A stretch of DNA of 64,000 nucleotides, taken from contig CAMVLW010000003.1 of NCBI GenBank assembly GCA_947168445.1, positions 1 to 64,000 on the forward strand, given 5' to 3'. The position numbers and the translations under genes are program-made. The DNA comes from an uncultured Clostridia bacterium (lineage in GTDB: Bacteria; Bacillota; Clostridia; Oscillospirales; Acutalibacteraceae). Of this stretch, positions 1 to 64,000 are shown in pieces (within the stretch, counting starts at the first letter, position 1; each line of letters begins with the position of its first letter). The notes under the pieces were generated by a model. The model was not told the origin of the DNA. It searched no databases and worked only from the letters and a program-made list of their open reading frames with translations.

Positions 1-86
1 CCGCAAAACCGCAGTGACCATAGGCTTTCTTTTTGAACGGAGCTAACGCTTCCGCGCTTTTGCACGACATTGAATTATTAAAGATA

Positions 87-119
87 AATCCCCATACCGT
101 TTTTTGCGGTATGGGGATT
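87..119. terminator. Rho-independent-type hairpin (aatccccataccg / cggtatggggatt)
   Basis: 13-bp perfect inverted repeat with 7-nt loop just downstream of the minus-strand CDS ending at 140. T-run on the + side (attctttttt), weaker U-rich stretch on the minus side; possibly bidirectional. Confidence 0.75.
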
Positions 120-139
120 CATTCTTTTTTTAATGCGAA

Positions 140-1711
140 TCAGCCCTGTCTGCCGAGCGTCACATCATATTCCGCGAGATAAAGCTGCAAATACGTTGCG
201 TCGTCAATCGTCACTTTGCCGTCGCCGTTGGTATCGGCGGCTTTCAAGGCGGTTCCTGTGAGAAGATTGAGTTGCGCGAGGTGCCGCTGGATTGCGGTGA
301 CGTCGCGGATTGTCAGCCTTAAATCGCCGTCGGCGTCACCGATGAGAAAACGCTTGGGAAGCACCTCGGTTTTGAGGTCGGTGTAGGTTGTTCCCTCAAG
401 GGTTACGGTTGCCTTATACTCCCGCTCGCCTTCCGCGGTGAGGGTGGGCTGCTTGGTGATTGTTGCTGTGATTACCGCGTTGACAATCTGCACATCATCA
501 CACTTTTCGCAGGAAAACTTCGCGGCTGCGCTTTCGTAGCCGTTCCACGTCCACTGAGGCGCGCTGTAGGTATGCGGCAGCTTTTCAATCACCTTGCCGT
601 AGGTGATTACTGTGCGGCAGCCGTTGCAGACGGTATCTCCTGTATAGCCTTCCTTGCTGCAGGTAGCGGCTGTTTTGTGTTCAATGTGAGTGCCGCCGAC
701 ATGATTATGAGGATTCTTTTCACCGTAGGTAAAGGTTTCCTTCCCGCGCACACCGCAGACAGCGCAGCTTTTGTAATAAACAGCGGCGCTTGAGCAGTTG
801 GCGCTTGCTTTCAAGTATTGCGGCAACGCCCGCTCAATGTACTGATGCCCCGCAAACGGCAAGGGTGCGTCGGAGCCGGAGACAATTTCGCCGCAGTCGG
901 AACAGATGGTGTACGCCTCGTGACCGTGCTTTACACATGTTGACGCTTCATAGGGCACAACTTCCGTTTTCAGGTGAGAGCAGAGCACCGTCAGTGTGCA
1001 GAAAGCCTGAAAGCCGCCGTCCTCGGCGGTGGCGGTGATGACAGCTTCGCCGTATTTGTGAAGCGTCACCACGCCGCCGCTGACGGCTGCAACAGAGGAA
1101 TCGCTGCTGCTCCAGGAAACATTCTTGTCAGTCGCGTTTTCCGGCGTAAAGACCGGGGTTAGCGTAACGGTTTTGTCGGCTGTATGCACGGTTGCGGCGG
1201 TGCGGTCAAGCGCAAGACCTGTCACCGGGAAAGGAACCAGCACGCCGCCGTTTTCGATTTGAAACGCGATATTCCGCTCTGCGATATTATACACGTCGTC
1301 GGGGTTGTAGGTGACGGAAATTGCGTGAAAACCGGACGGCGCATTTTGCGCAACGGTGAAATCAAGCGTGGCATAAACCATATCGCCTGTGGTGTTCTGC
1401 GCGCCGTTGAACCAGTTGAGGGTCACGGGACTTTGCAGCGTTTGCGGCTGCATGGACATGCCGCCGAGCGCCGGGTTGTAGGTGACGCCGCTGAGTGTAA
1501 GGGCAGAATCAAACTGCACTTTGAATTTGGCGGAGGCAATGCCGGGGTTGTTGTCAATGCGAATAGTCACGCTGACAGTCTCCCCGGGCTTTGCCTGCTC
1601 AGAAGAAACGGTGAAGGTGGGGGCGTTTGCTTCTGCCGCTGTAACAGGCGTTCCGTATGAAATTGACAGCAGCAAAAGGATTGCCAGCAAACTACTGATG
1701 ATTTTCTTCAT
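140..1711 (-). CDS. Secreted cohesin-like domain / Big2-like / Cys-pair repeat / dockerin type I protein (523 aa)
   Basis: Signal peptide MKKIISSLLAILLLLSISYG. N-terminal cohesin-like segment (APTFTVSSEQAKPGETVSVTIRIDN...GDMVYATLDFTV). Ig-like segment (TAATVHTADKTVTLTPVFTPENATDKNVSWSSSDSSVAAVSGGVVT). CxxC repeats. C-terminal dockerin duplex (GDADGDLRLTIRDVTAIQRHL...ADTNGDGKVTIDDATYLQLYLA). Confidence 0.85.
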   Translation of the reverse strand: MKKIISSLLAILLLLSISYGTPVTAAEANAPTFTVSSEQAKPGETVSVTIRIDNNPGIASAKFKVQFDSALTLSGVTYNPALGGMSMQPQTLQSPVTLNWFNGAQNTTGDMVYATLDFTVAQNAPSGFHAISVTYNPDDVYNIAERNIAFQIENGGVLVPFPVTGLALDRTAATVHTADKTVTLTPVFTPENATDKNVSWSSSDSSVAAVSGGVVTLHKYGEAVITATAEDGGFQAFCTLTVLCSHLKTEVVPYEASTCVKHGHEAYTICSDCGEIVSGSDAPLPFAGHQYIERALPQYLKASANCSSAAVYYKSCAVCGVRGKETFTYGEKNPHNHVGGTHIEHKTAATCSKEGYTGDTVCNGCRTVITYGKVIEKLPHTYSAPQWTWNGYESAAAKFSCEKCDDVQIVNAVITATITKQPTLTAEGEREYKATVTLEGTTYTDLKTEVLPKRFLIGDADGDLRLTIRDVTAIQRHLAQLNLLTGTALKAADTNGDGKVTIDDATYLQLYLAEYDVTLGRQG

Positions 1712-1725
1712 TTTGTGAACTCCTG

Positions 1726-4700
1726 TTAATAAATTTCTACTTCCCAGCCCGACAGATACTGATACAGGCGGGTTAAATCCTTGTTGTTTACTTCGCCGTC
1801 GCCGTTGACGTCGAGCGTCATGTCCTCAACCTCAACATCCCAGTCGGTCAGATATTGGAACAGACGGGTTAAATCCCTGTTGTCCACCTGATAATCGCTG
1901 TTAATATCGCCCGGAAGAATGACTCTGTTCACGTCGATATTTTTCACCTTGCCGGCGCTGTCAATGGTAATCAGGGCGTTGTCTGCGCTGATTTTGATGA
2001 CCGAGGGGTCAAGGCTCAGAATATAGGTTCCCGAAATCACGTCGGTGAAGGTGTAGGTTGCCGTTCCGCCGACGATTTCGACAGTTGCGGTGTAGGTCAC
2101 GCTGCTGTCCGCCGCGTCGGTGAGAACGAGCACCGCGCCTGCCATGTCAGCCTTACTGTCATTGGAAGTAAGCTGACCGGAAACGGTGTAGCCCTGCACG
2201 TCCTTCATTTCGGCTGCGGTGCTGCTGTGTCTGACGACAGTGAGAGCACCGTCGGCTTCGCGCATGACCTGCACAATTTCAATGTACTGACCGTTCTGCA
2301 CGTTCTTAACGGTGAAGGAGGGCACTGCGCCTGCGTTTGTCCAGCCCGCGGGATTGAAGCTTTCTGCCGGGAAATCGTTTTCGGGCGCATTGTAAACCAC
2401 TCTGTAGTAAATATCGCCTGTGAGGGACAGTCCCCTTGCCTGCGCACCGTAAACGGTCACGCTGACGTCGCGCTTTCCTTCCACTTGCTCTGCTGTGACA
2501 GAGGTGAAGGGCTCGGCATATGTTTCTCTTTCGGGCTCGGCTTCGCTATAGCCTTCAACCGCCAGCGTCGCCGCTGCGGAACGTCCGCCCGCGGTGTTGA
2601 CGGCGACTGCCGAAAGTCTTGCATTCTGCGCGGGCTTGGCAAGCGTAACGGCAAAGCTGCCGTCGGGGTTGGGATTGAAGATGGCGGCAATGGCTTTTGC
2701 GGTGTAGGCTTCTTCGATACCATCGTCATTTTCTTCGGTGAAGTCGTTTTCGTAGGTCAGAATGACATAGACTGCGCCGGGTGCTGAACCGCTGACAGTA
2801 AGGGTGCCTTCACGCGCGCCGTCCGCAACGCTGATTGCGGGTGCTGCGGGTGCGGTAACATCAACAGTGACCTGAACCTGAGCGGTGTAAATCACCTTTC
2901 CGTCCTCAGTTGCCCAATTCACGGCGTCGTCGCCTGTGGAGAGGAGCGAGAGGAATACCGGGTCGCAGACTGCCGCGTCGAAGGAAATCTTCACGGTGCC
3001 GCTGTAAACGCCTGCGGGCGTGTTCGGGGCTGCCTTAATCACAAAGCCGCCGTTGAGCGCGCCGCCCGCGTTGAGCGTGAAGTCGCCGAAGCCGACGGGT
3101 GCCGCGGTGAGGTTTTCGTCCTCAAAGGTAAGCTCGGCGTTGATAACGCCAGCAAAAATGCCTGCGCTCTCGCTGACGGAAACACTGAGATTACCGAAAT
3201 AGCTGCCGTCGTCTGTTTGATTATTATTGTTGACAACGGTGGCTTTCTCTGTATGAACGGCGGTAATTGCCTTGTCAAAGGACGATACCACGCCCTCTAC
3301 GGTGATTCTGCCGTCAAAGCCTTCGGGCGTTGTCACGCGCACGGTGTAAGCGCCTGCCGCGCAATTTGTGAGCATTGCGTAGTCGCCTTCGTTGATGAAG
3401 GACTTCGCTTCAAGCGCCTCGCCGGAGGGTGAGAGAATTTCGACTGTCAGCTTGCCGTTGACGGGAGCCGCCGCGAAAATGCGGAGGTTTTGCCCCTGCT
3501 TAACAGTAATGCTGCCGGAGAGCGTCTGTGCGCCTGTCACCCAGCCGGAAACCAGCGTTCCCGCGCTGACCTTGCTGCGCATGGCGGCAAGCTGGCGCTC
3601 GGTGCCCGCGTAGAAGTGGAGCACAAAGGGTCCCTGCTCGGCGGCAATGGAAACGGTGGAGGGTTCGCTCGCGGCATAGCTGAGCACGGCGGAATAGCCT
3701 GTGCTGTCGAGCAATACGGAGCGCGGAATTGTAAATTCACCGATGAAGTCGGCGCTCTCTCCTGCCGGAATCAGAATACTGTTGCTGCTGAAATTCACCG
3801 AAGCAATCTTGCCTGCGGCGGTGAAAATGTCAACACCCGGACTGACGGCAACGGTTCTGCTGCCGTCGTTGCGGAAGGTGACAAGCACCTCTCCCCTGCC
3901 CTTTGCTTCGCCGTCGGGAATAACGACGTCCTTGATGGAATAGGTAATCAGTTCGGTGTTGAGCGGCGGGTCAAAGATGATTGCCTTGTCGAGAGCAAAA
4001 ATCAGATTGTAAATATCGTTTGCGATGGAGGCTTCCTTCATCACGGTGTTGCCCATGACAAGCGAGAGTTCCGCGATTGACAACGCGGTGAGAATGGAGC
4101 GCGTTTTCCACGCTTCATCAAGCTTGGTGAACACCTGGTCTGCCAAGCTGTCCCACGTTGCCGCCGCGCTTGCGCCGAGAGAAGCGGAGATGGCGTTGGG
4201 GCTCATGGTGAGCACCATCAAGCCGGAACGGACAATCAAATCATAGAGCGCCGCGGTGTAGTAATCGACGACGACCATGGAGTTTTCGGCGTTAATCACG
4301 TCGGTGTTTAGCAGCGCCTTTTGATAGTCGCGGAAGCTGAGCACATAGTTGGTGCTGATTTCAAGACTTGTGCTGTTGTTTTCGTTTAGCTGCCAGATGT
4401 CCAAATCCTTGTAGCGGCGCACGGAGTTTTGCTCGATATTCGCCGCAGCCGCCATCTTTTGCGACAGCGTTTCAAGATACTGCACAATTTCCTTGACAGG
4501 ATAGGAAGAATTCTGCGCGAGAGTCTGACTGTAGTGAGTGACAAGCAGCTGCGCTTCTCTGAGCTTCAGCATCGCGTCCTTGCGGATGTCGCGGAACACC
4601 TTCTTATCGTAGGTGTTGTCAAGATAGCCGTCGAGCGTTTTGCCGTTCTTCACGGTGCCGCTGCCGCGCATAAACGCGAGGAACTTTTCGGGCGTTGCCT

Positions 4701-7700
4701 GCTCGGTGATGGCTTCCACATAAACCTGCTCAAAGAGAGCCGCCATCACAGCGCTGACGTGGGCAATCATCCACGCGGAATCGGTCTGCTCGCTGCGCTC
4801 ATATTTGGCGCGCTGCATGTTGAGATACTTGACAAGATAGTCGGAAACGTCGCGCTTGTCGGAACCGCTGAGCGGCTTGAACGCGCCGGGCGCCTTTTCA
4901 TTTGACTTGACAATCGCTTCCTCAATCAGTTCCATGAGCGTTTTGACAAGCGGAGAGTCCTCACTCAACGCCCCGGTGGAAGCATCATTGCGCACCGCTT
5001 CATAGGTGTGGTAGTTAAGCTTGAGCGTAGCGTCGCCGAACGCGCCCATTGCCTTTGTCATTTCGTCCTTCTCATTGGCGAGTTGGACAAGCTTTAAGGT
5101 GTTGCCGATGAAATCAGCGAACGGCTTTGTCAACTCAAACTCCTTCGCCAGCTCCAAGCCTTCCTTGCCGAGAACCGCGATAATCGCGGGGGAACCCTTG
5201 TCCCAAGCGGAGCCGAGCGCGGTGGAGAACGCCTCTACCTTGGCTCTTACCTTGCGGAAGCTTTCCTTTGCGTCGTAAATGCTCTTTGCCTTTTTGACCT
5301 TATCGGCGGTGTCGGGGAAAATCTTCGCGAGGTAATCGTCGTTGAGGTCGGGATTCTCATAAACCGCCTTGACAGTCTCCCACGGCAAATCGAGATGGTT
5401 GTCTTTGAGGTATTTGTCAAAGTCCTTTTCGTACTCGCCGCGCAGGTGATGGTTGAGCATGATATGACCGCGCACCGTCAGAACGGTGTAGCCGAGTTCG
5501 TTAACCGAAAGATTGATTTTGCCGAGAATGTCATATGCCTTGTCAAGCTTGCGGATAATCTCGTCGTAGTTTTTCGCGCGGCTGTAATCGCCCGCCTGAT
5601 AGTCAAAGGCATTATAGCGCGCAAGCTGGATTTTATCAAACAGATAGCTATATAACTGCGCGATGTCCGCTCTGTTTTGCGACCACTCTTTGAGAATCGC
5701 TTCAAGCGCCGCTTCCACCTCGGGAAGCTTGCTTGCGTTGACGCCTGCCTGCGTGAGCAGACGGTTATAAATGGAAATCGCGTTACTCACCTTGGCGGAA
5801 AGTTCTTTGAACTTTGCCTCAATGTCATTAAGCTGAGCGACAAGTTCCGCGTAAACCGCCTTGGAGGGCTTGAAGCTGCCTAAGCCTTCAAGCAGCTTGA
5901 GGTTGCCCTGCACTTGGCTTACCTTGGCGGCGCCCGCTTTGATGGAATTCATAAACGGCTGGATATGTCCGATTACGTCGTCGGAAATATCGAAAACCGC
6001 GCCGAGCAGGAGCGTGCCGGTAAAGATTTGGTCAGTCAGCGACTTTTCTCCGCTGTCACCGCCGCCCACATCAAGCGAGGGCTTTTCGGTAGTGTGACCG
6101 CCCAGCTTGCCGAGAACGTCGTTGACGACAGTGGAAATGTAGGTCAGATACTTTTGAACGCCGACAATCACCTTGGCGGTCTGCATCATCTTAGCGTTGG
6201 TGTAGGCGTCCTCAACTCTGGTGCCGTAGTCGCCGACGGTGGCGTACATCAGAACCGACAGGCTTTCGGCGATTTCGTCAATCAGTTCGGCGATACGCGC
6301 GGGATTTTCCGTGCTTTCATTCTGCTCGCCGGGTGTGCAGCTGCCTGCCTTTTTGCCGTTGATGTAGATTTGCGGCTTGAAGTCGGTTTTTTGCGGCTGC
6401 TTGGGCAGCGGCAGCGGGTGCGGCTTGAGCGAGGTGGGAACACCGTTGTTGCTCTCGCCGATAACATCAACCCTGTAGATGATGTAAACGCTCTCGCCGG
6501 ATTTGAGCGGTTCGAGAATGATTTCATTGGGAACAGGGTTGTCGTCCCAGCTTAAATACCAGTCAACAAGATCCTCGGAGGAGGTGTCTGCGCCGGGATA
6601 ATCGGTCATGCTGCCGGTTGTGTAGGAGGAAAGCCGCGTTCTCTGCCCGTTGACGGACGGAATATCGAGAGAGGTCAGGCGGATTTCGTCCGAGGTGCCG
6701 AAGCCGGAGTTTGTGATAACGATTGCCACATAGTACACATCGGAATCGGGGTCAAGCTGGAAGGTCTGCTCATAGGTGGTCAGTTCCGCGGGAAGTTCCA
6801 CGTTCTGCACCACAGGGTCGGTGAAGCCGGTATAGGTTCTGCCGCCGCGCTTGAAGCTGTATTCCACCCACGCAAAGCTTGTGCCGGAGGAATCCCTGAG
6901 GTGATTGGCGGCTTGCTCCGCTTCCTCGGCGGTCATGTAGCCGCTGTCAATCAGATAAGTGAACATATCGTTGCTGTAAAGCTGCGAGAGCGGCTCCAAA
7001 TCAAAGGCAAGCGCAAAGCTGCCGCTGGCAAGGAGCGTGCCGACGTCGATTCCGTTGGCGGTGGCGAACTTGGCGAGAATTTCTTCCTCGCTCAGTCCCT
7101 CCCAGCCCTTGACGCGGTTTGCTTCCAGCACGGAGGGCGCCACATAGAAATCGGTGTTGTTCAGATTGGCGCCGGGAGCAAGATGACCGTTTTCATCGGG
7201 CATCATGTCGGAGATCATCACTCTGAATTCAAGTTCTTCAATCGCTTCAACGCTGCTTGGATTTTCAAAGCCGACGGTCAGCCGCGTATGCTCTTCGCCG
7301 GAGAGAATATCCTGCGCAAAGCCCAGCTTGAAGCCGTCGTTATTCTTTGAGGACGAATTGGGCGTTGAGGAGGTGCCGGAATTCGAGAGGAACTTTTTGC
7401 TGTAAACCTTGGAGTTCGCGTTGGAGCCTGTTGAGAATGCGCCCTGCAAGCGCTCGGTGGTGTAGACAGACGCGCAGCCCTCGTCGAGATAGTAGCCGTT
7501 GGGAACAAAGTCCACCTGAACGGGAATGGTGCGGGTAACGGTTTTCATTTCACTGAGGCTGCCCTCGGCAAATTCCAGCGCGCTCTTGCCCTCGATTACA
7601 ATCTCGAACTTGTAGAGCTTCGGAACATTGCCGGTGTAAAGCGGCACTCTGCCGTCCGGTGCGCCGGTATTTTCATCCGCGGGCGTAACGGTCAGCACTC

Positions 7701-10700
7701 TGCCGTCCCCGGAAACGGAAACCTTGTTATACAGGTGCCTAGTGAGATAGCCATAGGAATTCAGGCGGGTGTTCTCACGCTCCCACGCGGCGTAGTAGGT
7801 ATCCCAGCTATAGCCTTCGGGAAGCGTCAGGGTATAATTCACGCCGTCCTGCTCAACCGCCGCTTCGAGATAGAGCGCGGCGAGGTCGAGATTCCAGATG
7901 AAGTCAAAGGTTTCCTGCGGCGCGAGGGTGCCGACATAGAGGGTGTCGGTCAAGCCTTCGCCGCTCTTGAATTTGATATACTGCGAAGGAATGTCGCGCG
8001 GGTTGATTTTGACGGTAACGTCAGTCATGTTGTGCAGCGCGTTGCCCACCGTCAAATCGGAGTTCATAATCGCCAGACGGCTTGAAATCTTGCCGTTGTA
8101 GTAGGCGATTTCGATTTCATCAACCGGGTAGTCCGGCAGAAGGTCGGGCTTTTCGGATTCATAAGCGCCGCCGAACGCAAGCTGATACATGATATCCTCA
8201 TACGCGCCGTTCTTGACGGTGTAGGAATCCAGCGTCTTTTCGGTGGAGACGGCGGAGCGAATCACAAAGAGCTGCTGCTCCACGATAATACTTTCGGGAA
8301 CCGGGTCAATCACCGGGAGCACCTCGATTTGCTTGGTGACAGCCTTGATGCCGTTGCCGCTGACGCTGACGTTATAGGTGCCGGACGGAATATTTGTAAA
8401 TTGCACGGTGCCGCCCTGAGAGAGATTGCTGCCGACGGTCACGGCGGAACTGATGTCGCCGGAGTAGGACCTCGGGTCAACCGGCTGCACGCTGTAATCG
8501 GAAGCAACAGGACCGTAGAGGGTCACCTTGCCGTCGGTAATCACGGTGCCGTCGGCGGTGACGACCTTAATCACCTTGGTACCGATAGCATGAGCGGACA
8601 CATAAACCGTCACGGGTATTTGAACGGTATCAACGCCGTCCGCGCTGATGAACAGGGTCAAATCGTATCTGCTTGCGGTCACATTTTCCTGCGGCGCAAA
8701 GGTGACGGAAATCCGCGCAGCGCCCTCGGCTGTGCCGATATCATAGCCCTTGCAGTAGGGATAAACAGTGGTGGTGAGCGCGTCCTCAGAGGGAATACCG
8801 CCTGCCGTCACCAGGCTTGCCCACGGAACGGAGCAGCCGTTGCTGTCAAGCAGTTCGGCTTTGAGCCCGGTGAGGTTGCCGGTGCCGAGATTCACCACTC
8901 TGTAGCTAAAGGTTTTTACCTCGCCCGGAGAGGCGGAGGTTTTGACGGCGAGCGTTTCTTCCTCGCTCTCGTTGTCGAGGTTGAGGTTGGTAATCACCAT
9001 GACCGCCTTGGGAGCGGCAAGGGTCAGCGCAATGCGCTTGGTGAGGGTATAAGCGCCCTTGTCGGTCATCGCGTTCAGGGTGAGAATAACTTCATAATCA
9101 CCCGGCAGGCAGCCCTCCGCGTCAATTTGCAGCTTGTAGTCAAGCGCGTTGTAGTCAATGCCGCTGCCGTTGACGGAAACGCCGTCGGTGATGGCTTCGA
9201 GCAGGTCAGCGTGCTTTTCGTCGAGCACATACGCGTGACCGCCGGACATAAACTTGATGACAGGCGCTTTGGCGTTTTGCGCTTCAAGGCTGTTTGCGGC
9301 TGCTGTCAGGGTGACGCTGCGCAAATCAAGATAACCGATATTTTCCGCGGCGCCCTTCACGGTGGTTTTGTCGCCTGCGGTGACGGTAACTTCATTGACG
9401 CTCGCGAAGTATGCGCCGTAAACATAAATGCTCTCACTTGCGGTGCGGTTGGCGCCCGCGTTCTTCACGGTTGCCGCGATTCTCATTGCGCCGCCCGCGT
9501 TGGCGGGAAGTTCAATGCTGCGGACAAAGGTGCCGCTCTTGCTGAGAACGGTTGTGTATTTCCAAATCTGATTGCCAATCAGCGACAGTTCAATGGTGTC
9601 GCCCGAATCAAGTCCTTCGGTGGTGCCGCTGACATACACGGTATCCCCTGTTTTGTATGCGGAGGAATCCGTTTTGACGGTGACGGAAATCGCGGGTACA
9701 ACGGTGGAAGTAAAGCTGCTCGCGTCGGACATGCCGTTGAGGTTTGCGGTGGCAACCAGGCTGTGCTTGCCGAGCGTTACGCCGCTGAGGTCAAGCTGCG
9801 CGAGATAGCGGTCGGTTGAGGAATCGTAAACGGCGGTAGAAAGAATGTCTGTTCCTGCCACCATGACCTTGACCGTAGCAGCATCGGTATTCGGCTTTCC
9901 GTCGGAGCGGGTCAGTGATACGCGCACGGTGTTGTCGCTGTTCTGTGTGAGATACGCCGCGTCGCTTTCAATGGCAACGCTGATTCCGTCGGACACATTG
10001 AGCGTGCCGTCATATCTGACGCCGGAGCGTGAGGACATGATGATGTTGTATTCGGAATCGGCAAGCGCTGTGAGCGCATACGTACCTGTAGGAAGAACAT
10101 TTGCCGTCCAGTAAACAGTGGCGTCTGCCGAGGCACCGGGCAGAATCGCACGGTCAATGATGGATTCGCCAACCAGAATGCCCTGCGTAAAGAGCGATAC
10201 CTTGAACGCTCCTGCGGATTCAGCCGCGCCGTTGTTTTTCACGGTGACAACAGTTGTCATTTCCGCACCGAAGGCAGCCGTGCCGCTTGTGCTCATTTTG
10301 GTGATGACAAGCGCGGGCATTGCGCGGCTTTCGAGCACGTTGCCGTCCTGAACCGTTTCGGTAAAGGTATTGTTGAGCTCGTCGGTTTCGTCAACAACGG
10401 ACATTGCGTCGCACACGGCGGTAATGCGGTTCGCCGCTTCGTAATTCTTCCAGACAAGCTGCACTTCCTTGCTCTCGCCCGCCTGCACAGAACCAATCAG
10501 AGCCGCGCCGAGATAGCGTTCATCGGCATAGAAGGTTACGGTGGAGCTGTTTTCCGCAGGAGCCGCGCCGTTGTTTTTCACGATAGCGGTAATCACCGCG
10601 TCGGAGCCGCTTGCGGAAACGCTGACGCTTTCAACCGTCAAATCCGCCTTTTCAAAGGTGATGGTGCCGGCGTTATACGTCCATGTGTTATCGGAGCGGT

Positions 10701-13700
10701 CGGAATCAAGTGTGCGCGGATAGGGACCGTCGGCGGTGAAGGTAATCTGCTGCGAGCTGCCTTCCTCCGGCACAAAGCTGAGGGTGATTTCAGCCGTTTG
10801 ACCGGGTTCGAGGGAGTTGACATTCACGCTTGCCGCCCACTTGCCGTTGACACGGGCGGTAAGCGGGAACTCACCTGTTGCGTCATTGCCGGAGTTTTGA
10901 AGCGTAACGGTAAAGGAAATCGCTTTGCCCGACGGAATGTTCAGACTCTTTGCGGCAACCGCGCCGTTTTGGAGCGGCTTTCCTTCAAAGCTGACGGCGG
11001 TGATGCCGACATTCGGGAACACGGTTCTGCCGGAAGCGCCGTAAACAATCGCGCTGCGCTGGTTGTTGAATAGATCCGCTTCGTCAAAGGCGACGGAAAC
11101 ATCATTCGCCCTGACGGTGTAAACGTGGGAAGCGTTGTCGGCGGCAACGTCGGTAAACTGCACGTCCGCACACTGCACGGTGCGGGTTTCTCCGCCGATG
11201 GTGTAGGTTTTTTCGTAAACAGAGGTAATGCGCTGATAACCGAGATACACGTCGTCTCTGTAAAGGCTGACAATAAAGCTCGACGGAATCGGGTTTTCGG
11301 GCTTATCGTTCATCACGCGGGCAAAAATCACGATTTCTTCGCCCTTGTCCGCGGTGTTCGTCTTGGAAACAGGCGCGTTGTCAATGGTGATTTCCAGACC
11401 CTTTCCGATTTCGTTTGTCAGCGCGTCGGGAACAATGATGAGGTCGGGGCGGTCGTCGTTGACCGTGACCATCACATTGTGAATCGCGTAGGAATCGGTG
11501 GGCAAATCCTCCGCGTTGTAGCCCTTGGTAATCAGGGCGTTGGCGGTGCCGTTGTCATCGGTGACGGTGAGGGTCGCGATGTAGGTGCCGGACGCGGTGT
11601 AGATATGCGTCGGCGCAATGCCCCAGCCGGAGGAGCCGTCGCCGAAGTCCCAGACAAAGCTTTTAATCTGACCGTCGGGGTCATAGCTGCGCGAGCCGTC
11701 AAAGATAACGGTCTTGTTGACAACCGCGTTAAAGTCCACGCCCGCGTTGGCGGTGGGCAGCGCGTTAATCACGGTCTGAGCGCTCACGGCGTAATCCTCG
11801 GGATTTGCGGAGGTTCCCGCGCGGAACTCATAGACGCCCGCGGGCATTTCGGCATTGGCGTAAAGGTCGATAGTGAAATAGACAAGCTGCTCGTTATAGG
11901 AGTTGACGGTGACAGACTTCTTGTCCACCAAAGTGAAGCTGCCGGTTTTTCCGCTGACGACGGGTGCGCGGAACAGATAAACCATCACGCTCTCAGGCGT
12001 TTTGCCGGAGTTGTAAACGGTTGCCTGCACGCCGAGCGGCACAGAATCGTCCTCGTCGTGGAACTTGCCGGTGTCATAGAACACAGCGGTGCGTTCCAAC
12101 CGGTTAAACTTTTCAAGATAGGTAATCTTGCTGGTTTTCAGCTCCTTCACTGTGGTTGCGGAGCCATAGACCACCTTGTAAAAGCGCGGAAGAATGTTGC
12201 CGTTTTGGTCGCGGAGAATTTCGTCCACAACATAGAGCAGGTCTTTTTCCTCGCCGTCTACGGTGTAGGTGTCCTTCCAGTAATTGGCGAAGGAAAGGGA
12301 TACGGGCTCGCCTGTAAGGTCGGCGCTTGCATAGCGGTAAACCGCCGCGATGTTCATATCGGCAAAGTCATCCGACTCACCGAGCATGAGAATCTGATAG
12401 CGCAGAGGAGCGTTTTCTTCATTGCGGGCAGCCGCTTCAAGCGGTGCGGTGAAGGTGTAAGCGTCCTCCCCGCTCTTGCTGCCGCTGAGACCCTCGGGCA
12501 CAAAGACATTCACGCTGACATTGGTTGCGCTGTCGCGGATGTATTCGGGCAAGCCGTTGGTTCCGGCAATCACCTGCATGGTGTCCACATACTCGCCGGA
12601 GGTGTCGTCGAGAATCTGCACGCCGTCACGCGCGACGATGTGGGTGTTCACCTCGTCAATTAGGGAATCAAGTTCCACACCTTCGTAGGGCTTGTGGGTG
12701 ATGGTGGCGGTGAAGTTTCTGATTTCACCGTAAACATCCTTCAAATAGCCTTCCTCCAGCTCGGGAATCGTCCAGAGAATCGTAAAGTAGCCCCAAACCA
12801 TGTTGGGCAGGTCAGAGCCGTCATCGGCAAGACCGTTGTTTACGCCCGGAATGTCGCCGAGCACCAGACGGAAGGAATTGGTGTTGTAGGAGCCGAAGGA
12901 GGAACTGACAATCTCCCACACAGAGGTTAGCCCGGAGGTGTTGGAAACAATATCAAGCTGGCTGGAATCGAGAATCACGTTCTTGGCGGTGCCGCTGCCC
13001 TCGTTGGTGACGGAAACGCCCAGACGGAAGCTTGAATTCGGATAAATCTTGTGCGGCAGGTAGTAATCCACCTTGAGGCGCGGCTGCGGGTTGACGTTGA
13101 TTTCAACCGCGTCGGTGGTGGTGGTCACCAGCTTGCCGTTTACCATATAGGAAATGCGGGCGAATACCTGATAGGTTCTGCCTGCTTCGCCGCCCATGCC
13201 GATACTGGGGATAATTTTCCACTTGCCGGTGTAGGTGGAGCCGGAAGCTACGGAGGACTCAGATGTGCCCATGGTTTGGATAATATACACATTATCGGTG
13301 ATGTAGGACACTTCCTTGGTGACAGGGTCGGTGTACTGAATTACGACCTCGGTTGTCAGGCTGTCCAAATCGGCGTTCGGGTAGTTGTTGGTGATTTTCA
13401 GTTCTGCGTCAAACGCCTGACGCTCCAGAGATGCGGTCTGTGAAAGCGAGAGCTTCACCACCTCATACACGCCGCCGGAAACAGTTTCCTTATCCTTGAT
13501 ACGTCCGCCGGTTTCCTCCTGATAGATGAAGTAATCCATCTCCTCAAAGCCGCTGTCGTCGGGCATGTTGATTTCCATTTGCTGCTTTTCGCCGTCGCCG
13601 ATGACAACCTCCAAGTTGACCTTCTGCTTGCCGGGATTGTAAATCGGCACCTTGATTTGCGTGGTCTTGGGAGGATAAACAGGCAGCAGGGTGTCCTCGT

Positions 13701-16700
13701 CGTAGCTGACATAGCTGCCGGTGACGCGGAGCAGCGCCTTGTTTGCGCCGGCGTTTTCGTTCGCAAAGGTCGGCAAATCATAATAGCCGGGCTGCACCAG
13801 AAGCTGCACGGTTACGCTTGACATGGCGGGAATGGTGCCGATATAGCCTCCGCCGACAACAGAAATGCCGCTGACATTGCCGTCAATCACCGCAACCGCG
13901 TCAATCACATCAATCAGGCTGTGGTTGACGATTTTTGTTTCAAGCACCGCGGCGCTCTGCATGTTCTTTGCGATGGTGAACCACGGCATGGAAGAACCGA
14001 GCTTCGGCTCGGGAATTTTGACGCCGAGGTCAACCGTTAATTCAATCTCGTATTCATCAACGATAGTCGTTTCGGTGACCGTCCAGCTGATTTCAACCGG
14101 GACGGTTTCGAGCACGATTTCCTCATAGGCGGGCCGGGTCATCGGCATGATGTGCATTTCGCCGTTGAGGGTCTGCTTGCCCTTTGCCGACACGGTGTAA
14201 TCATACACGCCGATGGGCTTGTCAAAGAGCGAAGCCGTGCCGTTTTCGTCGGTGGTGAGAGAATAATTGAGATAGTAGGTGGTTTCTTTGCCGTTGATGT
14301 ACTGGGTGTAGGGGTCTCTGCCGTAGAGGGTAATCACAGCGCCGGAAACATTTTCGCCGAAGTCGTCGCGCACCTTGAACTGCACAGAGCCGTATTCGAG
14401 GGCGGTAACTTCAAGCCCTACGGGAATCGCAAGCGACACAACGCCGTTGGTCACAGTGACCGTATCCTGATACTTTCCGTACTGTACCGAGGCGGTGGGC
14501 GCCATGATGATGTTAAAGGAAAGGCTTTCGCCGGGTGCAAGGGTGGTTTTTTCGGGCTGCTCCGCCTTGATAAAGCCGAGAGAGCCGTTTTCAACCACGA
14601 TATTGCGCATGGTGGCAATGCCCTTGTTGGTGACGGTCACGGTTTTGGTGACGGTTGAACCGGGATTTGCCGCCGCGGTGATTGCCTTTTGGTCGGCGTA
14701 CAGCTTGGGAACGCCGGGGCGCATGCTCAGCTTAACCGTTGCGGTGGCTGTCGCGCCCTCGATGGAGCTGAACTGAATCATATACTCGGCGCTGTCGGCG
14801 CAGTCCTCGTCGGTGAAGAAGTTGAGCGTCACCGGGAAGAAGCTACCCGCGTCAAGCGTGGACTTGACGGTGGAGCTGTCGAGAACCGCGGTAATGCCGT
14901 CGTAGTCATTGCCGTTGAGCAGCACTGCCGAAACGCCTGTCAAGCCGCCGAAGCTCCCGTCCCACGCGCTGTTATAAAGCTTGACGCCGGCGGAGAAATC
15001 GGTATTCTTTGCGGCGGTGACGGTGGTGACGGAAGGCTTTGCTTCCATGCCGTAGATGGTGATGTCGCTGCCCTTGATGCCGCTGCCGAACGCCTTTTCA
15101 AAGGCATAGGCAGCAATACTCCACTTGCCCGCGTCTGTGTTGACGGACTTGAAGGAATAGGTGAAGTTACCGTTTTCGTCGGCGGTGAGGAACACGGTCT
15201 TTTCGCCGCGCCAATACATTTCGTAGCCGTCGGGAACATCACCGTTAATGACCGCACCGTCGGGCAGGCGCTCGCCGTAGTAGGGATAGAGGTTCATATC
15301 GAGCGCGATGGTTCCGGTGTAAGGCGTGTTGCCCACGCCCGCGCTGCCGGAAATGGTGATGATGTCGCCGGCAACATAGCTGTCAAGCGGCGTGGTGACG
15401 GAGCCGATGATGTCGTCAATGAACATCAGCTGCGTGTCATACTGCACGGTATAGCCCGCTCCCTGTGCAAAGTAGGTCAGGGTATACATGCCGCTTTCCA
15501 GTCCCTCGGTGAGAATGGAGCCGGAGAATTTGCCGGTTCCGTTGTCGGTGAGCACTGCCTCGCGGAAAATGCCGCTGTCGGAATTGTATTCCAGACGGAC
15601 AGAAATCATCGCGCCGTCCGCCACGCTGTTGAGCAGGCGGTTGGGCTTGGAAGCGAGCGACATTTCGCCGCTGACGGTAATCGCGTACTCGGAGCCGACA
15701 AAGATATTCGCGCCGAAGTCGGCGTCCTCGCCGCTCTTGTTCGGGCTGACTTTCAGAGTCAAGCCGTCCCTGACGGTGAATTCGTAGCTGTAGGCATAGC
15801 TGCCGAAGGAGGTATCAACTGTCGCCCAGTCGAGCGGCAGATAGTAGGTGGTGTCAAAGTCGGCGCCGTTGCCCTTTTCAAGGGTTAAGAGCAAACGCCA
15901 GCTGCCGGAGGAGGCGGGATTCCAGTTGAGAATCTGCACCGAGGTGCTGTTGCCCTGAATTCCGTTGTAGTTGCCGGAGGAAACCACGTTCCATTTGGTG
16001 GGAGCGCCATCGGAATCAAGCTTGTTCGCCCAAAGCTTCAGCACATAGGGCTGATAAAGCGTGGCGACGCTTCTGTTGGATACGCGGACAAGGAAGCTTG
16101 CGCTGCTGCCCCAGTCGATGGTGTCGGCAGGCGCCCATGACACGTCGGAGAGCCACAAATCGGGCTTAATTACGGTGATGTCAACGGTTTCTTCGCTGTC
16201 CTCCGAGGGTGTTTCAAGCACCGCAAGGTCGCTGTCGGTGACAACGCTGACGGTGTGAACGCCGTCGCTCACCACCCATTTCGCGGTGATTCCTGTAGCA
16301 TACGGAACGCCCTTTTTGAGGGTGTCCGCGCTGACCTTGACGGTCTTGATGATTTTGCCGTCAATATAGAAGCGGACATTGACCGCCTTGGAAATATCGG
16401 TGTTCGGCGTGAGGGCAGCGGTCAGTGTGAGAGTGCCGCCCTGCGCGATTCTGCCGCCGGTCATGCCGGTGGGATATTCAACGGTGAGTTCTGTCGCAAT
16501 TTCCGCCTTGTCAACCGTGAACGCGGCGGTTTCAAAGGAAACGGCGTTGTCGGAGGAATCGGTTTCGACAAGCAGCGGGTCGTCTGCGGCGATAAGCACA
16601 GTGTGCTTGCCGGAAACAGGTGCTTCGTAGAAATTCACGGCTCTCGAAGCGCCCGGCGCGAGCGTGACAGAAAGTGTATCCGCAAGCGCACCGTCAAGAT

Positions 16701-19700
16701 AGAGCGAAACGGTAAAGCTTGCGCTTGCTCTGCCGGAGTTGGCGACGGTCGCGGAGTAAATCACCTTTTCTTCCGAGGTGAGCGCCGCGGTTTTGTCGAG
16801 CGTGGCGGCATTGCGCCAGTCGCCGTTTGTCACCGCGATTTCGGCAAAATCGGTCTGCTGCGCGTTGTAGCTGACGGTTTTGCTGTTGTTTTGCTTGTTA
16901 GATTCCTTGAGGGTGTCAAGCAGATCGTTGGCAACAATCTTGATAATCTGCGCGCCCTTTTCGGCGGTGTAGGTAAAGGAAACGGTTTTCTCCTCCCCTA
17001 CTGCAAGTCCGCCGCTGATGGTCTGATAGCCGCGGTAAACGCCGTTGAGATAGAAGCCCGCAAGGAACGCCATATCGGCGGGAACCACACCGAACGCCGC
17101 TTCGCTGTTGACAATCGCCGCGTCAACGCGCACGGTGTCATTTTCCTGAATGGTGTTGCTGCCGCTGACAAGCGTATATTCGCCGTCGGTCGCGCCCATT
17201 CTGTAAACCGTAATGGCGGAAACGAGCAAATCGGGTCGTCTGTCGATAACCCTGACCGCCTTGGTGACAGAGGAGGAAGCGCCTCTCTGGTCGGTGGCGG
17301 TGAGAGTAACGGTGTAGTCGCCCGGGGTTAAGTAACGGTGGGTAATGGTTTTGCCGTTCTTCACGGCGCCGTCGCCCATGTTCCAGACAAAGGTGAGATT
17401 TTCGCTCTCGCCGTCGTCGCTGTCAGTGGACAATGCGGCGCTGTAGGTTTCGGTATCCGAGGAGTCGACCGTCGCCTTTGCGGTGATCACCGCATGCGGC
17501 GCGTGGTTGACGGGATAAGCGCTTGTGACAATATCCTTCGCGCAGGCTTCGGCTGTAAAGGTCAGCGCCGCCGCGCTTTCGGGAACGGTGAAGTCAAAGG
17601 TGAAGGAATGGCTGCCGGGTGCAAGACCGGAGAAGTCCTTTTCCGCGACGGTGACAATCGAATTGCCTGTATTCGCTTTCAAAACAAGCGTGCCTGCCGC
17701 CTTTGCGGGACCGTTATTCGTGAAATTCACGGTAATCTTCATCAGTTGTCCGGCTGTGGGAACCGCCACATTGAGCATAACGGATTTAAACTCAATGGAA
17801 AATACCGAGGTAGGAACCGCGCTGACGGGACCCGCCGCAGCGGAAATGTTGCCCGCTCTGTCAACGGAGCGGAACCAATAGTAATAGCGAACGCCGTCGC
17901 TCAATCCGCTGTCCGAATAGCTGCCGGACGCGGTTTCTCCCACGCTTTCAAGCGTATAGGGATCGGCATTGGAATCGGTGGAACGCAGAATTTGGGTATA
18001 ATAAACGTCCGTTGGCGCCGCCGTAAAGCTGAGAGTAACGGTTCCGCCGCTCATGCCGTCCTGCGCCTTTAAATTGGTGGGGGCTGCGGGCGGAACGGAG
18101 TCGTATTTATATTTTGCGTAATACCAAGAGGAAGCGTAAGCCGCGCCGCCGTTGTTTTCGGCATTGACGCGCACGGCGAACCAAGCGCCCTCCTGCAAGC
18201 CCGCAAGCGCGGAGAAGTCAATGGTTGTCGCCGCTTGGAACGCGCGGTGACCGAAGCCCGCGAGCATGGTTTGGTCAATTTCAATCTGCTCAATGCCGTC
18301 GGTAATCACGGCAAGGGGCTGCCATGTGAGGGTTTCATCCGGCTCAACGGCGGAGCTTGTGCCGATGTAGGCGTATTCAAAGGTGAAGCGCTTGACGCGG
18401 ATTCTGTCGGAAGCGACGGCGGTGACGGTTAAGTCGCCGTTGAAGCTGGAAGAACGCAGCGGGTCGAGATACACAACCGTCGGCGGCGTCTTTTGCTCGC
18501 CCGGAAGCGCGGTGACGATGTTGGAGAATTCTCCCAAGGTATCGCCCGCAAGCGCGCGCACCTTATACCGGTAAGCAACGGTCGGGTCAAGCTCGTCGTC
18601 CACATAAACGCTGTCGGCATTGGTGATTTCCGCCAGCAACTCAAACGCGCCGTTGTTTTCCGCGCGGTAAATCTGATAGCCGGTCACGTCAAGGCGGAGC
18701 ACCGACTGCCAGCCGAGTGCGATTTTGCGTTCACCCGGCTCTGCCATAAGTGAAGCGGGCGCCGCAACACTGTCGCCCAAGGCGTACGCGTTGGTGATCC
18801 ACTCGCTCTTGTTGCCTGTGGGGTCGAGCACACGGAAGCGCACGAAGATATTCTGCGATGCGCCCGCGCGCACCTTGGAGAAGTCCACGGTGACGTTTCT
18901 GCCGTCAAGTTCGCCGTGATAGAGTTCGGCATAAACGGCGTTCACGTCGTCATAACTCTTCCATTCCACTATCACAGAGGACACCTTCACGTTGTCATAG
19001 GCTTCGAGGGTGAAGGTCTGCGAGGTTGAAATATGCGCTTTTTCAGCGGGTGATACCGCTCTGAGAACCGGCGCGGAATCATCCCTAATCATTGAAACAG
19101 CCTGCTCTGTCACTGCCGCTTCGCTTGTCACCTGCTGACCCGCAACGGTTGAGGCGGCGACAACGGCGTAATAATACGCGGTGCCGACCTGCGCTGTGAT
19201 GTCGTTATAGGAGCGCGCGGTGGTTTCTGCAATCAGATTGCCGTCGCTGACAATATTCTGCTGAGCGGTGCTTCTGTAAATATAATAGGTTTCGGTGTTG
19301 GACACATTTTCCCAACGGATGTTGATTTTTCCGATTTCGGAGGAGGAAGTGACATACTCCGGCGCAAAAAGCTTTAAGCCGATTTCAAACGTCAGCAGCT
19401 TGCTGCCGAAGTTTGCGCTACCGTAATATTCGGCATAAATATTTTGTATGCCAATCCATGAGGAATCGGTTGCGGGAACGGTGTATTCCACAACAGCTGT
19501 GCCGCCGGCATTGAATCTGCCCTCGGCAAAGTAGCGCTTGTTGTTGTCGATGACTCTGTAGAGCCGCAGGACAACGCCTTGCTTTGCAACGGTGGAGACT
19601 GCCGTAAAGGTGAGCCTGTCGCCGAGCATAACGCTGTCAAGGCTGTCTGTTCCGTTCACCTTTACGGTGAGGTCATACTTCTCCTCACCCGCGAACAAAA

Positions 19701-22700
19701 CTCCCGTATTCAAAAAGCTGCTGCGGTTGCCCGCGAGGTCAACAGCGCTGAGCAGATAGACATAATATCTGCCGGAGGAAATGCCGTTTTCAGCGCTTCT
19801 CGCGGCGGTATCGGTGGAAATGACGGAATAATAATACTGATTCGCGTAGGTTTCGGGGTCGCCTGCGAGGTTCTGCGCCTTTTCCAATCCGGAGAACTCA
19901 TAGCGGCGCACCTCAATTTGGTTGAGCGCTTCAATGCCCGCGGGAATTGTCCAGCTGACATTTGCGACAAGGCGCTCGTAGCTGTATTCGCTGTTCGGTC
20001 CGTTGACCGCAATCGTGCCGCCGATTGTGCCGCCGCTGAGGTCGGGCGCGGAATTGTCAACCGTAATCGGGGTTTCAAAATAATCGCTGAGGTTCGAGAA
20101 ATCGGTGACGGTCAGCGTGAGTTTGTAGGAGCCGTCGGGAATATAGCGCTTTCCGCTTTCATCTGTCAGAGCGGCTGCTCCGGCGTAATCACCCAAATCA
20201 AGGGTGTTGAGCGTTGCGCCCTCATTGCAGCGCACGCCGATGATACCGTTGTCATAATTGCGGCGGTAGCCCCAATAGTAGGTGCTTGTGTCGGTGACGT
20301 CATACGTCCATTCGGCATAGACATTGCCTGCCGCGTCAATCACGGTGACAAGCAGGGTGTGGACATAGTTGTTATCCACCGCGTCAGCCTTAAAGTTAAT
20401 ATTGCCGTTGGTGTTGGTGCCTGCGAGGGTGGTGGTGTCGGCGCTGAATTTGCCCTCGGGAGCGGTAATATCGGCAAGCGGTGTGATGTTCTGCGATTTG
20501 GCGGTTTTGTCACCGAGACCGCCGGTGGAGGTGAGCACGCTCACCATGAAATAATAAGCGCCGGTGTATTTTGACGCGTCAAGCGGAATGAAGGCGCTTG
20601 TCTCGCCGGGGGCAACGTCGGTTTCGGAGAACAGACTGTTGCCGTTTGCTTTATAGGCATACATGCGGTAGCCGTATTCGGGCGTGCCGTCCAAAACGCC
20701 CTCGGGCAACGCGACCTTGTTCCAACTGACGGTCGCGCCTGCGTTTTTGGCGGTGACGGAAAGACCTGTGGGCGGGTCGATTTTGACATAGGTATAGGCT
20801 GCGGTTTTGACAAGCGACTTGTTGCCGGCGGAATCAAGCGCGTAGGCAACAAGTTCAACGGTATCGCCGTTTTGAAGCGCAATACCTCTGTAATTTCCGT
20901 TATAGTCGCCGTCGTTGTTGTAATACAGCCGGCTGATGTTAACGGACGCGGTGACGGAAGAAATTCTGTCGGTAGGATACGCGCTCAGGGCATAGCCGCC
21001 GTTGTGATTCGCGTCGTATGAATCGCTCTTGAACCAGCTGCCGCCGTTGACGCGGTATTCAATCACGACCTCTTTAACGAGCTGGTCGTCGCTGACATTC
21101 ACGGAAATCACCGAGGAATTGTCCACGTTGACCTTGCCGGAGGTGTTGATAATCTCGCTGATTTCGGGCGCGCCTTCGTCGTCGAGCAGCTTGATAGCGG
21201 GCGTGCTCAGGGTGCAGACCCACACCACATCGGAGCCGTCAAAAATATCGGACTGCCACTTTTCCATGGCAACGGAATTGTCCTTGACGAGCTTTGCGTA
21301 GAAGATATAGTATCTTTCGGGGCGCAGGTAGTATTCGTCATAGTTCGGCTCAACCGGCAGCTTGTCGTTGCGGGTAAAGCGGTAGGTCAATTCGCCGTTG
21401 ACAATATAATCGGTGATATTGATGGTAGAGTTGCCGTCACTGCGGACAGAATAATATTCTACCTTGGCGTAGTCGAGAATATGGTCGAGGAAATCGTTCA
21501 TCATTTCCTCGGTGAGGTTCACGCTCTTCCAGTACGGAATGAAAACGTCGCAGATTTGCTGCCGTGTGTAGCTGTCAAACTCAGGCACGAGCGGCTCGAT
21601 ATAGAAACGGTCGGTGCCTGCGGTGACCTTCAGCGGGTCAAGCGGCGTTCTTTTTACGTCGTTTTCATAAACCCTGAATTCCTCATAGCGCCAGTCGGAG
21701 GTATTGCCTGCGGTATCGGTGACACGGACGCCGGCATAATAGACGCCGGGCATAACGTACTTCAGGCTGTAGTCGGCGCAGAAGGTGCGCTCGCCGTTAA
21801 ACTGCACGTCAGCCTTGGGATAGTAGTAGGTTGCAGGCTCCGGGAAGCCCTCGGCAGGTGTGTAAACATAACTTCCCTCTTCCCCGCTGCGGGTGAAGTA
21901 GGCGATGTTCAGGCTGTAGAGCCTTCCGTCGTCCCACGCTCTGACGCTGGTGTAGCGGTTGCCGTAACCGCCTTGGCTGTTGTTGTATGCGGAAATGCCT
22001 CTGACAACCGGCGCTTGTGTGTCTGCACCGGCGGAGAGGTTTTTCTTATAGACATAATCGAGCGCAATGTCGTAATCGTCATACGCTTCCTGCCGCTGTC
22101 TGACGGTGAAGGTGGGATATTGCAGCGGATCAACGTAAACAAGTCTGCTGCCGTTTTCGGCAGAGGTGCTGTCATAGCGGTACCAGCCGGTGTCGCCGAA
22201 CCATTTGCCGTTTTCATCATAGAAATCGAAGTCAAAGCGGTAACCGGGCTTGGGCGTCCAATGGATAACAACGCCGGAGGAAGCCTGCGTCACGGTGTAA
22301 TCCTGCGGCGCGGGAATTTCCTCTGCAAGAACGGTGAAGGTTTTAACCGCCTTGTTGCCGTTTGCGTCGGTAACGGTGTAGCGGAAGGTGTATTCGTTTC
22401 CGGGTGTGAGAGAAACATAGCGCAGCGTTTTTTTGAAGGTATAGTCCTTGGTGCGCACGCTGTCGCTGCTGTCAATGCGCTGATACTGCTCGTCGCTCTC
22501 GGATGAAAGCTTGTAATCGAGCAAATATGATTTTACTCTTTGGTTATCGGTTGCATTGGTGAAGATGGTGCAGGCGTTGGAAATGTTATCCGTTTCAACA
22601 CCGCCCGGAAGGAGGAAATAGAAGTCGTTGATCACAGGCGCTTCATCATCCTCGGGAAGCACATAGAGCGGTGAAGAATATTCGGTTCTGAACCAGCCTG

Positions 22701-25700
22701 TGTTGTTGTGTCGGTCAAACACGCCGTAGTTCCACTGCCCCCACTGACCTTTCAGATAAATTTCCGCGAGATAGATGTATTCGGTGCCGGCTTCAAGATT
22801 GTCGCTGAGGTCAAAGCCAATCCAGCCGCTGTCGGCGTGGATATCGCCGACTCTCGAATAGTCGCTTGCATTTCTGGCTCTGCGCCAAACCCTGACATAA
22901 TCATAGTTGCTGTTGTCCTCAAGATATGCCTTGATAACAGCCTTTGCCTGCGCTTCGGTTCCGTCTGCCGAGCCGGTGATGCTTTCGATGGTTTTTCCCT
23001 TGTTGACGGTGATGTAGGTGAAAAGCTCGTCAACGGTTTTGTCGGGAACGGTGATGTTATTTACGTCAATCTCCATGCCGTCCATCCTCGGCGTGACCTT
23101 TAAGCCGCCGAGACGCGGATAGGTGAAGTCGCCCTCGTTTGTTACACAGTGGGCACGGAAATAGACAATCGCCTTTTGACCTGCCGAAGAAGCTTCATCG
23201 GCATAGAAGGTCAACCGCCAGTCGCCGGCGGTGAGGAACGGTCCGCTGTCATACCAAATGCCGTCGGGATACGGAAGATTGAACCAGCAGTCGTCAATCG
23301 TGACATACGCGCCGTTTTCAAGCTTTTGCAGCTTGACATTCACGCTGCATTCGGAATCAAAGACGCCATTGTGCCGGATGGTGCGCAAATAATCAAAGAA
23401 ATATTTGTAGCCGGCGGGTACGGTAATATCCACAGACTGGCTCATGCCGTCCGCTACAACCGGAAGATAGTATTCAGCGGAGGACTGATTATTGGCAACC
23501 TCGGGCAGCGCAAAGGCTTCAACCTCGGTGGATTCGATAAACTGCATGCCGTTTGAGGATTTTCCCCAATACATCGCGCTTTCGTCAACGCTCGCCTCCC
23601 ACACCGCCATAGCGGTAAAGGTAAGGTTGCGGTCAAACTGAACCGGTGCGGTGTACTCATAATAGCTGTTGGCGTCGCTGACGCGCGTGCCCAAATCGAC
23701 ATTGTATTTTAATGAATAGTAAAGCTTTGCGCTTTCGGATTCTGTTGAAAGCGTAATGGTGTTGCCGTCAACGGTGACAACAGGCAGCGAGGGCACGCTG
23801 CGAATATAGCCTCGGTTGTCGGATGAGAAATAATACACCTCATTGCCAACGGTCACACGCGCGCCGGCACGCAGATAAACGCCCCAAGCCTTGCGGTAAT
23901 CGGGATTATCCGAAAGCTGCGCAATATCGGCAAGCGTGATTTCACCGGGGACGAACAAGGCGGAGCTTTCCCCGAGGGTGCCGTCGTCGTTAAAAACGCG
24001 GGAATAATAGGATGGAGTATAATAATACTCAACGCTGATTTCCTCTCCGGGGAAGAACACATCCCAATCGGTTTTATTGATATAGAGCCTGCCGGTTTTG
24101 TCGATGATAACGTCCTCGCTTCCGCTCAGGCTGCTCCAAGCGTAGGCGGTTCTGTTGCCGTTTTCGTCAACCGCGTACATATCAAAAATGCCCGCGTAGC
24201 CGAAAAAGCCTGAGTAAACGCTGCCGAGCGTGCCGGTCTCGGGGTGATAGACCGCCGCCTTGATTCTGACAACGGGCTTTTCGGAACCGACATAGACAAC
24301 GGAGCGGTTGCTTTGAACAGACGGTGAACTGAGCGTCGGCGCTGCGGGCTCCGAGCCGTCTGTCGTCAGGTTATAGTAAATCACGGCGTCGCTGTTCAGG
24401 CTGACGGGGTACAGATAATAGCCGCGGTCGGAAATATACTTTTCGCCCATGTCCGTCACAGCGCCGTTAAAGAAAACTCTGTCGTCGGCTGTCGCTGTGA
24501 AGTTTTTCAGCCTGACATGGTAAACTCTCAGATAATCGGGACGGATTGTCAGCGTATAAGTGCCTGCGGGAACGGCGCTGCTGCTGTAAAAATGAAGCCG
24601 TCCGCCCGACTCTGTATTCGCGAGAATATCCAGGCGGGTTCCCACCGCGTCGTCGAGATAGGGATAATAGATATCGTAACCGGCATAACCGCCGTCCTGA
24701 ACCGTTTCGCGGTAAATATCAAAGGAGATGATTCCCGGCTCGGTCAGGGTGAAGGAAATGGTCTGCGGCTTTTCAACAACCGCACCTTCGCCGTTATCCA
24801 TCTCGCTGACGTAGAAATCAAGCGTATCGGTGAAGGAATACGGCGCGGAAAGCGTGCCGAGCGCATACACGCCGCCCTCGGCAATCACTTCGGTTTCGGC
24901 GGAATAGCTGCCGTCGCTGTAGCTCACAGCGCGGACGCGGCGGTTGAGCCCGCCGAGAGAAAACGCGCCTGTGTAGGGCTTTCTGGTAGCGGAATCCACC
25001 GGACTGGTGCCGTCAACGGTGTAGTAGATTGCACCGCCGTCATTCACAATCGTCACCGTGCCGTTTGTGGCGGTAATGCGCGGCGCGGAAGCGGAAACGG
25101 TGATGTTCATTTGCGACACACTGCCGTTAATGCTCTCGGTGCCGTTGGATAGCTTGGAAAACGCCCTGACGGTGACGACCTCGCCCTTGCTGTAGTCAGC
25201 CGTGCTGATGGGTCCCGTGTAGAGCGTGCCGTTCTGCACCGGGTCGCTGCCGTCGAGGGTATAGTAAATTTCGGAGGTGTAATTTTCGGGAACACCGGAG
25301 CTTTGCAGGGTGATTTCCGACGAAGCTGTGCTGCCGGACGCGCCGGTGTCAGCTAAACGAATCAGCGGCAATTCATAGATAACAAAGCTGCCGTCCTCGC
25401 CCGCATAGCCTGTGTTGGTTTCGCTGTCAACCAAAATGGCATAGAGCGCCACATCGTCAACATTGATTTCCCCACTGACATCAAAGGTGCCGTCCGCCTT
25501 TGTCCAGCCGTCGAGCGTTTTGAGATTGCCGATTTTGCCCACGCTGTAATAAACCGAGTCGTAATTGCCGCCGTAAAGCGACTTGGCACTCAGCTTGCAG
25601 GGATAATATAACACGTCGGTTTCGTCTAACTCATTGGAGAAAACAGGAGAAGGCGTGAGCGTAAGCGGATAGCTGCCCTCGCAAACAGCGGAGGTATAGA

Positions 25701-26862
25701 CCGCCTCGCCGTTTTTCTCATACACACAGATTCCCTTATAATTTAAGGAAACATCGCCGCTGAGCTTGTCGAGCATTTCATTGAGATAGCCCGGCTCGCT
25801 GTCGGACAGCTTGAAATCGTAGTCGTCTGCTGTCGGAACAGCCGCTTCTTCATTCACAGCCACCTTGAGATAATAAGTCTGTGTGATGTTTTTAACGGTT
25901 GCGCCGGAAAGATTGAGATAATCGGTCATGCGAAGGTTGTAGGTTCCTTCGCCGCCGTACATGCCGATTTTCCGCTCGCAATCGAGCTCCCAGAAGTTCG
26001 TGCTGACAAACGTGCCCTTGATTGCCTTGCCGCTTTCGTCGGTCATAACAGCGGCAACGCGGGCGTAATTGTCGGCAAAGGGAATGGTCACGTGGTCGGT
26101 GTATTCCGTCCAGCCGCTGTCCTCCGCCGTGAAATCAAAGGCGGGGTCGGCTTTGTAGGCTTCAATCGCGGAATTCTGCGCGGTGAAATACACCTTTGCG
26201 CCCTCGGGCTCGTTGGCGGTGGTGAGGGTCACTGTGTCGCCGGGCGTGAGGTAATACTCATTCGCGAGCTCGCTTGTTCCCCACCGTGCAAACAGTCCGC
26301 TGCCGGTGCCGAAGGTAATTCTCGGCGCAAACGGAAGGGCTTCATCCGCGTCGGTTTCGGGCGTGACAGATGGGGTGTCCTTGGGATTTTCGGGACTGAG
26401 CGGCGTATTGCCGTCGCCGGGCTTGGTAACGGGAACCGTGTCGGTTCTCGTTCCGGGCGCGTCAAGGCGCGCCGGATTGCCCACAACCGCCTGCTGTGAA
26501 ATATCAGTGATAACAACGGAATAATCGCCGTTGTTGCTCTCTGATGTTTCCTCTGCGGCAGCGAGCGCTTCAAAGCCGGGAAGGAATACATTCTGCACAA
26601 CGGCGTTTGTCATCTCGGCAAAACTCTGCGCCGCTGCTTTTTCGGCGGCTGCGGCGCCGGGCAGAATGATTTGTCCGCTGCCTGTATTCTGCGGTTTCTC
26701 CTCAACAGCCTGCGGCAAAACCGGGTTCTCCGCCACAGGCGGCGACTCCGTACTTCGCTCAACCGCATTGAAAACAAACGGCGCATGAATACATGCTCCC
26801 GCCGACAGCGCCGCTGTCAGCAGCAGCGCCATCGTTTTTTTCAATAATCGTTTTTTCTTCAT
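1726..26862 (-). CDS. Giant secreted multidomain protein (8378 aa): CHB_HEX_C-like, FN3-like, PKD, CARDB-like segments, a helical insert, C-terminal dockerin type I
   Basis: Single uninterrupted ORF with N-terminal signal peptide (MKKKRLLKKTMALLLTAALSAGACIHA). Motifs include YYTLDGSDPVQNGTLYTGPI, two PKD cores (FVWNMGDG..., FVWDFGDGSSGW...), repeated [RK]PDL... CARDB-like starts, and a C-terminal dockerin (GDINSDYQVDNRDLTRLFQYL...DVNGDGEVNNKDLTRLYQYLSGW). Confidence 0.9.
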   Translation of the reverse strand: MKKKRLLKKTMALLLTAALSAGACIHAPFVFNAVERSTESPPVAENPVLPQAVEEKPQNTGSGQIILPGAAAAEKAAAQSFAEMTNAVVQNVFLPGFEALAAAEETSESNNGDYSVVITDISQQAVVGNPARLDAPGTRTDTVPVTKPGDGNTPLSPENPKDTPSVTPETDADEALPFAPRITFGTGSGLFARWGTSELANEYYLTPGDTVTLTTANEPEGAKVYFTAQNSAIEAYKADPAFDFTAEDSGWTEYTDHVTIPFADNYARVAAVMTDESGKAIKGTFVSTNFWELDCERKIGMYGGEGTYNLRMTDYLNLSGATVKNITQTYYLKVAVNEEAAVPTADDYDFKLSDSEPGYLNEMLDKLSGDVSLNYKGICVYEKNGEAVYTSAVCEGSYPLTLTPSPVFSNELDETDVLYYPCKLSAKSLYGGNYDSVYYSVGKIGNLKTLDGWTKADGTFDVSGEINVDDVALYAILVDSETNTGYAGEDGSFVIYELPLIRLADTGASGSTASSEITLQSSGVPENYTSEIYYTLDGSDPVQNGTLYTGPISTADYSKGEVVTVRAFSKLSNGTESINGSVSQMNITVSASAPRITATNGTVTIVNDGGAIYYTVDGTSPVDSATRKPYTGAFSLGGLNRRVRAVSYSDGSYSAETEVIAEGGVYALGTLSAPYSFTDTLDFYVSEMDNGEGAVVEKPQTISFTLTEPGIISFDIYRETVQDGGYAGYDIYYPYLDDAVGTRLDILANTESGGRLHFYSSSAVPAGTYTLTIRPDYLRVYHVRLKNFTATADDRVFFNGAVTDMGEKYISDRGYYLYPVSLNSDAVIYYNLTTDGSEPAAPTLSSPSVQSNRSVVYVGSEKPVVRIKAAVYHPETGTLGSVYSGFFGYAGIFDMYAVDENGNRTAYAWSSLSGSEDVIIDKTGRLYINKTDWDVFFPGEEISVEYYYTPSYYSRVFNDDGTLGESSALFVPGEITLADIAQLSDNPDYRKAWGVYLRAGARVTVGNEVYYFSSDNRGYIRSVPSLPVVTVDGNTITLSTESESAKLYYSLKYNVDLGTRVSDANSYYEYTAPVQFDRNLTFTAMAVWEASVDESAMYWGKSSNGMQFIESTEVEAFALPEVANNQSSAEYYLPVVADGMSQSVDITVPAGYKYFFDYLRTIRHNGVFDSECSVNVKLQKLENGAYVTIDDCWFNLPYPDGIWYDSGPFLTAGDWRLTFYADEASSAGQKAIVYFRAHCVTNEGDFTYPRLGGLKVTPRMDGMEIDVNNITVPDKTVDELFTYITVNKGKTIESITGSADGTEAQAKAVIKAYLEDNSNYDYVRVWRRARNASDYSRVGDIHADSGWIGFDLSDNLEAGTEYIYLAEIYLKGQWGQWNYGVFDRHNNTGWFRTEYSSPLYVLPEDDEAPVINDFYFLLPGGVETDNISNACTIFTNATDNQRVKSYLLDYKLSSESDEQYQRIDSSDSVRTKDYTFKKTLRYVSLTPGNEYTFRYTVTDANGNKAVKTFTVLAEEIPAPQDYTVTQASSGVVIHWTPKPGYRFDFDFYDENGKWFGDTGWYRYDSTSAENGSRLVYVDPLQYPTFTVRQRQEAYDDYDIALDYVYKKNLSAGADTQAPVVRGISAYNNSQGGYGNRYTSVRAWDDGRLYSLNIAYFTRSGEEGSYVYTPAEGFPEPATYYYPKADVQFNGERTFCADYSLKYVMPGVYYAGVRVTDTAGNTSDWRYEEFRVYENDVKRTPLDPLKVTAGTDRFYIEPLVPEFDSYTRQQICDVFIPYWKSVNLTEEMMNDFLDHILDYAKVEYYSVRSDGNSTINITDYIVNGELTYRFTRNDKLPVEPNYDEYYLRPERYYIFYAKLVKDNSVAMEKWQSDIFDGSDVVWVCTLSTPAIKLLDDEGAPEISEIINTSGKVNVDNSSVISVNVSDDQLVKEVVIEYRVNGGSWFKSDSYDANHNGGYALSAYPTDRISSVTASVNISRLYYNNDGDYNGNYRGIALQNGDTVELVAYALDSAGNKSLVKTAAYTYVKIDPPTGLSVTAKNAGATVSWNKVALPEGVLDGTPEYGYRMYAYKANGNSLFSETDVAPGETSAFIPLDASKYTGAYYFMVSVLTSTGGLGDKTAKSQNITPLADITAPEGKFSADTTTLAGTNTNGNINFKADAVDNNYVHTLLVTVIDAAGNVYAEWTYDVTDTSTYYWGYRRNYDNGIIGVRCNEGATLNTLDLGDYAGAAALTDESGKRYIPDGSYKLTLTVTDFSNLSDYFETPITVDNSAPDLSGGTIGGTIAVNGPNSEYSYERLVANVSWTIPAGIEALNQIEVRRYEFSGLEKAQNLAGDPETYANQYYYSVISTDTAARSAENGISSGRYYVYLLSAVDLAGNRSSFLNTGVLFAGEEKYDLTVKVNGTDSLDSVMLGDRLTFTAVSTVAKQGVVLRLYRVIDNNKRYFAEGRFNAGGTAVVEYTVPATDSSWIGIQNIYAEYYGSANFGSKLLTFEIGLKLFAPEYVTSSSEIGKINIRWENVSNTETYYIYRSTAQQNIVSDGNLIAETTARSYNDITAQVGTAYYYAVVAASTVAGQQVTSEAAVTEQAVSMIRDDSAPVLRAVSPAEKAHISTSQTFTLEAYDNVKVSSVIVEWKSYDDVNAVYAELYHGELDGRNVTVDFSKVRAGASQNIFVRFRVLDPTGNKSEWITNAYALGDSVAAPASLMAEPGERKIALGWQSVLRLDVTGYQIYRAENNGAFELLAEITNADSVYVDDELDPTVAYRYKVRALAGDTLGEFSNIVTALPGEQKTPPTVVYLDPLRSSSFNGDLTVTAVASDRIRVKRFTFEYAYIGTSSAVEPDETLTWQPLAVITDGIEQIEIDQTMLAGFGHRAFQAATTIDFSALAGLQEGAWFAVRVNAENNGGAAYASSWYYAKYKYDSVPPAAPTNLKAQDGMSGGTVTLSFTAAPTDVYYTQILRSTDSNADPYTLESVGETASGSYSDSGLSDGVRYYYWFRSVDRAGNISAAAGPVSAVPTSVFSIEFKSVMLNVAVPTAGQLMKITVNFTNNGPAKAAGTLVLKANTGNSIVTVAEKDFSGLAPGSHSFTFDFTVPESAAALTFTAEACAKDIVTSAYPVNHAPHAVITAKATVDSSDTETYSAALSTDSDDGESENLTFVWNMGDGAVKNGKTITHRYLTPGDYTVTLTATDQRGASSSVTKAVRVIDRRPDLLVSAITVYRMGATDGEYTLVSGSNTIQENDTVRVDAAIVNSEAAFGVVPADMAFLAGFYLNGVYRGYQTISGGLAVGEEKTVSFTYTAEKGAQIIKIVANDLLDTLKESNKQNNSKTVSYNAQQTDFAEIAVTNGDWRNAATLDKTAALTSEEKVIYSATVANSGRASASFTVSLYLDGALADTLSVTLAPGASRAVNFYEAPVSGKHTVLIAADDPLLVETDSSDNAVSFETAAFTVDKAEIATELTVEYPTGMTGGRIAQGGTLTLTAALTPNTDISKAVNVRFYIDGKIIKTVKVSADTLKKGVPYATGITAKWVVSDGVHTVSVVTDSDLAVLETPSEDSEETVDITVIKPDLWLSDVSWAPADTIDWGSSASFLVRVSNRSVATLYQPYVLKLWANKLDSDGAPTKWNVVSSGNYNGIQGNSTSVQILNWNPASSGSWRLLLTLEKGNGADFDTTYYLPLDWATVDTSFGSYAYSYEFTVRDGLTLKVSPNKSGEDADFGANIFVGSEYAITVSGEMSLASKPNRLLNSVADGAMISVRLEYNSDSGIFREAVLTDNGTGKFSGSILTEGLESGMYTLTYFAQGAGYTVQYDTQLMFIDDIIGSVTTPLDSYVAGDIITISGSAGVGNTPYTGTIALDMNLYPYYGERLPDGAVINGDVPDGYEMYWRGEKTVFLTADENGNFTYSFKSVNTDAGKWSIAAYAFEKAFGSGIKGSDITIYGMEAKPSVTTVTAAKNTDFSAGVKLYNSAWDGSFGGLTGVSAVLLNGNDYDGITAVLDSSTVKSTLDAGSFFPVTLNFFTDEDCADSAEYMIQFSSIEGATATATVKLSMRPGVPKLYADQKAITAAANPGSTVTKTVTVTNKGIATMRNIVVENGSLGFIKAEQPEKTTLAPGESLSFNIIMAPTASVQYGKYQDTVTVTNGVVSLAIPVGLEVTALEYGSVQFKVRDDFGENVSGAVITLYGRDPYTQYINGKETTYYLNYSLTTDENGTASLFDKPIGVYDYTVSAKGKQTLNGEMHIMPMTRPAYEEIVLETVPVEISWTVTETTIVDEYEIELTVDLGVKIPEPKLGSSMPWFTIAKNMQSAAVLETKIVNHSLIDVIDAVAVIDGNVSGISVVGGGYIGTIPAMSSVTVQLLVQPGYYDLPTFANENAGANKALLRVTGSYVSYDEDTLLPVYPPKTTQIKVPIYNPGKQKVNLEVVIGDGEKQQMEINMPDDSGFEEMDYFIYQEETGGRIKDKETVSGGVYEVVKLSLSQTASLERQAFDAELKITNNYPNADLDSLTTEVVIQYTDPVTKEVSYITDNVYIIQTMGTSESSVASGSTYTGKWKIIPSIGMGGEAGRTYQVFARISYMVNGKLVTTTTDAVEINVNPQPRLKVDYYLPHKIYPNSSFRLGVSVTNEGSGTAKNVILDSSQLDIVSNTSGLTSVWEIVSSSFGSYNTNSFRLVLGDIPGVNNGLADDGSDLPNMVWGYFTILWTIPELEEGYLKDVYGEIRNFTATITHKPYEGVELDSLIDEVNTHIVARDGVQILDDTSGEYVDTMQVIAGTNGLPEYIRDSATNVSVNVFVPEGLSGSKSGEDAYTFTAPLEAAARNEENAPLRYQILMLGESDDFADMNIAAVYRYASADLTGEPVSLSFANYWKDTYTVDGEEKDLLYVVDEILRDQNGNILPRFYKVVYGSATTVKELKTSKITYLEKFNRLERTAVFYDTGKFHDEDDSVPLGVQATVYNSGKTPESVMVYLFRAPVVSGKTGSFTLVDKKSVTVNSYNEQLVYFTIDLYANAEMPAGVYEFRAGTSANPEDYAVSAQTVINALPTANAGVDFNAVVNKTVIFDGSRSYDPDGQIKSFVWDFGDGSSGWGIAPTHIYTASGTYIATLTVTDDNGTANALITKGYNAEDLPTDSYAIHNVMVTVNDDRPDLIIVPDALTNEIGKGLEITIDNAPVSKTNTADKGEEIVIFARVMNDKPENPIPSSFIVSLYRDDVYLGYQRITSVYEKTYTIGGETRTVQCADVQFTDVAADNASHVYTVRANDVSVAFDEADLFNNQRSAIVYGASGRTVFPNVGITAVSFEGKPLQNGAVAAKSLNIPSGKAISFTVTLQNSGNDATGEFPLTARVNGKWAASVNVNSLEPGQTAEITLSFVPEEGSSQQITFTADGPYPRTLDSDRSDNTWTYNAGTITFEKADLTVESVSVSASGSDAVITAIVKNNGAAPAENSSTVTFYADERYLGAALIGSVQAGESKEVQLVWKNYEAANRITAVCDAMSVVDETDELNNTFTETVQDGNVLESRAMPALVITKMSTSGTAAFGAEMTTVVTVKNNGAAESAGAFKVSLFTQGILVGESIIDRAILPGASADATVYWTANVLPTGTYALTALADSEYNIIMSSRSGVRYDGTLNVSDGISVAIESDAAYLTQNSDNTVRVSLTRSDGKPNTDAATVKVMVAGTDILSTAVYDSSTDRYLAQLDLSGVTLGKHSLVATANLNGMSDASSFTSTVVPAISVTVKTDSSAYKTGDTVYVSGTTEGLDSGDTIELSLIGNQIWKYTTVLSKSGTFVRSIELPANAGGAMRIAATVKNAGANRTASESIYVYGAYFASVNEVTVTAGDKTTVKGAAENIGYLDLRSVTLTAAANSLEAQNAKAPVIKFMSGGHAYVLDEKHADLLEAITDGVSVNGSGIDYNALDYKLQIDAEGCLPGDYEVILTLNAMTDKGAYTLTKRIALTLAAPKAVMVITNLNLDNESEEETLAVKTSASPGEVKTFSYRVVNLGTGNLTGLKAELLDSNGCSVPWASLVTAGGIPSEDALTTTVYPYCKGYDIGTAEGAARISVTFAPQENVTASRYDLTLFISADGVDTVQIPVTVYVSAHAIGTKVIKVVTADGTVITDGKVTLYGPVASDYSVQPVDPRSYSGDISSAVTVGSNLSQGGTVQFTNIPSGTYNVSVSGNGIKAVTKQIEVLPVIDPVPESIIVEQQLFVIRSAVSTEKTLDSYTVKNGAYEDIMYQLAFGGAYESEKPDLLPDYPVDEIEIAYYNGKISSRLAIMNSDLTVGNALHNMTDVTVKINPRDIPSQYIKFKSGEGLTDTLYVGTLAPQETFDFIWNLDLAALYLEAAVEQDGVNYTLTLPEGYSWDTYYAAWERENTRLNSYGYLTRHLYNKVSVSGDGRVLTVTPADENTGAPDGRVPLYTGNVPKLYKFEIVIEGKSALEFAEGSLSEMKTVTRTIPVQVDFVPNGYYLDEGCASVYTTERLQGAFSTGSNANSKVYSKKFLSNSGTSSTPNSSSKNNDGFKLGFAQDILSGEEHTRLTVGFENPSSVEAIEELEFRVMISDMMPDENGHLAPGANLNNTDFYVAPSVLEANRVKGWEGLSEEEILAKFATANGIDVGTLLASGSFALAFDLEPLSQLYSNDMFTYLIDSGYMTAEEAEQAANHLRDSSGTSFAWVEYSFKRGGRTYTGFTDPVVQNVELPAELTTYEQTFQLDPDSDVYYVAIVITNSGFGTSDEIRLTSLDIPSVNGQRTRLSSYTTGSMTDYPGADTSSEDLVDWYLSWDDNPVPNEIILEPLKSGESVYIIYRVDVIGESNNGVPTSLKPHPLPLPKQPQKTDFKPQIYINGKKAGSCTPGEQNESTENPARIAELIDEIAESLSVLMYATVGDYGTRVEDAYTNAKMMQTAKVIVGVQKYLTYISTVVNDVLGKLGGHTTEKPSLDVGGGDSGEKSLTDQIFTGTLLLGAVFDISDDVIGHIQPFMNSIKAGAAKVSQVQGNLKLLEGLGSFKPSKAVYAELVAQLNDIEAKFKELSAKVSNAISIYNRLLTQAGVNASKLPEVEAALEAILKEWSQNRADIAQLYSYLFDKIQLARYNAFDYQAGDYSRAKNYDEIIRKLDKAYDILGKINLSVNELGYTVLTVRGHIMLNHHLRGEYEKDFDKYLKDNHLDLPWETVKAVYENPDLNDDYLAKIFPDTADKVKKAKSIYDAKESFRKVRAKVEAFSTALGSAWDKGSPAIIAVLGKEGLELAKEFELTKPFADFIGNTLKLVQLANEKDEMTKAMGAFGDATLKLNYHTYEAVRNDASTGALSEDSPLVKTLMELIEEAIVKSNEKAPGAFKPLSGSDKRDVSDYLVKYLNMQRAKYERSEQTDSAWMIAHVSAVMAALFEQVYVEAITEQATPEKFLAFMRGSGTVKNGKTLDGYLDNTYDKKVFRDIRKDAMLKLREAQLLVTHYSQTLAQNSSYPVKEIVQYLETLSQKMAAAANIEQNSVRRYKDLDIWQLNENNSTSLEISTNYVLSFRDYQKALLNTDVINAENSMVVVDYYTAALYDLIVRSGLMVLTMSPNAISASLGASAAATWDSLADQVFTKLDEAWKTRSILTALSIAELSLVMGNTVMKEASIANDIYNLIFALDKAIIFDPPLNTELITYSIKDVVIPDGEAKGRGEVLVTFRNDGSRTVAVSPGVDIFTAAGKIASVNFSSNSILIPAGESADFIGEFTIPRSVLLDSTGYSAVLSYAASEPSTVSIAAEQGPFVLHFYAGTERQLAAMRSKVSAGTLVSGWVTGAQTLSGSITVKQGQNLRIFAAAPVNGKLTVEILSPSGEALEAKSFINEGDYAMLTNCAAGAYTVRVTTPEGFDGRITVEGVVSSFDKAITAVHTEKATVVNNNNQTDDGSYFGNLSVSVSESAGIFAGVINAELTFEDENLTAAPVGFGDFTLNAGGALNGGFVIKAAPNTPAGVYSGTVKISFDAAVCDPVFLSLLSTGDDAVNWATEDGKVIYTAQVQVTVDVTAPAAPAISVADGAREGTLTVSGSAPGAVYVILTYENDFTEENDDGIEEAYTAKAIAAIFNPNPDGSFAVTLAKPAQNARLSAVAVNTAGGRSAAATLAVEGYSEAEPERETYAEPFTSVTAEQVEGKRDVSVTVYGAQARGLSLTGDIYYRVVYNAPENDFPAESFNPAGWTNAGAVPSFTVKNVQNGQYIEIVQVMREADGALTVVRHSSTAAEMKDVQGYTVSGQLTSNDSKADMAGAVLVLTDAADSSVTYTATVEIVGGTATYTFTDVISGTYILSLDPSVIKISADNALITIDSAGKVKNIDVNRVILPGDINSDYQVDNRDLTRLFQYLTDWDVEVEDMTLDVNGDGEVNNKDLTRLYQYLSGWEVEIY

Positions 26863-26892
26863 AACAGCACCTCAATAATCCTTAATGCAAGT

Positions 26893-26913
26893 GCAATTTC
26901 TGACGGAAATTGC
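26893..26913. promoter_or_regulatory. Inverted repeat GCAATTTC-TGACG-GAAATTGC in the leader of the giant gene
   Basis: Perfect 8-bp arms with 5-bp spacer, 31 bp upstream of the giant ORF start, in the intergenic region shared with the divergent HTH gene. Confidence 0.5.
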
Positions 26914-27145
26914 GTGTTCTGACAAACAGCAATATCCTATCATTACTCTTTCACTTTAGCATATTAATACCTATAGGTCAAGGATATTACACAAAAAAGC
27001 CATTGCATGTGTGTGAAAACTATGAAATTCGCGCAAGGTTTTTCCTTTGTATGATTTAGACTTGCCAAATTGTGTAACCTATATACTTTTCACAAGGCAA
27101 AGGGTATAATGATTATATCTGTGATTCTGAAATTGAGGGGTTATT

Positions 27146-28900
27146 ATGACGTTCAGCGAATTACTCAAGCAGTATATCACCCGGCTTGACACCACCTACA
27201 GCCGTCTTGCAAAGGCTTCGGGTCTGAGTGTGAGCGCTGTTTCCAACTATGTCAAGGGCGAGCGCGAGCCGAACTATGAAAGCGAGCAAACGGAAAAGCT
27301 GATAAAAGGCATTTTGGTTCTCGCCGAAGAAAAGAATCTTGATATTGACGAGCAAGAGCTGCGCATGGCGTTTATGGGCACAGCCAAAAACGGCTTGCCG
27401 ATTGAATATGACGTTTATCTGCACAATCTGAACACGCTGCTGAAAACGCTTGAAATCAAGGGCAGCACGCTTGCCAAGGCGCTTTCGTATGACGCTTCTC
27501 ACATTTCAAAGGTGCTTGCCGGACAGCGGAGACCTGCCGATATTGGAAAATTCACCGCGCGCGTTGCCGCTTATGTGTCGCAGTTTTACGGTTCGGAGCA
27601 GGAAATCGCCGCCATTGCCGCACTGATGGACGCGGACGCTAAGGAAATCCAAAATCCCCGCGAACGCTGCGCGGTTGTCACCGAATGGCTCGGCACAAAT
27701 ATGAGCCTTGACAGAAACGACCCGGTTTCCGGATTTTTGGACAAGATGAATACGTTTCATCTGGACGACTATATTCAGGCAATTCATTTTAACGACATTA
27801 AAATGCCTTCGGTTCCGTTTCAACTGCCGGGAACCAAGCATTATTACGGCTTGAAGGAAATGATGGACGCCGAGTTGGATTTTATGAAGGCAACAGTTCT
27901 GTCAAAATCCATGAAGGACTGTATTTTATACAGCGACATGCCGATGACCGAAATGGCAAAGGATTCCGAATTTCCGAAAAAGTGGATGTTCGGGCGCGCC
28001 ATGATGTTGAAAAAGGGCTTGCGCATGCACATTATTCACGACGTCAACCGTCCGTTTTACGAGATGATGCTGGGCTTGGAAAGTTTTATCCCGATGTATA
28101 TGACCGGGTTGATTTCGCCGCATTATCTGACCGAATCCCAAGGCGGCGTGTTTAACCACCTTCTCTATGTTTCGGGAGCTGCCGCTCTGGAGGGCAATGC
28201 TGTTTCGGGACACCATGCGGCAGGAAAATACACGCTCTATAAATCTAAGGATGATGTGCAGCATTTTCGCACCAGAGCCGAACATCTTCTGAAAAAATCA
28301 AAGCCGCTGATGGAGATTTACCGCAGCGACAGGAAGGAAGAATTTGAGGGACGGCTTAAATCGCTGTGGCAGGAAGGCGACCGGAGAGTGGTGAATTGCA
28401 GTCTGCCGCTCTACACAATGGAAGAAACACTGTTAGAGCAGATTTTGCGGCACAACGCGCTCAGCGACGCTGACAAGGAACCAATCCGCCGTTACCGCGC
28501 CGAGTATCTCGCCATCACCGAAAAGCTGCTCGCGGAGAACAAAATCAGGCTGTCGGTTCCGCTGCTCAACGAGGAACAATTTGCGCAAATGCCGCTGACG
28601 CTTGCGTTGTCCGAGTTGTTTATTGAAACAGACGTCGTCTACCGCTATGAGGAATACAAGGCGCACTTGGAACAGACAAAGGCGTTTGCCGAAGCGTTTC
28701 CGAATCTCACGGTGGAATTTGATCCTGAGCCCGCGTTTCGCAATATTTCTTATACCGTTATCGGCAGCAAGCATGTCATTGTATCGAAAAACAAATTTCC
28801 GACCATTCACTTTGTGATTCATCACCGCAAGATGGTGCAGGCGTTCCAAAGCTTTATTCCGCCGCTTGCGCCGCCGGACTCACGCCGCATTTTTTATTAA
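27146..28900 (+). CDS. XRE-like transcriptional regulator with two N-terminal HTH segments and a large C-terminal domain (584 aa)
   Basis: First HTH: TYSRLAKASGLSVSAVSNYVKGEREPN. Second HTH: KGSTLAKALSYDASHISKVLAGQRRPA. Divergent from the giant gene. Confidence 0.75.
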   Translation: MTFSELLKQYITRLDTTYSRLAKASGLSVSAVSNYVKGEREPNYESEQTEKLIKGILVLAEEKNLDIDEQELRMAFMGTAKNGLPIEYDVYLHNLNTLLKTLEIKGSTLAKALSYDASHISKVLAGQRRPADIGKFTARVAAYVSQFYGSEQEIAAIAALMDADAKEIQNPRERCAVVTEWLGTNMSLDRNDPVSGFLDKMNTFHLDDYIQAIHFNDIKMPSVPFQLPGTKHYYGLKEMMDAELDFMKATVLSKSMKDCILYSDMPMTEMAKDSEFPKKWMFGRAMMLKKGLRMHIIHDVNRPFYEMMLGLESFIPMYMTGLISPHYLTESQGGVFNHLLYVSGAAALEGNAVSGHHAAGKYTLYKSKDDVQHFRTRAEHLLKKSKPLMEIYRSDRKEEFEGRLKSLWQEGDRRVVNCSLPLYTMEETLLEQILRHNALSDADKEPIRRYRAEYLAITEKLLAENKIRLSVPLLNEEQFAQMPLTLALSELFIETDVVYRYEEYKAHLEQTKAFAEAFPNLTVEFDPEPAFRNISYTVIGSKHVIVSKNKFPTIHFVIHHRKMVQAFQSFIPPLAPPDSRRIFY

Positions 28901-28932
28901 TTTTAATGAAGATTGTTATGAAAAATTTCGCA

Positions 28933-28962
28933 AAAGGGAGCTGTCGCGCGACAGCTCCCTTT
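28933..28962. terminator. Bidirectional terminator between convergent genes
   Basis: 14-bp perfect inverted repeat aaagggagctgtcg-cg-cgacagctcccttt with flanking A/T runs. Confidence 0.85.
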
Positions 28963-28974
28963 CTTAATTTTGAA

Positions 28975-29637
28975 TTATTCTGTTGTTGCGTTAACCGCCT
29001 TTTTTTTGTTTTTCACTCTGATTACCAGCGCGATAACAATCGGGACGTAGGTTAAGAGCGGCAGCACAAAGCCAAAGTATTTCAGCCAATCGGTGGATTG
29101 AACGAGCATATTGAAAATGCCGTGGTAGATAATCGCCATCAACAGCAGCGCAAAGGTGCCGCAGTAGAACAGCTTTTTTTTCTGTTTGACAAAGCTCATG
29201 CCGAAGCCGACTGCCGCGGTGCAAATGCCGTGCATCAGCGCGGTTGAGAAGCCTCTGACAATAGCCCATTCGATGGAAACAGAGTCCAAGCTGGTGATAA
29301 GAATATAGGTATTCTCAAACAGCGCAAAGCCGATGCCGACGGCAAAGGACGCCGCAAGCAGCTTTTTGCGGTTATCTGTAATAACAAACGCATAAATCAA
29401 AACCGGGATTGCTTTTATGATTTCCTCTGTCGCCGGGGTGACAGTGGTGGTGACATACAGCGCGTCATAGTCCAAAAGCCGCAGCATAAGACCGTTGACT
29501 TCGGAAATAAACAGCGCGGCGCTGATACCTATCAGCAAAAAGACCATGATTCTGCGCGAGGATTTTTCAATCAGCGGCAGACTGAGCAGCAGCGGGACGA
29601 ACATACAAATGTAAAGAATGTAAATCATGTTTTCCAT
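28975..29637 (-). CDS. PrsW-like intramembrane metalloprotease (220 aa)
   Basis: Multi-TM protein with PrsW-style motifs ATEEIIKAIPVLIYAF, GFALFENTYIL, ALMHGICTAAVGFGM, IIYHGIFNM. Confidence 0.75.
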   Translation of the reverse strand: MENMIYILYICMFVPLLLSLPLIEKSSRRIMVFLLIGISAALFISEVNGLMLRLLDYDALYVTTTVTPATEEIIKAIPVLIYAFVITDNRKKLLAASFAVGIGFALFENTYILITSLDSVSIEWAIVRGFSTALMHGICTAAVGFGMSFVKQKKKLFYCGTFALLLMAIIYHGIFNMLVQSTDWLKYFGFVLPLLTYVPIVIALVIRVKNKKKAVNATTE

Positions 29638-30290
29638 TTTTCAATCCCCCTTACCACTGTCGGAATCATTGCCGCTGTGACAATGCCGGTGACGCAGCAG
29701 CTAATCAGCGTCAAAAGCTCGTTGTCACGGCTCAGGGCAACACATTCCGTGAAAATTGCCGCCGTATAAATCAAAGCCAAAAGATTGTATTTTCTCAGAC
29801 ATTTTACAACGCCGAACTCAACATCCGGGAAAATCAGGTGCTTCAGGTTGAAATAAGAAGCCGACATCGCAAACAGGGTCAGCACCGCGCCCAAAATCTT
29901 CCATAAAGTCGGAATATCACTCAGCAGGAACAAAACGACATACATCGCAACAATCACCACGGGAGCGGCAATCGCAATCAGTCTGTACTTCTTTAATTCC
30001 TTTGAGCCTTCGTCAACAAGAGAATCGACGGTTCCGTAATTGGCTGAGAAGAAAAACATCAGACTTCCGATTAAACCCAAAAATCCGAGTTGGAAATGAT
30101 CCGATAAGGTTCCGCCGGTCATCAGACGGACGATATTAAACAGTCTGCCGAAGGTTATACAACCAAGGGAAAGCGTAATCATCTGCGCATAAAGAGCCTT
30201 TTTGGGGCGGAAGAATTGGATTCCTCCGTAAATAAACCCTGCAAGAGCACATACGCAAACAATGATGTTTGCAATTAAATACATACTCAA
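29625..30290 (-). CDS. Predicted multi-pass membrane protein (221 aa), overlapping the PrsW-like gene
   Basis: About six hydrophobic segments; stop overlaps the next start by ~13 bp. SD GGAGGT near 30300; start may be the internal ATG at 30284. Confidence 0.7.
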   Translation of the reverse strand: MSMYLIANIIVCVCALAGFIYGGIQFFRPKKALYAQMITLSLGCITFGRLFNIVRLMTGGTLSDHFQLGFLGLIGSLMFFFSANYGTVDSLVDEGSKELKKYRLIAIAAPVVIVAMYVVLFLLSDIPTLWKILGAVLTLFAMSASYFNLKHLIFPDVEFGVVKCLRKYNLLALIYTAAIFTECVALSRDNELLTLISCCVTGIVTAAMIPTVVRGIEKWKT

Positions 30291-30317
30291 GTGTACCTCC
30301 TTTTGATATTTTCTGCG

Positions 30318-30362
30318 AAAAGCACTTTACAGGGCTGTGAAAAACAGCCCTGTTGTGCTTTA
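30318..30362. terminator. Hairpin terminator after the 1678-aa gene
   Basis: aaagcac...cagggctgt-gaaaa-acagccctg...gtgcttt nested inverted repeat between the stop at 30380 and the next gene. Confidence 0.7.
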
Positions 30363-30379
30363 AAATAATGTTATTTTGC

Positions 30380-33300
30380 TTACAGTTCCAAGTACAGCTT
30401 GTTCTCTGTCACTGTTTCTGTGCTGTAGCCGCCGGTGATTTCAGCAGAAGGCTTGACGTTGCCATCTTCGCGCTGGGCAAACATGGTGATGCGGTTGTCG
30501 CTCATCATGTGATCTTTATCAAAGCTGATAGCGCCCTCGTTGAATTCAACGGGCTCCTTGTTGTTGCTCTTCATCACGTATTCCCACGGCAGGATTTTCT
30601 TGTCGGCACCGGTTGACGCCGAAGCCATCTCCTGAGAATAAGGAACATAGTCATACAACGCAAAGCCGATTTTTGTCAGAGGAGAAAGCAGATACCTCTT
30701 CGGCATAGTGGAGAGAATGGCGTCCTTATCGTCCCTCACTCTTTGGTTGTAATCATCGGCAACGTACATTGAGGTGTAGTACATGTAAATCTTGGGACCG
30801 TTTGTTCCCTCGTTGAGGTCTGTGGGCACGTATTGTTTGTTGACATACTTTGCCACCGGCGCGTAGTGAATTTGGTGGCGTTCCGTCATAATGCCTTCCG
30901 GATGGAATTCCTCACCGACCGTGCAGACAACGTCATAAATCGCCTCATAAAGCTGCGCCTGCTTTTCTGCATCTCTTGCCGAAGCATTTGCCTTGCTGTC
31001 TATCTCCTCTTCATTCAGCGAGAAGCCGCGGTAGCCCAGATAAACGTACTTTCCGCCGGCGCCTTGGTTGAGGTTGAGGTCACAGAACTCGGTACAGCCC
31101 TGCTCCAGCAGTCCCAGCTGCGCTTGTGTTGCAGTGTCCCCGGACGCAGCAAATATCTTGTTGAAATAGGAGGTTGTTACGTCGTACTTCGCGTGGATAA
31201 AGACCGCGTGCTTCGGATTGCCGAAAGGCACGGCAGCATTCACCTTGGTTTTGCCCCTTTCATCCTTACTGATAATGTCAGCCCGATCAACGACAAGAGC
31301 CGTGGAATAGCCGGAGATAAATACCGTGTCGCTGACTTCAATCTCGGTAATCGGCTTGCCGGGAATGGTTCCTTGGTTAAAAGAATAATAGACAAAGTAG
31401 GTTTCGCCGTCGTTCATTTTAATCGGATTTTCATTAGAAGCACAGTAGTAAACCGCTCTGTCAATCTGCATCTGATTCGCAACCGTCTTTTCTCTGGTCC
31501 TGTAAAGCAAAACGCTGCGGATTGCCTTGTCGGGATCGTCTGTTCTGGCAACGCTGAGATAAGCTGCCGGGTCGCCGCCCTTGGGAGGCACGGGATCATC
31601 GCCTGCCTTCAAGAACTTATACCAAGCCTTGGTTGGATTGCCCGCTAAATCGAACGGAATCATTTCATCGGAGCCGGCGCCTGCGGCGTCCGTCATTGCC
31701 TTCAAATCAACCTGCTTATCGAAAGCTTTCTTTTCGTCATCCGTTGGTTCCTTGTTTTTATTTGCCAATGTTTTTTTGACGTCTTCTCTTACGGCGGAAC
31801 CGACAAAGATTCTGGAAATATACTTTTTCCGCTCAACCGGGTGCTTGACATACATATAAACCGAGGTGCCTGCCTTATGGTAATGGCTTCCGTTCTTATC
31901 ATCAGAATCGTCCGGGTCGCCGTCGTCGTCTGTCCATGACGGATAAGAAATATTAAACGGCGTCAGGTTGTAGGGATCCTTTAAATCCTGAATCGAGAAG
32001 AAATCTCCGCTCGGTGTGTTTCCGGCAAGCGTTTTGTCGCCGGAAACATCGCAGGTAAGCTTGCCGTTGTTGTTCACGCCCTGATGTGCGGTTGTGCTGA
32101 CAACAACATCATCAAGCGTCAGGCGCTGACGGTTCTTGACATAACCCGAAACATAGATGTTTGTCGGAAGCAGCGTCAGTTTTCCGTCTGCTATCGAAAA
32201 ATTACCCTGCGATTCCCTTGTGAAGCCCTCTGAAACCTCCGTATTCGCACCCATAAGTCCATTGGGCGCCATATACGCATTTTCGGGCGAGATACCTCGC
32301 AGCACTCTCTTGCTGGCTACCGAACGCTGCGTCACAACAGACGCCGCCACATAGCTGGCGGATGAGTCCGCGGCTGCGGAAACATTGGCGGAATAACTCA
32401 CCGCTTTTTGGAAGCTGAGAGGAAGACTTGAAGTGTACGGCGAACCTCTGAGCACCTGCACATCTGTCAGCGCACGGTAGGGGTTGTAGCTCCAGGTGTA
32501 ATACATGCGCATGTATTTTTGGTTGCTGTCTATGATGTAGCCCTTATAGAAATAGGACTCGGCAATGTTTACGCCCTTGGTCGCGCTCGGCTCTTCGGTA
32601 TTGTGAATACCGGAAAGGGTGTCGAACAGCTGGCTGATTTTTGCCAACGTATTCATACCGGTATATGCCGCCTCTTTTTCCGAATCCGCGCCGAAGCCGA
32701 AAAAGATGCCGGAAAGATATTTTGTACCCGAGGTGTAGGTGGTTTCGGGTTCATAATACATATAGCGCTTTGCGTTGTCCCATGTGTCGTCCTCATCCGT
32801 AGCATATCCGGTATAGTTGTAGGCGTACTGCTGCGTTCTGCCCCAATCCTTGTCGCCGGCATAGCTGAAACGTGTTGTAGCGAAGTTATACGGAAGTCCG
32901 CTGAAGGTAGTGACAGGCTCCCAGCCGGGCTTCGCCTCGCTGTGGGAGGACACCAAATGAAGATGTCCGACTTCAATCGGCGTACCTGCGTTGAATTGCT
33001 TGGTGATATACAGTCCATCCAAATCCGCCGGGTATTTGCTGTCTTCATTCGTGCTGTCCGCCGGATACCCCAGAGAACCGGAGCAGCCGTAGGTGATTTC
33101 TCCGAATTTTACTTCGCCCTTGGACTGGAAGGTTCCCACTCTGATGTCACGAATCGCGAAATTGGGATCGGTTGTGGTGGTGTAAGCGAGGTAGGTGTAC
33201 TGGCTCTCGCCCAGCGACTCCTTTCTTTCATCGGCACAGAGATTCTGGTCAAGGATTTTGAATTTGCCGTCTTTTTTGTAAATCTTTGCTTTTACGGTTT

Positions 33301-35416
33301 GAGGATCCTTGCCGGATGCCACGATAATGTCGGAATAGTAGACTATTGTGCCGCTGCCTGCCTGCTGTTCGGTGCCGGTGTTTTCGGCTGCTGAGCGGTT
33401 AGCCAAAGATTCCTCGGTGCGGTAATTGATAAAGATACCGTTTACGTCGTCAGACTTGGCGCCGGTGTTGCAGTTGCCGGGCGTCATCTGACCGAAGAAG
33501 CTTGTCGTTTCATAACCGTTTACCTTATTACCGTCACCGTAGACGATATTGAAAACATTGCCGTTTTCGTCTGCGCGAATCGGGCTGCCGGCTCTTGGGT
33601 CATCAGTGGTATACATGCAAACCCAGCCGTTTTGCGCCTTATAGCCGTTAATGTCGGCAATCCGGTTTTGATTATCCCTGACCGCCTTATATATCAGGTT
33701 GACGTTCTGTCCGTTTTCACTCTTGGTATCAACCGCGAAATCCGCCATTTCGGTGTATTCCTTCGGTTGGCTTTTCAAAACCGCCTCGACAATGAGCGAA
33801 ACAATCAGGAAAATAAGGGTGAACGCCAGTACTACCAGCGTGAAGATAAATGACCAGCTGCTGACGAGTGTTGAAAAGGCAATCGCCTTGGCAGCGACGG
33901 CTGCAATGCCGGTGGTAGCCGCGGCGGTTGCGGCTTTAATCGTGAGGATTGCGCCTGCAATGCCGAACTTGCCGGCGAGCCATGTCAGGATAAAGATTCC
34001 CGAGCTGGCGATATTAATCCACTTGAGGACGTCGTTGATGGTTTTCTTTGCGCCCTCCCACTTTTCCATAGCCGTCTTTTTATCCACCAGCTGCTGGGCA
34101 GCGCTGCGGCGGATGGCGTCAGAGGTAAACGCGACCTTTTTGTCCGCCAATTGGGGATTGGTGTTTACCCAGATAGAGAAGGACTCGGTGCCCATCAAAT
34201 CCTTTACCTTTGACTTGGCACGGTTAAGAATTTTGATAGCGTCTGCGTTCTCCTTGTTTTCACCGATGTTGCCGATCAGCGGAAGCAGACCGACCACGCC
34301 AATCATTTTTCTCTGCGCGTTGGACATCGGCTCCAAAACAGGATACAGTCTTCTGAGGTTTACCTGTTCGCTGTTCTTTTTACCGATGTCAACAAGATAT
34401 TCTCCCAGCGGCTTGCCTTCAAACGCCATTTGCTGGTTGAGTTGCTCATATGCGTTGACGAACGCCATTGCACGGTCTTCGTTGGTCGGTTCGTCGGTGT
34501 TCTCCACCACGTCATCCATATTGGCGTTTTCCGCTTCGTCAACATAATCGCCGTCATCATAGGAAAGCCTTGCGTTTTCATAATCGGTGGCGAACTGCTG
34601 GAGCTGCTTGAAAAACGCCTTTGCGTCGTCGCCCATCTCCTTGTCATAGACCGCAAGCTCATCATCTGAGGTTTTTTTGCTTTCGATGATCTTCCAAAGC
34701 GCGCTGTTCTTGACCTTGTTCGCCCATGAAATATCAATTTCTTCGCCTGTTTTTTCATCCTTTCCCTTTTCCAGCGGCGTGAGTCCGGTGGCGAGGAAAT
34801 TGGAAATGGCGCTGATTGCGCCTGTGCTGGCGCGGGTAATCAGCTTGGCATAGAAATCTTCGTCGGCTTTGTCTTGTATGATATAATCACCAAGTCCGAT
34901 ATTCTCTTTTTCGGGAATACAGAACAGGTTCAGTCCGATATAGGCTTCCTTTGCCTTGGGGCTGCCGTCCTCGTAGTTGGAGATAAATTCGCTTGCGGCA
35001 TCATACATGATTTCAGCCGCGCCTGCGTTGTCCTTTTCAAGCTTCGCGTTCGCTTCGGCGTAGTCCTTGATTTCATAACCGCCGTTCATGTGAAGCAGCT
35101 TGATGTCATAAAGCGCAAGATTTTTATTATCGGTGAGCTTGTAGCCCATCACAACAGCGTCCTTGCCTGTGCCTGCGTTCAGGTCTTTCTTTGCGCATAC
35201 ATAGCCGTCGCCTTCGCAAAGCTTAATCGCTTCAGCTTCTGTTTTCGCCTGAAACACCTTGACTTCGGAGATATAATACACCTTGTTTGCCGCTAACACT
35301 TTGCCGAGCATTTGGACAGGGTATTCCAGCGCAAAGCAAACAACCAAAATGAGGGCGATTGTTTTGATAGCAAAGAAAATGGTTTTTCTCAAATGATGTT
35401 CTTTTGTACTAATCAT
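30380..35416 (-). CDS. Large membrane/surface protein with N-terminal homology to the 3 tandem paralogs and multiple MABP/beta-prism-like repeats (~1678 aa)
   Basis: Start set at MISTKEHHLRKT (ATG overlapping the upstream stop: ATGATTAG). N-terminal TM, internal TM pair (INIASSGIFILTWLAG...; FIFTLVVLAFTLIFLIVSLIV). Repeats such as YYISEVKV...DLNAGTGKDAVVMGYKLT and NKIFAASG...DLNLNQGAGGKYVYLGYRGF. Confidence 0.75.
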   Translation of the reverse strand: MISTKEHHLRKTIFFAIKTIALILVVCFALEYPVQMLGKVLAANKVYYISEVKVFQAKTEAEAIKLCEGDGYVCAKKDLNAGTGKDAVVMGYKLTDNKNLALYDIKLLHMNGGYEIKDYAEANAKLEKDNAGAAEIMYDAASEFISNYEDGSPKAKEAYIGLNLFCIPEKENIGLGDYIIQDKADEDFYAKLITRASTGAISAISNFLATGLTPLEKGKDEKTGEEIDISWANKVKNSALWKIIESKKTSDDELAVYDKEMGDDAKAFFKQLQQFATDYENARLSYDDGDYVDEAENANMDDVVENTDEPTNEDRAMAFVNAYEQLNQQMAFEGKPLGEYLVDIGKKNSEQVNLRRLYPVLEPMSNAQRKMIGVVGLLPLIGNIGENKENADAIKILNRAKSKVKDLMGTESFSIWVNTNPQLADKKVAFTSDAIRRSAAQQLVDKKTAMEKWEGAKKTINDVLKWINIASSGIFILTWLAGKFGIAGAILTIKAATAAATTGIAAVAAKAIAFSTLVSSWSFIFTLVVLAFTLIFLIVSLIVEAVLKSQPKEYTEMADFAVDTKSENGQNVNLIYKAVRDNQNRIADINGYKAQNGWVCMYTTDDPRAGSPIRADENGNVFNIVYGDGNKVNGYETTSFFGQMTPGNCNTGAKSDDVNGIFINYRTEESLANRSAAENTGTEQQAGSGTIVYYSDIIVASGKDPQTVKAKIYKKDGKFKILDQNLCADERKESLGESQYTYLAYTTTTDPNFAIRDIRVGTFQSKGEVKFGEITYGCSGSLGYPADSTNEDSKYPADLDGLYITKQFNAGTPIEVGHLHLVSSHSEAKPGWEPVTTFSGLPYNFATTRFSYAGDKDWGRTQQYAYNYTGYATDEDDTWDNAKRYMYYEPETTYTSGTKYLSGIFFGFGADSEKEAAYTGMNTLAKISQLFDTLSGIHNTEEPSATKGVNIAESYFYKGYIIDSNQKYMRMYYTWSYNPYRALTDVQVLRGSPYTSSLPLSFQKAVSYSANVSAAADSSASYVAASVVTQRSVASKRVLRGISPENAYMAPNGLMGANTEVSEGFTRESQGNFSIADGKLTLLPTNIYVSGYVKNRQRLTLDDVVVSTTAHQGVNNNGKLTCDVSGDKTLAGNTPSGDFFSIQDLKDPYNLTPFNISYPSWTDDDGDPDDSDDKNGSHYHKAGTSVYMYVKHPVERKKYISRIFVGSAVREDVKKTLANKNKEPTDDEKKAFDKQVDLKAMTDAAGAGSDEMIPFDLAGNPTKAWYKFLKAGDDPVPPKGGDPAAYLSVARTDDPDKAIRSVLLYRTREKTVANQMQIDRAVYYCASNENPIKMNDGETYFVYYSFNQGTIPGKPITEIEVSDTVFISGYSTALVVDRADIISKDERGKTKVNAAVPFGNPKHAVFIHAKYDVTTSYFNKIFAASGDTATQAQLGLLEQGCTEFCDLNLNQGAGGKYVYLGYRGFSLNEEEIDSKANASARDAEKQAQLYEAIYDVVCTVGEEFHPEGIMTERHQIHYAPVAKYVNKQYVPTDLNEGTNGPKIYMYYTSMYVADDYNQRVRDDKDAILSTMPKRYLLSPLTKIGFALYDYVPYSQEMASASTGADKKILPWEYVMKSNNKEPVEFNEGAISFDKDHMMSDNRITMFAQREDGNVKPSAEITGGYSTETVTENKLYLEL

Positions 35417-36923
35417 TTCCTTCACCGCCTTCCGTTGCTTTTTTCTTTTTCTTTTGATAGATAACCAATCCTGCCGCGCCGGCGATACCGGCAGCACCGA
35501 GAATTGTCACCGCGTAAAAGCCGCCTTCGCTGAAAACGGAGCCGCTTGTTACCATCTTGGCTTCAACCGTTCTTGACTCCCGTGTGGTAAGGTTGCCCTT
35601 GTCAGCGATAAAATACTGCTTTTGATATTGACTGACCCACTCGGAAACCATAACGCTGCTGCTGCCTGTTGAGCCGAGGTGAACCTCTGAGCCCTTATAC
35701 AGTCCGGCGTTGATAATGCGGGCTTTTCCGAGCGTGTAGTTATTCAGCGCCAGGTTGTTAACAGCCGCTTCCTTGGCGGAATTCTGCTTAATCAGCGTGA
35801 GTCCCTTGAGCGTGAGGTTGTAGCGGCCGTCCACATAAACGCCGCCGCCTTCATCGCCTGCGCTGTTGCCGACAATCTCACAGCTTGAAAGCGCAATGTT
35901 GTCGTCATTGATATACAGCGCGCCGCCGTCTTTCTTGGCGGAATTTCCGCGGAACTTGCAGTTGTGGAACACAATCGCCTGATTATATTCGGGGTTGTCG
36001 TTGATATAAACTGCGCCGCCGTCCTGGTTTGCCTCATTGCCCGCGAAAATACAGTTTTGAGCTGTTAATACCGTCGCCACATATTTTGAGGTATCATGAG
36101 CGGTGTAAATCGCGGCACCCTGTTCGCGGCAATGGTTGCCGGAAAAAATCACTCTGTCCAGATAGATATTGCCGCGCAGCGAGTAGATGGCGGCGCCGTC
36201 GTCCTCGCTGTAGCAATCGTCAATCTTGGCGTTTGAAATATTGATGGTGCCCTTGTTCATATAAATGCCGCCGCCGCAGCAGTTATCAGCACTGTCAACG
36301 GTTTGGCAGCCGTAAATTCTGCCGCCGGTCATGGTGAATTTTGTGTTAGAGGAGTTGCCGTCAAGATAAACGCCGCCGCCGTCCTCGTCGGTGATGCACT
36401 TATAAATGGTGCCGCCCTCCATACGGAATTCGCCGTCCTCGTCAATGTGAACGCCGCCGCCTGTGTTGGTGCTTGCACCGCCGGTAATCACGCCGCCCCT
36501 TACGCCGTCATAGCCCGCAGCCTTGGGATTGCTGTCGCGCACGGTCAAGACGGCGTTCTTTTCTACCTTGAAAACCTCGCCGTTGCGTTGCTTTTCCTCT
36601 AAGCTGCGCTTAATGTAATGACCGTTGAGGTCGATGGTGATACGCATGCCGGCGCCCACGGTATACAGCACGTTTTCTTCCCAGTTGGAGCCGAGGGTGA
36701 TAACGGTTTCTTTGGCGTTGTTCGCGTTGTTAAATGCAGCGAGCCAAGCTTCTTTGGGGGTGTTGTAATGATTTGACGAAATCACCTTGCCATCTTGAAT
36801 CACCTCGACATTCGCTCCCGAGGTGACGGTTTTTGCGTCAACCGCGCCTGCCGTCGGAACCGCAATTGCCGCAAGGAACAAACTTACCGCAGGAATGACC
36901 GGGATAAACTTTTTAAACTTCAT
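35409..36923 (-). CDS. Surface right-handed beta-helix (Pmp/adhesin-like repeat) protein with C-terminal TM and basic tail (~504 aa)
   Basis: Start set at MKFKKFIPVIPAVSLFLAAIAVPTAGA (signal peptide; preceding SD aaaggag). GGGVYI/GGAVYI/GGALYI repeats. C-terminus GSVFSEGGFYAVTILGAAGIAGAAGLVIYQKKKKK. Confidence 0.8.
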   Translation of the reverse strand: MKFKKFIPVIPAVSLFLAAIAVPTAGAVDAKTVTSGANVEVIQDGKVISSNHYNTPKEAWLAAFNNANNAKETVITLGSNWEENVLYTVGAGMRITIDLNGHYIKRSLEEKQRNGEVFKVEKNAVLTVRDSNPKAAGYDGVRGGVITGGASTNTGGGVHIDEDGEFRMEGGTIYKCITDEDGGGVYLDGNSSNTKFTMTGGRIYGCQTVDSADNCCGGGIYMNKGTINISNAKIDDCYSEDDGAAIYSLRGNIYLDRVIFSGNHCREQGAAIYTAHDTSKYVATVLTAQNCIFAGNEANQDGGAVYINDNPEYNQAIVFHNCKFRGNSAKKDGGALYINDDNIALSSCEIVGNSAGDEGGGVYVDGRYNLTLKGLTLIKQNSAKEAAVNNLALNNYTLGKARIINAGLYKGSEVHLGSTGSSSVMVSEWVSQYQKQYFIADKGNLTTRESRTVEAKMVTSGSVFSEGGFYAVTILGAAGIAGAAGLVIYQKKKKKATEGGEGND

Positions 36924-36930
36924 TAGCTGT

Positions 36931-39900
36931 CTACTCCTTTCCCACCGGTTTCTTTTTCTTTCTGGATGAATAGATAACAGAGGTGACAATGGCTGCCAGC
37001 AAAACGCCGCTGCCGATATAAAGCATAATGGTACCGTCGGAGAAGATGGAGGAGGATGTTGACGCAGCCTTTACAGACTTCCAAATGGCATACAGGATAA
37101 CTTTTCCGCCCTTTTTCGAAGTAAGGTTGGTAACGGTCGCGTCCCTTTCATACATCGTGCCACTGCCGTCCGGCTGGGTGTTCCAGCCGACAAAGGTATA
37201 GTTGGTGCGTCTTAAAGTATGCGCCGGAAGCTGCTTCGGTTCGTCATAAAGGAAGGATGTGTTCACCGCCGAGCCCGAAACATCACTTTTTACTCTGCCG
37301 CTTGATGTAACCTTAGTACCACCGTTCTTATTAAATTCTACCGAATAATAGTTGGGCGCCAGAATTGCGTTCAGGGTAACGGAATCGTTAATAAAGGTAA
37401 AATCAAAATTCTGGATATAGTCGCCTGTCGCTTCGTTTGTTTCGGACAAATCATCATACTTGATGCCGGTATCGTCGTCGAATGACTCAATATAATATCC
37501 CTCGGGAACCTTTAGATTAGCAGCATGTACGGTGTCGCGCGAGCTGCCTGACGCATGAAATACTTCCTTGCCGTTCACGACAACACTCAGATGCAGCAGA
37601 AAGACGAATTTGACGTTAATCGGCTTGGTGATGGTCGGATAGACGTTGCTGCCGGACTTGAAGGTCATGTTGTAGGTGCTGTGGTGAATACTGTTATATG
37701 TGCTGCTCACTCTCCACTTGTAGCCCGAATTGTCAACCGGCTCAATGGTGTCCTCTCCGGGGAAGGAGACATTTTCCATGGTAATGTCGGAGCTTTTCAC
37801 CGTCCATTTGACGCGGTACTGGTCGACTGCCGAAACGGTAACGACGCCGCTGGTGTCAATTTGTTTTGGCGTGTCAATTTCAAAATCTTCGGGATAGGGA
37901 TATTTGTCGCCGCCGATGTTAATTCTTGTGTTCTTTCTTTCGTCGCCGTACACCTTATGGACAACGTGGTGGGAAGCGACGTTGACGTTGTTGATTTTAA
38001 CGGTAACGTCGGCTTCGAAGTCACGCGGAATCAGATCGGTGCCAAAGGATGTGATTACGTCAACCGAGCTTGGGAAGTAGTTGGGATCACAGTCATAAGT
38101 ATAGTTAATAGACTTGCCGTCTTCGTCAATAGATGTATGGAAATCATACGAGGTATGCAGCAGCGTTTCGTTGCCTATTCCCTTGTTCTCCTTGCCGTAG
38201 ATATGGAAATAGGCATAGTCCCAAGCGTCCGCGTCGTCGGTCACCTTGAGATAAATTTCAACATGATAGTTGTTGCGGTCACCTGACTTCATGGTGGTAA
38301 TCAGCTTAACCTCTTTGTTTTCTTCGCGGTCAACTTTGCTTTGATTGTTATCGCAGTAGAAAACATCCGCGGGAGCGCTTTCATTATATTGACCGTAGCC
38401 CGAAGTGGCGTTATAGTTGTCGATGCCGGGAGGCGTGATGCCGATTGATGAACCGATGTAGAATTGTCCCTGAATCTGGATAGGCTTGAATTCTCTGAAC
38501 CAGAGATTGGAGGAATTGCCGTTTGTTGTGCTGTCGGTGATTCTTGTTCTGCCGCCCAAGAGAATGAGGGAGCCGGCATGGAAATGGATTCCCGCGCCGC
38601 CGCTGAAGGCGCGGCAGTTGCTAATATCTCCGGCTTGTATGGTCAGCGTTCCGCTTGTATCCATATAAATGCCGCCGCCGCAGTTGTCCGCCGTGCAGCC
38701 GTTGATGGTGCAGCGGGTCAGGCTGAGCGTTCCGTGCGAATTCAAAGCGCCGCCGTTGGTTTTGCACGTGTTATTCGTCATGGTCACGTCGCTCAACGTG
38801 GCGGTTGTGCCGGAGTTTGCCCACAATGCGCCGCCCGCCTCGGAAGAAGTATTATTATTCATCGTTGCCTTCTTCACGGTCAGGGCGCCCTTGCGAAGAT
38901 GAATGCCCGCGCCGGTTTTTCCGTCATTGTTGTTGACGTTGGTGTTATCCAATACCGTGTTGCTGCCGTCAATATACAAGCCGCCGCCCCAGCCGGAGGC
39001 CTCGTTCGCGGCAATCGTACAATCGGTCAGCGTCATATTCTTGTGGTTGGTGACGCCGCCGCCGTTAACCGCATCTTTGTTTTGGGTGATATCCGTGTTG
39101 GTGATGGTTGCGTCGCCTGATGACCAGATTCCGCCGCCGCCGCCTTTGTTGTCGAGAGTGGCGTTGCTCTTGATTTTACAGCCGGAAATTGTCAGCTTGC
39201 CTAAGTTGGCGATACCGCCGCCGTCCTTGCCTTTGTTATTGGCGATTTCACAATTATTCAGCGTAGCGGATGAATTTGCGTCTATATACAGCGCGCCGCC
39301 GTTTTCGTAGCCTATGTTATTCTTGAATCTGCAATTTGTCGCCTCGATGGTGCTGTTTTCCAGATAAACACCGCCGCCGAGTTTTCCCGTGTTATCGGTG
39401 ATATTCATGCCCTTCAGAATCAGATTGCTGTTATTGAGAACACGAAAAGCGCTGCCGAGGCCAACGCTGTCGGCGCCTGTCACCGTGGAGGTGCCTTCGT
39501 TGCCGGACCCGATAAGCGTCAGGGTGGAACCGTTGTCAATCTTGATAGCGGTGGGACCCCCTCTGAGCAGCTTTATGGAATAGCCGTTGGTTTTAATCAC
39601 ATGGGCTTTTCCGTCGATGACATACAGCGTGTCTTTCAGTTCAATATTGTCCTTCAAGCTGATTTCTGTATTTCTCAGCGCTGTTCTCAGTGTTTCTTCT
39701 GTTTTGACTTCGGTTTCGGTATCTTCAAACGACTCGAAGTAGAATAAAGGGAGAATCGGAAATGTATTTGGTTCCCTTTCTACTCTTTCCAGTGTGACCG
39801 CACGGTCAAAGACGAATGCGGTGTCGGTTTCCTGATAGAACTCACCGTCAAGATAGGCGATCATCTTTCTATAAACTTTTTTATCATAGAAATTAAGATT

Positions 39901-40092
39901 TTTTATTGACGTTCCTTCTTCAAAATAGTCGCCTATTTCAAGGTTTAAGACCTTTGCTGATGCACCCTTATAGTATTCTCTTGCAGAAACGGAGGAAATG
40001 CCGATTGAAGCCATGCTCATGCACAAAAGGAGTACAAGCAAAACTGACAAAAGGCGCTTTGCTAATGATTTTCTTTTTTTCACCTTGCTCAC
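36931..40092 (-). CDS. Surface right-handed beta-helix protein with InlB B-type (Listeria-Bacteroides) repeat and C-terminal TM (~1053 aa)
   Basis: Likely GTG start (VSKVKKRKSLAKRLLSVLLVLLLCMSMASIG). Repeats GGGVYLENSTIEATNCRFKNN..., GGALYIDANSSATLNNCEIANN.... InlB-type NYTFVGWNTQPDGSGTMYERDATVTNLT. C-terminus SSIFSDGTIMLYIGSGVLLAAIVTSVIYSSRKKKK. Start is uncertain. Confidence 0.75.
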   Translation of the reverse strand: MSKVKKRKSLAKRLLSVLLVLLLCMSMASIGISSVSAREYYKGASAKVLNLEIGDYFEEGTSIKNLNFYDKKVYRKMIAYLDGEFYQETDTAFVFDRAVTLERVEREPNTFPILPLFYFESFEDTETEVKTEETLRTALRNTEISLKDNIELKDTLYVIDGKAHVIKTNGYSIKLLRGGPTAIKIDNGSTLTLIGSGNEGTSTVTGADSVGLGSAFRVLNNSNLILKGMNITDNTGKLGGGVYLENSTIEATNCRFKNNIGYENGGALYIDANSSATLNNCEIANNKGKDGGGIANLGKLTISGCKIKSNATLDNKGGGGGIWSSGDATITNTDITQNKDAVNGGGVTNHKNMTLTDCTIAANEASGWGGGLYIDGSNTVLDNTNVNNNDGKTGAGIHLRKGALTVKKATMNNNTSSEAGGALWANSGTTATLSDVTMTNNTCKTNGGALNSHGTLSLTRCTINGCTADNCGGGIYMDTSGTLTIQAGDISNCRAFSGGAGIHFHAGSLILLGGRTRITDSTTNGNSSNLWFREFKPIQIQGQFYIGSSIGITPPGIDNYNATSGYGQYNESAPADVFYCDNNQSKVDREENKEVKLITTMKSGDRNNYHVEIYLKVTDDADAWDYAYFHIYGKENKGIGNETLLHTSYDFHTSIDEDGKSINYTYDCDPNYFPSSVDVITSFGTDLIPRDFEADVTVKINNVNVASHHVVHKVYGDERKNTRINIGGDKYPYPEDFEIDTPKQIDTSGVVTVSAVDQYRVKWTVKSSDITMENVSFPGEDTIEPVDNSGYKWRVSSTYNSIHHSTYNMTFKSGSNVYPTITKPINVKFVFLLHLSVVVNGKEVFHASGSSRDTVHAANLKVPEGYYIESFDDDTGIKYDDLSETNEATGDYIQNFDFTFINDSVTLNAILAPNYYSVEFNKNGGTKVTSSGRVKSDVSGSAVNTSFLYDEPKQLPAHTLRRTNYTFVGWNTQPDGSGTMYERDATVTNLTSKKGGKVILYAIWKSVKAASTSSSIFSDGTIMLYIGSGVLLAAIVTSVIYSSRKKKKPVGKE

Positions 40093-40117
40093 TTCCTTTA
40101 TAATCTCCTTTGCCGGA

Positions 40118-42502
40118 TTACGAAATTCCGGCGTTTTCTTTTCTTTTTCTGGCTGATACAATTAACAGCGCCATTAAACCGCCGCCGACAAGTAAGCCGA
40201 TAATCGCTCCGAGCGCAATGGAACCGCCGGAGAACAGGGAGCCTGCCGCTGTTTGCTCCTTGACAGCAGCGACGTCGCGCTTAAAGTAAACATAGGTGCC
40301 GCCATAGGGGTCGTTGTAGCTGTATTTGTTTTTTTCGTCGGTAAGGTTTTGCACCGCCGTTTCACCGAACATGTGAATACCGGTGTCATAACCCTCAGGA
40401 GCGCCGCTGCCCAGCTTCATCTTCAGGGAATCCGCGAGAATCGGCGTACCGTCCTCATATTTCACGCTGTAGAGAGCAAGCCACTGCTGTCCGACATCGC
40501 CGTTGAGGTCGGCGCGGTCTTTGAGAATTTCGTGGTTTTTCTTTTCAACCGCACTTCCGCCTCCGTCGGTGCGGTTGCAGGTGACGACCTTGTAATAGGC
40601 GGTCTGGTTTTTAATCATCACCGTTTGCTTTTTGCCGTTGATGGTTTGGTCTTCGGTGATGTCAGCCTGCTCAACAATGTATTTGGGAATCGGCGCAAAA
40701 TCGACCTTGTAATACGCCATCAGTTCCGAGATAGTGGTGTAGATGGAAATACCTGCCAGCACCACCATTGCAATGGTGAAGCCCATAGCGAGATACCTGC
40801 ATACCGTTGACTTGGAAGCGAACTGTTTTAACGCATCTTTATATTTGTCGCTGGTTTCGATATTCTTTACGGTTCTTTCCAGTCCCTTCAATCTCACACT
40901 TGCCGCAATGCCTCTGGGATTTTGACTCCGGAAGTCCGCTAAATTCTGTTGTGCCTGTTTCAGCTCCGCAAATATGGAGGGTTCCATTTTGGAAGCAATC
41001 ACCGTACCAACTGCCGCGACGCCGGCTGCCGCCGTGCACATCCACATTGCAATGCCTAAGCCGCTGAGTTCAAAGGTGGATTTTACTTCCTGAGCGGCAG
41101 CCTTCGCGCGCAGCGCGTCATTTGTCAGCGCAACGCCGCCCTTTTCATAAATTTCACGGTTAACATCCTGATAGATGGAAGCGGGCTGAATACCGTCTAA
41201 CTTTGCGTCCTTAAAGCCGCTTTCGTCCGAAATTGCCATGACAATCATATCCTTGATGGAAATAAAGTCCAAGCCCGCCAGCTGACCGCCGGAAAGCGCG
41301 TCTACCATCGGATACAGAGCGCGGATATTTTTATCGCCGTTGAATTCCGCCACGTTCTTTTGGAAGAAATCCAACAGGTTTGTTTTGCCATAGTTGGTTG
41401 AGGCAAGGTGGTCGTGAGTAACAATATCCTCCGCCGCCATACCGCCCTGAACAACGGTTCCCTGATCCTTATACATCTTGACGGCAGCGTCCTGAACTTC
41501 CTTATCGGTTGAGTTGTCGGTCAGGGTGACGTTTGTTTCAGCGGAAACCGGCGTTTCGGCAACTTCATCCAACGAGTCAAGCGCGTTGTCATAGTTGAGC
41601 AGTATTTCGTTAAAGGCGCTCCACTTGTCGCGGATTTTCTTGGCGTCGTCGTTATATTTTTTGTCAAGCTCTTTGTTGATGTCAGTGGGAGTGAGAGTGG
41701 GATTTTCTTTTTTGATTTCTTCGGACAGCTTTTCAAGGCTTGTGTTCTGAAAGCGGTCAAGCCATGTGTCGTCTGAGGAGTCAGAAGCCTTTGTCAGCTC
41801 GGTTTCCATCAGCTGCACCGCCTGTCCGTTGCCCTGCATTAACAGGGTGACGATGTCGCAGTGGTTTTTCTTTTCGGTGTCGGACAGCTTGTTGTAGGCT
41901 TCGTCGCCCATCTCATACTTTGTCGGGTTGACGAGCAAATCACCCAGCGGTCTGCCACCGGTGTCGTCGTCGGTCAGCTTGTTAAGCAGGGTTTTGAAGT
42001 AGCTTGCGCGCTTGTAGTTAGCGGAATCCTGCGGCTTTTTCAGGTTTGCGCGGTATTCGTTGAGCGTTGCTACAAAACGGCTGACAAACGGTTTGATTTG
42101 AGAATCCATCTGAGTCTGCATCAGCTTGTCATAGTCCTCATAGCTGTAGCCGCCGTTCATGTTCATGACCGCAAGATCGGTCACCGCGTCGCTTGCGTCG
42201 TCGGTGGTTTTGTAGCCGAGATAGACGATTTTCTGGTTGGGACCCTGTTTGAGAGGACTCTTGGCGCCCGCGTCCTTGTTAAGATCGGCATATTCGCCTT
42301 GGTCGTCGGCAAGAATGGTGTAGCCGTCTGCCAAAAGCTCCTTTGAGGCTTCGTCAGAGGTTTTGCCCATGCCAACCTTGACCTCGCTGATATACTTCTT
42401 TCCGTTGCTCTCCGCGGCAGAAGCAATTACCTGTGCCGGAGCGAGCACCAGCATTGACACACAAAGCAATGCTGATGTAATCACTGTCACAAATTTTTTC
42501 AT
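40118..42502 (-). CDS. Surface paralog C (~794 aa): signal peptide, beta-prism-like ectodomain, internal TM pair, C-terminal TM
   Basis: Start set at MKKFVTVITSALLCVSMLVLAPAQ with SD ggaggt. YISEVKVGMG...DLNKDAGAKSPLKQGPNQKIVYLGYKTT. C-terminus GSLFSGGSIALGAIIGLLVGGGLMALLIVSARKRK. Confidence 0.8.
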   Translation of the reverse strand: MKKFVTVITSALLCVSMLVLAPAQVIASAAESNGKKYISEVKVGMGKTSDEASKELLADGYTILADDQGEYADLNKDAGAKSPLKQGPNQKIVYLGYKTTDDASDAVTDLAVMNMNGGYSYEDYDKLMQTQMDSQIKPFVSRFVATLNEYRANLKKPQDSANYKRASYFKTLLNKLTDDDTGGRPLGDLLVNPTKYEMGDEAYNKLSDTEKKNHCDIVTLLMQGNGQAVQLMETELTKASDSSDDTWLDRFQNTSLEKLSEEIKKENPTLTPTDINKELDKKYNDDAKKIRDKWSAFNEILLNYDNALDSLDEVAETPVSAETNVTLTDNSTDKEVQDAAVKMYKDQGTVVQGGMAAEDIVTHDHLASTNYGKTNLLDFFQKNVAEFNGDKNIRALYPMVDALSGGQLAGLDFISIKDMIVMAISDESGFKDAKLDGIQPASIYQDVNREIYEKGGVALTNDALRAKAAAQEVKSTFELSGLGIAMWMCTAAAGVAAVGTVIASKMEPSIFAELKQAQQNLADFRSQNPRGIAASVRLKGLERTVKNIETSDKYKDALKQFASKSTVCRYLAMGFTIAMVVLAGISIYTTISELMAYYKVDFAPIPKYIVEQADITEDQTINGKKQTVMIKNQTAYYKVVTCNRTDGGGSAVEKKNHEILKDRADLNGDVGQQWLALYSVKYEDGTPILADSLKMKLGSGAPEGYDTGIHMFGETAVQNLTDEKNKYSYNDPYGGTYVYFKRDVAAVKEQTAAGSLFSGGSIALGAIIGLLVGGGLMALLIVSARKRKENAGIS

Positions 42503-42550
42503 ACTATGTACCTCCGAATAAAAATATAAACAGTATTTTATTACATCATT

Positions 42551-42585
42551 ATCATAACATACGTTGGGGGACAATTAGGGGACAA
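42551..42585 (-). promoter_or_regulatory. Promoter of paralog C operon: tandem 11-bp repeat TTGTCCCCTAA TTGTCCCCCAA, 7 bp, -10-like TATGAT
   Basis: Plus-strand atcata acatacg ttgggggacaa ttaggggacaa. Same geometry as 47641-47675. Confidence 0.6.
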
Positions 42586-42610
42586 ATCGGCGTGATTTTT
42601 TCCGATTTAA

Positions 42611-42653
42611 AAAAATTTTTCGGCGGGCATACGTTTTGCCGTATGTCCGCCGG
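42611..42653 (-). terminator. Terminator of the paralog A-B operon
   Basis: 13-bp stem cggcgggcatacg/cgtatgtccgccg followed on the minus strand by AAAAATTTTTTTAAA. Confidence 0.85.
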
Positions 42654-42678
42654 AGGTTATTTGTGTTTTTCAGTTGTT

Positions 42679-45111
42679 TTAGGCTGCGTTTGTTTTCTTC
42701 TTTCTGCCGGCAATCCTTGTGATGATAAAGGTAATCAGGCAGCCCGCAGCCAAGCCGATGACCGCTCCGAGCACAAGAGAGCCGCCGGAGAACACAGAGC
42801 CGGCAGTTTGAGTGTCCGCGGAAACAACGTCACGCTTAAAGAAAACGTAGGTGCCCTCATTGGGGTCGTTGTAGCAGATGTCACCCTTGGTGGTGGTGAG
42901 GTTTTGCGCCGCTGTTTCACCGAACATGTGAATTCCGGTATCATAACCCTCAGGCGCGGGACCGTCGCCCAGCTTCACCTTTAAGGAATCCGCGAGAATC
43001 GGCGTGCCGTTATTGTATTTCACGCTGTAGAGCGCCAGCCACTGCTGTCCGACATCGCCGTTGAGGTCGGCGCGGTCTTTGAGAATTTCGTGGTTTTTCT
43101 TTTCAACCGCACTTCCGCCTCCGTCGGTGCGGTTGCAGGTGACGACCTTGTAATAGGCGGTCTGGTTTTTAATCATCACCGTTTGCTTTTTGCCGTTGAT
43201 GGTTTGGTCTTCGGTGATGTCAGTCTTTTCAACGATGTATTTGGGAATCGGCGCGAAATCGACCTTGTAGTATTCCATCAGTTCCGTGATGGTGGTGTAG
43301 ATGGAATAGCCTGCCAATATGACTCCTGCGATAGCAAAGCCGACTGAGAGATATTTGCAGATGTTTGATTTTAAAGCAAACGCTCTTGTCGCCTTTTTAT
43401 ACGCTTCTTCAGAAGGTCCTAATCGTTCAATTCTTTCCAGCGCAATAGCCTGTTTGTCTTTGTATATGTCTCTGATAATTCCAAAACCAAACTCACTTTC
43501 GGGTTTTGCAAGTTCTCGATTTATATAATTGAGCGCATTTCTGGCCTCGTTTAATTTTGCAACGTCTGCTTGCAGCCGGAGCATGCTTTCACTCGGTTTA
43601 AGACTCTTAAACGCAGCTAATGACGCTATCGCCGCGGCTGTGGAAGCCGCTGTGCAGCTCCAAAGAACGATTCCTGTCGTGCTCAGCGCAAAGGCAGGTT
43701 TCGGATTCTGTGAGCTCGCCTGTGCACGTATTGCATCGCTTGTCAGCGCAACGCCGCCCTTTTCATAAATTTCGCGGTTAACGTCTTGAAAGATTGAAAC
43801 CGGCTCCACATTGCTTATTTTCGCATCATTAAAGCTGTTTTTGTCAGCGACAGCCATCATGATCATATCCTTGACGGAGAGAAAATCCAGTCCGGCAATC
43901 TGACCGCTGGAAAGCGCGTCAACAATCGGATACAAATTGCGGATATTTTTTTCGCTGGTAAATTCCGACACGTCCTTTTGGAAGAATTCCAAGAGCGTGC
44001 CCTTGCCGTATTTGGACGCTTCAAGAAAATCGTGCGCAATGATGTCCTCAGCCGCCATGCTGCCCTTGACCACGTCCGCCTGGGATACATACGCGTCGGC
44101 AACTGCTTCTTTGATTTCTTGTTCGGACGAATCATCGTTCACCTTGATTTCTTTTACTTCCGTCTCAACAGCCTCGTCCAACTCATCGAGAGCATTATCG
44201 TAATTGAGCAGAATCTCATTGAAGGCGCTCCACTTGTCGCGGATTTTCTTGGCGGCGTCGTTATACTTTTTGTCAAGCTCCTTGTTGATGTCAGTGGGAG
44301 TGAGAGTGGGATTTTTCTCTTTAATCTCTTGTGTAAGAGCGTTTAAATCGGTTTTCAAAAATCTGTCAAGCCATGTGTCGTCTGAGGAGTCCGACGCCTT
44401 TGTCAGCTCGGTTTCCATCAGTTGTATCGACTCTCCCTTGCCCTGCATCAACAGAGTGAGAATGTCGCAGTGGTTCTTCTTCTCGGTGTCGGACAGCTTA
44501 TTGTAAGCTTTATCGCCCATTTCGTATTTTGTTTGGTTCACCAGCAAATCGCCCAGCGGTCTGCCGCCGGTGTCGTCGTCAGTCAGCTTGTTAAGCAGGC
44601 TTTTGTAATAATTCGCGCGCTTGAAGTTGACGGAATCCTGCGGCTTTTGCAGATTTGCGCGGTATTCGTTGAGCGTTGCGATAAAGCGGTCAACAAACGG
44701 CTTAATCTGGGAATTCATCTGGGTATTCATCAGATCCTCATATTCCTGATAGCTGAATCCGCCTTTCATGTTCATCACTGCAAGGTCGGTCACCGCGTCG
44801 CCTGCATCGCCGGTGGTTTTGTAGCCGAGATAGACAATCTTCTGGTTGGGACCTTGTTTGAGAGGACTCTTGGCGCCCGCGCCCTCGTTAAGATTGGCAT
44901 ATTCGCCTTGGTCGTTGGCAAGAATCGTGTAGCCCTCTGCCAAAAGCTCCTTTGAAGCTTCGTCTGAGGTTACACCCATGCCAACCTTCACCTCGCTGAT
45001 GTATTTCTTTGCGTTGCTCTCCGCCGCGGAAGCAATCATCTGCGCGGGACCAACTGCCAGCATTGACACACAGAGCATTGCCGAGGTGATGCCGGTTAAA
45101 AGCTTTTTCAT
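42679..45111 (-). CDS. Surface paralog B (811 aa)
   Basis: MKKLLTGITSAMLCVSMLAVGPAQMIASAAE, SD AAGGAG. Same architecture as paralog C. C-terminus GSVFSGGSLVLGAVIGLAAGCLITFIITRIAGRKKK. Confidence 0.8.
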   Translation of the reverse strand: MKKLLTGITSAMLCVSMLAVGPAQMIASAAESNAKKYISEVKVGMGVTSDEASKELLAEGYTILANDQGEYANLNEGAGAKSPLKQGPNQKIVYLGYKTTGDAGDAVTDLAVMNMKGGFSYQEYEDLMNTQMNSQIKPFVDRFIATLNEYRANLQKPQDSVNFKRANYYKSLLNKLTDDDTGGRPLGDLLVNQTKYEMGDKAYNKLSDTEKKNHCDILTLLMQGKGESIQLMETELTKASDSSDDTWLDRFLKTDLNALTQEIKEKNPTLTPTDINKELDKKYNDAAKKIRDKWSAFNEILLNYDNALDELDEAVETEVKEIKVNDDSSEQEIKEAVADAYVSQADVVKGSMAAEDIIAHDFLEASKYGKGTLLEFFQKDVSEFTSEKNIRNLYPIVDALSSGQIAGLDFLSVKDMIMMAVADKNSFNDAKISNVEPVSIFQDVNREIYEKGGVALTSDAIRAQASSQNPKPAFALSTTGIVLWSCTAASTAAAIASLAAFKSLKPSESMLRLQADVAKLNEARNALNYINRELAKPESEFGFGIIRDIYKDKQAIALERIERLGPSEEAYKKATRAFALKSNICKYLSVGFAIAGVILAGYSIYTTITELMEYYKVDFAPIPKYIVEKTDITEDQTINGKKQTVMIKNQTAYYKVVTCNRTDGGGSAVEKKNHEILKDRADLNGDVGQQWLALYSVKYNNGTPILADSLKVKLGDGPAPEGYDTGIHMFGETAAQNLTTTKGDICYNDPNEGTYVFFKRDVVSADTQTAGSVFSGGSLVLGAVIGLAAGCLITFIITRIAGRKKKTNAA

Positions 45112-45135
45112 AACCAATTCTCCTTTTTTCCTGAC

Positions 45136-47607
45136 TTATTCGGCTTTTTCCTTCTTCTTTTTGCCGACAATCCTTGTGATGACAAAGGTAATCAGGCAGC
45201 CCGCAGCCAAGCCGATGACCGCTCCGAGCACAAGAGAGCCGCCGGAGAACACAGAGCCGGCAGTTTGAGTGTCCGCGGAAACAACGTCACGCTTAAAGAA
45301 AACGTAGGTGCCCTCATTGGGGTCGTTGTAGCAGATGTCACCCTTGGTGGTGGTGAGGTTTTGCGCCGCTGTTTCACCGAACATGTGAATTCCGGTATCA
45401 TAACCCTCAGGCGCGGGACCGTCGCCCAGCTTCACCTTTAAGGAATCCGCGAGAATCGGCGTGCCGTTTTTGTATTTCACGCTGTAGAGCGCCAGCCACT
45501 GCTTGCCGACGTCGCCGTTGAGGTCGGCGCAGTCTTTCAGAATTTCATGGTTCTTCTTTTCAACATTGGTGCCGCCGCCGTCGGTGCGGTTGCAGGTGAC
45601 GACCTTGTAGTAAGCGGTCTGATTTTGAATCATCACCGTTTGCTTTTTGCCGTTGATGGTTTGGTCTTCGGTGATGTCAGCCTGCTCAACAATGTATTTG
45701 GGAATCGGAGAGAAATCGACCTTGTAGTACTCCATCATTTCCGTGATGGTAGTGTAGATGGAATAACCGGCAAGAAATGCCATGGCAATTGTAAAGCCGG
45801 CGGCAATATATCTGGAAATGTTAGATTTGGACACAACCTCTTTCATTGCGTTCTGATACTCTTTTGTGTTTGAATAGTTTTCGATATTCTTTATAGATGA
45901 TTTTATGCCCTGTTCTCTCATGTCGAGCATGTGCTGCGTCACGGAGTTACCCGGATCATTTTGAAGCATCTGCTCAAACCTGAGATAATCATTCTGTGCA
46001 TTTGTCAAGCTGTTTTGCAACTGTTGCATCCTCTGCTCAACGATTTTGTTGACAGTTCTTGTAACACTCGTAGTCGGCTTGATAGAGGAACCGATAATCA
46101 AGGAACCGGCTGCCGCCATTCCGGCGAAAGCAGTACAGCCCCAGAGCACACAGCCCAGTTTGCTCAGTTCAAAGGTTGTTTCCGTCTGCTGAGCGGCAGC
46201 CTTTGCGCGCAGCGCTTCGTTTGTCAGCGCCACGCCGCCTTTTTCGTAGATTTCACGGTTGACGTCCTGGAAAATGGAAGCCGACTCCATCTTGCTTGAA
46301 TCAACGTCATCAAAACCGCCGTCAATTGAAATGGCAATCATCATCAAATCCTTGATGGAAAGGAAGTCAAGACCTGCCAGCTGTCCGTCGGAGAGCGCAT
46401 CTACCATCGGATACAGATTACGGATGTTTTTCTCACTGCTGAATTCCGCAGCGTTCTTTTGGAAGAATTCCAGAAGTGTGCCTTTGCCGTATTTATTCAC
46501 TTCAAGGAAATCGTGAGCGGCAATATCCTCTGCCGATCTGCCTGCCTTGATCATCGCTCCCTGGGAATTGTACGCTTCTGCAGCCACTTCGGTAACTTCC
46601 TCTTTGGTTGGGTTATCGCTAAGCTTGACCTCTTTTTTGTCGGCTTCTTCTTCCATTTCGTCAAGCAGTTCGTCCGCTCTGTCATTCGCGTCATCATAAT
46701 TGAGCAGAACCTCATTGAAGGCGCTCCACTTGTCGCGGATTTTCTTGGCGGCGTCGTTATACTTTTTGTCAAGCTCCTTGTTAATCTCTGTGGGTGTAAG
46801 AGTGGGATTTTCATCCTTAATCTCTTTCGAAAGAGAATTCAAGTCGGTTTGCACAAAGCGGTCAAGCCATGTGGTGTCGGAGGAGTCAGCCGCCTTGGTC
46901 AGCTCGGTTTCCATCAGCTGCACCGCCTGTCCGTTGCCCTGCATTAAAAGGGTAAGAATGTCACAGTGGTTTTTCTTTTCTGTGTCGGACAGCTTGTTGT
47001 AGGCTTCGTCGCCCATTTCGTACTTTGTCTGATTGACCAGCAAATCACCCAAGGGTCTGTTGCCGGTGTCGTCGTCGGTCAGCTTGTTGAGCAGGGTTTT
47101 GTAGTAATTCGCACGCTTGTAGTTAGCGGAATCCTGCGGCTTTTTAAGATTTTCGCGGTATTCGTTGAGCGTTGCGATAAAACGGTCTACAAACGGCTTG
47201 ATTCTGGTGTTCATGTGGTTGTTCATCAGCGTTTCGTAGTCCTCAAAGCTGTAGCCGCCCCTCATGTTCATGACCGCAAGGTCGGTGACAGCGTCTTTCG
47301 CGTTGTCGGTGGTTTTGTAGCCCAGATAGACAATCTTCTGGTTGGGACCTTGTTTGAGAGGACTCTTGGCGCCCGCGCCCTCGTTAAGATTGGCATATTC
47401 GCCTTGGTCGTTGGCAAGAATCGTGTAGCCCTCTGCCAAAAGCTCCTTTGAAGCTTCGTCTGAGGTTACACCCATGCCAACCTTCACCTCGCTGATGTAT
47501 TTCTTTGCGTTGCTCTCCGCCGCAGAAGCGATTACCTGCGTGGGAGCAATAAACAGCATTGCCATACAGAGCACAGCTGAAGTTATGGCTGTCAGTATTT
47601 TTTTCAT
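45136..47607 (-). CDS. Surface paralog A (~823 aa)
   Basis: Start set at MKKILTAITSAVLCMAMLFIAPTQ with SD aggaggt. Same architecture. C-terminus GSVFSGGSLVLGAVIGLAAGCLITFVITRIVGKKKK. Stop is 25 bp from the paralog B start. Confidence 0.8.
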   Translation of the reverse strand: MKKILTAITSAVLCMAMLFIAPTQVIASAAESNAKKYISEVKVGMGVTSDEASKELLAEGYTILANDQGEYANLNEGAGAKSPLKQGPNQKIVYLGYKTTDNAKDAVTDLAVMNMRGGYSFEDYETLMNNHMNTRIKPFVDRFIATLNEYRENLKKPQDSANYKRANYYKTLLNKLTDDDTGNRPLGDLLVNQTKYEMGDEAYNKLSDTEKKNHCDILTLLMQGNGQAVQLMETELTKAADSSDTTWLDRFVQTDLNSLSKEIKDENPTLTPTEINKELDKKYNDAAKKIRDKWSAFNEVLLNYDDANDRADELLDEMEEEADKKEVKLSDNPTKEEVTEVAAEAYNSQGAMIKAGRSAEDIAAHDFLEVNKYGKGTLLEFFQKNAAEFSSEKNIRNLYPMVDALSDGQLAGLDFLSIKDLMMIAISIDGGFDDVDSSKMESASIFQDVNREIYEKGGVALTNEALRAKAAAQQTETTFELSKLGCVLWGCTAFAGMAAAGSLIIGSSIKPTTSVTRTVNKIVEQRMQQLQNSLTNAQNDYLRFEQMLQNDPGNSVTQHMLDMREQGIKSSIKNIENYSNTKEYQNAMKEVVSKSNISRYIAAGFTIAMAFLAGYSIYTTITEMMEYYKVDFSPIPKYIVEQADITEDQTINGKKQTVMIQNQTAYYKVVTCNRTDGGGTNVEKKNHEILKDCADLNGDVGKQWLALYSVKYKNGTPILADSLKVKLGDGPAPEGYDTGIHMFGETAAQNLTTTKGDICYNDPNEGTYVFFKRDVVSADTQTAGSVFSGGSLVLGAVIGLAAGCLITFVITRIVGKKKKEKAE

Positions 47608-47640
47608 TATCGTACCTCCTAAACAAATGTTTACATGCTT

Positions 47641-47675
47641 ATCATACCACACGTTGGGGGACAATTGGGGGACAA
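47641..47675 (-). promoter_or_regulatory. Promoter of paralog A-B operon: perfect tandem 11-bp repeat TTGTCCCCCAA x2, 7 bp, -10-like TATGAT
   Basis: Plus-strand atcata ccacacg ttgggggacaa ttgggggacaa. No hexamer lies 16-18 bp upstream as a credible -35. Confidence 0.65.
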
Positions 47676-47718
47676 AAAGGAATATTTTTTATTATTTTTT
47701 GAAAAATATTAATTCTTC

Positions 47719-47747
47719 TTGTTTTGTTTGCATTTATATAGTATAAT
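47719..47747 (+). promoter_or_regulatory. Sigma-A-type promoter TTGTTT-17 bp-TATAAT for the RsbU-like gene
   Basis: -35 at 47719-47724, -10 at 47742-47747, 17-bp spacer. Confidence 0.65.
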
Positions 47748-47804
47748 AAACTGGTAAATATCATCGCGGCACTTACTCCGTCCGCAAAAAGGTCGTGACA
47801 GAAA

Positions 47805-49457
47805 ATGGAGAACAAAAAATTCACGAAAAGCCTTGCATTCAAAACAATGCTGCGGCTGTTTCTCACTGTAATCGTTTTATCGCTTGTCGCCAGCGCAGTT
47901 ATCGGCGTAATTACGTATGTCAATCTGTCGGCTGAGCTGCGGGACTATGCCTATGACGCGGCGCGAAAGGGAACGGCGCTGACCTCGGCAGACGCCGACG
48001 AGGACATTCACGCCAATATTGAAAGATATACGAAAACAGGGCATACCGACGAGAATTACAAAAATATCTTCCTGAATCTTCTGCTGATTAATGATGATTA
48101 TGAATTGCAGCGCTGCGACATTTTTATTCCCTACGAGAATCATATCACCTACCTGATGTCCACCACCGACAAGACAGCGGGCGAATCTCTGAATAAGGAG
48201 GCTCCCTATTACGGCAGCGAAAAGGACTATGTTTTAAAGGCGATTGAGGCGTCAACCAACACGGAATTAGACCCCGAAAAATCAAAAAAGGAAAATATTT
48301 ACACCGACAACGTCAAGGACGGCGTGAAGGTCGTGACCTATTATACGCCGGTGCTTGACAAAAACGGAAATGTTGCCGCTGTGTTTGCGGCAAGCTATTC
48401 CACCGACAAGGTCGTAGCCGTCATCTTCCGCACGATTGCCGGACTGATTGGCGTATCGCTTGCCGTTATGCTTATCTCGATGATTGTCTTTTTCTTCTCT
48501 ATCCGCAAGCATGTCATTAAGCCTGTTACCAACCTGACCAAGTCTGTACGCAAGGCAAAGGAGAGCGTTGAAAACCATCAGGCTGTGACGACGAATATCC
48601 GCACCGGCGATGAAATTGAGGAGCTTGCCGTTGCCTTTGAGGACATGAGCCGTGATTTGATTGGCTACATTGACGAAAACACCAGAATCACCGCCGAAAA
48701 GCAGCGCATTGATACCGAGTTGAGCTTGGCGACCGGAATTCAGGCAGGCATGCTGCCCGACAAATTCCCGGCGTTCCCGGACAGAAAGGATTTCGACATT
48801 TACGCTTCAATGAAGCCGGCTAAGGAAGTCGGCGGCGACTTCTACGACTTCTTTATGATTGACGAGGACAGACTGGGAATCGTCATGGCGGACGTATCCG
48901 GCAAGGGTGTGCCGGCAGCGCTGTTTATGATGCACTCCAAAATTCTGCTGAAAAGCTACACCCTGATGAAGCAAACGCCAAAGGCGGCGCTGGAGGAAGT
49001 GAACCGTCAAATTTGCGAGAACAATCCCGAAGAGATGTTCGTCACCGTTTGGCTGGGCGTGCTGGATTTAAAAACAGGCATGTTTACCGCTGTTAACGCG
49101 GGTCACGAAAGACCCGCCGTGAAGCAGGAAGGCGAGCACTTTGAGCTCTTTAAGGACAAGCACGGCGTTGTGGTCGGCTATATGGACGGCGTCCGCTTTA
49201 AAGAATATGAATTGCAGCTGACCAAGGGCGCAAAGCTGTTCCTCTATACCGACGGTGTTGCCGAAGCCACCGACGCGCACGAGGAGCTGTTCGGCACCGA
49301 CCGCATGATTGAAGCGCTGCGCTCCGCCGAGGACAAGTCGCCCAAGGAAATTCTTGAGACGGTTGACGCGGCGGTTGATGCATTTGTCGGCACCGCGCCG
49401 CAGTTTGACGACTTAACCATGCTGTGTATCGAGTACAAGGGAGCAAACGAAGAATAA
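47805..49457 (+). CDS. Membrane sensor with HAMP and C-terminal SpoIIE/RsbU-type PP2C phosphatase (550 aa)
   Basis: Two TMs flanking an extracellular sensor. HAMP-like segment IRKHVIKPVTNLTKSVRKAKE. PP2C motifs PAKEVGGDFYDFFMIDEDRLGIVMADVSGKGVPAALFM, FLYTDGVAEATD, DDLTMLCIEY. Confidence 0.9.
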   Translation: MENKKFTKSLAFKTMLRLFLTVIVLSLVASAVIGVITYVNLSAELRDYAYDAARKGTALTSADADEDIHANIERYTKTGHTDENYKNIFLNLLLINDDYELQRCDIFIPYENHITYLMSTTDKTAGESLNKEAPYYGSEKDYVLKAIEASTNTELDPEKSKKENIYTDNVKDGVKVVTYYTPVLDKNGNVAAVFAASYSTDKVVAVIFRTIAGLIGVSLAVMLISMIVFFFSIRKHVIKPVTNLTKSVRKAKESVENHQAVTTNIRTGDEIEELAVAFEDMSRDLIGYIDENTRITAEKQRIDTELSLATGIQAGMLPDKFPAFPDRKDFDIYASMKPAKEVGGDFYDFFMIDEDRLGIVMADVSGKGVPAALFMMHSKILLKSYTLMKQTPKAALEEVNRQICENNPEEMFVTVWLGVLDLKTGMFTAVNAGHERPAVKQEGEHFELFKDKHGVVVGYMDGVRFKEYELQLTKGAKLFLYTDGVAEATDAHEELFGTDRMIEALRSAEDKSPKEILETVDAAVDAFVGTAPQFDDLTMLCIEYKGANEE

Positions 49458-49533
49458 AGGCAACACCGCACACCGGAATGATGCGGTATTGCCTATCATT
49501 TCAGCGAAACATAAAAGAATAAGAGGAATCTAG

Positions 49534-49830
49534 ATGGAAATCACAATAAGCACAAACGAAACCGAATTGACAATCAGCCCTAACGGCCGCATAGACACCG
49601 CGACAGCCGGAGAGCTGCAATCGGTGGTAAATGACAATATCAGCGGCGTGACCAAGCTGACCTTTGATTTTAAAAACCTGAGTTACCTTTCTTCCTCCGG
49701 TTTGAGAGTGCTGCTGAGCACCCAAAAAATCATGAACAAGCAGGGAACAATGCGGTTTATCAACGTCAACAGCGACGTCATGGATATTTTTGACATGACC
49801 GGTTTGTCGGACGTCTTTCAAATAGTGTAA
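49534..49830 (+). CDS. STAS-domain anti-sigma factor antagonist (98 aa)
   Basis: SPNGRIDTATAGELQSVV...LTFDFKNLSYLSSSGLRVLLSTQKIM, with the conserved Ser region of SpoIIAA/RsbV. Confidence 0.9.
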   Translation: MEITISTNETELTISPNGRIDTATAGELQSVVNDNISGVTKLTFDFKNLSYLSSSGLRVLLSTQKIMNKQGTMRFINVNSDVMDIFDMTGLSDVFQIV

Positions 49831-49884
49831 TTCCTGACAGAAAACAGACCGCTTGTCTGCTTTTATTAGACAATGCGTTATGAC

Positions 49885-49922
49885 AAAAGCTGCCGCAGGC
49901 TGACATGCTTGCGGCAGCTTTT
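49885..49922. terminator. Bidirectional terminator
   Basis: aaaagctgccgca/tgcggcagctttt 13-bp stem between convergent genes. Confidence 0.85.
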
Positions 49923-49925
49923 TCG

Positions 49926-50726
49926 TTAATAGTAGTTTTCAAGATGATAGATATAAACCTCTGCCCAGCTATACTGATTGAGGAATTCTCCCCGGTACAA
50001 ATCACGGGCTTCCGGCTTTCGTTCCAGATAATCGTAATAATCGCACTGAATCAAATTGGTGTTGACGGAATAGGCGTTGCGGCTGTGCTCAAGAACCTCC
50101 TCCATCTGATATTTGGAGAGGTCTTTTTTGAGGGACTGAACGGCTTTTTTCAGGTGCTCAAAGCTTTTTTGCTCGCTGCTCTCTTCAAAAATATTGGCGC
50201 AGATTTCTCCTCTGGTGGCGGAGGTGCCTCTCAGACAAACGAGATAAGCAAACAGCTCCTTGCCCTTTTGCCGCGAAAACTTGACCGGCTTTTCTCCGAA
50301 GAACACCTCAAAATTTCCGAAGCATTTGACATGCAGCGCTTTTTTCGCGGTCTGCCCTGCCCCGATTGGCTTGCGCAGGTTGTTAAGGGCTTCCCGCAGC
50401 TCGTTGTCGTCAACCGGCTTGAGCAGATAGGCGCTGACATAAAGCCGCAGCGCGTCCAGCGCGTATTCCCTGTATGCCGTCACCATGATGATATTAATAT
50501 CGGGATGATAGCTTTTGATTGTCTGCGCAAGCTCCAGACCGGTTTTTCCGGGCATATTGATGTCCAAAAACGCAATGTCTATCTTATTGTTATGTATTTG
50601 CTCAATAGCTGTGTCGTAGTTCTGCGCAAAAAAGAACACGTTTTCGTCCGACGGCGCCACTCTTTCGATGGCAAATTTCAAATCGTAGCGCATACTCATT
50701 TCGTCGTCTGCTATCAGTATATTCAT
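49926..50726 (-). CDS. Response regulator, REC plus SARP/BTAD-type winged-helix output domain (266 aa)
   Basis: REC: MNILIADDEMSMRYDLK...IDIAFLDINMPGKTGLELA...YLLKPV. Output: VKCFGNFEVFFGEKPVKFSRQKGKELFAYLVCLRGTSATRGEICANIFEE...LKKAVQSLKKDL. Confidence 0.85.
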   Translation of the reverse strand: MNILIADDEMSMRYDLKFAIERVAPSDENVFFFAQNYDTAIEQIHNNKIDIAFLDINMPGKTGLELAQTIKSYHPDINIIMVTAYREYALDALRLYVSAYLLKPVDDNELREALNNLRKPIGAGQTAKKALHVKCFGNFEVFFGEKPVKFSRQKGKELFAYLVCLRGTSATRGEICANIFEESSEQKSFEHLKKAVQSLKKDLSKYQMEEVLEHSRNAYSVNTNLIQCDYYDYLERKPEARDLYRGEFLNQYSWAEVYIYHLENYY

Positions 50727-50744
50727 GTCTAACCACCCCTCCGG

Positions 50745-52040
50745 TTATTGGCTTGCTTCGGGTATCACAATAACCGCCCGCGTGCCTTTTCCCGGCGTGC
50801 TTTCAATGATAAGCTCGCCCTTGCACATAATTTCCACTCTGTTTCTGGTGTTCGCAATACCGACAGAGTTCTTTCCCTTGGTTTGCAGTTCGTTAACATC
50901 AAAGCCCGCGCCGTTGTCCTCGATTGACACAATCCGCTTTTCTCCGTCGCTTTTGGTGGTGATTCGAATGACGCCGTTTTCACTTTGACCGCTCTTGAAG
51001 CCGTGGTGAACAGCGTTTTCCGCCAAGGTCTGGATAGAAAAGGGCGGAACGTCAAAATCGGTCGCGTTGATGTTGTACTCGCACTTGATGCCGTCTCCGA
51101 AGCGCTTCGACTGGATAAGCAGATAGTTTTTGACAATGTCCAGCTCTGTTTCAACCGAAATGCAGTCCTCCTCTGTCAGATAATCGGTAATGCCCCTGAG
51201 ATAATTGGAGAACTCCGTCACCGTTTCCGCCGCTTCGTTCGGCGCTGTCAGGCATTGAAAGCGGATGAGCGCCAGCGTGTTGAAGATAAAGTGCGGCTTC
51301 ATCTGTTGGTTGACGAGCTTTAGCTTTTCTTCGCTCAGCTTTTTCTCCTTTTCTATCAAGGACTGCACATAGCTCGTTTCATAGGAAATGAACAGGATAA
51401 TGACCGAGATAACAATGGCAAAGGTGACAAAGGGCGTTTCCGGGTAAAACAGCTTGATGATGATACCGATAAGCGGCAGGGTCAAAAAGGAAACAACCGC
51501 CACTCTTTCGATAATCAGCATGTATTTGCTGTATTGCATCGCAACTGCCAGCGTGGAGACAATGCCCGTGAAGCCAATCAAACTCGGCAGCCAGAAAAGA
51601 TACGGCATACGCACATAACGGCTTGCGTCGTCGATGCGGAAAATGAACGGAACGATTTCATTGATAATCAGCAGCACCGCACCGAATATAAAGATACCCC
51701 ATTCTACCAATTCCCAATAAAGCTTAAAGCCGCCGGAGCGTTTGTAGATGATTTGGGAAACATACTGCGCCGCAAGCGGAATACTCAGAAAGCTGAGAAA
51801 ATAGACGCCAAAGGTCGCCCATCTTTCAACGGCGTTTCCCACCTTTGAAGCGTCGCCGCGAAAAAGAATAGAGATACCGTCGCATAACATCAGCGCCGCC
51901 GAACAAAGCATGGCAAGCATCAGCTTGCGCGCGCCGGATTTGTCGAAATATCTTGTTAAAAGAATGGTCAGCGCAGCAATCAAGCTGAAAAAAGCGCCCC
52001 ACATCTCAATGGAAAAATACACGCTCTGAATCGTAGTCAT
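50745..52040 (-). CDS. LytS-like membrane sensor histidine kinase (His_kinase/HATPase_c) (431 aa)
   Basis: About six to seven TMs, then KLVNQQMKPHFIFNTLALIRF, LAENAVHHGFK, SIEDNGAGFD, VGIANTRNRVEIM. Confidence 0.88.
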   Translation of the reverse strand: MTTIQSVYFSIEMWGAFFSLIAALTILLTRYFDKSGARKLMLAMLCSAALMLCDGISILFRGDASKVGNAVERWATFGVYFLSFLSIPLAAQYVSQIIYKRSGGFKLYWELVEWGIFIFGAVLLIINEIVPFIFRIDDASRYVRMPYLFWLPSLIGFTGIVSTLAVAMQYSKYMLIIERVAVVSFLTLPLIGIIIKLFYPETPFVTFAIVISVIILFISYETSYVQSLIEKEKKLSEEKLKLVNQQMKPHFIFNTLALIRFQCLTAPNEAAETVTEFSNYLRGITDYLTEEDCISVETELDIVKNYLLIQSKRFGDGIKCEYNINATDFDVPPFSIQTLAENAVHHGFKSGQSENGVIRITTKSDGEKRIVSIEDNGAGFDVNELQTKGKNSVGIANTRNRVEIMCKGELIIESTPGKGTRAVIVIPEASQ

Positions 52041-52334
52041 CCGCCTGTTCCTCCTTTTTTACCGCATACGGCATACCCCTAATGCATATACATTTATATT
52101 ATACTACATTTTTTTCATATATTCTATAGGGGGTTCCAGTATGGAACACAAAAAGTTTTAAAAAATACAATGTTTTTTATTGCTTTGTTACGAAACGGTT
52201 GTTATTTTGCGGACAATGCGCTGGTAAGTGCCAAAAAGCGCTGATTTCCATGCGTTTCTATTGATTTTTTGCATAATTATGTTAATATTAATATAGATAT
52301 AAAAGGGGTATAGATTATCACATTTGGAGAGGAT

Positions 52335-53807
52335 ATGATGAGGCTTTTTACAGAATCCCTGTGGGTTTTTATCTTGTTTTCGTTTTTGGGCTGGGCAGCC
52401 CGGTTTGCGTATCAGTCCATTAAGGAACGCCGCGTAATCAATCCGGGCTTTTTGACGCTTCCATTTATGCCGTCAATCGGCTTGGGCTTTGTGCTGCTTT
52501 ATGTGTTTTTGCTGCGGCTGGACAACATCATCATGCTGTTTTTTACTTCGTCGCTGATTTTGACGCTGTTCAAATATTTTTCGGCAAGAATGTTTGAACG
52601 CTCGTTTGGCTTTAAATGGAAGGATTATTCGGACAGCAAGTACAAGCTCAACGCATATGTCAGCATTTGGGAGCCGCTTGCCTATGGACTGACAGGCGTT
52701 CTGGCGGTAAAGCTTGCGTTTCTTCCGATAAAGCCGCTGGTGTTGTCAATGCCGCTTTGGGTCGCGCTTTTGATTCCCGCGGCGGTTATCGGTCTGATTA
52801 TTGCCGACACGGTTATTTCGTTTATCACGATTGTCAAGCTGCGCAAAAATCTGAAGCAGATGGAGGATATTTCCAAGCTGTTAGGTGACAACAGTTCAGA
52901 GATTCCTGACGAAGCGCTCCGGGAAGAATATGAACACAAGATGATTAAGAGTTCGCGGTTCCGGCTCAGACTCATCAAGGCGTTCCCGGATATGGAATCC
53001 TTTGACTATGAAAAGCAGCTTTCCAACCTCAAAGAGTATTACGACCTTGTAAAAAAGCGGAACAACGAGGTGTATGAAAAGCGGATTGAAAAGAAGGAGG
53101 ACCGCCCGTTTGCCTACGGACTCAGCTTTTCAAAGCTGTTTTGGCTGTTTGTTATCGGCAGTGTGTTCGGAACCGTTTTGGAAACCGTCTGGGCGCTGTT
53201 TGCGGAAGGTCATTTTGAAATGAGAGTCGGCTGGGTACTGGGACCGTTTATTCCCGTTTACGGCGGCGGCGCTGTGGCAATCACACTTTGTCTGTATAAG
53301 CTGCACAGCAAAAACGACGTGATTGTTTTTGTGTTCTCTGCCGTGATTGGCGCGACGTTTGAATACCTCTGCTCCTTTTTTCAAGAGAAGTTTTTGGGCA
53401 CTATCAGCTGGGATTACAGCGACACGCTGTTTAATATTGACGGCAGAACCAATTTGATGTTTGCGCTTATCTGGGGCTTTTTGGGGCTGGTGTGGCTGCG
53501 GTATCTATATCCGCTTATCAGCCGGCTGATTGAACGGATTCCGAAAAAGCCGGGCAAGATTCTCACTGTGATTCTTTGTATCTTCATGGCAATTGACGGC
53601 GTGCTGTCGCTTGCCGCCATTGACCGGAAAAACAAACGCGCCGAGGGAATCCCGCCTAAAACGGTTATCGGTCAGTTCTGCGACGCGGTGTTCCCGGACG
53701 AATATATGGAATTTATTTATCCGCACATGGGCACAAAGGAAACCTTTGCCAAGGAGCGGGAAATGAAGGCGAAAAAAGCCGCGCATGAGCGCCAAAAGAA
53801 CGCATAA
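52335..53807 (+). CDS. Putative ABC transporter permease family (CmpB-like) multi-TM protein (490 aa)
   Basis: Two similar halves: FLGWAARFAYQSIKERRVINPGFLTLPFMPSIGLG and VIGSVFGTVLETVWALFAEGHFEMRVGWVLGPFIPVYGGG; SWDYSD...NIDGRTNL. Confidence 0.7.
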   Translation: MMRLFTESLWVFILFSFLGWAARFAYQSIKERRVINPGFLTLPFMPSIGLGFVLLYVFLLRLDNIIMLFFTSSLILTLFKYFSARMFERSFGFKWKDYSDSKYKLNAYVSIWEPLAYGLTGVLAVKLAFLPIKPLVLSMPLWVALLIPAAVIGLIIADTVISFITIVKLRKNLKQMEDISKLLGDNSSEIPDEALREEYEHKMIKSSRFRLRLIKAFPDMESFDYEKQLSNLKEYYDLVKKRNNEVYEKRIEKKEDRPFAYGLSFSKLFWLFVIGSVFGTVLETVWALFAEGHFEMRVGWVLGPFIPVYGGGAVAITLCLYKLHSKNDVIVFVFSAVIGATFEYLCSFFQEKFLGTISWDYSDTLFNIDGRTNLMFALIWGFLGLVWLRYLYPLISRLIERIPKKPGKILTVILCIFMAIDGVLSLAAIDRKNKRAEGIPPKTVIGQFCDAVFPDEYMEFIYPHMGTKETFAKEREMKAKKAAHERQKNA

Positions 53808-53830
53808 AGAACGCATAATACTCAAAACGA

Positions 53831-53877
53831 CAAACTCCCAAAAGCCGCCGGAAGGTGACTTTTGGGAGTTTTTTTGC
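53831..53877 (+). terminator. Terminator after the 490-aa gene
   Basis: aaactcccaaaag...cttttgggagttttttt hairpin plus T-run. Confidence 0.85.
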
Positions 53878-53897
53878 GAAAAGACAGACATAAAAAA

Positions 53898-53919
53898 GAG
53901 GTGCGCTGACGCGCACCTC
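53898..53919 (-). terminator. Terminator after the 346-aa gene
   Basis: gaggtgcgc-tgac-gcgcacctc stem; minus strand continues TTTTTTAT. Confidence 0.8.
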
Positions 53920-53938
53920 AATTAAACGAACGATTAAA

Positions 53939-54979
53939 TTAATAATCTCTTCTTCTTCTTGCGAGGAAGAATACGCCGATAGCAGCCAGCATTACGCCGC
54001 CGAGGATGAAGTAGATGGTGTCATTCTCGCCGGAGGAAACGGTGCTGGAAGTGGAGCTGCCGGAGCTGCTGCTGCCGGAGGAAGAAGAACCGCCGGTAGT
54101 AGAAGAACCGGAAGAAGAGCTGCTGCCGGAAGAAGAATCACTGCCGGAACCGCTGCTGCTCTCTGCGGACAGAGTGGACTTGGAAGCGTCCCAAGCAAGC
54201 TCTGCGCCTGCAGCCTTTGCCTTTGCAACCTGCTCCTCAACCTGAGACTTGCTCAGACCAAGAGTCTTAGCGGTATCGTCGATAGTCTGCTGCTCGTCCT
54301 TGCCGTTGAACTTGATAGCGTTCTTGATGCTCTTGTTGTCGGTGGTGCTGATGAAGGTATAGAATACGCTGACAGCATCCTGACCGGGCCAATAGGTGTC
54401 ACCGATGATGTTACCGATGGAGGTAATCATCAGGGGGTTGCCGTTCTTGCCGCTCTTCCACTTAACCTCGAAGCTCTTCTTGTTAGAGTCAACGTCGTTT
54501 TCTACCATGTTGCCGGTGCAATAAGCGGTGTCGCCGAAGTTGTCAGGAGTGATAATCAGGTTACAGGTCTGTACGCCCCAGTCAGAGGTGAAGATGCAGA
54601 AGGTGTGGTCGCTGAGGGTGTACTTATCGGAAAGGTCGAAGGACCAAAGATTGCCGCTGTCGTTCTTCATGTTACCCTTCTTGGAACCCCAAGTGATAAG
54701 CTCGGAACCGTTGTCGTTCAAGTAGAACGTAATCTTCTCGTTTTTCCAGTCAGACGGAACTTCGAAATAAACCATATTGCCTGCGCCGGTGCTTTCGGAA
54801 CCCTCATCCGCGCCTACTGCGGAATTGTCGTCTGCGCCTACTGCGGAATTATCATCCGCGCCAACGGATACAGCGTCTTCTGCTGCAACCGCATCGTCAG
54901 CTTCTGCCGCGTTAGCAACAACAGCAGTGCCGCCGATCATCATAGCAGCGAGCATAATGCTTGCTATTTTCTTGAACAT
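53939..54979 (-). CDS. Secreted CBM26-like surface protein with Ser/Gly-rich linker and C-terminal TM-RRRR tail (346 aa)
   Basis: Signal peptide; MVYFEVPSDWKNEKITFYLNDNGSELITWGSKKGNMKNDSGNLWSFDLS. Long SSGSS linker; YFILGGVMLAAIGVFFLARRRRDY. Confidence 0.75.
   Translation of the reverse strand: MFKKIASIMLAAMMIGGTAVVANAAEADDAVAAEDAVSVGADDNSAVGADDNSAVGADEGSESTGAGNMVYFEVPSDWKNEKITFYLNDNGSELITWGSKKGNMKNDSGNLWSFDLSDKYTLSDHTFCIFTSDWGVQTCNLIITPDNFGDTAYCTGNMVENDVDSNKKSFEVKWKSGKNGNPLMITSIGNIIGDTYWPGQDAVSVFYTFISTTDNKSIKNAIKFNGKDEQQTIDDTAKTLGLSKSQVEEQVAKAKAAGAELAWDASKSTLSAESSSGSGSDSSSGSSSSSGSSTTGGSSSSGSSSSGSSTSSTVSSGENDTIYFILGGVMLAAIGVFFLARRRRDY
54810..54857. repeat. 24-bp tandem repeat encoding (VGADDNSA)n
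   Basis: gcgcctactgcggaattgtcgtct / gcgcctactgcggaattatcatcc, followed by a partial third copy. Confidence 0.85.
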
Positions 54980-55133
54980 TTGAAACTCCTCCTAAAAATT
55001 GTCCATTGTCCGAGAATACAATTCTCAGTAAAATTATTATACAATAAAAGTTACAAAACTTCAATACTTTTATAAAAATTTTGTCCGTCGCATTTCACAA
55101 GAATTGAAGATTTGGTTTGTCCATTTTTACAAC

Positions 55134-57767
55134 TTATTTCAGCATGGAAAGCACGGTTTCCTTCACGGATTGCAGCGCTTCGGCAATTTTTCCGGCGTCC
55201 TTGGCGCCCGCCATAGCGAGCTCCGGCTTGCCGCCGCCGTTGCCGCCCGCAATCTGCGCAACCGCCTTAACCAGCTTTCCGGCGTGAGCGCCCGCCTTGA
55301 CAGCGTCCTTTCCGCAGGCTACGGCAAAGTTGATTTTGCCGCCGTTTTCGGTTGCCGCGACAACCACCGCCGAAGGATTCTCCGCCTTGGCGTTCTCGCA
55401 CATGCTGCGCAGCACGTCGGCGCTGATGTCCTTAACGGAGCCGGTGTAGACGGACAGACCGCCGATTTCAACCGGGTTGGCAAAAATCTTTTCCATCTGC
55501 ATTGCGGCAAGCTTGGCGTTGAGGCGCTCAATTTCCTTTTGCTGGGATTTAAGCTGCTCCGCAGCCTTCATTGCACCCTCAATCAGCGCGTTGGGGTTGC
55601 TGATTTTGAGTGCGGAAGCGGCGCCTACCAAAATTCTGCGCGCTTCGTGAATGTAGGTGAGCATACCCATGCCGGTGACGGCTTCAATTCTTCTGACACC
55701 CGCGGCAACGGAGCCCTCCTGACGAATTTTGAACAAGCCGATGTTTGCGGTGTTGGTAACATGCGTACCGCCGCAGAACTCAATGGAGAAATCGCCTGCG
55801 CTGACAACGCGCACAGTGTCGCCGTACTTTTCTCCGAACAGCGCCATCGCGCCGAGCTTTTTGGCTTCTTCAATCGGCATTTCGCGGGTGACGACGGGAA
55901 TGGCTTCAAGGATTTTCTGGTTGACAATATCCTCAACCTTCGCCAGTTCTTCATAGGTCATTGCCTCAAAATGCGTGAAGTCAAACCGGAAATAGCTGTC
56001 GGTGACAAGCTGACCCGCCTGCTGAACGTGGTTGCCGAGCACCTCGCGCAGCGCTGCCTGAAGCAAATGGGCGGAGGTGTGGTTGCGCATGATGTCGCTG
56101 CGGCGCATGGAATCAACGTCGGCGGTCATAACATCGCCCACGGTAAAGCCGCCCTCCTTGACGGTGACGGTATGCAGGAAAATGTTGCCGGAAACGTCCT
56201 TGACGGTATCAACAACCTCTGCCTTGCAGTTGTGGTTGAAAAGCGTGCCGGTGTCGCCGACCTGTCCTCCGCTCTCGGCATAGAAGGGTGTGGAATCGAG
56301 CACGACGAGCACGCTGTCTCCCTCTCCTGCCGCTTCAACGCGCTCGCCCTCCTTGACAATGGCAAGCACCTTGGATTCAATGGTGAGGTCGCCGTAGCCG
56401 ACGAAGTCCGTCTTGGGAATATCGGTCAAATCGGTGGAGTCGCTGATCCAAGCGTCAGCGCCGGCGTTCTTTCTCGCGTCACGCGAGCGTTTTTTCTGCT
56501 CCTTTAGCAGTTCCTCAAAGCGTTCAACGTCAACGCCGATATGCTTCTCCGCCAAAATTTCGCGGGTGAGGTCAATCGGGAAACCGTAGGTATCGTTCAG
56601 ACGGAAGGCGTCCTCGCCGCTGATGGTGGTGATGTCGTCTGCCTCCATCAGGTGCTGCAGCACCTTGAAGCCCTGGTCAATGGTCTTGGCAAAGCTTTCC
56701 TCCTCAACGCGAATCACCTTGGTGATGAACTCCTCTTTTTCCTTCAGTTCGGGATAAGCGGTGAGGTTTTCCTTGATAACGGTGTCGCAGACTTTATAGA
56801 GGAACGGTTCCTCATAGCCGAGCAGTCTGCCGTGACGCGCCGCACGGCGCAGCAGACGGCGCAGCACATAGCCCTTGCCTTCGTTGGAGGGCATAACGCC
56901 GTCGCCAATCATGAAGGTGGTGGAGCGGATATGGTCGGTGATAACGCGCAAGGAGATGTCTTTCTTTTCGTCCTCGCCGTATTTCACGCCGGTAATTTCG
57001 CAGATGTGCTTCATGATGTTCTGCACGGTGTCAACGAGGAACAGGTTGTCAACCTCCTGCATGACGCAGGCAAGACGCTCCAGACCCATGCCGGTGTCGA
57101 TATTGGGGTGGTCAAGCGGCGTGTATGTTCCTTTGCCGTCGCTTTCAAACTGGGTAAATACGAGGTTCCAAACCTCAACAAAGCGGTCGCACTCGCAGCC
57201 GACATGACAATCGGGCTTGCCGCAGCCTTTTTCAGGTCCGCGGTCAAAATAGATTTCGGAACAGGGTCCGCAGGGACCGGAGCCATGCTCCCAGAAGTTA
57301 TCCTCTTTGCCGAGGCGCACCATATGAGAGGGGTCTACGCCGACCTCCTTTGTCCAGATGTCATATGCTTCGTCGTCGTCCTGATAGATGGAAACGTAGA
57401 GTTTTTCCTCCGGCAGTTCCAATACCTTTGTGAAAAATTCCCACGCCCACGCGGTTGCTTCGCGCTTGAAATAGTCGCCGAACGAGAAGTTTCCGAGCAT
57501 TTCAAAGAAGGTGCCGTGACGGGCGGTGATGCCGACGCGCTCGATGTCGGGCGTGCGGATACATTTTTGGCAGGTGGTCACGCGCTTGCGCGGCGGCGTG
57601 ATTTCACCTGTAAAATACTTCTTCATGGGAGCCATGCCGCTGTTAATCAGCAGAAGGCTGTTGTCGTCCTTCGGAACCAGCGAAAAGCTCGGAAGGCGAA
57701 GGCATCCCTTGCTCTCAAAAAATGAAAGGAACTTTTCTCTGAGTTCGTTAAGTCCTGTCCATTGCAT
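55134..57767 (-). CDS. alaS: Alanyl-tRNA synthetase (877 aa)
   Basis: NSGMAPMKKYFTGEITPPRKRVTTCQKCIRTPDIERVG; editing-domain HTSAHLLQAALREVLG and FCGGTHV. Confidence 0.98.
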   Translation of the reverse strand: MQWTGLNELREKFLSFFESKGCLRLPSFSLVPKDDNSLLLINSGMAPMKKYFTGEITPPRKRVTTCQKCIRTPDIERVGITARHGTFFEMLGNFSFGDYFKREATAWAWEFFTKVLELPEEKLYVSIYQDDDEAYDIWTKEVGVDPSHMVRLGKEDNFWEHGSGPCGPCSEIYFDRGPEKGCGKPDCHVGCECDRFVEVWNLVFTQFESDGKGTYTPLDHPNIDTGMGLERLACVMQEVDNLFLVDTVQNIMKHICEITGVKYGEDEKKDISLRVITDHIRSTTFMIGDGVMPSNEGKGYVLRRLLRRAARHGRLLGYEEPFLYKVCDTVIKENLTAYPELKEKEEFITKVIRVEEESFAKTIDQGFKVLQHLMEADDITTISGEDAFRLNDTYGFPIDLTREILAEKHIGVDVERFEELLKEQKKRSRDARKNAGADAWISDSTDLTDIPKTDFVGYGDLTIESKVLAIVKEGERVEAAGEGDSVLVVLDSTPFYAESGGQVGDTGTLFNHNCKAEVVDTVKDVSGNIFLHTVTVKEGGFTVGDVMTADVDSMRRSDIMRNHTSAHLLQAALREVLGNHVQQAGQLVTDSYFRFDFTHFEAMTYEELAKVEDIVNQKILEAIPVVTREMPIEEAKKLGAMALFGEKYGDTVRVVSAGDFSIEFCGGTHVTNTANIGLFKIRQEGSVAAGVRRIEAVTGMGMLTYIHEARRILVGAASALKISNPNALIEGAMKAAEQLKSQQKEIERLNAKLAAMQMEKIFANPVEIGGLSVYTGSVKDISADVLRSMCENAKAENPSAVVVAATENGGKINFAVACGKDAVKAGAHAGKLVKAVAQIAGGNGGGKPELAMAGAKDAGKIAEALQSVKETVLSMLK

Positions 57768-57832
57768 TGTGAATTACTCCTTTTATGATGAAATAATGGC
57801 AGCGAAGCTGTCGATTCATATACAATATAGAT

Positions 57833-59053
57833 TTATACTCTCTTGCGCCTGAGAACAGACCCCGCGGGAATCGCCCGGTCGGTCTGCATGGTGAGAATTT
57901 CCATCGGGTGCGGCGCACTGTCAACGCTCTCCCCTTCTCCGTTTTTAAGGCTCAGACATTTGACCAAAAACGGAATTCCGCCCGGCGGCAGCGCGTCGAG
58001 GGTGTCGCCCACCCAGAATTTGTTGCGCTGGGAAATAACAGCGGTGTGTTCGTCAACACATTCCTCACATACCGCCGCATTGTCATAATGACGGATATAG
58101 CCGCCGTCGCCTGTCACCTGCCCCGGCTCTGTGCCAAAGTAAAAGCCGGTGTTGTATTCGCGGTGGCTGATTTTTTCAAGTTCCTCTTTAATCCACGCGG
58201 GGAGTGTAAAGGGGTCGCCCTGTTCCGCGTAAGCGTCAACCGCCTTGCGGTAAGCGTTGGTAGTGACGGCGGTGTAATACGCCGACTTTGCCCTGCCCTC
58301 GATTTTGAAGCTTGAAATACCCGCCTTAACCAGTTCGGGAATGTGCTCAATCATGCACAAATCGCGTGAATTATAGAGGTAAGTGCCGCCGTTTTCCTCC
58401 TCAACGGGGAAAAACTGACCGTCGCGCTTTTCTTCAAACAGATGATACTTCCAACGGCAGGGCTGCGCACAGTCGCCGTGGTTGGCGTCGCGCCCGGTGA
58501 GATAGCTGGAAATCAGGCACCTGCCTGAAAAGGAAACGCACATGGCGCCGTGCACAAAGCACTCGATTTCAAGTTCCTTTGGCACCTTGGCGCGCATTTC
58601 GGCAATTTCATCAAGCGGAATCTCCCTCGCCAGCACCACGCGCGAGGCTCCCATGTTGTAGAGCACATTCGCGGCGGCATAGTTGGTGACGCCCGCTTGC
58701 GTGGAAATATGCCGCGCCACGTTGGGCGCGTATTTTTTTGCCGCTTCAAACACGCCGAGGTCGGCGATTATCAGCGCGTCCACGCCGCAGTCCTGCGCCG
58801 TTTCGAGAAAGCCGGGCAGCGCGCCCAGTTCGCCGTTGTGCGGCAGAATGTTGCAGGTGAGGTGGATTTTTTTATTCATGGAATGAGCGAGGGCACACGC
58901 CTGCCGCAGCTCTTCTTCATCAAAATTGCGCGGAGAGGAGCGCATGCCAAAGCTTTTTCCCGCGAGAAATACCGCGTCGGCGCCAAAGGACAGCGCCGCC
59001 TTGAGACTCTCAAAGTCTCCCGCGGGAGAAAGAATTTCAGGTTTGGTTATCAT
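57833..59053 (-). CDS. Peptidase U32 family protein (406 aa)
   Basis: PEILSPAGDFESLKAALSFGADAVFLAGKSFGMR; ECFVHGAMCVSFSGRCLISSYLTGRDANHGDCAQPCRWKY. Confidence 0.93.
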   Translation of the reverse strand: MITKPEILSPAGDFESLKAALSFGADAVFLAGKSFGMRSSPRNFDEEELRQACALAHSMNKKIHLTCNILPHNGELGALPGFLETAQDCGVDALIIADLGVFEAAKKYAPNVARHISTQAGVTNYAAANVLYNMGASRVVLAREIPLDEIAEMRAKVPKELEIECFVHGAMCVSFSGRCLISSYLTGRDANHGDCAQPCRWKYHLFEEKRDGQFFPVEEENGGTYLYNSRDLCMIEHIPELVKAGISSFKIEGRAKSAYYTAVTTNAYRKAVDAYAEQGDPFTLPAWIKEELEKISHREYNTGFYFGTEPGQVTGDGGYIRHYDNAAVCEECVDEHTAVISQRNKFWVGDTLDALPPGGIPFLVKCLSLKNGEGESVDSAPHPMEILTMQTDRAIPAGSVLRRKRV

Positions 59054-60375
59054 TTAATATACTCCAGATTCGCCTCGTGCTCATAGATGGTGGACGCATA
59101 GTACGGATTGCCGTCCTTGTCGTGGCAGAAATAGTAGTAGCTGCTTTCAAACGGCAGCAGCGCCGCCTTAATCGCCTCGTTGCCGGGGTTGCAAATGGGT
59201 CCCGGCGGCAAGCCCTTGAGGGTGTAAGTATCGTAACGGCTCTTGTAGTTTTTGCCTGCCGTAGCGGGCAGCTTGTCCGCGCTGCGGTAGGGATAGTATT
59301 TGGTAGAGTCAAGGCTCAGAGAGGAAACACCCATGTCCGCGTCGGCTGTCAGGCGGTTGTGAAGAATTGACGAAACATAATACATATCCTCTTTGTTCGC
59401 CGCCTCCGCCTGCACAATGGAGGCGATGGTGAGAATCTGGTCGAGGGTGTAGGAGGTTCCTGTCTTTTCCATCATCTTGTTGACGGAATAAAGCTTGTCG
59501 TAGCCGTCGAACGCCTGCTTGGTGTAAAGCTTGCTCTCAAAGTTGTTGAGGAACTTGTAGATAATGCTCATGGGGTCGTCGTTCTGATAGAACTCGTATT
59601 TATCGGGATAGAGGTAGCCTTCCAGCTTATAGTAACGCTCGCCGGCATTCTTGATGTCCTTGAGGAAGTCAAAATCCTCGTCAAAGCTGTCGGACGCGCA
59701 AAGCTGCAAAAACTTTTCCTTGTCGCCGAGCGCCTTTTCCTCCACCAGCTTGTCAGCGATTTCCACCACGCTCATACCTTCGATAATCGTGACCTCAACG
59801 GTGTCGGTACGGCTGGACTTGCCCTGAAGATTGGTGAGAATCGCCTGATAGTCCATATTCTTTGTGAGTTCGTAGGTGCCGCCCGCAAATTCATCGCCGG
59901 ATTTGGTGATTCTGGCGAACATCTTAAAGTAGCCGCCCTCGTTAATCACGCCGGTGCGCACCAGTTCGTCGGTCACGGTGTCAAGGCTCGCCTTGGCGGG
60001 AATCGTCACCGAAACGGAAGAGTTGTCGCTGCGGTTAATCGCCAGCAGGTCGTTCATGCCGGTGACGATATAGGTCGCGACCATCACACCGACCAAGAAC
60101 ACGGACACCAGCCACATAATGCGGAAAATGCGCCGGTTGTGCTTGTTGCGGGCGCGCAGCGCTTTCTTCTGCTCGCGCTCGCGCTTTTTCAGCGATTTTT
60201 TGGATTCGCGCGCAATCTGCTCCTTTACGTCCTGTCCGCTGTAGGAATTGATTTCCTGCGGCTCGCGGTCAGAGGGATTGTCGCTGTCGTAGCCGCCGGA
60301 GACATTCATGCGGAAGTTTTCCGCTCTTCTGCGGCGCTGCTCCTCTACGCTGCGGTTGTTTTGATTCTGTTCCAT
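59050..60375 (-). CDS. mltG: Endolytic murein transglycosylase MltG (441 aa)
   Basis: N-terminal basic cytoplasmic region, one TM. LEGYLYPDKYEF, ILTIASIVQAEAANKEDMYYVSSILHNRL, LPPGPICNPGNEAIKAAL. Confidence 0.95.
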   Translation of the reverse strand: MEQNQNNRSVEEQRRRRAENFRMNVSGGYDSDNPSDREPQEINSYSGQDVKEQIARESKKSLKKREREQKKALRARNKHNRRIFRIMWLVSVFLVGVMVATYIVTGMNDLLAINRSDNSSVSVTIPAKASLDTVTDELVRTGVINEGGYFKMFARITKSGDEFAGGTYELTKNMDYQAILTNLQGKSSRTDTVEVTIIEGMSVVEIADKLVEEKALGDKEKFLQLCASDSFDEDFDFLKDIKNAGERYYKLEGYLYPDKYEFYQNDDPMSIIYKFLNNFESKLYTKQAFDGYDKLYSVNKMMEKTGTSYTLDQILTIASIVQAEAANKEDMYYVSSILHNRLTADADMGVSSLSLDSTKYYPYRSADKLPATAGKNYKSRYDTYTLKGLPPGPICNPGNEAIKAALLPFESSYYYFCHDKDGNPYYASTIYEHEANLEYIK

Positions 60376-60386
60376 TCATACACCTC

Positions 60387-60971
60387 TTACTGATTGCGGT
60401 TCACAAACCGCTCTGTCACCAAAATGTCGGTGTGTCTGTCGTGCGCTCCGCGCGGAAGCTGCTTGACAGTATATTTTGCATAACAAATTCCCGCGGTCAC
60501 ACCGCCGAAATTGTCGAGAAAACGGTCGTAATAGCCCTTGCCGAAGCCCACACGGTAGCCCTCTAAATCAAAACACAGTCCGGGCACAATGCAAAGCCCC
60601 GAAGAAAAGTCCGTCACGCGCTCGCATTTTTGCGCGTCGGGCTCCAAAAGCGAGAACATGCCGCTGATTAAGTCGTCCGTGGAGCGGATATAGTAGAAAT
60701 CCAGCTTGCCGGATTTATCCACACAGCGCGGCACGGCAACGCGCTTGCCCTTTTTGAACGCGTCGGAAATCATCTGCGATGTGTCGCACTCAATCGGGGT
60801 TGACACAAAGATAAAAAGCGTCTGCGCCTGCGCATACTCCGGCAAAGAAAGCACCAGTTCCGTGAGTCCCCTGTCGAGCCTTTCTTTGACGTCGGGCGGA
60901 CAGGCGGCGCGAAGCTTCTTGTATTTTGCGCGCAGCCTTCTCTTTTCCTCTTTGACGTTGATTAGAAACAT
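60387..60971 (-). CDS. 5-formyltetrahydrofolate cyclo-ligase (194 aa)
   Basis: KEEKRRLRAKYKKLR; CIVPGLCFDLEGYRVGFGKGYYDRFL. Confidence 0.93.
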   Translation of the reverse strand: MFLINVKEEKRRLRAKYKKLRAACPPDVKERLDRGLTELVLSLPEYAQAQTLFIFVSTPIECDTSQMISDAFKKGKRVAVPRCVDKSGKLDFYYIRSTDDLISGMFSLLEPDAQKCERVTDFSSGLCIVPGLCFDLEGYRVGFGKGYYDRFLDNFGGVTAGICYAKYTVKQLPRGAHDRHTDILVTERFVNRNQ

Positions 60972-61501
60972 TGCATATCACTGAGCACCTTGTCGGCGGC
61001 TTCCTTGGAAACAGCATAGCTGACTATTGCATGACCGAATTCTATGGCGCAGCCCGCGCCCTTGGCGGTGATAACGCTGCCGTCGGTTTCCACATGCCTG
61101 CCGGTTGCGTTGGCGCCCGTCAAGTCCTTTTCAAAGCCGGGGAAACAGGTGGCGTTTTTGCCGTTGAGCAATCCCATGTGACCGAAAATGGACGGTGCGG
61201 CGCAAATCGCGGCAACAAGCTTGCCGTTATCATAGCAATGCTGCACGAACGCGAGCACCTGCTCGCTCGCTTCAAGATTGAGCGTGCCGGGCATACCGCC
61301 GGGAAGAATCACGCCCTCGACTTCATCATATGAAAGATTGGACAAATCCATGTCAGGCTTGACGGTGACGCCGTGGGAACTGGTGACATATTCACCTGTC
61401 ACGCCGACGGTTTTGACGTTGAGCTTGGCGCGGCGCATGATGTCGAGCGGCGCCATTGCCTCGGTGATTTCAAAGCCTTCCGCTAAAAACAAATAATACA
61501 T
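60962..61501 (-). CDS. DJ-1/PfpI family protein (179 aa)
   Basis: EGFEITEAMAPLDIMRRA; VILPGGMPGTLNL; LVAAICAAPSIFGHMGLLNGKNATCFPG. Confidence 0.93.
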   Translation of the reverse strand: MYYLFLAEGFEITEAMAPLDIMRRAKLNVKTVGVTGEYVTSSHGVTVKPDMDLSNLSYDEVEGVILPGGMPGTLNLEASEQVLAFVQHCYDNGKLVAAICAAPSIFGHMGLLNGKNATCFPGFEKDLTGANATGRHVETDGSVITAKGAGCAIEFGHAIVSYAVSKEAADKVLSDMQCF

Positions 61502-61515
61502 ACTGAGCCTTCCTT

Positions 61516-62310
61516 TCAGCTTAATGTGATTCCGATATAAAACTGCTTGGGTAATGCTGTGTTATCGAGCGGGCGAATCATGCCGCAGCGGTACGGCTGC
61601 GCTTTTTGAAACAGCGGATTCTCTCCCCCGCCAATCAGAGTGAAGCGCCTCACGCCGTTTTGATACAGCAGCGCTTTTAATTCCTTAATATCATTATAAA
61701 TCGCGTAGAACACAACGGTATGTCCGCCGTCCTGCTCGCAGAACGCAAGCGCGCTGCGGCTTTTGAGCACCCTCACGCCATAGCAGGCGTAGTATTGCGC
61801 CGCGAAATCAACAAAATCTTTATTCCACAAAAGAAAATTATCGCCGTTGCAGACGGCTTGCAGCCGCGCAGCATCCGGCTCGCCCGGTTCAAAGGTTCCG
61901 TCCTCAGAATTGAGTGTAACTGACGAAGCAGCGCCGTTTGGCAGATACCCCAGCCGCGCATAAAAGCGGTAGAGTCCGTCGTCGGCAGGCAGCAGCGCGG
62001 AAAAGCTGTCGCCGCGCCGTTTGGCGTCATCAAGGGCGAATTTTACCAAAGCGGACATGATACCCTTGCCGCGATATGCGGGCAGCGTTGCCGCGCCGCA
62101 AAGGTAATGCGCCTTTTTGCCGCAGAGCGTGCAGTCAATCAGATACAGCGCCGCGATTGGCTGATTCTCATGCTCAGCGAGATAGCCGTGCGTATCCGAT
62201 AAGTTTCTTTTAAAGAATAAATCCACCGCCTCGCGGCTTTCTTCAAAGCAACTGAGCCACAACTCGGTTACTGCGGAAAGGTCGCGGGCGTTCATTTGTC
62301 TGTAAATCAT
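61516..62310 (-). CDS. GNAT family N-acetyltransferase (264 aa)
   Basis: GAATLPAYRGKGIMSALVKFALDDAKRRGDSFSALLPAD. Confidence 0.88.
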   Translation of the reverse strand: MIYRQMNARDLSAVTELWLSCFEESREAVDLFFKRNLSDTHGYLAEHENQPIAALYLIDCTLCGKKAHYLCGAATLPAYRGKGIMSALVKFALDDAKRRGDSFSALLPADDGLYRFYARLGYLPNGAASSVTLNSEDGTFEPGEPDAARLQAVCNGDNFLLWNKDFVDFAAQYYACYGVRVLKSRSALAFCEQDGGHTVVFYAIYNDIKELKALLYQNGVRRFTLIGGGENPLFQKAQPYRCGMIRPLDNTALPKQFYIGITLS

Positions 62311-63197
62311 GAGATTGGGGTCGCGTTGAAGCGGTCAAGAATAATCGCGGGATGGTAAGAAAGCTTCGCCTTGCGCAAGCCCTCCATATCCATATCCTCC
62401 TCGCGGTTGATATATTCGTAGCGCGTCAGCGTTTTGGCAAATTCGTTGTTGATAACCGCGTAAATGCCGTCGTATTCGCGCAGCGCTTTTTCAAAGATAA
62501 CGTCAAAGCATTTCGGGGAAATTTCGTTGCCCATAGTCATCGCAACGGGCTTGCGGTCAACATAAAGCAACGCGCCGTGCATGTGAAGTTCCTCAAACTC
62601 CTCACAGGCTTTTTTGAACACGGCATATTCGCCGTACTGACGGTAATCAATGTCATTTTCGGCGCACCACAGCTTCATGACCTCAAGCGCGTCGGCAAGA
62701 TTTTGTCTGTCCATTGTCTGAAAACAGGTCAAGTCGGCATAGGTGCGGTAGAATTTGGAAATATGGTTGCGCTTGGCGTGGTACTTTTTTCCCGCCAAGG
62801 TCGCCAAATCGCGCGAGGTGTAGATATAATCCTGGTTGCCCGGCTCGCGGCGGTAGGAAAAGCGGTTCGGGAACAGTTCCTCCAGCTTGTCGCGCTCCTG
62901 CCGCGTCATGTAGGCGAAATACACCGACTGACCGCGTTCCTTCGCGTCGGCAAAAACAGCCTCAATTGCGCCCGCGACGTTCCTTCCGCTCGGCAGGCAG
63001 TAGCCCCACACGCGCTCTTCATCGCGGAAATACGCCTTAATCAGCGTGCCGTCAAACACCGCGACGCGCAGCAAATACTCCTCGTTCCAGAGATAGCCGT
63101 TGACAAAATTGCGCTCGCAGCCGAGCGCGTCGGTATAATCATAGTATGTCTTGTATTCTTCGAGTTTTTCCTTTTGAAGCGGTTGAAAATCTAACAT
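62307..63197 (-). CDS. DUF2156 / phosphatidylglycerol lysyltransferase-like domain protein (296 aa)
   Basis: LGCERNFVNGYLWNEEYLLRVAVFDGTLIKAYF; KYHAKRNHISKFYRTYADLTC. Confidence 0.85.
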   Translation of the reverse strand: MLDFQPLQKEKLEEYKTYYDYTDALGCERNFVNGYLWNEEYLLRVAVFDGTLIKAYFRDEERVWGYCLPSGRNVAGAIEAVFADAKERGQSVYFAYMTRQERDKLEELFPNRFSYRREPGNQDYIYTSRDLATLAGKKYHAKRNHISKFYRTYADLTCFQTMDRQNLADALEVMKLWCAENDIDYRQYGEYAVFKKACEEFEELHMHGALLYVDRKPVAMTMGNEISPKCFDVIFEKALREYDGIYAVINNEFAKTLTRYEYINREEDMDMEGLRKAKLSYHPAIILDRFNATPIS

Positions 63198-63859
63198 AAA
63201 TAGGGCTGAACCACGCTTTCTATCTCTTGGGCAATGTCCTGAATCGGGCGGATGGCGCCGTTTTCACAGCAGTTGATAATGTGCCAGCCGCATTTTTCAG
63301 CGGCATAAAGTGCGCTGTCGCGGCAGGTGAGGAGAAATTGCAGGTTGCTTTCGTGCAAATCCTTTTTGCTGTTGTCGCCGCCGTAGCGCTGTTCCATCAG
63401 CTTTTGCGACACATCAGGCGCAACGTCAAGATAAATCACCGCGTCGGGACGCGGGAGTTCCAGCTTGTTGTACTCAAAATCCTCCTGCCAGCTAATGAAG
63501 CCGTCGCGCTGCTCAGGGCTGACCTTCGCCATCTGATAGATGATGTTGGAGGTGCAGTAGCGGTCGCTGAGGAGCACCGCGCCGTTTTCGGCGTCGTGCT
63601 TCCAGCCGCGCAAAAAGCTCGCCGCGCGGTCTACCGCATAAAACGCAGAGGCGGCATAGGCGTTGACGTCCTCCGGCTTGCTGCCGAATTCGCCGCCGAG
63701 ATACATCTTCACAAGCGCCGAGCCGGGGCTGTCGTAGTCGGGAAATGTCAGCTGCTTTACAGGCAATCCGTGCTCTTTCAGCTTATCCGCCAATATTTTT
63801 GTTTGAGTCGCCTTGCCGCTGCCGTCAAGCCCTTCTATCACAATCAATTTTGACTGCAT
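63191..63859 (-). CDS. tmk: Thymidylate kinase-family protein (222 aa)
   Basis: MQSKLIVIEGLDGSGKATQTKILADKL; LLSDRYCTSNIIYQMA; DAVIYLDVAPD. Confidence 0.85.
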   Translation of the reverse strand: MQSKLIVIEGLDGSGKATQTKILADKLKEHGLPVKQLTFPDYDSPGSALVKMYLGGEFGSKPEDVNAYAASAFYAVDRAASFLRGWKHDAENGAVLLSDRYCTSNIIYQMAKVSPEQRDGFISWQEDFEYNKLELPRPDAVIYLDVAPDVSQKLMEQRYGGDNSKKDLHESNLQFLLTCRDSALYAAEKCGWHIINCCENGAIRPIQDIAQEIESVVQPYLC

Positions 63860-64000
63860 TTTTGCCCCTCCTTTGAACCCTATGACTCCATTTTACATAA
63901 TTATTAGTATTATAACAGTTTTCACCGAATTTTGCAAGGTATATCGCCCATATCGTAAAAGAAAATATATGCAAAAAGACTGTCCGGAGAAAAACTCTCC

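Follow-up and report, generated by a model that had tools for sequence, protein, structure and literature searches.

Activation of promoters by SARP-type regulators has been described in the antibiotic pathways of Actinobacteria. Tandem 11-bp direct repeats in place of a -35 element also make up the pho box, which belongs to regulators of the PhoB/OmpR family. A further group of response regulators, COG3947, is presumably built of REC, wHTH and BTAD domains, the same domain order as in the regulator considered here. In AfsR-afsS and other Streptomyces SARP promoters (ActII-ORF4, DnrI), two 11-bp direct repeats lie just upstream of the -10 element and overlap the -35 zone (PMC10936776). Contacts in the AfsR complex are restricted to the first 8 bp of the repeat, leaving the last 3 unread, and residue T88 contacts template-strand G-36, base 5 in the repeat spanning -40 to -30 (PMC10936776). 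EmbR of Mycobacterium tuberculosis has an OmpR-type DNA-binding domain followed by a BTAD, and carries an FHA domain (PMC10936776). Our search of open-licence papers returned nothing pertinent to the motif or to SARP response regulators in Firmicutes, and no operator, regulon or recognition rule for COG3947-type regulators in Clostridia.

The locus described here lies in a stretch of 64,000 nucleotides analyzed as a whole (the window). It shares with the SARP promoters the position of the two repeats, the apparent restriction of readout to the first 8 bp, and an equivalent residue at the base-5 contact. It differs in that the regulator has a receiver domain ahead of its DNA-binding part, a paired histidine kinase and a BTAD cut to ~40 residues, and in that the targets are surface or exported proteins of Clostridia with extended -10 promoters. 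The REC-wHTH two-component architecture is shared with PhoB/OmpR regulators; however, PhoB ranks behind AfsR and EmbR by fold (7e-3 vs. 6e-5), the window regulator adds a BTAD-like extension, and octamers and targets are unrelated. EmbR, unlike the window regulator, has no receiver domain. From comparisons across genomes, we propose that a doubled 11-bp tag at surface-protein genes of rumen-type Ruminococcus is very probably read by a nearby two-component regulator that switches these genes on. SARP-type activation, here coupled to a histidine kinase, would then extend to the surface-protein genes of Clostridia from the gut and rumen, whose regulation has largely escaped description.

Probable tandem operators and the genes behind them

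The minus strand reads, in order, TTGTCCCCCAA-TTGTCCCCCAA (47675-47654), CGTGTGG, TATGAT, AGGAGG (47620-47615) and ATG (47607-47605). Repeat 1 (47665-47675, approximately -41 to -31) and repeat 2 (47654-47664, approximately -30 to -20) are perfect copies, of which relatives keep the octamer TTGTCCCC. The 7-bp spacer between repeat 2 and the -10 element (47647-47653) holds an extended -10 motif, TRTGN, with a TG also found in the promoters of relatives, and the -10 element itself (47641-47646) stands in relatives at a fixed 10 bp from the second octamer. The sequence-only reading had described two head-to-tail copies, 7 bp and TATGAT, with TTGTCC 12 and 23 bp from the -10 element and never at 16–18 bp; these coordinates and distances proved right on re-reading. 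The hexamers that do lie 16–18 bp from the -10 element (CCAATT, CCCAAT, CCCCAA) are not -35-like. Interpretation of the 22-bp repeat as a conventional -35 was rejected because TTG sits 12 and 23 bp from the -10 element in every family member.

A second tandem operator, TTGTCCCCTAA-TTGTCCCCCAA (42564-42585, minus strand), precedes surface protein C and is followed by its own promoter (spacer CGTATGT, again 7 bp, plus TATGAT; 42551-42563, minus strand). Searching the window for the 22-mer at ≤3 mismatches gave these two sites (47654-47675, exact; 42564-42585, one mismatch), compared to 0 sites in each of 100 shuffles, and the 1.95-Mb genome holds no others at that threshold. The genome-wide scan proposed earlier thus yields two operators, each 7 bp from TATGAT. 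A chance origin of the repeat is ruled out by the shuffles together with the spacing counts from a scan of ~85,000 genomes and the period counts, both given below.

The first operator precedes surface protein A (45136-47607, minus strand; 823 aa, with a signal peptide and a C-terminal TM anchor). Surface protein B (42679-45117, minus strand; ~73% identical to A) begins 18 bp after A and lacks a separate operator, which fits the A-B operon that had been suggested. Surface protein C (40118-42502, minus strand; ~71% identical to A) has the operator at 42564-42585. Two TTG-start open reading frames that open within the operators (45136-47664 and 40118-42574) are artefacts; the true ATG codons are at 47607 and 42502. 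The surface proteins and a neighboring beta-helix protein (40118-47607 and 36931-40161) end in an S.FS.G - TM - KKKK tail without LPXTG, and the beta-helix protein has a sub-threshold match to NCBIfam GG_III-CTERM. A 346-aa protein encoded near the cluster (53939-54979) carries an LPXTG anchor (PF00746) and matches CBM26 below threshold.

On the other side of the operator, a SpoIIE-type PP2C phosphatase with a sensor region (47805-49457) is encoded divergently on the plus strand, followed by a small STAS-type protein (49534-49830, plus strand; STAS called by eye) that is kept between SpoIIE and the regulator. This pair (47805-49830) is conserved in many relatives and is possibly also under this operator. 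At one related locus (L144), it is the SpoIIE gene of the corresponding cluster that the operator immediately precedes. Next on the minus strand are the 266-aa response regulator with REC, wHTH and truncated BTAD parts that we propose as the operator reader (49926-50726) and, in operon with it, a multi-TM sensor histidine kinase (PF06580 plus HATPase_c; 50745-52040), which adjoins the regulator in relatives as well.

Fold of the regulator and its proposed mode of action

The receiver domain is clear (PF00072, 4.8e-22), with the cognate kinase gene (PF06580) adjacent. Placing the effector required profile and fold comparison, as a single-sequence PDB search gave a chance match only. A Foldseek search with the predicted effector (pLDDT 82) ranked AfsR first (8hvr, 6.2e-5), then EmbR (4.2e-4), with PhoB the best non-SARP match (6.9e-3); the profile search put EmbR on top (0.0011), followed by AfsR (0.0016) and, close behind, the OmpR-type DrrB (0.0025). 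The full-length model matches OmpR/PhoB regulators, and the effector alone is nearer to AfsR and EmbR. Pfam BTAD (PF03704) gave no match in the window regulator even at E ≤ 5, and Trans_reg_C (PF00486) was not reached. Only ~40 residues remain after the wHTH, the last 17 modelled at low confidence, compared to the seven helices of the AfsR BTAD, so this tail falls short of a full BTAD. The earlier label of SARP is borne out by the fold of the effector and goes too far for the truncated BTAD that Pfam models do not recognize; given the close SARP and OmpR-type profile scores, the lack of a Pfam BTAD match and the short BTAD-like tail, “SARP-like” is the safer term.

If the -10 element is set as -12 to -7, the repeats span -41 to -20, compared to -40 to -19 for AfsR. 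We consider it quite probable that the two-component system encoded in the cluster uses the tandem repeat as its operator, with the kinase-driven regulator activating A-B and C from extended -10 promoters. The LytS-type kinase (50745-52040) would phosphorylate the response regulator (49926-50726), whereupon two protomers of the regulator would line up head to tail in the -41 to -20 region. Each helical turn would take one protomer, which would read the initial 8 bp (TTGTCCCC) of its 11-bp repeat. By contacting sigma region 4 and RNA polymerase from this position, as AfsR does, the protomers would make up for the absent -35 element, and the extended -10 promoters of surface proteins A-B and C would be switched on.

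Activation with a regulator dimer in place of the -35 contact is most likely, in part judging from the lack of a -35 hexamer at 16–18 bp, which agrees with the activator dependence suggested earlier; with its extended -10, the promoter may nonetheless be constitutively active or subject to repression. Under repression, the regulator would bind the same repeat, with protomers over -41 to -20 blocking polymerase at a self-active promoter until a signal frees them. The TRTGN-TATAAT extended -10 elements are conserved and can function without a -35, so that the promoter might work alone, and the operator overlaps the core promoter. However, the placement of a pair of 11-bp repeats shortly before the -10 element, in place of the -35, matches AfsR activation complexes, the closest folds are those of activators, and no -35-like hexamer has been kept at 16–18 bp. 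Repression therefore appears unlikely.

Conservation of the promoter and linkage to the regulator

Sites within 3 mismatches of the 22-mer, selected by the 22-mer alone without requiring TG or -10, occur in 9 of 148 related genomes: this one, seven congeners and one weak match of the same order. Throughout the genus, and also in Lachnospiraceae, the promoter has been conserved, with 8 fixed and 3 loose bases per repeat. Its usual position is before the same surface-protein family, and the distance from the second octamer to the extended -10 (TGN-TATAAT) is exactly 10 bp. Within the genus, sites sit 5′ of close surface-protein homologues, with the first gene of each unit in the clusters compared having the repeat; one genome (G005) has three tandem copies. 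Upstream of more distant surface homologues (30–38% identity; G015, G035, G059, G037 C9), the TTGTCCCC repeat is absent. The comparison of orthologous promoters called for earlier shows that octamers and spacing are kept as flanks diverge. In the promoter alignment, the octamers, the extended -10 TG and the -10 are kept, with divergence in the flanks, the bases of the spacer and the 5′ UTRs. As octamers, TG and -10 had been the selection criteria for this set, free evidence there comes only from the diverged flanks and repeat bases 9–11.

Spacing was also counted in ~85,000 species genomes using the exact pattern TTGTCCCC-N3-TTGTCCCC-N(9-11)-TANNNT and no protein information. Sites with a spacing of 10 bp predominate (46, vs. 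9 at 11 bp and 4 at 9 bp; p = 3e-12). Most of these 46 lie beside this surface family and, contig permitting, this regulator, including sites in Lachnospiraceae; Eubacterium xylanophilum (L098), for example, has a spacing-10 site with a regulator at 62% and a surface protein at 43%. A minority look unrelated (e.g., Prevotella, Fictibacillus, Atopobiaceae).

Among 120 genomes of the genus, 13 have both the repeat (octamers with up to 1 mismatch) and a close orthologue of the regulator, 2 the repeat only, 2 the regulator only, and 103 neither (p = 1e-13), an association that shared inheritance of the cluster could also yield and that is thus not proof. In the two regulator-only genomes (G006, G085), contigs stop inside SpoIIE, with the surface gene expected next. 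G058, which has the repeat and lacks a close regulator orthologue, is only 80% complete.

Paralogous regulators and the proposed recognition of base 5

The same layout with different octamers was found in the neighborhoods of ~120 loci with paralogous REC-SARP regulators (~34–44% identical), including TTGTCACA, TTGTTGTA, TTGTTGCA, TTGCAAAG, TTGTCTTC, TTGTCCTC and TTGTCACG/TTGTTACG. Counting pairs of octamers that differ by ≤1 base, with a 10-bp gap and TGN before the -10, we found 60 sites with a period of 11 in 1.04 Mb of paralogue neighborhoods, vs. 0–2 for each period of 8–10 and 12–16. The corresponding numbers in 0.38 Mb around regulator matches, almost all of them in different genera of the same class, were 15 vs. 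0–2. An operator was detectable within ~5 kb for 65 of 134 regulators; the genomes are mostly fragmented MAGs, and some regulators have no detected operator because contigs end. No convincing operator lies near the second REC-SARP regulator of this genome (C35), and the TTGTTG operator predicted for it is absent genome-wide by exact pattern. Genes behind such promoters tend to have exported-type N-termini (26 of 34 vs. 41% background, p = 1e-4, by a crude hydrophobicity rule).

Because related bacteria use one layout and a separate tag for each regulator, the reading rule can be deduced by comparison. The codons of recognition helix alpha-3 (residues 185–204) are at 50115-50174 on the minus strand, with K194 at 50145-50147. 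A profile of 28 effector domains aligns gap-free to AfsR, and T88 falls at profile position 67, the position of K194. Covariation was assessed for 65 regulators with sites, in 36 clusters. Where the residue at this position is K, base 5 of the half-site is C in 62 of 62 cases; I goes with T (6/6), as does V (2/2), T goes with T or A in 88 of 92 half-sites (the remaining 4 have C), and base 5 is mixed in Q-type regulators. Examples from beyond the genus follow the same pattern: residue K and base C at L324, T and T at L321, V and T at L345. Of all wHTH residue-operator base pairs tested, K194-base 6 ranks first by mutual information and K194-base 5 second. The residue 194-base 5 association is significant at the cluster level (Fisher p = 3e-6), with few independent switches between K and non-K and partial confounding by phylogeny. 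With REC distance held constant, operator distance tracks that of the recognition helix (partial Mantel 0.39, p = 0.0005); REC distance given the helix has no positive effect on operator distance.

These data suggest that operator base 5 is determined in large part by the counterpart of AfsR T88, K194 in the window regulator, in agreement with the contact in the solved AfsR complex, and allow operator prediction for many uncharacterized regulators. The regulator at 49926-50726, named earlier as the candidate reader, is thus supported in silico by co-occurrence, the conserved cluster, the fixed -10 spacing, the paralogue octamers, the covariation of residue 194 with base 5, and the AfsR/EmbR-like fold. 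Were another transcription factor encoded outside the cluster the reader, the REC-SARP regulator would be linked by chance or control other genes, and a motif-bearing genome such as G058 would be explained. Against this, the octamers vary with the neighboring paralogous regulator, base 5 follows its recognition helix at the AfsR base-contacting residue, and the partial Mantel association survives conditioning on REC distance; we regard such a factor as improbable. That the repeat is non-functional, its copies persisting through recent gene duplication and shared ancestry, is very improbable: the three surface genes are indeed paralogues and the promoter copies at L012 and L013 are near-identical, but octamers and spacing are kept as flanks, spacer bases and 5′ UTRs diverge, and other regulator clades and genera show the layout again, with octamers that are unrelated.

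Returning to the cluster's own regulator as reader, its clostridial REC-SARP family would share one layout, with each member having its own octamer. It seems likely that this is an expanded family of SARP-like two-component regulators with private tandem-octamer promoters for exported proteins, in which the AfsR base-5 position largely sets operator identity. If true, sequence would suffice to read out regulons, and orthogonal pairs of regulator and promoter could be constructed.

Several other features were observed in the paralogous systems. Some operators (L178, L194) precede genes for ABC-transporter ATPases rather than exported proteins. At L309, the gene that follows a TTGTTGGA tandem operator encodes a response regulator, probably the system's own, which suggests autoregulation. 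Systems of the TTGCAAAG type (L208, L209, L216, L299) have 3–4 such promoters clustered, within ~0.6 kb where measured. An element, RTCACAGTCAAGGRAAACA, immediately follows the -10 in paralogous promoters of different octamer types (L208, L216, L190, L276 and others), and these same promoters have a TTT..AAAA tract ~11 bp before the first repeat, a position like that of an UP element.
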